Shown here piece after piece: positions 1 to 33,260 of a DNA stretch of 33,260 nucleotides. Made by a program: the position numbers and the translations under genes. This stretch comes from Tissierellia bacterium (GTDB lineage: Bacteria; Bacillota; Clostridia; Tissierellales; Tepidimicrobiaceae): assembly GCA_012518955.1 (NCBI GenBank), contig JAAYRD010000147.1, forward strand, positions 1-33,260. Reading direction: 5' to 3'. The notes beneath the pieces were generated by a model. That model made no database searches and was not told the origin of the DNA. It was given only the letters and a program-made list of their open reading frames with translations. The stretch's first letter is position 1. Every line of letters begins with the position of its first letter.

Positions 1-59
1 ATAATATACATAAGAATATAAGAGTTGAAAAAATATAAATGGACAAGGTGGTGATTATT

Positions 60-263
60 ATGAAATTTGGTTTTAGAAAGCCGAGTGTGAAAAAAAGAAT
101 ATCTGCAAGAACAAGTTTAAAAAGACAAATGGTTCATAGAGGAGGATTCAAAATGCCCAGAGGCTATGGGTGGGTTAGAAATCCTAAAAAGTATGCTTAC
201 AATAAAGTTTATAATAGAACAACTTTTGATATATTTAAATTTTTGAAAAAATTGTTTAAATAA
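60..263 (+). CDS. Small basic protein of unknown function
   Basis: A 67-residue, very basic protein with the segments FGFRKPSVKKRISARTS, GYGWVRNPKK and YNKVYNRTTF. I associate this pattern (GFRKPS, an Arg/Lys-rich core, NPKKAxYNKVYN) with small uncharacterised Firmicutes proteins, sometimes seen near prophages, but I cannot assign a function. The ATG at 60 is preferred over the in-frame ATG at 39 because GGTGGTGATT lies just upstream and the conserved-looking part starts with MKFGFRKPS. It has no signal peptide or membrane segment; the C-terminus is a short amphipathic FDIFKFLKKLF stretch. Its charge would suit nucleic-acid or phosphate binding, but that is inference only. Confidence 0.6.
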   Translation: MKFGFRKPSVKKRISARTSLKRQMVHRGGFKMPRGYGWVRNPKKYAYNKVYNRTTFDIFKFLKKLFK

Positions 264-449
264 TTGGCGAAGTTAATTATAGGGCCACAGCTAGCTTCCT
301 AGGCCTTAACAATCAATATGTTTAGTTCGGGAAACTTTAATTTTTTCAAAATTATTTCATATAAATCTTATCCTGTTATAAATCAATATTATAAGGATGA
401 AAATAAACTTACATAAACGGTGATAGTCAGAATAAAGGAGGAAACTATC
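264..449. other. Intergenic gap with a weak hairpin
   Basis: An imperfect hairpin can be drawn from GTTAA (272-276) plus GGCC (293-296), pairing with GGCC (302-305) plus TTAAC (306-310), with unpaired bases on the left arm. No T-run follows, so it is at best a weak terminator for the small basic gene. The rest, up to the RBS AAAGGAGG at 434-441, is A+T-rich. I found no convincing -35/-10 pair for the kinase gene. Confidence 0.25.
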
Positions 450-1370
450 ATGTCAGAGATTGTAGTCGTAGGCAGTTTAAATATGGATACGGTAGTATCG
501 GTACCATATATACCTAAAATAGGCGAAACCATATTAGCTACAGATGTAAATTACTATGGTGGAGGAAAAGGTGCTAACCAAGCTATAGCCGTAGCTAGAT
601 TAGGAAGTAGTGTTTCTATGATTGGCAAAGTAGGGAAAGATAAAAATGGGCGAGCTTTGTTAGATTCATTAACAAAAGAAGGAGTTGATACTACTAGTAT
701 TGAAGTTTCAGAAAATATCACTGGAACTGCTTTTATAAATGTTAGCTCAAAAGGAGAAAATAATATCGTTGTATATCCTGGAGCTAATAAAGATTTAGAC
801 ATAGCACAGATAGAAAGGCATAGAAAGGTAATAGAAAATAGTAGTGTTTGTGTTTTGCAACTTGAGATACCTTATGAAGTTGTGAAACACGTGATAAATA
901 TTTGCTATGAAAAAGATGTAAAAGTAATATTTAATCCAGCACCAGCTACAAGTGGGATTGAAGATGAACTGATTAGAAAAACTTATATCCTAATTCCTAA
1001 TGAAACAGAGTTAAATATCTTATCTGGTACTCATAATGATTCCTCAGAAACCTTAGAAGATGTTGCTAAAAAAGTTTATAACAAGGGTTGCGAAAATCTT
1101 ATTGTTACTTTGGGTGAGAAAGGGGGACTATATTTACAAAATAAAGAAATAGAGTACTTTAAAAGTAAAAAGGTAGATTCCATAGATACAACAGCGGCAG
1201 GAGATTCCTTTGTAGGAGCTATGGCTGCATCAATAGTCGAAGGAAAAACTATTCCAGAATCTATTGAATTTGCTACCTTTGCAGCAGCTTTAACTGTAAC
1301 AAAACCAGGGGCTCAATATTCTTTACCCACTAAAAGAGAGGTAGATGAATTTATAAAACTTAAACAATAA
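450..1370 (+). CDS. rbsK: PfkB-family sugar kinase, ribokinase type
   Basis: A 306-residue ribokinase-like protein that phosphorylates D-ribose, or possibly 2-deoxyribose, at O5 using ATP in the cytosol. It begins with GSLNMD, then has the PfkB signature GGGKGANQ (about residues 38-45) and the second signature DTTAAGDSF (246-254), with D252 as catalytic base and the anion hole at AAGD. DTTAAGD is the ribokinase form of this motif. Length matches the family. I chose the ATG at 450 because AAAGGAGG lies 8 nt upstream; the longer frame from 420 has no RBS. The next gene is deoC, 135 nt downstream, so a deoxyribokinase role (DeoK) is possible: the pair would turn deoxyribose into glyceraldehyde-3-phosphate and acetaldehyde. 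Residues separating RbsK from DeoK cannot be judged by eye. Confidence 0.85.
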   Translation: MSEIVVVGSLNMDTVVSVPYIPKIGETILATDVNYYGGGKGANQAIAVARLGSSVSMIGKVGKDKNGRALLDSLTKEGVDTTSIEVSENITGTAFINVSSKGENNIVVYPGANKDLDIAQIERHRKVIENSSVCVLQLEIPYEVVKHVINICYEKDVKVIFNPAPATSGIEDELIRKTYILIPNETELNILSGTHNDSSETLEDVAKKVYNKGCENLIVTLGEKGGLYLQNKEIEYFKSKKVDSIDTTAAGDSFVGAMAASIVEGKTIPESIEFATFAAALTVTKPGAQYSLPTKREVDEFIKLKQ

Positions 1371-1505
1371 AATTATTAGGAATTTGGAATAGATTATTTT
1401 AATTTGATATACCGGGATTGTTTTACTAAACCTAAAACTTATGATATGTTTATAATGAAAAGTAGATGAAATTCAGAAAGCAAAGGAGTAGAGAGGAGAA
1501 TAGTT

Positions 1506-2171
1506 TTGACAGGAATAAGCAAATTTATAGATCATACCATATTAAGTCCAAATGCGGTAGAATCAGATATAACTAAAGTGTGTGAAGAGGCAAAAAAATA
1601 TAATTTTAAATCAGTATGTGTTAACTCTAGCTATGTTAAATATGTAAAGGAAGCTCTTGCTGGAAGTGATGTATTAACATGTTCCGTAGTAGGCTTTCCA
1701 TTGGGAGCTATGCCAACTGAGGTTAAGGCATACGAGACTAGTTTAGCGGTAAAAAATGGTGCAGATGAAATCGATATGGTCATCAATATTGGTGCATTAA
1801 AAGATAAAAAATATGATTATGTGTTGGAAGATATAAAGGGTGTAGTAGAGGCAGCACAAGGAAAGACTGTTAAGGTCATTATAGAAACTTGTCTTTTAAA
1901 TGATGAAGAAAAGGTAAAAGCTTGTGAATTATCGGTGAAATCAGGTGCTCACTATGTGAAGACTTCTACCGGATTCTCAACAGGTGGAGCGGTATTAGAA
2001 GATGTAAAGTTGATGAGAGAAACTGTAGGAAAGGACATGGGAGTTAAAGCATCTGGCGGAATAAGAAACTATGAATCTGCTATGGAAATGATCAATGCAG
2101 GTGCATCAAGAATTGGTGCTAGTTCTAGCGTGGCTATAGTTGAAGAAGAAATAAAGAAGAATAAAGCATAA
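1506..2171 (+). CDS. deoC: Deoxyribose-phosphate aldolase
   Basis: A 221-residue class I aldolase that splits 2-deoxyribose-5-phosphate into glyceraldehyde-3-phosphate and acetaldehyde, in nucleoside salvage. It carries the N-terminal [10 protein letters not shown] segment, D90 in [12 protein letters not shown], the Schiff-base lysine K152 in [13 protein letters not shown], and the proton-relay lysine K181 in GVKASGGIR. Length is typical of the short DeoC group. Translation starts at a TTG with AGAGAGGAG about 8 nt upstream. A possible -10 (TATAAT, 1451-1456) lies in the gap after the kinase gene but has no good -35, so co-transcription with the kinase is plausible. It ends just before a bidirectional terminator. 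Confidence 0.95.
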
Positions 2172-2199
2172 CAAACTGAAAATTTAAGTTTTAATAAAG

Positions 2200-2254
2200 A
2201 GAACCTTTTTGGTCTAATGGAATTATTGATAAAACCATATGCCAAAAAGGTTCT
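2200..2254. terminator. Bidirectional terminator between deoC and the EamA gene
   Basis: A perfect 13-bp stem: AGAACCTTTTTGG (2200-2212) pairs with CCAAAAAGGTTCT (2242-2254). The loop region contains a further ATGG/CCAT pairing (2217-2220 with 2235-2238). TTTCTAT-like and AAAG flanks and the position between converging gene ends suit termination in both directions, though neither U-tract is long. Confidence 0.65.
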
Positions 2255-2256
2255 TT

Positions 2257-3141
2257 CTATTCATCATTAACCTCATTGTCAAAAGCAGATACTAGTATAA
2301 CAGCCATAATTATCAATGCAACCCCTATAGCGGTTTTAATTCCAAAAGGTTCATTCAGTATCAAGACACTCAAAATAATACTGGTTATAGGTTCGAAGGT
2401 GCTTAGAATTGATGTGTCCTGAGATCCAATAGTTTTAATTCCTATTTGATAAAGGCTCACACCTCCTAATCCTGCTAATAAAGATACAATTACTGACATT
2501 ATCCATCCTAAAGGTTTCATATTTATTATAAGGGATTTGGTTACAATACTGAAGATAAAGATCATTATTGATGATACTAAGCACAAATAAAATGTTAATT
2601 TAAATGTGCTCATTTCTTTTAATTCACTTTTATCTACATATACAGTATAAAATGCATATGCAATGCCTGATGCAAAGGCTAAGGCAATTCCTGTAAAGTT
2701 AATTTGACCATCTCCATCATAAAATGCCATAATACCTAAAATACAAAGAATAACGCTAGCTATTTTAATTAGACTTGGTTTTTCTTTAAAAAATATTATG
2801 CACCCAAGTATGACGAATATAGGATATGTAAAGTGTATTGTTGTTGCCATACCAGAAGGTATGTAACTATAGGATGTAAAAAGGAGTAACCCATTTGCAG
2901 CATATCCAAATGCACTCACTATAATAATATTTCTTAGCTCTTTTTTTGTAATCTTCAAGGTTTCATTTTCATCTCTTTTAATTAAAATATATAATATCGG
3001 AAGTACAAATAAAAACCTATAAAAGACTAGACTTATAGCATTACAACCTTGATTATAAATGATTTTTGCCATTAAAGGCAGACTACCGAAAATAGTAGCC
3101 GATATTATAACTGCTAGAACTCCCTTTCGTTTAGTTGTCAT
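2257..3141 (-). CDS. EamA/DMT-family transporter
   Basis: A 294-residue membrane protein of the drug/metabolite transporter superfamily with two EamA repeats of about five helices each. The first starts GVLAVIISATIFGSLPLMAKIIY and ends with FYDGDG; the second starts with GIALAFASGIAYAFYTVYV and ends with LSVLILNEPFGIKTAIGVALI. The NEPF motif near the end of the second repeat is typical of the family. These proteins usually export amino acids or other small metabolites; the substrate cannot be told here. The second ATG (3141) is preferred over 3147 because the GGGGG RBS at 3148-3152 would be directly against the first. A 17-bp palindrome lies over its probable promoter. Confidence 0.85.
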   Translation of the reverse strand: MTTKRKGVLAVIISATIFGSLPLMAKIIYNQGCNAISLVFYRFLFVLPILYILIKRDENETLKITKKELRNIIIVSAFGYAANGLLLFTSYSYIPSGMATTIHFTYPIFVILGCIIFFKEKPSLIKIASVILCILGIMAFYDGDGQINFTGIALAFASGIAYAFYTVYVDKSELKEMSTFKLTFYLCLVSSIMIFIFSIVTKSLIINMKPLGWIMSVIVSLLAGLGGVSLYQIGIKTIGSQDTSILSTFEPITSIILSVLILNEPFGIKTAIGVALIIMAVILVSAFDNEVNDE

Positions 3142-3163
3142 ATTCATCCCCCTTTTTATATCA

Positions 3164-3191
3164 ATTATATAGTATCCCTTAAATTAAGGGA
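3164..3191 (-). promoter_or_regulatory. Operator-like 17-bp palindrome over the EamA promoter region
   Basis: TCCCTTAA-A-TTAAGGGA (3175-3191) is a perfect 8+1+8 palindrome. On the minus strand TATAAT (3164-3169) is the best -10 for the EamA gene, which puts the palindrome in the spacer and -35 area. The -35 itself is poor, as is common for regulated promoters. It looks like a repressor or activator site; the regulator is unknown. Confidence 0.45.
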
Positions 3192-3223
3192 GGATAATTT
3201 TAATAAAAAGATCTGAAAACTCA

Positions 3224-3284
3224 TTGACAACTACAAACTGTACTGATAACATAAACATAACACAGGTACAGTTTTAGAATGTAC
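3224..3284 (+). promoter_or_regulatory. Promoter with inverted/direct repeat operator upstream of the aminotransferase
   Basis: TTGACA (3224-3229), 17 nt, TAACAT (3247-3252) forms a plausible promoter. AAACTGTAC (3235-3243), inside the spacer, is the exact reverse complement of GTACAGTTT (3266-3274), which lies just past the expected start site. A third half-site, TGTAC (3280-3284), repeats the first in direct orientation. This arrangement suggests binding by a dimeric or tetrameric regulator. Confidence 0.5.
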
Positions 3285-3326
3285 CAATACACATGTTATA
3301 AAAGTCATATGGGGGGATAATATATT

Positions 3327-4463
3327 ATGAAAAAACCATTGATAATGACACCTGGACCAACAGAGGTTCATGAAGAGGTAAGACGGGCAATGGCTAAGGA
3401 TATTACAAATCCAGATTTGGATCCGAATTTTTTTGAGTATTATAAGGAAACTTGTGAAAAGTTAAAGAAACTTTTAAAAACGAAAGAAGATGTACTTATA
3501 TTAGATGGCGAAGGTATATTGGGATTAGAAGCTGCCTGTGCTTCAATTATTGAGCCAGGTGATAGAATGCTTTGTATAGATAATGGTATATTTGGAAAAG
3601 GGTTCGGAGATTTTGGTAAAATATATGGGGCTCAGGTAGTGTATTTTAAAGGAGATTATAGAAAGGGTATAGACATTAAGGAGCTAGAGAGTTTTTTAGA
3701 AAAGGATCATGACTTTAAACTGGCAACTCTAGTTCATTGTGAAACGCCATCAGGCATAACCAATCCCATAGACAAAATATGTCCTTTGCTTAGAAGGTAT
3801 GGAATAATTTCTGTGGTAGATTCGGTTTCGGCTATTGGTGGAGAGCCAATAGAGGTGGATAAATGGCAAATAGATATAGCTTTAGGAGGTAGTCAAAAAT
3901 GCATATCTGCGCCTCCTGGATTAACATTTCTAAGTATTAGTGAAATAGCTTGGGACGCTATTCTTAATAGAAGGGCTCCAATAGCATCATTTTATTGTAA
4001 TTTGGCAGTATGGAAAAATTGGTATCAGGAAAAATGGTTTCCCTACACTCAGCCTATAAGCAATATTTATGGTTTAAATTGTGCAATAGATAGAATTTTA
4101 GAAGAAGATAACCATATAGAAAGGCATAAAAAAATTGCTCAGGGAGTAAGGGATGCTATAATTAAATCGGGTCTAGAGCTCTATCCTATAAATGGGCATT
4201 CTAATACGGTCACTACAATATTGGTTCCAGGAGGGGTAACCTTTGATGAAATAAACAATCATATGATAGAAGAATATAATATAATGATAGCAGGGGCTTT
4301 TGACTATTTAAAGGATAAGGTTATAAGAATAGGTCATATGGGTGAGAATTGTTATGAAGAAAAAATATATATTACCCTTAAGGCATTGGATAAGACTTTG
4401 AAGGAATATGGGATAAAGATTGATGGAAGTCTCCATAAACACTTTGTAAATACTCAACAATAA
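3327..4463 (+). CDS. Class V PLP aminotransferase (alanine/serine-glyoxylate type)
   Basis: A 378-residue fold-type I aminotransferase of the serine-pyruvate/alanine-glyoxylate group. It begins with the family signature MTPGPTEVHEEVRRAM, has the cofactor-binding VDSVSAIGGEP segment, and the Schiff-base lysine K191 in GGSQKCISAPPGLTF. The active-site arginine is probably the R of VIRIGHMG near the C-terminus. Likely reactions are transfer of an amino group from alanine, serine or ureidoglycine to glyoxylate or pyruvate; the exact pair cannot be told. It stands alone behind its own promoter, divergent from the EamA exporter, and ends at a strong terminator. The RBS is a run of G about 11 nt before the ATG. 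Confidence 0.85.
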   Translation: MKKPLIMTPGPTEVHEEVRRAMAKDITNPDLDPNFFEYYKETCEKLKKLLKTKEDVLILDGEGILGLEAACASIIEPGDRMLCIDNGIFGKGFGDFGKIYGAQVVYFKGDYRKGIDIKELESFLEKDHDFKLATLVHCETPSGITNPIDKICPLLRRYGIISVVDSVSAIGGEPIEVDKWQIDIALGGSQKCISAPPGLTFLSISEIAWDAILNRRAPIASFYCNLAVWKNWYQEKWFPYTQPISNIYGLNCAIDRILEEDNHIERHKKIAQGVRDAIIKSGLELYPINGHSNTVTTILVPGGVTFDEINNHMIEEYNIMIAGAFDYLKDKVIRIGHMGENCYEEKIYITLKALDKTLKEYGIKIDGSLHKHFVNTQQ

Positions 4464-4485
4464 TATAGGCAATTGTTTTTTAACA

Positions 4486-4528
4486 TTAAAAACCATGATT
4501 AAGAAAATTACTTAATCATGGTTTTTAA
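4486..4528. terminator. Strong bidirectional terminator
   Basis: A perfect 18-bp stem (4486-4503 with 4511-4528) and a 7-nt loop, containing AACCATGATTAAG and its complement, flanked by A5 on the left and T5 on the right. It separates the convergent aminotransferase and opuA-type operon and can act for both strands. Confidence 0.85.
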
Positions 4529-4540
4529 ATTGTATTAAAT

Positions 4541-5719
4541 TTACAGCATAGATGAAAGAACATGGACCTTAGACACAATGCCTTTTAAGCCATTATCTTC
4601 ATCAACTACGGCTATGGGAAATGGAGTTTCAGTTGCCATAGATATAATATCCGTTAATAGAGTATCTGGGGATGTTTTATTTATATCCCTTATCAATATA
4701 TCGGATATAGTCAATCCTTCTTTCCTAGCTTGGATAGCATCATCAATAGTAATTACACCTTGCAATTTCATCTTTTCTCCTACTACATAGGCACTAGATA
4801 CTCCATTGGATTTCATAGTATTGATTGCATAATTAAGATTATCTCTTAATCTAACTATGCTATTTGGTCTAATCATTACATTTCTAACACTTATTACTTG
4901 AGTTTTATCTGCACTATCTATAAATTGTTTTACATAGTCAGTTGCAGGATGTTCACTCATTTCTTCTGGGGTTGCCACTTGAATAATTTCTCCATCTTTC
5001 ATAATAGCCACTCTATCTCCTAGTTTAAAAGCTTCATCGATATCGTGAGTTATAAATATTATGGTTTTATTTAGTTTTCTTTGAATCGTTAATAATTCAA
5101 ATTGCATATCCTTTCTAACCAAGGGGTCTAGGGCTGAAAAAGGCTCATCCATTAGAAGTATTTCTGGATCATTTGCTAAGGCTCTTGCTATGCCTACTCT
5201 TTGCTTCATACCACCTGAAAGACTAGAGATAGGTTCATTCTCATGGCCATCTAAACCTACCATAGAAATCATTTCCTTAGCTTTGGTACGCCGTTCTTCC
5301 TTAGGCATTCCCTTTACTTCTAAGCCGTATTCTACATTTCCTATTACATCCCTGTGGGACATGAGTCCAAATTGTTGGAAGACCATGGATATTTTATTTC
5401 TTCTATAATCATTTAATTGTTCTTTATTAAATTTACTTATATCCTTACCTTGAAAATATATTTGTCCTGATGTTGGTTTATTTAGCATATTAAAACATCT
5501 TACCAATGTGGATTTACCTGAGCCAGATAGACCTATTATTACAAAAACTTCTCCTTCTTTTATATCCAAGGTTGCATCCCAAAGGGCTATTGTGACACCT
5601 GTTTTTTCATATATCGTGTCTTTATCAGCCCCTGATTGCTTTAATTTTATAGCTTTGTTCTTTTCTGAACCATAAAGTTTTGATACATTTCTTACGCTTA
5701 ATAAGTTATTATTTTCCAT
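4541..5719 (-). CDS. opuAA: Glycine betaine/proline ABC transporter ATPase with CBS domains
   Basis: A 392-residue ATPase of the OpuA/ProV group that energises osmolyte import at the inner face of the membrane. Walker A is GLSGSGKST (63-71), the Q-loop is VFQQFG (about 113-118), the ABC signature LSGGMKQR (167-174), Walker B ILLMDEPFSALD (187-198) and the switch histidine lies in FITHD (223-227). Residues from about 280 to the end form a CBS pair; in OpuA-type transporters CBS modules sense ionic strength or c-di-AMP. The start lies 11 nt inside the upstream permease gene with GAGGTGAG upstream, so the two are translationally coupled. It is the last gene of the operon. Confidence 0.93.
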   Translation of the reverse strand: MENNNLLSVRNVSKLYGSEKNKAIKLKQSGADKDTIYEKTGVTIALWDATLDIKEGEVFVIIGLSGSGKSTLVRCFNMLNKPTSGQIYFQGKDISKFNKEQLNDYRRNKISMVFQQFGLMSHRDVIGNVEYGLEVKGMPKEERRTKAKEMISMVGLDGHENEPISSLSGGMKQRVGIARALANDPEILLMDEPFSALDPLVRKDMQFELLTIQRKLNKTIIFITHDIDEAFKLGDRVAIMKDGEIIQVATPEEMSEHPATDYVKQFIDSADKTQVISVRNVMIRPNSIVRLRDNLNYAINTMKSNGVSSAYVVGEKMKLQGVITIDDAIQARKEGLTISDILIRDINKTSPDTLLTDIISMATETPFPIAVVDEDNGLKGIVSKVHVLSSML

Positions 5720-6584
5720 CAGATCTCACCTCACTACGTTGAACAAAACCTTGGGTGATCCTATCAAGAATAACCGCTATTATTACTACAGCAGTACCAG
5801 ATACCAATCCTCTACCAATTTCTACTCGATTAACTCCTATTAATACTTCCATACCTAAACCTGTAGCACCGATCATGGAGGTAGTTACGACCATTCCAAT
5901 AGCCATCATAAGGGTTTGGTTTACTCCTGCCATTATTGTAGGCAAGGCCTGGGGTATCTGGACCTTTACCAGAGATTGTAGTTTAGTTGAGCCAAAGGCC
6001 AAGGAAGCTTCTATAACTTCCCTATCTATTTGTCTTATTCCATGATTTGTAAGTCTTATAATGGGAACTATGGCGTATATGGTGGTTGCTATTACTGCTG
6101 GTGGCTTACCTAATCCAAAAAACAACAATGCTGGTATCAAATAAACAAACACTGGCATAGTTTGCATGGTATCCAATATAGGTCGTACTATTCTATCAGC
6201 CCTATCACTAGTAGATATTAGGATTCCCAATGGAAATCCTAATAATAGTGAAATAATTACTGATGCTATGACTATGGATAGTGTTTCATTCATTAAATCC
6301 CATAATCCTACTGCGCCTATGAGAAACAATGAAGCTCCGTATAATATTCCTGTACTAATTTTTTTAGACAATTTCCAGCCTGCTATAAACACTAATAGGA
6401 TAAGCACAAACCAAGGAATAAAGTCTAAAATATTATAGATAGAATTAACAAACCCATTTAAAGCCGATCTGATTACATTGAAAAAACTATCATATTTGGT
6501 GCTAAATCCTCTTACAGCATCATCAATGGCTCCAAGGTCAATAGGGATTTTAAAAGGAAAGTCGTATAACCAATCAGTATTCAT
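5709..6584 (-). CDS. opuAB: Glycine betaine/proline ABC transporter permease
   Basis: A 291-residue permease of the ProW/OpuAB type. After a hydrophilic N-terminus come about six or seven membrane segments (from IPWFVLILLVFIAGW onward). The EAA loop that docks with the ATPase is EASLAFGSTKLQSLVKVQIP, followed by LPTIMAGVNQTLMMAIGMV, which is highly typical of this family. It has no fused substrate-binding domain; that is a separate lipoprotein encoded upstream. GGGGGG lies upstream of the ATG at good spacing. It sits between the lipoprotein gene (11 nt gap) and the ATPase gene (overlap), so the three are one operon. Confidence 0.93.
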   Translation of the reverse strand: MNTDWLYDFPFKIPIDLGAIDDAVRGFSTKYDSFFNVIRSALNGFVNSIYNILDFIPWFVLILLVFIAGWKLSKKISTGILYGASLFLIGAVGLWDLMNETLSIVIASVIISLLLGFPLGILISTSDRADRIVRPILDTMQTMPVFVYLIPALLFFGLGKPPAVIATTIYAIVPIIRLTNHGIRQIDREVIEASLAFGSTKLQSLVKVQIPQALPTIMAGVNQTLMMAIGMVVTTSMIGATGLGMEVLIGVNRVEIGRGLVSGTAVVIIAVILDRITQGFVQRSEVRSDGK

Positions 6585-6595
6585 AAAAATCCCCC

Positions 6596-7588
6596 CTATT
6601 TATTTAAATAATTCTTCATAGTTTCAGCATCTTCTGATTCTAACCATTCATCCAATAGCTCTTCATTTTCCCTCAAGAACCATTTAGCTGTTTCAATATA
6701 GTCGTCTCCTGTTTCTTGCATATGGGCTAAAGCTTCAGAAGTTAGCTGACTAGATGTTTTGTAATTGCTTAGGAATTCAAGTATTTCCGGATTATCCTCT
6801 GCAAAATCGTTGCTTGTAGCGACAGTTACCTTAACTGCTGGTAATTCGGTTTCTCCTTCAGTATAGGTTTCCTCATCAAAAGGCTCGTCCTCCAATAGAA
6901 CCATGTCATACATACCTAATAACCATGTAGGTTCCCAATAGTATGCAGCTATAGGCTCACCTTTATCGTAAGCCGATGTTATAGCAGTTGCTAGCGCAGC
7001 ATCAGAACCTGGCCTAAAATATATAAAATTATCATCTAAACCATAATGTAAATATTTCTTGTGCAATATCTCATCTACTTCCCATCCTGGAATCGCACCA
7101 TACATTCTACCCATACCTTCATTTTCATCATCTGGAAATACTTCAGGATAGTCCTTTAGATCCCATACATACTTTAAATCTGGTGCTAAAGGCTTAATAC
7201 CTCTTTCAGTATCTCCCTCGATTACATATCTAGGGACATAAACACCCTGATAGTTATCATCGAAGTTTATACTAAGCTCCTTTAATTTACCTTCAGCTAA
7301 ATCATCACCATATGTGGCTAAGTTATCAGTCCAAACTTCCATATGAACATCTATTTCCCCTTTTAGCAGTCCCTCGTGTAATACAGTGGTAGAACCAGGA
7401 ACCTCTCTCCATGAATACCCATATATTTCCTCTGCTATTATACCAGCCACTGCATTATGGAATTTAATACTATCCCACCCCGCATCTGCAAAAGCAATTT
7501 CCTTATTTCCAGATGTCCCTCCGGAACATCCAACCATTGTCAAAGCAATTAAAGAAAACAACAATACTACACTTGTTATCTTTTTCAT
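6596..7588 (-). CDS. opuAC: Glycine betaine-type substrate-binding lipoprotein
   Basis: A 330-residue lipoprotein that captures a quaternary-ammonium osmolyte outside the cell and hands it to the permease. It has a short lipoprotein signal peptide with lipobox LTMVGC (cysteine at about residue 21). The mature part starts with IAFADAGWDSIKFHN, a typical OpuAC opening, and keeps aromatic-rich segments that could form the ligand cage (MEVWTDN, IPGWEVDE, AYYWEPTWLLG). Ligand may be glycine betaine, proline betaine, carnitine or choline; residues alone do not decide. It is the first gene of the operon, whereas in Bacillus subtilis opuA the ATPase comes first. AAGGAAGGTG precedes the ATG. A c-di-AMP riboswitch lies in its leader. 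Confidence 0.92.
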   Translation of the reverse strand: MKKITSVVLLFSLIALTMVGCSGGTSGNKEIAFADAGWDSIKFHNAVAGIIAEEIYGYSWREVPGSTTVLHEGLLKGEIDVHMEVWTDNLATYGDDLAEGKLKELSINFDDNYQGVYVPRYVIEGDTERGIKPLAPDLKYVWDLKDYPEVFPDDENEGMGRMYGAIPGWEVDEILHKKYLHYGLDDNFIYFRPGSDAALATAITSAYDKGEPIAAYYWEPTWLLGMYDMVLLEDEPFDEETYTEGETELPAVKVTVATSNDFAEDNPEILEFLSNYKTSSQLTSEALAHMQETGDDYIETAKWFLRENEELLDEWLESEDAETMKNYLNK

Positions 7589-7702
7589 TTCTTTACACCT
7601 TCCTTTAATATTTAGTATTTTTACTTAATGAATGCATTTAGCAATTGTAAAATTACATTATATTAAAGAGAGAAACACATTTTTCATACTAAAAATACAA
7701 AC

Positions 7703-7725
7703 AAAAAAACTATGGAGCACCATAG
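7703..7725 (-). terminator. Attenuator terminator of the c-di-AMP riboswitch
   Basis: On the minus strand CTATGG-TGCT-CCATAG (7725-7710) is followed by a run of seven T. It lies directly 3' of the riboswitch and about 115 nt before the lipoprotein start, so it is the expected expression platform. In known ydaO/yuaA switches, ligand favours termination. Confidence 0.75.
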
Positions 7726-7740
7726 CCTAATAATTAGCAC

Positions 7741-7870
7741 AACATGACTCCCTTTAAACGCCTACGAGGTTAGCTGTCGGGTTAGAGCAAAAGGGAAGCT
7801 CTTCAAAACATGATTCACCCCAAAAGTTGGTTCCCCCGCTTCTTAAAAAAGAATTAAGCGATGCAATTCA
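7741..7870 (-). ncRNA. c-di-AMP riboswitch (ydaO/yuaA class)
   Basis: Read on the minus strand, the leader contains the hallmarks of the ydaO/yuaA aptamer in order: CGCTTAATTC, then AGCGGGGGAACCA (about 7840-7828), TTGGGGTGAATC (about 7823-7812), and the highly conserved 3' block AACCCGACAGCTAAC plus CTCGTAGGCG (7783-7759). It lies between a good promoter and an intrinsic terminator, upstream of the betaine transporter operon. Osmolyte and potassium transporters are the classic targets of this switch: c-di-AMP is high when the cell is osmotically loaded, so the operon would be turned off. The boundaries are approximate. Confidence 0.92.
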
Positions 7871-7896
7871 CCATATGAATGTTGCTATATTATATA

Positions 7897-7925
7897 AGTA
7901 TAGCATAATATTTGAGCCCTTGCAA
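7897..7925 (-). promoter_or_regulatory. Sigma-A type promoter of the betaine transporter operon
   Basis: On the minus strand TTGCAA (7925-7920), a 17-nt spacer, and TATACT (7902-7897). The predicted start, about 7890, is just upstream of the riboswitch, which supports both calls. Confidence 0.75.
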
Positions 7926-8154
7926 ATGTGTGAGCTCAGCCATTTTGAAAATAGACTACTTTAAAATTGTTAGAAAAGTTATGATTTCAGTATCTATAGC
8001 ATTATAAAAAATTAGAAAGATTGTAATTTCCAAGGAATTTCGAAAGAAAGACATACTGTGTTTAGATTAATTTCAATATATATTTACGGAAAAATCCTTA
8101 AATTACCTGGTATGAAGCAATAGGTTAAGCGAAAAATACTTATGAGGTGATAAA
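7926..8154. other. A+T-rich intergenic stretch without recognised feature
   Basis: Between the divergent riboswitch promoter and the small gene at 8155 I see no open frame with an RBS, no stable hairpin and no convincing promoter for the small gene. If that gene is sporulation-controlled, its promoter would not match the sigma-A consensus. Confidence 0.3.
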
Positions 8155-8316
8155 ATGAAGAATAAACAAAAAAACAAGGAACTGGATAAGAATTTTTTTA
8201 AAGCAATGAATTACGAAATAGCTGCTGAGCATGGAATAATTGACAATGAGGATATGAAAAAGAACAGAAAACTGAATAGTAAAAATAAAAAAAATCAAAA
8301 GAAAAACAAGAAATAA
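8155..8316 (+). CDS. 53-residue lysine-rich protein, SASP-like
   Basis: A short gene with a good RBS (AGGTGA, 7 nt before the ATG) and its own strong terminator right after the stop, so it is probably real. The product is about one third lysine. The central segment FFKAMNYEIAAEHGIIDNEDM resembles the first conserved helix of alpha/beta-type small acid-soluble spore proteins (KYEIAxELGI), but the second, DNA-binding glycine-rich block of that family is missing and is replaced by a Lys/Asn-rich tail. It may be a spore core protein or a nucleic-acid binder; this is an inference from one motif. Neighbours give no help. Confidence 0.6.
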   Translation: MKNKQKNKELDKNFFKAMNYEIAAEHGIIDNEDMKKNRKLNSKNKKNQKKNKK

Positions 8317-8362
8317 AAGCAGCTCTAGTCTTATGAATTATAGTAAGACTAGAGCTGCTTTT
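8315..8362. terminator. Strong terminator after the SASP-like gene
   Basis: A 19-bp stem: the arm at 8315-8333 (AAAAGCAGCTCTAGTCTTA) pairs with 8344-8362, with a 10-nt loop. T-rich sequence on the right and A-rich on the left allow termination on both strands. Confidence 0.85.
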
Positions 8363-8425
8363 TAAATCTATGAATTTGAACCCATAAGAATTATTTCAAA
8401 GCTATGAAGATATTAGATTATTTTA

Positions 8426-8638
8426 CTATTTTAAATTCTTTGACCCATAGCTTGAAATATTAAGATAGACTCGCATAAAAGTTTCTTGAGTAGCGTCTTT
8501 AGCTAATTCTTTATTTTTAGTAATGGCTGTAGCGGTACGAAGGGCTTTATGAATATGAATATCGTACAATTCTTTAAAGCTTTCCTTATTCCCATTTATG
8601 ATATTTTGTATAATTTCCTTATTCATTGAACTTGTCAT
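8426..8638 (-). CDS. Truncated sigma factor (region 2 only)
   Basis: A 70-residue product with the start of an ECF-type sigma factor: INGNKESFKELYDIHIHKALRTATAITKNKELAKDATQETFMRVYLNI. This matches sigma region 2, including the ELAxDxxQETFMRVY segment (the core-binding and -10 recognising part). Full ECF factors have about 160-190 residues with a second DNA-binding domain, region 4; here the frame stops after SSYGSKNLK, and I find no region 4 in any frame in the 110 nt downstream. It is therefore probably a decayed gene, or a free-standing region 2 peptide. The start is uncertain (8638 or the ATG at 8626); the RBS is poor. Confidence 0.6.
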   Translation of the reverse strand: MTSSMNKEIIQNIINGNKESFKELYDIHIHKALRTATAITKNKELAKDATQETFMRVYLNISSYGSKNLK

Positions 8639-8740
8639 ATCCTATCTAAATCCTATTTTTTTACCCTTTCATATATATATACCTGGAAAATAAGATAAAA
8701 GTTTTATAAAGGCATAAATATTTTTTAACTATAAAAAATA

Positions 8741-8774
8741 AAAGGATATGACAAATTAAATCGTCATATCCTTT
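8741..8774 (-). terminator. Terminator of the transporter-amidohydrolase operon
   Basis: AAAGGATATGAC (8741-8752) and GTCATATCCTTT (8763-8774) form a perfect 12-bp stem with a 10-nt loop. On the minus strand it is followed by TTTTATTTTTT, a good U-tract. It sits 18 nt past the amidohydrolase stop. Confidence 0.8.
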
Positions 8775-8791
8775 AATACAAAAATATTCTA

Positions 8792-9982
8792 TTATTTTAC
8801 TAATTGGCCCAGTTTATAAACGCTATTGATATTGAATAGGGTATCTAGATTATCTAATGGACTCTCGTCTAATACTAAGAAATCTGCAAATTTTCCTTCT
8901 TCCAATGTCCCGTACTCTTCGTCAATTCCTAATAGTTCTGCCGAGGTCTTCGTGGATGAGACTAAGGATTCCATAGGCGTCATACCACAATCCACCATCA
9001 GTTTTAATTCATAGGGTGCTCCATCATGTAGGTTGAAAGGTGTACCTGCATCTGTACCCATAGCTATTTTAACTCCAGCTTCATAGGCTTTTCTAAAGCT
9101 TTCCATATGACTTCCCATAACCATTTCAGACTTATCTACAGCATCCTTAGGTATACCAGCTTCTACACCATTTTCAACTATAAAATATGGAGCAACTAGA
9201 GTAGGTACTAGATATACTCCTTTTTCAACCATTAGCTGGATTACTTCGTCATCAAGGAAAATGCCATGTTCTATAGAATCAATTCCAGCTAATATAGCAT
9301 TTTTAATACCTTCAGTCCCTTGAGCGTGACTGGCAGTTTTCTTACCTGCCTTATGAGCTTCTATTATTGCTGATTCCATTTCTTCTTTAGAAAGTTGAGG
9401 TGAACCAGGCTCTACTCCCTGGGTCATAACACCTCCTGTAGCCATTATCTTTATTAGATCTGCTCCTTCTTTAAGTTGTTCCCTTGCCGCTTTTCTTGTT
9501 TCGTCTACTCCATCTGCTTCTCTACCCATAGGCCATCCGTGACCACCAGTCATGGTGACAACTTTTGAAGCGGCTAGAAATTCAGGACCTTCTATAAGGC
9601 CTTCCTTTACAGCATCTCTTAATGCTAAATCTACTCCACCAGGTGCACCCAAATCACGGAAATAAGTAGTACCAGATAATAGATGTTTTCTTAGGTTAGC
9701 AGCTCCTCTTAGGGCAGTTTTAGCTAGAGATTCTGACATTAATAAACTAAAAGGATCTCCCACTGGTTCCATGGTAATGTGAACATGGGAATTGATCAGA
9801 CCTGGCATGACTACTTTATCATCTAAATCCACTATATTTATATCTTCGGCTGAGGGTAAATCATCCCCTTGGCCTATTTTAGTAATTTTTTTTCCTTCCA
9901 CTAGGAACCAAGCGTTAGAAACTGGTTCCTTCCCAGTGCCATCGATCATTGTAAATCCTTTGTATAAAGTTTTATTAGACAT
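8792..9982 (-). CDS. Metal-dependent amidohydrolase (imidazolonepropionase/prolidase-like)
   Basis: A 396-residue cytosolic amidohydrolase-superfamily enzyme. It has the N-terminal beta-sandwich that begins TLYKGFTMIDGTG, the metal pair H66/H68 in GLINSHVHI, the bridging lysine candidate K178 in LIKIMATGG, H219 in SHAQG, H239 in EHG, and the catalytic D311 in GTDAGTP. The C-terminus, EEGKFADFLVLDESPL, closes the sandwich. This residue set fits the binuclear subgroup that includes Xaa-Pro/Xaa-Arg dipeptidases and hydrolases of N-acyl amino acids. It is transcribed with the upstream membrane protein (44 nt gap) behind an Ile-type T-box, so a peptide or amino acid conjugate is a sensible substrate guess. 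The RBS is AAAGGAGG. Confidence 0.85.
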   Translation of the reverse strand: MSNKTLYKGFTMIDGTGKEPVSNAWFLVEGKKITKIGQGDDLPSAEDINIVDLDDKVVMPGLINSHVHITMEPVGDPFSLLMSESLAKTALRGAANLRKHLLSGTTYFRDLGAPGGVDLALRDAVKEGLIEGPEFLAASKVVTMTGGHGWPMGREADGVDETRKAAREQLKEGADLIKIMATGGVMTQGVEPGSPQLSKEEMESAIIEAHKAGKKTASHAQGTEGIKNAILAGIDSIEHGIFLDDEVIQLMVEKGVYLVPTLVAPYFIVENGVEAGIPKDAVDKSEMVMGSHMESFRKAYEAGVKIAMGTDAGTPFNLHDGAPYELKLMVDCGMTPMESLVSSTKTSAELLGIDEEYGTLEEGKFADFLVLDESPLDNLDTLFNINSVYKLGQLVK

Positions 9983-10026
9983 AACAATTCCTCCTTTTTA
10001 TACTAAATAATTTTCAAAGTTTTAAA

Positions 10027-11220
10027 CTACATAAGATTTACCATAACTCCTGCCAATACGACTGATGAAATAGTAACGGTTATAAATCCCGAAACCAACA
10101 TTTTAGGTAATATTTCACCTAGGATTGCATCTTTTTCTTCTTCGGTTTCTCCTACTGCATTGGCTACTTCATTTGAAATAATAAAAGTTCCTGGGAAACC
10201 AAATAGAGCAGATACCCCAATGGAAATAGCCATTTCTTTGGAATACCCAAGCAACTTGCCGATTATGGAACATGTTATAGCAATTCCTATAAGACCCAAA
10301 ATCAAACTACCTACCAAAGGCCATAGTAAAGTAGCAAGCATTTCAGGAGTGGCTTGTGTAAGATTGGCAAATATAATTGCCATAAGACTTACCATAGCAA
10401 GCCCAAATGCATTTGCTTTTGTCATTATATCTTCTTCAAGAAAACCCAACTCTCTTCCTACAACGCCAACAATTAAGCACATTACATAGGGATTTATTAT
10501 ATCGTTGATTAAATGTGCTAATTGAAAACCTATTACAGCAACTATTCCTAATTTAGCCAATAGGATATAAGGGGTTTGAAGATGCTTTGGTAAAGGTGGT
10601 ATTGGTTTTGGTTTCTCTCCTAGATTTTTAGTAGCAGTTGCACTTACTTCCTCAGCAGTTTGAGAACTTACAGAATCTTTATTTTTTCTATAGTTATCAC
10701 GCAATCTTCTAGCTTCCTTACTTAACAATATAGAAGCTACGGGATAACCAAAGAAACCTTGAATTACTACTATTAATGTTGCAAAAACTGCTATGGATTC
10801 AAGTCCCTTTGCCTTAGCAGCTTCACCCATCATTATAGCTGCTACAACTCCTCCGGAAATTGGTGGGGCTGCTGCTATTGCGTATTCCTTTCCTAATAGA
10901 GGAGCCCCAACTATGAATAGAAACAAACCTATTCCCACAACTGCTCCCACTGCAATTACAACTGTTTTCCATTGATCTTTAAGATCTTTGAAACTCATGA
11001 GCGTTCCCATATGAGTAATTAAATAAGCTATCATTATTCCGCCGATACTTAGTAATGCAGCATCATCAAAAATTGTAGTAGGTAGACCTACCCAGAATCC
11101 AATTAAGAGAATAACAGATGATACGAATAGCATCGAAAATATAGATTTGGTCTTTGCTGAGACTAGGTCTCCAATGGCAAAAATCACACATAGTACTGTT
11201 AAAGCTAATAAATTGTCCAT
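10027..11220 (-). CDS. Unclassified polytopic membrane transporter
   Basis: A 397-residue integral membrane protein with about ten or eleven hydrophobic helices and a hydrophilic loop in the middle (about residues 180-215, rich in Lys, Thr and Pro). Repeated small-residue motifs such as AAPPISGGVVAAIMMGEAA in the first half and GVSALFGFPGTFIISNEVAN in the second look like two inverted halves with discontinuous helices, as in secondary carriers of the ion transporter superfamily (GltS-like folds). I do not recognise the exact family. The ATG at 11220 is chosen over 11265 because of AAGGAGG 8 nt upstream. A T-box in its leader implies the operon responds to an uncharged tRNA, hence an amino acid or peptide carrier is likely. 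Confidence 0.75.
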   Translation of the reverse strand: MDNLLALTVLCVIFAIGDLVSAKTKSIFSMLFVSSVILLIGFWVGLPTTIFDDAALLSIGGIMIAYLITHMGTLMSFKDLKDQWKTVVIAVGAVVGIGLFLFIVGAPLLGKEYAIAAAPPISGGVVAAIMMGEAAKAKGLESIAVFATLIVVIQGFFGYPVASILLSKEARRLRDNYRKNKDSVSSQTAEEVSATATKNLGEKPKPIPPLPKHLQTPYILLAKLGIVAVIGFQLAHLINDIINPYVMCLIVGVVGRELGFLEEDIMTKANAFGLAMVSLMAIIFANLTQATPEMLATLLWPLVGSLILGLIGIAITCSIIGKLLGYSKEMAISIGVSALFGFPGTFIISNEVANAVGETEEEKDAILGEILPKMLVSGFITVTISSVVLAGVMVNLM

Positions 11221-11252
11221 TATACAATCCTCCTTATAAAATAAATTAGAAT

Positions 11253-11299
11253 AAAAAAACCTCATCTCTAAAGCATAAAGTTGTGCTCTAGAGACGAGG
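11253..11299 (-). terminator. T-box intrinsic terminator
   Basis: On the minus strand the arm at 11299-11285 pairs with 11274-11260 (15 bp, two G-U pairs), followed by seven T (11259-11253). The left arm contains CTCTAG, which can alternatively pair with CTAGAG next to the T-box motif, giving the antiterminator. Confidence 0.85.
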
Positions 11300-11560
11300 A
11301 ATATCCCGTGGTACCACTCTAGTTTACAATTTGTTTTAACAAATTGCCTCTTCAGGTCGAAGTATAGATATCTTGAACCCTAGCCATATAACGGTGGCAG
11401 AATCTAGTTAGATTAGATTCCCGGCCTCATTTACTCCAAATATGTTTCAATTCGGCAGTTCAGGAGTGATTATTATATACTCTATTAATGCCTTGTCTCA
11501 CTAATTTAGGCTCCCTGTGATTAATATGTAAGTATTTTTGTCTCCATCAATACTTTTACT
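11253..11560 (-). ncRNA. T-box riboswitch leader, probable isoleucine specifier
   Basis: The minus-strand leader has the T-box sequence AGAGTGGTACCACGGG (11320-11305), an antiterminator CTAGAG...CTCTAG around it, and the competing terminator. Upstream, CAGGGAG pairs with CTCCTG to close a short Stem I, followed by GAACTGCC. In T-boxes with this layout the specifier triplet directly precedes ACTCCTGA; here it is ATC (11470-11468), an isoleucine codon followed by the usual purine. Uncharged tRNA-Ile would therefore switch on the transporter-amidohydrolase operon. The element class is near certain; the specifier depends on my placement of the loop. The 5' boundary is approximate. Confidence 0.92.
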
Positions 11561-11581
11561 ATATTGAAAATATTAGAAATA

Positions 11582-11610
11582 AGTATACTACCAAAAATCT
11601 TCTTTGTCAA
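11582..11610 (-). promoter_or_regulatory. Sigma-A promoter of the T-box operon
   Basis: On the minus strand a perfect TTGACA (11610-11605), 17-nt spacer, and TATACT (11587-11582). Start expected near 11575, so the whole T-box is transcribed. Confidence 0.85.
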
Positions 11611-11735
11611 TGATTTTTATCATAATAAAGTGATAAAGTGGTCCTAAGTATATCTAAGTGGAAAAATTACTTAAAAAGAAGGGATTGTTTTTACAAAAAT
11701 ATGCAAGAACAAATAAAAAAACTTGCAAAAAACTA

Positions 11736-11764
11736 TTGCTATCTATTAACCTTTGTGTTAGAAT
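11736..11764 (+). promoter_or_regulatory. Probable promoter of the Re-citrate synthase operon
   Basis: TTGCTA (11736-11741), 17-nt spacer, TAGAAT (11759-11764). It matches 4 of 6 and 5 of 6 consensus bases and would give a leader of about 230 nt. No better pair is visible upstream of 12001. Confidence 0.5.
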
Positions 11765-11787
11765 TACTTAAAATATTGTTTTCTATG

Positions 11788-11863
11788 TTCCAATAGCCAT
11801 GTAATAAGCTAGCAAAGCACATAGTATAGGACTATGAACTGGGGTGTAAGCTAAAGCTTGGAA
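11788..11863 (+). ncRNA. Candidate structured leader, unrecognised class
   Basis: Nested complementary segments can be drawn: TTCCAA (11788-11793) with TTGGAA (11858-11863), TAGC (11794-11797) with GCTA (11850-11853), GCAC (11817-11820) with GTGT, and an inner hairpin of ATAGT/ACTAT with loop ATAGG (about 11821-11835). The region between helices includes AACTGGGG. No U-run follows, so control would be at translation or through a later element. It does not match a riboswitch class I know. The pairing was drawn by eye. Confidence 0.3.
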
Positions 11864-12000
11864 TGGATTTTATTAAAAGATATGTGATGTTTTAAAGGGA
11901 ATACACTAGAGATTTATAACATATAAATAACCTATATATGAAACTTATATTCACCAAACTTGCAAATCGTAGAAAACAAAAATATTTAGGGGGAAAGAAT

Positions 12001-13347
12001 ATGAATTATAATGGGATCGATACTTTAAGACCAAATCTTTTTAAGGATGTATTTCCTTATTCGGAAATTCCAAAGATTAAGTTTAATAATATTCAACTGC
12101 CAATGGAAATTCCAGAGAAGATATGGATTACAGATACAACATTTAGGGATGGTCAACAATCCATGTCACCTATGACAGTTGACCAAATAGTGAAAATATA
12201 TGACTATCTTCATCGTTTGGATAATGGTTCTGGAGTTATAAGGCAGACAGAGTTTTTCTTGTATTCTCCTAAGGATAGAGAAGCTGTAGAAAAATGTATG
12301 GATAAGGGATATGAGTTCCCTCAAATAACTTCTTGGATTAGGGCTCATAAAGAAGATTTTAAGTTGGTTAAACAAATGAAGATTAAGGAAACGGGAATCC
12401 TTATGTCTTGTTCTGACTATCATATATTTCATAAATTGAAAATGAATAGAAAAGAAGCTATGAATACTTATTTATCTATAGCAGAATCTGCCCTGGATAG
12501 TGGAATCATACCTAGATGTCATTTTGAAGATATAACAAGAGCAGATTTCTTTGGATTTGTTGCGCCATTGGCAAAGAACCTGATGAAACTATCCGATAAA
12601 TACAATTTACCTGTTAAGATAAGGGCTTGTGATACCTTAGGGTTAGGAGTTTCATACATGGGGGTAGAATTGCCTAGATCTATACCTGCTATCATTCATG
12701 GATTAAGATATTATTGTAATGTACCTTCAGAAAACATTGAATGGCACGGACACAATGATTTCAATGCAGTTGTTACCAATTCTACAACTACCTGGTTATA
12801 TGGAGGATCTTCTGTAAACACAACCTTGTTTGGAATTGGTGAAAGAACTGGAAACTGTCCATTAGAAAGTATGTTGTTTGAATATGCACAAATCAAGGGA
12901 ACTACTGAAGGAATGAACCTTAAGATTATTTCAGAGATAGCGGATTATTTTGAAAAAGAATTGGGTTATTCAATACCAGCTCGCACTCCCTTTGTAGGTA
13001 GTGAATTTAATGTTACTAGAGCAGGAATCCATGCAGATGGATTGTTGAAAGATAAGGAGATATACAATAGTTTTGATACAGAAAAGATTCTAGGAAGTCC
13101 ACCTATTGTAGCTGTAAATCCATATTCTGGATTAGCTGGTATAGCTGCATGGATAAATGGCTATTTTAAGCTAGATGGTTCCAATAAAATAGATAAAAAT
13201 GATGGAAGAATACTTCCAATTAAAAAATGGGTAGATGAAGAGTATGCAAATGGTAGAACCTCAAAGATTAGAAATGATGAACTTAAGGATCTAGTATTTA
13301 GATATATTCCAAATATATTAGGAAATGAAGAAACAAAGGCTATTTAA
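12001..13347 (+). CDS. Re-citrate synthase
   Basis: A 448-residue enzyme that condenses oxaloacetate and acetyl-CoA to citrate with Re-face stereochemistry. It belongs to the DRE-TIM family with isopropylmalate and homocitrate synthases: the metal and catalytic motif is DTTFRDGQQ (45-53), the metal histidines are H249 and H251 in EWHGHNDF, and [13 protein letters not shown] follows. The long [29 protein letters not shown] and [16 protein letters not shown] segments are characteristic of the Clostridium kluyveri-type Re-citrate synthase. The aconitase and isocitrate dehydrogenase genes next to it confirm the assignment over homocitrate synthase. The ATG at 12001 has AGGGGGA upstream; an in-frame ATG at 11938 has no RBS. 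It opens a four-gene operon. Confidence 0.9.
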
Positions 13348-13367
13348 AATTGGGATGGAGGTATAAT

Positions 13368-15284
13368 ATGAAATTAACAATAACGGAAAAAATAATAAAA
13401 GATCACATAGTCACTGGAGAGTTAAAAAAGGGAACAGAAATAGGTCTAAGGATTGACCAGACTCTAACTCAGGACTCAACAGGCACTATGGCATATCTTC
13501 AATTTGAAGCTATGGGAATAGATAAGGTTAAAACAAAGAAATCTGTGGCCTATATTGATCATAATATGTTGCAAGCAGGTCCAGAAAATGCGGATGATCA
13601 TCTATATATACAAACGGTGGCTAAAAAACACGGAATATACTTTTCAAGACCAGGTAATGGAATATGTCACCAGGTTCATTTAGAGAGATTTGGAGTTCCA
13701 GGAGATACCCTCCTTGGTTCTGATAGTCATACCCCAACTTGTGGAGGTATAGGGATGTTGGCTATAGGTGCAGGAGGATTGGATGTGGCTGTAGCTATGG
13801 CAGGTGGAGAGTATTTTATAACCATGCCTTATATAGTAAAGGTAGAATTGAGAGGAAAATTAAATCCAGGGGTAGCGGCTAAAGATATAATCCTTGAGGT
13901 TTTGAATAGAGCCGGAGTTAAGGGTGGCTTGAATAAGGTATTTGAATACTCAGGGGATGGGATCAAATATTTATCTGTACCTGAAAGGGCTACCATAACC
14001 AATATGGGAGCAGAATTAGGGGCTACTACTTCCATATTTCCTTCTGATGATATAACTTATCAATTCTTAAAAGCTCAAAAAAGAGAAGAAGATTATAATG
14101 AGCTAATAGCCGATGAAGGTGCAGTTTACGATGAGGAGATAGTAATAGATCTTGAAAAGTTGGAGCCTATGGTGGCTTGTCCTCATAGCCCTGATAATGT
14201 AGTACCTGTATCTACCTTGAATGATATTAAGGTTAATCAGGTAGCAATAGGAAGCTGTACTAATTCATCTTATATGGATCTAATGAAGGTTGCTGAAATC
14301 TTAGATGGGAAAACCGTAGCAGAGGATATTTCATTGGTTATATCTCCAGGTTCAAAACAAGTGTTAAATATGCTTGCGGAAAATGGAGCATTATCCAAAC
14401 TTATTGCAGCTGGAGCCAGAATATTGGAGTGCGGATGTGGACCTTGTATTGGTATGGGCCAGGCACCTAGTACAGATGGGGTTTCACTAAGAACCTTCAA
14501 TAGAAACTTCAAAGGCAGATCTGGAACTACTTCTGCTGATGTATATCTGGTAAGTCCAGAGGTGGCTGCCGTTTCTGCCATAACAGGATATATTACAAAT
14601 CCTATAGATCATATAACTAGTTTTAACATAGAGGTTCCCAAGGAATTTAAGATAAATGATAATTTGATAGTAGCTCCAATTAAGGATGGTAGTGATATCG
14701 ATATAATTAGAGGGCCCAATATTCAACCTTTTCCAAAATCAGATGCTTTAGGAGAGGAAGTAATGGGTAAAGTTCTTATAAAAGTAGGGGACGATATAAC
14801 TACGGATCATATAATGCCTTCCAATGCTAAGCTTTTACCTTATAGATCCAATATCCCCTATTTAGCAGATTATTGTTTTGTACCATGTGATCCAGAGTTT
14901 CCTAAGAGGGCAAAAGAAAATGGTGGAGGAATTATTATTGGAGGATTCAATTATGGGCAGGGTTCAAGTCGTGAACATGCGGCTTTGGCTCCATTATATT
15001 TAGGGATTAGGGTGGTTATAGCTAAATCCTTTGCAAGGATACACAAACAAAACTTAATAAATAATGGGATACTTCCTTTGGTATTTGAAAATGAGAGAGA
15101 CTTCGATTGTATAGATCTGTTAGACGAATTAGTTGTAGAGAAAGCTTCACATCAGATTGAAGGAAATAAAGTAACTATAAAGAATAGAACTAAAAAAGAA
15201 GAATATAGTTTACTATTAGATATAACGGAAAGGCAAAGAGATATGCTAGTAGCAGGTGGTCTTTTGAATTTAATGAAATCCTAG
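13368..15284 (+). CDS. acnA: Aconitate hydratase
   Basis: A 638-residue aconitase that isomerises citrate to isocitrate through cis-aconitate, using a [4Fe-4S] cluster. Cluster ligands are C297 in [11 protein letters not shown] and C357 and C360 in [10 protein letters not shown]. Substrate-contact segments include [21 protein letters not shown] in the first half and [13 protein letters not shown] in the swivelling C-terminal domain, which begins around [24 protein letters not shown]. The size matches the shorter aconitases of clostridia and Thermotoga, not the 890-residue AcnA/AcnB of enterics. The ATG at 13368 follows GATGGAGG; the frame's TTG at 13350 overlaps the RBS. It lies 20 nt after the Re-citrate synthase gene. 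Confidence 0.92.
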
Positions 15285-15311
15285 CATACTATTTTTGAAA
15301 GGAGAATACTT

Positions 15312-16310
15312 ATGACATATAATATAACACTGCTTCCGGGGGATGGCATAGGTCCGGAAGTAATAACTTCAGCAAGAAAGGTCATTGAAGCTACTGGTGT
15401 TTCTATAAATTGGGAAATTGTAGAAGCTGGAAATGATGCTATAAAAAAGCATGGTACACCCCTTCCTGAATTTGTTATAGATAGTATAAGGAATAATAAG
15501 ATAGCGCTAAAAGGTCCTATAACTACTCCTGTAGGCAAAGGGTTCAAAAGTGTAAATGTAAGGTTGAGACAAGAATTGAATCTATTTGCTAATGTTAGAC
15601 CTATAAAATCCTTTGAAGGAATTGATAGTATACATCAGAATGTGGACTTTGTAATAGTAAGGGAAAATACCGAGGATCTATATGCTGGCATAGAACATAT
15701 GGTAGGAGAGGATGCCGCTGAAAGCATAAAGATTATAACTAGAAAAGCAAGTGAAAGGATATGTAAATTTGCTTTTGAGCTGGCAAAGTCACAAGGTAGA
15801 AAAAAGGTTACCTTAGTTCATAAAGCCAATATAATGAAGCTTTCCGATGGACTGTTTTTAGAATCTGGGAAAAAGTGTGCAAAATCATATGAGGATATAC
15901 AATTTGAAGATATAATAGTTGATGCAATGAGTATGAAATTGGTTCAATTTCCTCAAGATTATGATATAATAGTAGCACCAAATTTATATGGGGATATATT
16001 ATCTGATTTATCCGCAGGACTTATAGGAGGTTTAGGATTAGCAGCCGGAGCTAATATAGGCCATGATATTGCTGTATTTGAACCAATTCATGGGTCTGCA
16101 TTGGATATATCAGGGAAAGATATGGCCAATCCTACATCTGCAATATTATCAGGTGTAATGATGTTAAAACATATTGGGGAATATGGTTCTGCAATGAAGA
16201 TAGAGGATGCATTGGCTAAAGTGTTTAGGGACAAAAGATATAGGACCATAGATTTGGGTGGAGACCTTGGAACCAAGGAGTTTACACAGAAGATTATTGA
16301 TACAATGTAA
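15312..16310 (+). CDS. icd: Isocitrate dehydrogenase, NAD type
   Basis: A 332-residue beta-decarboxylating dehydrogenase that turns isocitrate into 2-oxoglutarate. Substrate residues are S80 and the arginines of KSVNVRLRQELNLFANVRP, plus RENTEDLYAGIEH with Tyr124. The metal aspartates are in NLYGDILSDLSAG. The cofactor loop reads EPIHGSALDISGKDMANP; an Asp at position 265 is the residue that binds the adenosine ribose in NAD-dependent members, where NADP enzymes have Lys-Tyr. Isopropylmalate dehydrogenase is the main alternative by sequence family, but the citrate synthase and aconitase neighbours settle the role. AAAGGAG precedes the ATG. Confidence 0.88.
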   Translation: MTYNITLLPGDGIGPEVITSARKVIEATGVSINWEIVEAGNDAIKKHGTPLPEFVIDSIRNNKIALKGPITTPVGKGFKSVNVRLRQELNLFANVRPIKSFEGIDSIHQNVDFVIVRENTEDLYAGIEHMVGEDAAESIKIITRKASERICKFAFELAKSQGRKKVTLVHKANIMKLSDGLFLESGKKCAKSYEDIQFEDIIVDAMSMKLVQFPQDYDIIVAPNLYGDILSDLSAGLIGGLGLAAGANIGHDIAVFEPIHGSALDISGKDMANPTSAILSGVMMLKHIGEYGSAMKIEDALAKVFRDKRYRTIDLGGDLGTKEFTQKIIDTM

Positions 16311-16344
16311 AGTAAACTTTATTAGATTGGGGGTAGTTTAATAA

Positions 16345-19300
16345 ATGGTTAAAAAGTTTAGGAAAATCCTAGTGGCGAATAGGGGAGAAATAGCAATAAG
16401 AATATTTAGAGCTTGTAGTGAATTAGGAATAAGATCTATAGCTATATATTCTAACGAGGATAAAAATTCTCTCTTTAGAACAAAGGCTGATGAATCCTAT
16501 TTAATAGGACAGAACAAAGGGCCCATAGATGCCTATTTAAACATTGACGAAATCATTAATCTTGCATTGAAAAAAGGTGTGGATGCCATACATCCAGGAT
16601 ATGGTTTTTTATCTGAAAACCCGGAGTTTGCAAAGAAATGTCATGAGGTTGGGATTGAATTCATAGGTCCAACATATGAAATGATGGAGCAGTTGGGAGA
16701 TAAGGTAAAATCCAAAAAAGTAGCCAATAGCGTTGGGGTACCAATCATCCCAGGTTTAGAGAAAGTTGCTTTTACGGAAGAAGATGCTATAGAAATGGCT
16801 AATTATTGCGGATATCCCGTAATCTTAAAAGCTGCTGCTGGTGGTGGCGGTAGAGGGATGAGAGTAGTAAGGGAAGAGAAGGACTTGATAAAAGAATACC
16901 AAAGTGCAAAAAATGAAGCTAAGAAAGCTTTTGGTATAGACGATATATTTATAGAAAAATATCTGGAAAATCCAAAACATATAGAAGTTCAAATAATGGG
17001 AGATAAATATGGAAATGTCGTACATCTATATGAAAGGGATTGCTCTATCCAGAGAAGGCATCAAAAAGTAGTTGAATATACGCCTGCATTTACCTTAACA
17101 GAAGAGCAAAGAAAAAACATTTGCGATGATGCTGTTAAAATAGCAAAGGCTGTTAATTATAGGAATGTGGGAACAGTTGAATTTTTATTAGATTCCCATG
17201 GAAACCATTATTTTATAGAAGTCAATCCAAGAATACAGGTTGAGCATACGGTATCTGAGATGACAACTGGTATCGATATTGTGCAAAATCAGATCCTATT
17301 AGCCGAGGGATATTCTCTTGATTCTGATGAAATAGGGATTAAGGGACAAGAAGATATTCAACCTAGAGGATATGCTATTCAATGTAGGGTTACCACTGAG
17401 GATCCATTGAACAATTTTGCTCCAGATACAGGTGCTATAGATATATATAGAACCGGTTCTGGATTTGGAATAAGATTAGACGGGGGCAGTGGATTTACTG
17501 GAGCAGTCATAAGCCCTTATTATGACAGTCTTTTGGTAAAGGTTACTTCTTGGTCTAGAACTTTTGATGATGCTGCTAGAAAGGCTCGCAGAGCATTAGG
17601 AGAGCTTAAGATTAGGGGAGTAAAGACTAATGTACCATTCTTGGTAAATGTTCTAAATCATGAGAAGTTTTTAAGTGGAAAATGTGATACTGGATTTATA
17701 CTAAAGAATCCAGAATTGTTTGATATAACTACTAGCAGGGATAGAGAGCTTAGAGTTCTTAATTATATAGGAGAAAAGGTAGTAAATGAAACCAAAGGTA
17801 ATAAACCAGATTTTGATGTTCCTAAAGTTCCAGAGGTAGTTAGACCTGAAAGACAATATGGTACTAAGCAGATATTGGATGAAAAAGGGCCGGAAGGATT
17901 GGTTGAATGGATTAAAGGCAATGACAACCTATTGTTGACGGATACAACAATGAGGGATGCTCATCAATCTTTAATGGCTACTAGGGTAAGAACTACGGAT
18001 ATGTTAAAAATTGCAAAGGCAACCTCTGTATTGGGTAAGGATTTGTTTTCCTTAGAGATGTGGGGAGGAGCTACTTTTGATGTGGCCTATAGATTCTTAA
18101 ATGAATCCCCTTGGACAAGGTTGGAACTTTTAAGAAAGAAGATACCTAATATATTATTCCAAATGTTACTTAGGGGAGCCAATGGAGTAGGCTATAAGAA
18201 TTATCCGGACAATGTAATAAGAGAATTTGTAAGGCAATCCGCTGAAAGTGGAATAGATGTATTTAGGATATTTGATTCTTTGAATTGGTTAAAAGGTATG
18301 GAAGTAGCCATAGATGAAGTGTTAAAATCTGGTAAGATAGCAGAAGCTTGCATATGTTATACTGGTGATATTTTGGACAAAAGCAAGGATAAATATACTT
18401 TAGATTATTATGTAAAGACAGCAAAGGAAATAGAGAAAACGGGAGCTCATATATTAGGAATTAAGGATATGTCTTCCCTATTGAAGCCAGAGGCAGCTTA
18501 TCAATTAGTGAAAGCATTGAAGGAAGAGATAAGTATTCCAATCCATTTGCATACCCATGATACAAGTGGCAATGGAATTGCAACTGTATTGATGGCAGCC
18601 CATGCTGGAGTGGATATAGTAGATACAGCATTCAATAGTATGGCAGGGCTAACAAGTCAACCAGCTCTAAATTCTGTAGTTGCGGCTTTGGAACATACGG
18701 ATAGAAGTACTGGATTGGAATTAGACGATTTGCAGACTATATCTGACTATTGGAGCGCTGTAAGACCAGTTTATAGTCAGTTTGAATCAGGACTAAAATC
18801 GGGAACTACTGAAATATATAAATATGAGATTCCTGGAGGTCAATATTCAAACCTTAGGCCTCAGGTTGAAAGTTTTGGACTAGGACATAGATTTGAAGAA
18901 GTTAAGGAGATGTATAAGGTTGTAAATGAAATGCTGGGAGATATAGTAAAGGTTACACCTTCTTCTAAGGTTGTAGGAGATATGGCTATATTCATGGTAC
19001 AAAACGATCTGACTCCAGAAAACATCTATGAAAAGGCCAAAGATAGGGCTTTTCCAGATTCATTGGTATCATATTTCCAGGGAATGATGGGTCAACCTAT
19101 GGGTGGATTCCCAGAGAGACTGCAGAAACTAGTACTAAAAGGAGAAGAACCTATAACCTGTAGACCAGGAGAATTACTTGAACCTGAAGACTTTGAAAAG
19201 ATCGAGCAGGAATTGAGAGATGAACATGGCATAGAGCCGGATATGAAGGATATCCTATCCTATGCACTATATCCTAAGGTATTTGAGGATTATCTAAAAT

Positions 19301-19776
19301 ATATTAAGGAGCAGGGCGATTTTAGTAGGATGGGTAGCGATATATTTTTCCATGGTCTAAGAGAAGGGGAGACCTGTGAAGTAGAAATTGATGAAGGAAA
19401 AGTATTGGTCATAAAGCTTCTAGAAATAGGTAGACTAGACGATGAAGGCTATAGGACCTTATACTTTGAGGTGAACGACAGTAGGAGAGCTGTTAAGATA
19501 TTTGATAAAGCAAGCAATGTAGTAAATGACGTAGCTTATACACAGATGGCAGATCCGGAAAACGAGCTAGAAATTGGAGCAAGTATTCCAGGAGTTGTGG
19601 CAAAGATATTGGTAGAACCTGGTGATGAGGTTAAAGAAAACCAATTGGTGGCAGTAATAGAGGCCATGAAGATGGAAACCCATGTTACTACTAATGTAGC
19701 TGGAACAGTTCAATCCATAGGAGTTAAAGAAGGGGATAATGTAGAAGCTGGAGAACTGTTGATTAGATTAGAATAA
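16345..19776 (+). CDS. pyc: Pyruvate carboxylase
   Basis: A 1143-residue biotin enzyme that carboxylates pyruvate to oxaloacetate with ATP and bicarbonate. The biotin carboxylase domain (about 1-450) shows AAAGGGGRGMR (163-172) and the EVNPRIQVEHTVSE motif. The carboxyltransferase barrel begins with DTTMRDAHQS (533-542); K707 of GIKDMSSL is the probable carbamylated lysine, and H736 and H738 in HLHTHD bind metal. The biotinyl domain ends the protein with K1109 in EAMKMETH. It is full length with all domains on one chain. It lies last in the operon and supplies oxaloacetate to the Re-citrate synthase. Start is preceded by GGGGG. Whether acetyl-CoA activates it cannot be seen. Confidence 0.97.
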   Translation: MVKKFRKILVANRGEIAIRIFRACSELGIRSIAIYSNEDKNSLFRTKADESYLIGQNKGPIDAYLNIDEIINLALKKGVDAIHPGYGFLSENPEFAKKCHEVGIEFIGPTYEMMEQLGDKVKSKKVANSVGVPIIPGLEKVAFTEEDAIEMANYCGYPVILKAAAGGGGRGMRVVREEKDLIKEYQSAKNEAKKAFGIDDIFIEKYLENPKHIEVQIMGDKYGNVVHLYERDCSIQRRHQKVVEYTPAFTLTEEQRKNICDDAVKIAKAVNYRNVGTVEFLLDSHGNHYFIEVNPRIQVEHTVSEMTTGIDIVQNQILLAEGYSLDSDEIGIKGQEDIQPRGYAIQCRVTTEDPLNNFAPDTGAIDIYRTGSGFGIRLDGGSGFTGAVISPYYDSLLVKVTSWSRTFDDAARKARRALGELKIRGVKTNVPFLVNVLNHEKFLSGKCDTGFILKNPELFDITTSRDRELRVLNYIGEKVVNETKGNKPDFDVPKVPEVVRPERQYGTKQILDEKGPEGLVEWIKGNDNLLLTDTTMRDAHQSLMATRVRTTDMLKIAKATSVLGKDLFSLEMWGGATFDVAYRFLNESPWTRLELLRKKIPNILFQMLLRGANGVGYKNYPDNVIREFVRQSAESGIDVFRIFDSLNWLKGMEVAIDEVLKSGKIAEACICYTGDILDKSKDKYTLDYYVKTAKEIEKTGAHILGIKDMSSLLKPEAAYQLVKALKEEISIPIHLHTHDTSGNGIATVLMAAHAGVDIVDTAFNSMAGLTSQPALNSVVAALEHTDRSTGLELDDLQTISDYWSAVRPVYSQFESGLKSGTTEIYKYEIPGGQYSNLRPQVESFGLGHRFEEVKEMYKVVNEMLGDIVKVTPSSKVVGDMAIFMVQNDLTPENIYEKAKDRAFPDSLVSYFQGMMGQPMGGFPERLQKLVLKGEEPITCRPGELLEPEDFEKIEQELRDEHGIEPDMKDILSYALYPKVFEDYLKYIKEQGDFSRMGSDIFFHGLREGETCEVEIDEGKVLVIKLLEIGRLDDEGYRTLYFEVNDSRRAVKIFDKASNVVNDVAYTQMADPENELEIGASIPGVVAKILVEPGDEVKENQLVAVIEAMKMETHVTTNVAGTVQSIGVKEGDNVEAGELLIRLE

Positions 19777-19806
19777 ATGTAGATTTATGGAAATGAAGAT
19801 ATAAAG

Positions 19807-19838
19807 AACCTCTTTCCTCTAGAGGAAGGAGGTTTTTT
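19807..19838 (+). terminator. Terminator of the 2-oxoglutarate operon
   Basis: AACCTC-TTTCCTC pairs with GAGGAA-GGAGGTT around a short TA loop, followed by TTTTTT (to 19838). It lies 30 nt after the pyruvate carboxylase stop. Confidence 0.85.
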
Positions 19839-19919
19839 ATATGGGAAAAGTTTATTAGTATATATAATTATGTTATAATAAAAAAGTTAATATTATAACA
19901 AGAGCAAGGAGGCTTACTG

Positions 19920-21278
19920 TTGGAGGAAAAATTAAATTTTAAGCAAAACTTATTGATTGGTTCATTATTATTTGGATTATTTTTTGGAGCAGGCAACTTG
20001 ATTTTCCCGGTACAAATGGGACAAGCAGCTGGAAGTAATACTTTACCAGCTACCATTGGATTTTTAATCACAGGTGTAGGATTGCCTATACTAGGGGTTA
20101 TTGCATCAGCACTTTCGGAAAGTAAGAGTCTATTTGATATGGCTAGACCAATTAATTCAGGCTATGCAACTTTCTTTACCTGTGCATTATATTTAACTAT
20201 AGGTCCATTATTTGCTATTCCCCGTACTGCTACCGTTGCATTTGAAGTGGGAATGCACCCTTTTATTCCAGGACAATATTTAAAGTTAGGATTATTTATT
20301 TTTTCATTTATTTTTTTCGCTTTAACTCTTTATTTTTCATTGAGACCAGGACGAATTCTAGATTGGGTAGGTAAATATCTTACTCCTATATTCTTAGTAC
20401 TTTTGTCTATTTTATTAATTGCAACATTTGTAAAGCCAATGGGACAAGTAAGTGAGTATTCACCTCAAGGAAATTATATGGATAGGGCATTATTTACTGG
20501 TTTACTAGATGGATATAATACCATGGATGCTTTGGCATCTTTAGCCTTTGCTATCATTATTATTTCTAATATAAAAAAGCTAGGTGTTAAAAATCCTCAT
20601 TCAATTGCCATTGAGACATGTAAATCCGGTTTATTTAGCATTGCTGGTATGACTATTATTTATGCATCTTTAGCATATATGGGAGCTACAAGCTTAGGTA
20701 GTGTAGAGCGTGCTGATAATGGAGGGATTATTTTATCTTTGGTTAGCAACAACTATTTTGGTTTTGTTGGAAAGGTACTATTGGCAGCTATTGTAGGAGT
20801 TGCCTGTTTGAAAACAGCTATTGGTTTAATAACCGCCTGCGCTGAAATGTTCAGTGAAATGTTTCCAAGATCTATTTCTTATAGAAACTATGCCATTGTA
20901 TTTACTCTATTTTCATTTATAATTGCTAATTTTGGGTTGAACAATATAATTAGATTATCAATACCAGTGCTTATGTTCTTATATCCTTTAGCAATTACTT
21001 TAATAATACTATCCCTGCTAGCTCCACTGATTCATAAACAAAGGGATATCTATAGATGGACAACTGGGTTAACCATTATTGCAGCATTTTTCGATCTATG
21101 TAAAGCATTACCTGAATCCATGCAGAGTAATGTAGTGATTAAGCAAATAGTTGATTTTGCCCATTCACATCTACCTGGATTTGATTATGGATTTGGTTGG
21201 ATTTTACCAGCGTTTTGTGGATTTCTTATAGGATTGATTATTTGGGGTGTCCGTACAAAAAAACCGAGCCTAAACTAA
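19920..21278 (+). CDS. brnQ: Branched-chain amino acid carrier (BrnQ/LIVCS family)
   Basis: A 452-residue carrier with about twelve membrane helices that imports leucine, isoleucine and valine with Na+ or H+. Diagnostic segments are the N-terminal LLFGLFFGAGNLIFPVQMGQAAG and TIGPLFAIPRTATVAFEVG, with LDGYNTMDALASLAFAIIII later. The length matches BrnQ. It starts at TTG with AAGGAGG 9 nt upstream. No T-box or other recognised leader precedes it; a TATAAT at about 19873 lacks a clear -35. A 20-bp terminator hairpin follows, so it is transcribed apart from the downstream P-protein-like pair. Confidence 0.93.
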   Translation: MEEKLNFKQNLLIGSLLFGLFFGAGNLIFPVQMGQAAGSNTLPATIGFLITGVGLPILGVIASALSESKSLFDMARPINSGYATFFTCALYLTIGPLFAIPRTATVAFEVGMHPFIPGQYLKLGLFIFSFIFFALTLYFSLRPGRILDWVGKYLTPIFLVLLSILLIATFVKPMGQVSEYSPQGNYMDRALFTGLLDGYNTMDALASLAFAIIIISNIKKLGVKNPHSIAIETCKSGLFSIAGMTIIYASLAYMGATSLGSVERADNGGIILSLVSNNYFGFVGKVLLAAIVGVACLKTAIGLITACAEMFSEMFPRSISYRNYAIVFTLFSFIIANFGLNNIIRLSIPVLMFLYPLAITLIILSLLAPLIHKQRDIYRWTTGLTIIAAFFDLCKALPESMQSNVVIKQIVDFAHSHLPGFDYGFGWILPAFCGFLIGLIIWGVRTKKPSLN

Positions 21279-21327
21279 AGGTTTGGCAAAGTATACTATA
21301 AATGAAAAATATAAATTATGTAATATG

Positions 21328-21372
21328 AAAAAACAAACTTTGGTCTAATTTTTAGACCAAAGTTTGTTTTTT
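21328..21372. terminator. Strong terminator after brnQ
   Basis: A perfect 20-bp stem (21328-21347 with 21353-21372) containing AACTTTGGTCTA and a 5-nt loop, flanked by A6 and T6. Works on both strands. Confidence 0.9.
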
Positions 21373-21612
21373 ATAGAGCTATTTAAAATTAATATCTTTT
21401 TAATAAGACATAAAAGGATTTATATTCCATGGTTATTCAATAATACTATGCTTTTTACTTTAGGAGTAATTATAAAGGAAAATAGCAGTTAGAATTGATT
21501 AAATAAAATTTAGAATATTTTATACGATAGAGCCATATATTGTATAGAAGATTGTCCATGTTTTGGAAATTTAAAATGTATTCAGTAAAAAATTATTAAT
21601 GGAGGGATTAAT
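21373..21612. other. Intergenic region upstream of the GcvPA-like gene
   Basis: A 240-nt A+T-rich stretch. I looked for tandem glycine riboswitch hallmarks and T-box motifs and found none. TATACG and TATAGA could act as -10 elements but no clear -35 stands 17 nt upstream. It ends with the RBS GGAGGG before a GTG start. Confidence 0.3.
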
Positions 21613-23001
21613 GTGGATAAAATAGTATATCCTTATATACCTAACTCAGTACCAGAAATTAAGAAACAGATGTTAGAAGAACTAGGTCTAAAGGATGTGG
21701 AAGAAATTTATGCAGAAATTCCAGATCATTTACGATTTAAAGGTGAAATGGATTTGCCAGAGCCTCTTTTATCAGAATATGAATTGGAAAGGCATGTGGA
21801 AGGACTGCTGGCTAAAGATAAGGATTGTAAAGAATATATAAATTTTTTGGGTGGTGGAACCTGGCAGCATTATGTACCAGAGGTATGCGATACAATAAAC
21901 TCTAGAGATGAGTTTCTAACAGCATATGTAGGAGCTGCATATGCAGACCATGGTAAATTTCAAGCTATGTTTGAATTCACTAGTATGTTAGGAGAGTTAT
22001 TAGATTTTGATGTGGTAAGTACTCCTACATACGATTGGGGAATGGCAGCGGGTTTTGCTATAAGAATGGCGGCTAGAATTACAGGTAGAAATGAAGTATT
22101 AATTCCTAAAACTATAGCTCCTGATCGTTATCTATGTATAGAAAATGTATGTAAACCTATAATTAAAATTAAACTTATTGATTACAATAAGGAATCAGGT
22201 TTGCTTGATTTAGAAGATCTTAAGGATAATATTTCGGATAAGACTGCGGCTATATATTTTGAAAACCCCTCATATCTTGGCTTTATAGAAACTCAAGGAG
22301 AAGAAATTTCAAGGATTGTCCATGAAAACAATGCTATTAGTATAGTAGGGGTAGACCCCAGTTCATTAGGAGTACTGGCACCTCCAAGTCATTACGGTGC
22401 AGACATTGCATGTGGAGAGCTTCAACCATTAGGTATGCATATGAATGCTGGAGGAGGTCTTGCAGGGTTTATAGCTTCTAGAGATGAAGAAAAATATGTT
22501 GCAGAATATCCAACTCAACTTTGGGGAATAACGGAAACCATTAAAGAAGGAGAATATGGGTTTGGCGATGTAAGTTTTGAAAGGACTTCCTATGCATCTA
22601 GGGAGAATGCAAAAGATTTTCTAGGTACTCAGGCTGCTTTATGGGGTATTACAGCAGGGGTATATCTTGCACTTATGGGTCCTAAGGGAATGCAAGAGTT
22701 AGGGGAAGGAATAATGCAAAGAGTAAATTATGCTCAGCACATATTAGGTAAAATTCCAGGAGTTAAAGTGCCAACATTAAATTCCATTAATTTTAAGGAG
22801 TTTATAGTAAACTTTGATGATACTGATAAGGATGTATCAGATATAAATAGAAATTTATTAGAGTATGGAATATTTGGGGGAAAAGATCTCTCTAAAGAAT
22901 TTCCAGAGTTAGGAAATAGCGCACTCTATTGTATTACTGAAATTCATACAAAGAGTGATATAGATAAGCTGGCAGATATTCTTAAGAAAGTATTAGCATA
23001 A
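21613..23001 (+). CDS. Divergent GcvPA-like PLP protein (P-protein N-terminal half)
   Basis: A 462-residue protein aligning in layout with subunit 1 of two-subunit glycine dehydrogenase (decarboxylating). It opens with YIPNSVPEIKKQMLEELGL and has LPEPLLSEYELERHVEGLLAK, as in GcvPA. Several family motifs are changed: GGGTWQHYVPEV (80-91) where GcvPA has GAGxYDHYIPSV; TPTYDWGMAAG (137-147) instead of xxMYDGATAxAEA; and ELQPLGMHMNAGGGLAG (269-285) instead of GxGQxLGxPLSFGGPYLGF. The usual RREKATSNICT region reads ASRENAKDFLGTQ. Automatic annotation would call it gcvPA, but the substrate may not be glycine. It starts with GTG behind GGAGGG, 28 nt before its partner gene; the pair is one operon. 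Confidence 0.8.
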   Translation: MDKIVYPYIPNSVPEIKKQMLEELGLKDVEEIYAEIPDHLRFKGEMDLPEPLLSEYELERHVEGLLAKDKDCKEYINFLGGGTWQHYVPEVCDTINSRDEFLTAYVGAAYADHGKFQAMFEFTSMLGELLDFDVVSTPTYDWGMAAGFAIRMAARITGRNEVLIPKTIAPDRYLCIENVCKPIIKIKLIDYNKESGLLDLEDLKDNISDKTAAIYFENPSYLGFIETQGEEISRIVHENNAISIVGVDPSSLGVLAPPSHYGADIACGELQPLGMHMNAGGGLAGFIASRDEEKYVAEYPTQLWGITETIKEGEYGFGDVSFERTSYASRENAKDFLGTQAALWGITAGVYLALMGPKGMQELGEGIMQRVNYAQHILGKIPGVKVPTLNSINFKEFIVNFDDTDKDVSDINRNLLEYGIFGGKDLSKEFPELGNSALYCITEIHTKSDIDKLADILKKVLA

Positions 23002-23029
23002 AAGTATTGAAAAAAGGGGAGGTATAAAC

Positions 23030-24583
23030 ATGGCAAAGCTAAAGATACGAGAAAATTATCATCAGGCTAGATGGGATGAGCCGATTATATATGAGCTTTC
23101 AACACCAGGAGAACGAGGAATACTAGTTCCAGAACCAGAACCAGAAATTAAGAATAAAGCCGGAGATGTGCTGTTAAATCTACCAGAATCTATGTGTCGT
23201 AAAGAAGAACCCAATTTACCTGAAATATCTCAAAAACAAGTATTAGCTCACTATTTACATCTCTCGCAGGAAACACTAGGGTCAAACTTGAACAATGATA
23301 TAAGTCAAGGTACCTGTACTATGAAATATAATCCTAGAATAAATGAAAAGTTAGCAGGGTTGATCCATCATGTACATCCATTACAAGATGAAAGTACTAT
23401 GCAAGGTCTTTTAGCTATAAATTATAAATTTGAACATTTCTTAAAAGAAATATCGGGGATGGATAAATTTACATTACAACCTGGTGGCGGCTCCCATGCA
23501 GTATATACTGCTGCATCAATAATTAGAGCATATCATGAATCAAATGGAGAGCTAGAGCAGCGAGATGAGATTATAACTACTATATTTTCACATCCTTGTG
23601 ATGCTGCAACTCCTGCTACTGCTGGATTTAAGGTTGTAACATTGTATCCAAATGAAGAAACTGGTATTCCGGACTTAGAGGCATTAGAAGAGGCAGTATC
23701 CGAACGTACTGCAGCTGTATTCATTACAAACCCAGAAGATACGGGAATCTATAATAGGGAAATTGATAAATTTGTTCAAACAGTTCAAAATGCGGGAGCC
23801 TTGTGTTTTTATGATCAGGCTAACGCCAATGGGATGTTGGGAATTACTAGGGCTAGAGAAGCTGGATTTGATATGTGTCATTTTAATGTCCACAAGACTT
23901 TCGGTACACCTCATGGCTGTTCAGGACCTGGATCAGGAGCCTTGGGAGTAAGAGAGCATTTGGTTAGGTTTTTACCGGTTCCTACAGTTGAGTTTGATGG
24001 AGAAAAATATTATCTAGATTATGATAAACCTGAAAGTATAGGAAAGGTAAGGGGATTTTTTGGAGTTGCTCCAGTTACTTTGAAAGCATATAGCTGGGTT
24101 ATGATGCTAGGGGCTGAAGGGTTAAAAGAAGTTGCAGAGATTTCCGTTTTAAACAACAATTATCTGCAAAAGAAGGTAGAGGAAATACCCGGAGTTGGTA
24201 CTTGGTACGCTGAAGGACGTCGCCGACTAGAGCAGGTGAGATATAATTGGATTGAACTCGAGGAAGAAACAGGAGTGGGTACTGATGATATTATGAGGAG
24301 AATAGGAGATTATGGAATTCAACATTATTGGACCAGTCATCACCCTTGGGTGGTGCCAGAGCCATTTACTCTCGAACCTTGCGAAACCTATTCAAAGGTA
24401 GATTTAGAGGAATATGCTGCAGTATTGAAAAAAATAGCTGAAGAAGCTCGAAAAGATTCAGAGTTTGTAAAAGCTTCCCCTCACAAATGTGCAAGTCATA
24501 ATATAGCTAAACCTGAAGAATTAAATGATCCAGAAAAATGGGCAATAACTTGGAGGGCTTATCTAAGAAAACATAAAAAATAA
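23030..24583 (+). CDS. Divergent GcvPB-like PLP protein (P-protein C-terminal half)
   Basis: A 517-residue partner of the preceding gene. GcvPB-type parts include QGTCTMKYNPRIN (93-105), KYYLDYDKPESIGKVRGFFG and the Schiff-base lysine K289 in FNVHKTFGTPHGCSGPGSG. Changes from the standard subunit are marked: PGGGSHAVY (151-159) instead of PxAGAHGE, FSHPCDAATPATA (186-198) instead of DSAHGTNPASA, FYDQANANGML for YYDGANLNAIM, and HGCSGPGSG for HGGGGPGSG. The catalytic lysine is kept, so it is probably an active PLP enzyme on a different amino acid or with a different acceptor. No gcvT, gcvH or lpd lies nearby. AAAAGGGGAGG precedes the ATG. Confidence 0.8.
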   Translation: MAKLKIRENYHQARWDEPIIYELSTPGERGILVPEPEPEIKNKAGDVLLNLPESMCRKEEPNLPEISQKQVLAHYLHLSQETLGSNLNNDISQGTCTMKYNPRINEKLAGLIHHVHPLQDESTMQGLLAINYKFEHFLKEISGMDKFTLQPGGGSHAVYTAASIIRAYHESNGELEQRDEIITTIFSHPCDAATPATAGFKVVTLYPNEETGIPDLEALEEAVSERTAAVFITNPEDTGIYNREIDKFVQTVQNAGALCFYDQANANGMLGITRAREAGFDMCHFNVHKTFGTPHGCSGPGSGALGVREHLVRFLPVPTVEFDGEKYYLDYDKPESIGKVRGFFGVAPVTLKAYSWVMMLGAEGLKEVAEISVLNNNYLQKKVEEIPGVGTWYAEGRRRLEQVRYNWIELEEETGVGTDDIMRRIGDYGIQHYWTSHHPWVVPEPFTLEPCETYSKVDLEEYAAVLKKIAEEARKDSEFVKASPHKCASHNIAKPEELNDPEKWAITWRAYLRKHKK

Positions 24584-24607
24584 TAGTTGTTAAAATTATT
24601 ATACAAT

Positions 24608-24658
24608 CGCCTACCAAAGTGTACAGTCTTTGGTAGGCGGCATAAAATCCAATATAAT
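24608..24658 (+). promoter_or_regulatory. Promoter overlapping a 12-bp inverted repeat
   Basis: CGCCTACCAAAG (24608-24619) and CTTTGGTAGGCG (24628-24639) form a perfect inverted repeat with an 8-nt centre. TTGGTA (24630-24635) inside the right arm, 17 nt, and TATAAT (24653-24658) make a reasonable promoter for the kinase-like gene. No T-run follows the repeat, so it is more likely an operator or mRNA-processing hairpin than a terminator. Confidence 0.5.
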
Positions 24659-24687
24659 ATACGATATAACAAAGGGGGTTGAAATCT

Positions 24688-25800
24688 TTGAAACTAGGAT
24701 TTATAGTAAATCCTATTGCAGGTATGGGAGGAAAAGTAGGTCTTAAGGGTACTGATGGGATGGAAATTTTAGAAAAAGCACGTAGATTAGGAGCTTATCC
24801 CGAAGCCCCCAAGAAGGCAAAAAAAGCTCTTAAACTTTTAACTCCTCTTATTAATGATATAGAGATTCTGACTTATCCTGGTAAGATGGGAGAAGATGAG
24901 GCTATTGCATTAGGATTTAATCCAAAGGTTTTAGGAGAAAAAAAGGATATTGTAGGACCTGATGATACAGAGGAAGCTGCTAGAAAGATGCTGGACATGG
25001 ATATAGATCTATTACTTTTTGCTGGAGGAGACGGTACTGCGAGAAATATATACAATGTTGTAGGTGATAAGGTGCCAGTCCTTGGTATACCAGCAGGAGT
25101 GAAGATCCATTCAGCAGTCTATGCAAATCATCCTAGAAGTGCAGGAGAGGTAGCATTGAAGTATCTTAAAGGAGAGCTAACAAGAATAAGGGAAGCTGAA
25201 GTAATGGATATAGATGAGGCAGCCTTTCGAAAAGAGCAGGTAACGGCAAAATTATATGGTTATATGAAAGTACCTTTTGAACAACAGCTAGTTCAAAGTC
25301 TTAAAGCAGGAAGACCAGAGGAAGAAGAGTCAGCGAGGGATTCAATAGCGGATAGGGTTGTAGCAGAAATGAAGCCTGATGTTCTATATATTATAGGCTC
25401 CGGTACATCTACAAGACCCATAATGGAGAAGTTAGGATTACCCAACACCCTTTTAGGAATTGATATTGTGAAAAATAAGAAGATAGTAGCTTCTGACGTT
25501 AGTGAGAGGGAAATTTTAGAACATATAGAAGGTAGGAAGGCCAAAATAATAGTTACGGTTATTGGAGGACAAGGATATATATTTGGCAGAGGGAACCAAC
25601 AACTTAGTGGAAATGTCATACGAAAGATAGGAATAGATAATATACGGATTATTGCCACAAAAAATAAACTTGTCTCCTTAGGAGGGCAGCCAATTTTAGT
25701 AGACACTGGAGATGACAAGGTAAATAATATGTTTAATAGATATATGAGGGTTGTAACAAGCTATAATGAGGAGATTATATATAAGGTAAAGGGATTATGA
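24688..25800 (+). CDS. ATP-NAD kinase-like protein, COG3199/AcoX type
   Basis: A 370-residue cytosolic protein related to NAD kinases. The N-terminus LGFIVNPIAGMGGKVGLKGTDG and the diacylglycerol/NAD-kinase motif GGDGTARN (113-120) are clear; GVKIHSAVYANHP follows, and the C-terminal half has GSGTSTRPIMEKLGLPNTLLGIDIV. These fit the COG3199 group, which includes AcoX of acetoin operons and is annotated as ATP-NAD kinase or polyphosphate-dependent kinase; the true substrate is not established for the group. I chose the TTG at 24688 because GGGGG at 24674-24678 is 9 nt away; the in-frame TTG at 24679 abuts the RBS. It follows the P-protein-like pair by about 100 nt but has its own promoter. Confidence 0.8.
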   Translation: MKLGFIVNPIAGMGGKVGLKGTDGMEILEKARRLGAYPEAPKKAKKALKLLTPLINDIEILTYPGKMGEDEAIALGFNPKVLGEKKDIVGPDDTEEAARKMLDMDIDLLLFAGGDGTARNIYNVVGDKVPVLGIPAGVKIHSAVYANHPRSAGEVALKYLKGELTRIREAEVMDIDEAAFRKEQVTAKLYGYMKVPFEQQLVQSLKAGRPEEEESARDSIADRVVAEMKPDVLYIIGSGTSTRPIMEKLGLPNTLLGIDIVKNKKIVASDVSEREILEHIEGRKAKIIVTVIGGQGYIFGRGNQQLSGNVIRKIGIDNIRIIATKNKLVSLGGQPILVDTGDDKVNNMFNRYMRVVTSYNEEIIYKVKGL

Positions 25801-25848
25801 TATAATATCAATTTGAATTCATAGGATTATAAAAATATAGATACAAAG

Positions 25849-25873
25849 GGTCAGATTAAAAATCTGACCTTTT
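25849..25873 (+). terminator. Terminator after the kinase-like gene
   Basis: GGTCAGAT (25849-25856) pairs with ATCTGACC (25862-25869) around TAAAA, followed by TTTTATACTT. Confidence 0.75.
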
Positions 25874-26071
25874 ATACTTCAATGAGGTTTACTAAGGATC
25901 CTACGTCATTAATCTGTATAAAGGTTATGATATATCGATCATATTAATAAAGATAAAAAAATAAGATAAATTTATAAAGCTTTAGTAGTAAATTGTTATA
26001 TAATGATAGTTAATAAGGGGTTTATATAAACGGGAAGAGTTGTGAATAGAATACCTAGAAAACAAGAATGA
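25874..26071. other. Gene-poor A+T-rich stretch
   Basis: No frame with an RBS is visible apart from the short GTG-led extension described with the next gene. TATAAT at 25999-26004 could be a -10 for that gene but lacks a clear -35. Confidence 0.3.
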
Positions 26072-26254
26072 TTGAATAAATTTATTTCCACTATTGTATT
26101 TGTTTTGTTATGTGTATCTATTATAGTAATGATACTAAGCTATTTTCGAATAATTGGCAGTAATGTAAAAGTTATTGTAATGCTTGTGGTAGGTATACTA
26201 TTGTTGCGTGAAGTGATGAGAGATGAAAAACGATTCAAAAAACATTCAAAATAA
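26072..26254 (+). CDS. Small two-helix membrane protein, possibly interrupted by TGA
   Basis: A 60-residue hydrophobic protein with two membrane segments (about 5-27 and 31-47) and a basic tail DEKRFKKHSK. I do not recognise the family. The TTG start at 26072 has no good RBS. In the same frame, a GTG at 26042 with GGGAAGAG upstream encodes VNRIPRKQE and then meets TGA at 26069, immediately before this start. A basic N-terminus followed by a helix is what such a protein would normally have, so the TGA may be a mutated TGG codon and the gene inactive, or translation may restart at TTG. Confidence 0.45.
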   Translation: MNKFISTIVFVLLCVSIIVMILSYFRIIGSNVKVIVMLVVGILLLREVMRDEKRFKKHSK

Positions 26255-26311
26255 TCAGTTTACAAGACAAATAAATTCAAAACATCAGGGTTGAGTTATG
26301 AGGTGATTTTT

Positions 26312-26515
26312 TTGGGACAAAATATGATGGAACGGGTTTCATTTAAAAATTCAAGGGGTTTAAATTTAGTTGGGAACCTGTACCCATCTACTACTAAAGC
26401 AATAATTATTATGTGTCATGGTTTTATGTCAAATAAGTATTCAAAAGGACGATTTGAAAGACTTGCTACAGCGTTCAATAAATACGGTTATAGCGCTTTG
26501 CTTTTTGTTTTATAA
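26312..26515 (+). pseudogene. N-terminal fragment of an alpha/beta hydrolase
   Basis: The 67-residue frame starts at TTG with AGGTGA 7 nt upstream. MERVSFKNSRGLNLVGNLY, then IIIMCHGFMSNKYSKGRFERLATAFNKYGYSALLF, is the usual opening of a serine alpha/beta hydrolase (strand, oxyanion HGF motif, helix, next strand). Complete proteins continue with D-F-x-G-x-GxS and reach about 250 residues with Ser, Asp and His catalytic residues. Here the frame ends with VL and TAA straight after LLF. I see no continuation in the next 100 nt. It is a truncated, presumably inactive gene. Confidence 0.7.
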
Positions 26516-26631
26516 TTAAACTTAGTTTTTTATTGTAGATAAATTATATTAAAAAATAGACCTTAGGGCTAACGCTCTTTGACCTGTTTTTCTGTTATAG
26601 GCTTTTTATTTTGAAACAGCCCCTTTTATTA

Positions 26632-27111
26632 TTAACAAAGCTTATATATAACCCCACAAGCCATCCTTTTTCCCGAATTACCAGCAGGCTGCGATCTATA
26701 ATCATCGGGGTTCTGATGAATTATCACAGATTTTCCTATAACATCTTCAGGTTTAAACTTATCTGTAAAAAAGCTCATCCTTGCATAGCCATTGTTGGAA
26801 AACAGTACGGGAAAATCCCCAGCGTGATTTCCATGAGGTTCATTATAAGGATTATAATGTCCACCTGCAGATTCAAATGGATTGTTCGGATCTATAGTTT
26901 CACAAATCCCATATTCATGTACATGAAAGCCAAAAGGACTTATAGGCTGGTTGTTTTTATCTGCAGGTTGATATAATGGCAAACCCCATACCTCTGTATA
27001 TACTTCAGTTCCTCCCGGGACATCATAAAAAAATACATTACCAAATATATTGGGAGCTAGATTACCACCCATTAATTTTGCCAAAGCAATAGGTTCATTT
27101 TTATAGGACAT
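26632..27111 (-). CDS. sodC: Cu/Zn superoxide dismutase
   Basis: A 159-residue Cu/Zn-type superoxide dismutase that converts superoxide to oxygen and hydrogen peroxide. All metal ligands can be placed: copper H63, H65 (GFHVHEYG) and H132 (IHQNPDD); bridging H85 (GGHYNP); zinc H93, H96 and D99 (PHGNHAGDF). C70 and C152 would form the conserved disulfide, and R149 near ACG is the guiding arginine. Unlike most bacterial forms there is no signal peptide or lipobox: the ATG at 27111 has AAGGAGG upstream and begins MSYKNEPIALAKL. The longer frame to 27183 does not add a signal either. It is a single gene, convergent with the eroded region. Confidence 0.88.
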   Translation of the reverse strand: MSYKNEPIALAKLMGGNLAPNIFGNVFFYDVPGGTEVYTEVWGLPLYQPADKNNQPISPFGFHVHEYGICETIDPNNPFESAGGHYNPYNEPHGNHAGDFPVLFSNNGYARMSFFTDKFKPEDVIGKSVIIHQNPDDYRSQPAGNSGKRMACGVIYKLC

Positions 27112-27242
27112 AGAAATTCCTCCTTTCAAATACATAATATGCAATACTATTTTAATGGGTGTAAGAATGACAAAACAACTCATACCTTTTTCCTAATTAT
27201 CGTATACATTAAATATAGACCTTTAGGAGTAGGGGTGATGGT

Positions 27243-28193
27243 ATGGATATAAAAACCGATTGCATAGTAGAATTGTATAATATATTGAAACAAGATACCT
27301 TTGATAAAAAAGCATTCAATGATTTCCTAAAGACAAAAGGAGGAAGAGGTTTTTTAGAGCATGAAAGGAGTCGTCATAAAGGATGGGATAAAAAAGATTT
27401 AAAAGAGGAACTTAGGAGAGTAATTATAGATAATAATTATGAAGATGAATATGAATTTCATAAAATAAAAAGGGACATATTTCAATTGAAAGAGGATATT
27501 GATTACATAGAAAAGAATTATAATATTATAATTGATTCAGCTCTGAAAGAAGTATATAAAATAGTTCCTCATCATATGACTATAAAATCCAAAATTCACC
27601 TATATGGTGGAGGGGTGGATGGTGGGTTTACCATAGATAGAAGAGAGATATTTATAAACTATGGTAGATACATAGGTAGAACAGATGACTTTATAGATAT
27701 ACTAGGTCATGAACTATACCATTGCAGAAAGATCTCCTTAGAAAATAGAATCAAATACCTATTTAGAATAGGGTTTAAATCAGAGAGAGCTATGTATGAA
27801 GTGGTAGGAAAACTTATTGAAGAAGGAATAGCCTGTCTTGTACAACATGGTCCTATATTAAAAAAGGACGATCCAGTTAATGCACTGACTAGGAGAAATT
27901 TATTATTACGAAAAGAAGAATTTGATCTATTGAACCATATTTTATTGAGCATTAAATCCAACAGATTAGATTATGAAAAGATGGCAAAATTGAATATATA
28001 CATAATAGGCTATCATATAATTAGTACAATTTATAATTCGGAAGGGGTATTGATTTTAGATCATTGGACTGAAAATCTGAGATATGCGGAAATCATAAAA
28101 AAGTATATAGAAATATGCAATGAAAACAATGTTGGATCCGGCTTTAGTCAAGAGGTTGAAGAGTGGATATTATACAGGGATTCACTATGCTAA
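27243..28193 (+). CDS. HELYH zinc-peptidase-like protein
   Basis: A 316-residue soluble protein with the metal motif HELYH (H156, E157, H160) preceded by FIDILG, and a likely third ligand in LIEEGIACL (E193 or E194), the layout of gluzincin-type metallopeptidases such as the DUF2268/DUF5700 groups. The N-terminal 100 residues are charged and helical. A strand segment, KIHLYGGGVDGGFTIDRREIFINYGRY, just before the motif resembles the substrate-edge strand of this class. It has no signal peptide, so an intracellular role is implied. Precise family and substrate are unknown to me. It starts at ATG with GGGGTGATGG upstream and has no evident operon partner. Confidence 0.65.
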   Translation: MDIKTDCIVELYNILKQDTFDKKAFNDFLKTKGGRGFLEHERSRHKGWDKKDLKEELRRVIIDNNYEDEYEFHKIKRDIFQLKEDIDYIEKNYNIIIDSALKEVYKIVPHHMTIKSKIHLYGGGVDGGFTIDRREIFINYGRYIGRTDDFIDILGHELYHCRKISLENRIKYLFRIGFKSERAMYEVVGKLIEEGIACLVQHGPILKKDDPVNALTRRNLLLRKEEFDLLNHILLSIKSNRLDYEKMAKLNIYIIGYHIISTIYNSEGVLILDHWTENLRYAEIIKKYIEICNENNVGSGFSQEVEEWILYRDSLC

Positions 28194-28224
28194 TACATTA
28201 AATCATGGATTAGCATAAACATTG

Positions 28225-28233
28225 TGGTATAAT
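28225..28233 (+). promoter_or_regulatory. Extended -10 promoter upstream of the yhaO-like gene
   Basis: TGG-TATAAT is an exact TGn extended -10 element and can work without a strong -35. A hairpin of GGAATCTA (28260-28267) with TAGATTCC (28276-28283), followed by TTTACTTTG, lies between it and the gene and may attenuate reading. Confidence 0.45.
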
Positions 28234-28322
28234 AATCATAATATACTTTAAATATGTTAGGAATCTAATTAGAAGTAGATTCCTTTACTTTGTTTATAAT
28301 GGCGGTTTTTGGAGGTGTGTAG

Positions 28323-29411
28323 ATGATTAAGTTCATACATACAGGGGATTTGCATCTTGGTCTACAGTTTAAAAATGTAGGTTTCCATAGGGAAAAAGCA
28401 GAAAATAGAAGATTAGAATTATGGGATACATTTGAACGAATAGTTGATAAGGGGATTGAGGATAATGTAGATTTTCTTTTCATAGCCGGAGATTTATTCG
28501 AGGAGGAATACTTCACCTTGGGAGACATGAAAAGGGTTAGGGACAATTTAGCTAAGGCTTGGAATATAAACATAATAATTACAGCTGGAAACCATGATAC
28601 ACTAAGGGAAAATTCCCTATATAATCGGGTAGAGTGGCCAGACAATATAACTATTTTTTCCTCAGAAGGTATAGAAAAAAAAGAATTTCTTGATAAGAAT
28701 ACTACAGTATATGGATATAGTTGGGATTCTGGAGAGAATGAAATGGATATATTTAAAGATTTTTCAGATATTGATGAGGAAAAAATTAATATATTGATCA
28801 TTCATGGGGATGTTTTTAGTAAAGAGGGGCCTTATCTACCTTTGGATAAAAAATTATTAGAGAATATGGGCTTTGATTATATTGGATTGGGTCATATCCA
28901 TAAACCCATCTTGTTTTCGAATAAAATGGCTTACTGTGGTAGCCCAGAGCCTTTGGATTTTGGTGAGACAGGGGTTCATGGAATTATAGAAGGGATGATA
29001 CAGGACGGCAAAACTAATATCAAACTTCTACCTTTTAGCAAAAGAACTTTCTTGGAGAAAACTTTAACTATAGATGAAACCATGGGATATGTAGAGATAA
29101 TGGATAGGATAAGACAGATTGATGAAGAGTCTCAGCTTAAACGAAATCTATATAGAATAATATTAGATGGAATAGTGGAAAAGGACGTTGATTTGAATGT
29201 AGATGATATGGCTAAAGATTTATCAAGTGACTTTTACTATGTAGAGCTTATAGATAACACTATAATTGGCTATGATTTAGATTCACTGGAAGAGGACAAT
29301 AAAGATAATATAATTGGATATTTTATTAGAGAGATGAAGGATAAGGATTTGGAGGACAAGCTAATAAGAGATGCACTATATATTGGCTTGGATGTTTTAA
29401 TGAAAGGCTAG
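28323..29411 (+). CDS. yhaO: DNA repair exonuclease, YhaO/SbcD-like
   Basis: A 362-residue Mre11-type metallophosphoesterase thought to cut DNA ends together with the SbcC-like ATPase encoded next. Metal motifs are all there: GDLHLG (D9, H11), GDLFE (D57), GNHD (N90, H91), HGD (H161) and GHIH (H191, H193). The long C-terminal part without motifs matches the capping region of YhaO. GGAGGTGTG precedes the ATG. The 8-nt gap to the yhaN-like gene shows tight coupling. In Bacillus, yhaM (a 3'-5' exonuclease) follows this pair; here it does not. Confidence 0.85.
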   Translation: MIKFIHTGDLHLGLQFKNVGFHREKAENRRLELWDTFERIVDKGIEDNVDFLFIAGDLFEEEYFTLGDMKRVRDNLAKAWNINIIITAGNHDTLRENSLYNRVEWPDNITIFSSEGIEKKEFLDKNTTVYGYSWDSGENEMDIFKDFSDIDEEKINILIIHGDVFSKEGPYLPLDKKLLENMGFDYIGLGHIHKPILFSNKMAYCGSPEPLDFGETGVHGIIEGMIQDGKTNIKLLPFSKRTFLEKTLTIDETMGYVEIMDRIRQIDEESQLKRNLYRIILDGIVEKDVDLNVDDMAKDLSSDFYYVELIDNTIIGYDLDSLEEDNKDNIIGYFIREMKDKDLEDKLIRDALYIGLDVLMKG

Positions 29412-29419
29412 GTGAGCAG

Positions 29420-31852
29420 ATGAAGCTAAAGGAGTTAAACTTAGTATCTTTTGGTAAATTTGAAGAGGAAAGGATTAACTTTGAAGATGGCTTGAACATA
29501 ATATATGGAGAAAATGAATCAGGCAAGACAACAATACATAACTTCATAGATGGAATGTTTTATGGATTTCTAAGACCCTATGTTACTAGGAGATATTACA
29601 GGGTTGAATACGAGAAATATAGACCTTGGGGTAGAGAGCTTTATAAGGGAATACTTAGGTTTAGCAAAGGTGATGTAGAGTATAGGATTGAGAGGGATTT
29701 TGGGAGGGGTCAAGTAAAGGTATATGAGGATTTGACTGGTAAGGATATAACCAAAGATATTGATACAGGGGAAAGGGTCAAAGTTCATCTGCCAGGAGTA
29801 CATTTTTTTGATTTCAACACTACAGTATATAATAATACGGTATCCATCAAACAACTTGGAAATAGAATAGATTCGGATTTGGCTACAGAGGTTAAGGATA
29901 GGCTAGCCAATATTAGTACCAGCTTAGATGATAATATTTCTGTAAAAGATGCTATATCTCAATTGGAAAAACAATTGGAAACCATAGGTACAGAAAAAGC
30001 TTTTACTCGTCCTTATGGAAAAGCTATAAAGAGCTTAGATAAATTAAAAGAAGAACGAAAAGAGATTTTACAAAAACAAGAGGAATATAATGAGAACATC
30101 GATCAATCTAACATAATGAAAGAAGAAATAACAAATAAAAAGTTAAAAATTCAAGAATTAGAAAATGCTTTAGAAAAAGCAGAAATGTTTCAGACAAAGA
30201 GAATATATGAAGAAGGACTAAGTATAAAGAAGGAACTGAAAATAATAGACAAAGAGATTCAAAAATTAGAAGATTATTCCCAATTATCCTTTGATGAATA
30301 TACCATGGGATTAAGAATGAATAATAATAGGGAAAATTTGCAAAGAGAAATTGTGGATCTGTCTGCCAGAATAGATAGTATAGTATATGAGCTAAAGGAT
30401 ATAGAAACTAAAAAGAATGGAGGTATAGTGAGAGGGATAAAGGTTGAAGAATTGTATGAGGATATAAGCCACTATAATGAGTTGGATGAGGAAAAAAATG
30501 AACTTATAATGGGCAGCCAAAAAACCCGATTGGAGATATTAAACTCCCAACTAAAAGATATGATGGAGAAATTCAATAGATCCAGAATCCACAGGATTAC
30601 TTTAATTTTATTAGTAATTGGTTCCTTGGGATTAGGTTTAATAAACCCATTTACTATACTATTAGCCCTTCCTTTTGTCGGATTGGCATTCTATGTTGGG
30701 AAGACTAATAAGAAACATGGGGAGGATATAGAAAAATTAAAACAAGAAATTGAAAAAAATCAATTGGAAGAGGAAAGAAAAAGTGATAAAATACAAAAGA
30801 TAGAGAAATATCAAAATAATATAATGACAAAATACAATTGTTCATCTAAACTAGAATTACATAGATTGTATGATGATGTTCGTCTACAATTTATGAAGCA
30901 AAGGGACATGGAAGAAAAAACACAGCGATTGAAAGAAGAAATGGGAGATATCCAAGCTAGCTTGAAATCTAAGAGAAAGAAGGAGCAAGAATTAATAGAA
31001 AATATGAACTTGCTTATGGAAAAGAATAGATCTAAAACCTTAGATGAATTTAAAGAAGGTCTAGAAAAAAAGAGAATATACGAAAATTTAATAAGGGATA
31101 GAGATAGCAAAATAGAGGTTTTAAATAATCTTTTAAGTAATGTGACCTTAGAGGAGCTTAAGGATAAGATAAGCCATTATGATGAAGAGTATTTTAAGGA
31201 TGCAAGGGACATAGACAAAAATATGATAATGGACCAAATAAAAAAAGAAAAAGAGCTTTTCTCTATTATGACAAATGACTTTGCTCGGCTAGAAGAAAGG
31301 ATTGATAATTTAAATCAAGAGGTCAGGGAACTAGTAGTTATAGAAGAGGAAATTCAGAGATTTGAAAATTTAATCCAAGATTTTGAAGATAGGATCAAAT
31401 CTATAAATATAGCCAAGGAAGCTATAGAAAAAATCTCTGAAGAAATCCATGGTCAATTTGCACCGGCTATAAATAAAAAAGTAAGTCAGGTAATCCAACA
31501 AGTCACCAATGGAAAGTATAGTCAGATAAGGATAAATGATGAACTAAATATTGCAATAGAAAATCCTATTACTAAGGAGATAATAGATATAGATAATCTA
31601 AGTGGTGGTACCATTGACCAATTATACTTTGCATTAAGATTTAGTATTATTAATTCAATAGAAGAAAGTAATTTACCATTAATTTTGGATGATTGTTTTA
31701 TACAATACGATACTGAAAGGCTTAAAAATGTACTAAAGTTTTTAGGAGAAATAGGTGATAGAAAGCAGATATTACTCTTTACTTGTCATCGTAGGGAAGA
31801 GGAAATATTAAAAGAACTAGGGTTAAAGTACAATCTAATCAATATAGCTTAA
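29420..31852 (+). CDS. yhaN: SMC/Rad50-like ATPase, YhaN
   Basis: An 810-residue ABC-type ATPase partner of the YhaO-like nuclease. The N-terminal Walker A is GENESGKTT (30-38). Long coiled-coil stretches occupy about 190-390 and 430-680. Between them, around residues 392-430, is a hydrophobic pair of helices (LILLVIGSLGLGLINPFTILLALPFVGLAFY), a membrane hairpin typical of YhaN and absent from SbcC. The signature LSGGT (about 727-731) and Walker B LPLILDDC (D757, D758) close the ATPase head. It would tether DNA-end processing to the membrane, an inference from the helices. GGTGAGCAG precedes the ATG. Confidence 0.88.
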   Translation: MKLKELNLVSFGKFEEERINFEDGLNIIYGENESGKTTIHNFIDGMFYGFLRPYVTRRYYRVEYEKYRPWGRELYKGILRFSKGDVEYRIERDFGRGQVKVYEDLTGKDITKDIDTGERVKVHLPGVHFFDFNTTVYNNTVSIKQLGNRIDSDLATEVKDRLANISTSLDDNISVKDAISQLEKQLETIGTEKAFTRPYGKAIKSLDKLKEERKEILQKQEEYNENIDQSNIMKEEITNKKLKIQELENALEKAEMFQTKRIYEEGLSIKKELKIIDKEIQKLEDYSQLSFDEYTMGLRMNNNRENLQREIVDLSARIDSIVYELKDIETKKNGGIVRGIKVEELYEDISHYNELDEEKNELIMGSQKTRLEILNSQLKDMMEKFNRSRIHRITLILLVIGSLGLGLINPFTILLALPFVGLAFYVGKTNKKHGEDIEKLKQEIEKNQLEEERKSDKIQKIEKYQNNIMTKYNCSSKLELHRLYDDVRLQFMKQRDMEEKTQRLKEEMGDIQASLKSKRKKEQELIENMNLLMEKNRSKTLDEFKEGLEKKRIYENLIRDRDSKIEVLNNLLSNVTLEELKDKISHYDEEYFKDARDIDKNMIMDQIKKEKELFSIMTNDFARLEERIDNLNQEVRELVVIEEEIQRFENLIQDFEDRIKSINIAKEAIEKISEEIHGQFAPAINKKVSQVIQQVTNGKYSQIRINDELNIAIENPITKEIIDIDNLSGGTIDQLYFALRFSIINSIEESNLPLILDDCFIQYDTERLKNVLKFLGEIGDRKQILLFTCHRREEEILKELGLKYNLINIA

Positions 31853-31936
31853 TCTAATACTTTAACCTTTGCATAAGCTGATAACAAGTCATTTGAGGCT
31901 TAAGGTTGAGCTTTAACATTAACTGAGGTGATAGGT

Positions 31937-32620
31937 TTGATTTATGGAATAGGTGATTTACATTTAGATTATTCTAAAGAAAAACCTATGGATATATTTG
32001 GAGATAAATGGATAAATCATGAGGATAAGATTTTTAATAGTTGGAAAGTATTGGTAAAAGAAAAGGATCTAGTATTATTACCAGGGGACATATCTTGGGC
32101 TTTGCAACTGGAAGAAGCTTATTATGACCTTGAAAGAATAGACCAGTTACCAGGAACCAAAATTATAACAAAAGGAAATCACGATTACTGGTGGAGTGGC
32201 CAGAAAAAAATGAGAGAACTAGATCTAAAAACTATAAAATTTCTACAAAATAATAGTTATATATATGATGATATAGGAATATTTGGTAGTCGAGGATGGA
32301 CTCCTGAAGATGTGGAGGGTTTTGATAACCATGATAATAAGATATTTAATAGGGAGCTACACAGGCTTGAACTATCCCTATCTTCTATTAAGAAAGAATT
32401 AGATAAAAAAATAGTTATGTTACACTATCCTCCCTTTAATTTAGATTTAACTCCTAATGGTTTCGTAGATTTAATGGAAGAATATAATGTAGATATCTGT
32501 ATCTATGGTCATTTACATGCTGAAGGCCATAGATTTGCAGTGGAAGGAGAATTACAAGGAATACAATTTTACTGTGTTTCTAGCGATTATATAGATTTTA
32601 AGCTTAAAAGAATAATATAG
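31937..32620 (+). CDS. Calcineurin-type metallophosphoesterase
   Basis: A 227-residue metallophosphoesterase with GDLHLD at the N-terminus, [19 protein letters not shown] and YGHLHAEGH, the complete five-block metal site of the family. It resembles COG1768 predicted phosphohydrolases of Firmicutes, whose substrates are unknown. It begins at TTG with GAGGTGA 6 nt upstream; an in-frame GTG at 31928 falls inside that RBS. It follows the YhaN-like gene by 84 nt and precedes nagB by 14 nt, so it may be in the same transcript. It has no membrane segments. Confidence 0.8.
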
Positions 32621-32634
32621 TAGGAGGACTTAAT

Positions 32635-33260
32635 ATGGAAGTTATAGTTGCAAAAGATTATGATGATATGAGCAAAATAGCGGCTGATATTGTAAAAGAT
32701 GAGATTATCAAAAAACCCAATATAGTATTGGGACTAGCAACTGGAAGCACACCGGAAGGAATGTATAAGGAATTAATAAGGCAATATAATGAAGGGAGAT
32801 TGGATTTTTCCAATGTAACTACCTTTAATCTGGATGAGTATATTGGATTGGACGAGAATCATCCTAGTGGGTACCACTATTTTATGAAGGAAATATTTTT
32901 TAATCATATAAATATTAAACTAGAAAACACATATGTACCTGATGGGAAAGCAAAGGATTTAGACGAATATTGTAAACAATATGATAAATTAATAGAAGAA
33001 AAAGGTGGTATAGATCTTCAAATATTAGGTGTTGGGGAAAATGGACATATAGGCTTTAATGAACCAGATGAACAGTTGAACATGAATACCTCAGTAGTAG
33101 AATTAACTAAATCAACTATAGAAGTAAATTCTAGATTTTTTGATTCGATAGATGAAGTGCCTAAAACAGCTATTACCATGGGGATAAAAGGTATTATGAA
33201 AGCTAGAAAGATAATACTGATGGCCAATGGTAAGAGAAAGGCTAAGGTTATTAAAGAGAT
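32635..33260 (+). CDS. nagB: Glucosamine-6-phosphate deaminase (partial, cut by window end)
   Basis: The first 208 residues of NagB, which turns glucosamine-6-phosphate into fructose-6-phosphate and ammonia. [12 protein letters not shown] (33-44) binds the phosphate, NLDEYIGL carries the catalytic D67, and [14 protein letters not shown] holds N136, H138 and E143 of the ring-opening relay. About 30 residues are missing at the right edge. The start has AGGAGG 10 nt upstream, 14 nt after the phosphoesterase. No nagA is seen in the window. Nothing suggests truncation other than the window border. Confidence 0.95.

Follow-up and report, generated by a model that had tools for sequence, protein, structure and literature searches.

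Locus and annotation

A 33,260-nucleotide stretch of DNA from a Tissierellia bacterium (here called the window) carries two adjacent genes that look like the two subunits of the P-protein of the glycine cleavage system. Do they encode glycine dehydrogenase, or a different enzyme? The first gene, PA' (positions 21613 to 23001, forward strand), encodes a GcvPA-like alpha subunit of 462 aa with a GTG start, and the second, PB' (23030 to 24583, forward strand), a GcvPB-like PLP-binding subunit of 517 aa. PA' scores 465.9 bits against the NCBIfam model for GcvPA (PRK00451, cut-off 364) and PB' 539.5 bits against that for GcvPB (PRK04366, cut-off 441); Pfam places GDC-P in PA' and GcvP2_C with Aminotran_5 in PB'. 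These matches bear out the two-subunit layout that a sequence-only reading of the region had proposed, and the PLP lysine that it took to be retained is indeed there, as K289 in the HKTF of PB'. That reading had drawn the unit as 21613 to 24583, which covers both open reading frames but leaves out a near-constant third gene, AX (24679 to 25800, forward strand). It mentioned neither this kinase-like gene nor the dehydrogenases and riboswitches described below, and it missed how widespread the family is.

Because the NCBIfam scores exceed the GcvPA and GcvPB cut-offs, automatic annotation calls such a pair glycine dehydrogenase, and family members in public records do bear the names gcvPA and gcvPB. 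Those scores and the retained PLP lysine are what the pair would share with a diverged but ordinary P-protein. The window's genome, however, has a complete ordinary gcvT-gcvH-gcvPA-gcvPB set on contig C15, the second canonical set that the sequence-only reading had proposed to look for. PA'/PB' are therefore the second P-protein-like pair of this genome, PA' being about 34% identical to the genome's own canonical GcvPA. There is no gcvT or gcvH linked to PA'/PB' at the window locus, and genome-wide searches found no copy of GcvT or GcvH outside contig C15, where they sit beside gcvPA-gcvPB. The earlier description of the pair as lacking GcvT and GcvH is thus right for the locus and wrong for the genome.

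An A/T-rich inverted repeat ending in a T-run (21332 to 21371, no strand assigned) lies in the gap between brnQ and PA'. Judged by eye to be a probable terminator, and absent from the output of a consensus terminator scan, it suggests that PA' starts its own transcript. BrnQ was considered as a functional partner of the pair and dropped, since brnQ is not conserved among the relatives. Elsewhere in the window, a c-di-AMP riboswitch (RF00379, 91.5 bits; 7743 to 7870, reverse strand) immediately precedes an ABC transporter operon for betaine, proline or choline (4541 to 7588), which fits osmotic control. The region from 11938 to 19776 encodes a homocitrate/isopropylmalate-synthase-like protein (469 aa), aconitase, isocitrate dehydrogenase and pyruvate carboxylase; it resembles an oxidative-branch route to 2-oxoglutarate in which the first gene is possibly a Re-type citrate synthase.

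Phylogeny and distribution

In a tree of concatenated PA and PB sequences, a single branch (SH-aLRT 100) splits 87 paralogue pairs from the canonical pairs. A careful tree of 51 rows gives the same split (bootstrap/SH-aLRT 100/100) and puts the window pair outside the canonical clade. With the pair outside that clade and another P-protein in the genome, neither finding by which the sequence-only reading could have fallen was obtained. The tree and the second set largely refute the view that PA'/PB' are a diverged glycine cleavage P-protein, against which the coordinated replacement of invariant residues (see below) also counts; we regard it as very improbable, and are confident that PA'/PB' form a separate PLP enzyme family.

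How widespread is this family? A scan of GTDB contigs gave at least 558 candidate stretches confirmed by tblastn; the 80 retained represent clostridia, bacilli, Chloroflexi, Aminicenantes, Deltaproteobacteria, Asgard archaea, Bathyarchaeota and others, and the clade also takes in actinobacteria, alphaproteobacteria and haloarchaea. Plasmid-borne relatives (45-49% identity) occur in Rhodococcus, Sphingomonas, Paracoccus, Gemmobacter and the haloarchaeon Natronosalvus. Among 60 related genomes the paralogue falls into three sub-types, with identities of 83-90%, about 59-64% and about 56%; the canonical proteins in the same comparison lie far below these (30-38%). The window pair belongs to a clade of loci without neighboring short-chain dehydrogenases (SDRs), with support of 100/100.

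Two Bathyarchaeota P-proteins (L165 and L166) branch basally on the canonical side. Their active-site residues are the canonical ones, and several residues elsewhere are paralogue-like, a combination that, with their basal position, suggests an archaeal P-protein ancestor. The blast scores of their PA subunits place these nearer the paralogue than the canonical sister.

A search of the open literature found no description of the paralogue, of its AcoX linkage or of a 'GcvP-like' enzyme, and the family is apparently previously unreported. One gcvP pair is mentioned for Thermacetogenium phaeum in PMC12674515.

Active-site residues

The motifs lost from the paralogue are invariant among all P-proteins sampled. 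In the window, PA' has VG-AAYADHGK for TPYQxExSQG and RTSYASR..DFLG for REQHIRR..SNIC, and contains neither TPYQxExSQG nor REQHIRREKATSNIC. In numbering of the genome's own canonical GcvPA the substitutions are P101 to G, S107 to D, Q108 to H, E316-Q317 to T-S and C329 to G. PB' lacks both DSAHGTNPASA and HE(F/C)V: the former is replaced by FSHPCDAATPATA, and canonical H380-E381-x-V383 becomes E401-Q402-x-R404. The altered motifs of both subunits that had first drawn attention to the pair, FSHPCDAATPATA, HGCSGPGSG and TYDWGMAAG, had all been read correctly from the window.

The same changes recur across the family. In the paralogue consensus of PA, TPYQxExSQG gives way to G..DHG[K/R] and REQHIRR to RTSYxxR, and glycine takes the place of the cysteine in SNIC; in that of PB, SAHGTNPA becomes SHPxDAA, the T of NPNTxG becomes D and HE(F/C)V becomes EQxR. 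Counting as a switch any position with a near-fixed residue in 19 canonical pairs and a different near-fixed residue in 87 paralogue pairs, we found 19 switches in PA and 25 in PB, which argues that the motif changes are not chance drift. PB' has gained R404 and H437 (each in 86 of the 87 paralogue pairs), and W356 and D237 are further new conserved residues, tryptophans being among the gains. Three residues are kept, namely the PLP lysine, the YDxAN aspartate and the SAH/FSH histidine, so that PLP chemistry is probably retained. As judged from sequence, it is probably the surroundings of the substrate or acceptor that have been rebuilt; the structural roles of the altered residues are what we infer here, the AlphaFold model of PB' (mean pLDDT 50) being too poor for use.

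Gene neighborhood

AX lies 95 bp 3' of PB' and encodes an AcoX/ATP-NAD-kinase-like protein of 373 aa with a GGDGTAR motif. It exceeds the Pfam cut-offs for both NAD_kinase domains (N-terminal, 78.1 bits, cut-off 25.5; C-terminal, 52.5 bits, cut-off 23.7). Its AlphaFold model (pLDDT 82) gave only weak DAG-kinase/NAD-kinase-like matches with Foldseek, and an AX profile found no match among PDB sequences. In every relative locus whose contig is long enough, AX is the next gene after PB'. Across 96 loci, in which some genomes are represented twice, 93 have PA', 91 have PB', 73 have AX and 66 have a classical SDR cluster. The genes usually run in the order SDR(-SDR)-PA'-PB'-AX and are separated by anything from a few bases to tens of bases. 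On a Peptoclostridium acidaminophilum plasmid (L176, 6992 to 9068), an AX homologue overlaps a class I/II PLP aminotransferase-like gene in a locus without PA'/PB'; AX may therefore partner PLP enzymes more widely.

In clades other than the window's, the module also includes one or two NAD-type SDRs. Both SDR types have an aspartate after the second strand, a mark of NAD-dependent SDRs, and against the PDB they match generic classical SDRs alone, with no hint of substrate. The window locus has no adjoining SDR, and the best SDR in the window's genome is 41% identical.

Further linked genes point to a module tied to amino acids. They encode APC permeases, carriers of the Na+/H+-antiporter and SSF families, aminotransferases, M20 deacylases, an Asp/Glu racemase and a member of the proline racemase family. 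A CoA-transferase (of the acetyl-CoA hydrolase type, by sequence reading) lies beside the cassette at L049 to L051 and L098, and the Rhodococcus qingshengii and Gemmobacter clusters have an AMP-dependent CoA ligase, an APC permease and an SDR, with an M20 deacylase in Rhodococcus. CoA-handling genes are found near only a minority of loci; where present, they suggest that an acyl group is released or consumed. Beta-galactosidase and fucosidase neighbors at a few loci were judged incidental.

Two further arrangements were seen, both by sequence reading. At L051 (9502 to 18804) and L050, a type C paralogue operon is followed by genes for a CoA-transferase, methylmalonyl-CoA mutase subunits, methylmalonyl-CoA epimerase and a MeaB-like GTPase. 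At L107, a paralogue locus from Chloroflexi, a gene for a glycine-amidinotransferase-like protein (16913 to 18007, identified by eye) adjoins SDRs and a saccharopine-dehydrogenase-like gene.

Could the pair be a simple amino acid decarboxylase, converting glycine to methylamine in the window's clade and acting on other amino acids elsewhere, coupled to an APC-type amino acid/amine exchanger? An APC permease gene does lie directly 3' of AX at L064, L070 and L080, and likewise in the Gemmobacter, R. qingshengii and Aminicenantes loci; the Gemmobacter cluster also encodes a primary-amine oxidase, and the glycine induction described below would suit such an enzyme. A decarboxylase would, however, leave the NAD-type SDRs, the CoA-transferase and ligase genes and AX unexplained, and the sole permease at the window locus is the non-conserved BrnQ. 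We consider it improbable.

Glycine riboswitches

At five loci (L064, L068, L069, L070 and L079), all inside the window's own clade, glycine aptamers (RF00504) lie between the preceding gene and PA'. On folding, the 5' arm of a terminator includes GGACAG, the 3' strand of the P1 stem of the last aptamer; the overlap is clear in L064, L068, L069, L079 and the second L070 switch but is not clear in the first. Bound glycine would thus block the terminator, an ON architecture like that of gcv operons. Upstream of the window's PA' no RF00504 match rises above the gathering score, and a degenerate glycine riboswitch was looked for in the window and none found.

Since the operon is under glycine riboswitches in the window's clade, glycine is probably a substrate, product or signal there. 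This bears on the earlier proposal of a paralogous family, mis-annotated as glycine dehydrogenase, with another substrate: the second set, the tree and the motif replacement sustain the first part, whereas the riboswitches leave another substrate as one possibility, a changed acceptor or a changed type of bond being others.

Relation to the glycine cleavage system

GcvH is present in 7/7 carriers of the pair compared with 113/384 genomes of the class at least 90% complete (Fisher p = 1.7e-4, genomes being counted regardless of kinship). A clear GcvH is present in 44 of the 47 genomes from which the GTDB loci come, and two of the remaining three show only weak matches (1e-4). This co-occurrence suggests a shared glycine flux, but it could equally mean that the enzyme uses H-protein, as would an alternative P-protein still able to load the lipoyl arm, whether from glycine under different conditions or from another aminomethyl donor (for example, with release of an acyl group from that donor instead of CO2). 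The glycine ON-riboswitches agree with this alternative, as does the placement of PA'-PB'-AX in L069 and L070, where the operon, with its own riboswitch, lies 3' of a complete gcv/lip/lpd operon (the lip and lpd names being assigned by size and order). Against it, motifs invariant in all sampled P-proteins are lost, the cassette has no dedicated GcvH, and AX and the SDRs go unexplained. Moreover, in four genomes that carry the pair (G003, G067, G075 and G096) GcvT and a canonical P-protein were not found and there is no clear GcvH, and two of these (G067 and G096) also lack the lipoate ligases LplA/LipB. These are draft genomes (G003 is 86% complete), and with gcvT-H-P in one operon a single assembly gap could remove all three genes; they are suggestive of an H-protein that is not obligatory. 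On balance an alternative P-protein seems to us somewhat unlikely.

Proposed function

We tentatively favor a distinct heteromeric PLP enzyme that works with AX and forms or cleaves a C-C bond at glycine's alpha-carbon, with no obligatory need for lipoyl H-protein as the acceptor. The reason for this preference is that one chemistry covers the SDRs, the acyl handling, the glycine control and the coupling to the glycine cleavage system. In the SDR-linked clades, an NAD+-type SDR would oxidize the beta-hydroxyl of a hydroxy-amino acid, and PA'PB' would split the beta-keto amino acid into glycine and an acyl group, as TDH and KBL do; the acyl group would be taken by a CoA-transferase or CoA ligase, and the ordinary glycine cleavage system would receive the glycine. 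In the window's clade, which lacks the SDR, this chemistry would likewise take place, induced by glycine, and might run in either direction. The family would then be a Claisen-type cleavage or ligation family with an AcoX-like partner and, where SDRs are linked, a hydroxy-amino-acid route hidden under the name 'glycine dehydrogenase'; we offer this as a possible reading only. We infer the reaction, its direction, the role of AX and the independence of H-protein. Glycine induction by itself would be compatible with a decarboxylase or an alternative P-protein as well, and a glycine-ON switch fits a consumer of glycine more simply than a producer, which tells against the reading preferred here.

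Several hundred loci encode relatives of the pair, and glycine cleavage may be assigned to the wrong genes in metabolic models of amino acid fermenters, syntrophs and archaea, Asgard among them. The family shows one of the most highly conserved PLP active sites rebuilt in both subunits together, and through PA'/PB' the AcoX-like proteins may gain a defined partner. The constant partner, the operon context and the glycine riboswitches make the function directly testable.

Comparison with known systems

With the two-subunit P-protein GcvPA/GcvPB (PDB 1wyt, 1wyu and 1wyv), PA'/PB' share two homologous fold-type-I PLP subunits, their order and the PLP lysine, and the homology is full-length (hmmsearch E 5.8e-73 for PA' and 2.4e-106 for PB'). 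They differ in that other conserved motifs replace TPYQxExSQG, REQHIRREKATSNIC and DSAHGTNPASA, in forming a separate clade, in having no gcvT/gcvH linkage and in having AX as a constant partner. Glycine riboswitches (RF00504) are familiar from gcvT-gcvH-gcvP operons, and the sister loci share the P1/terminator overlap of ON switches; the aptamers here precede PA'-PB'-AX instead, and there is none in the window.

The likeness to KBL with threonine dehydrogenase lies in the proposed reaction alone, in which an NAD dehydrogenase and a PLP enzyme yield glycine and acyl-CoA; KBL itself consists of one chain and belongs to another PLP family. The window pair has no match to KBL (TIGR01822), and KBL-family genes are found elsewhere in the genome. 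PA'/PB' as a replacement for KBL was rejected, KBL-family matches coexisting with the pair in 25 of the 32 genomes searched. Finally, AX matches both domains of the AcoX/ATP-NAD kinase family (PF01513 and PF20143) and keeps the GGDGT motif, but unlike AcoX it occurs, in the loci seen, with PA'/PB' and not with acetoin dehydrogenase genes.
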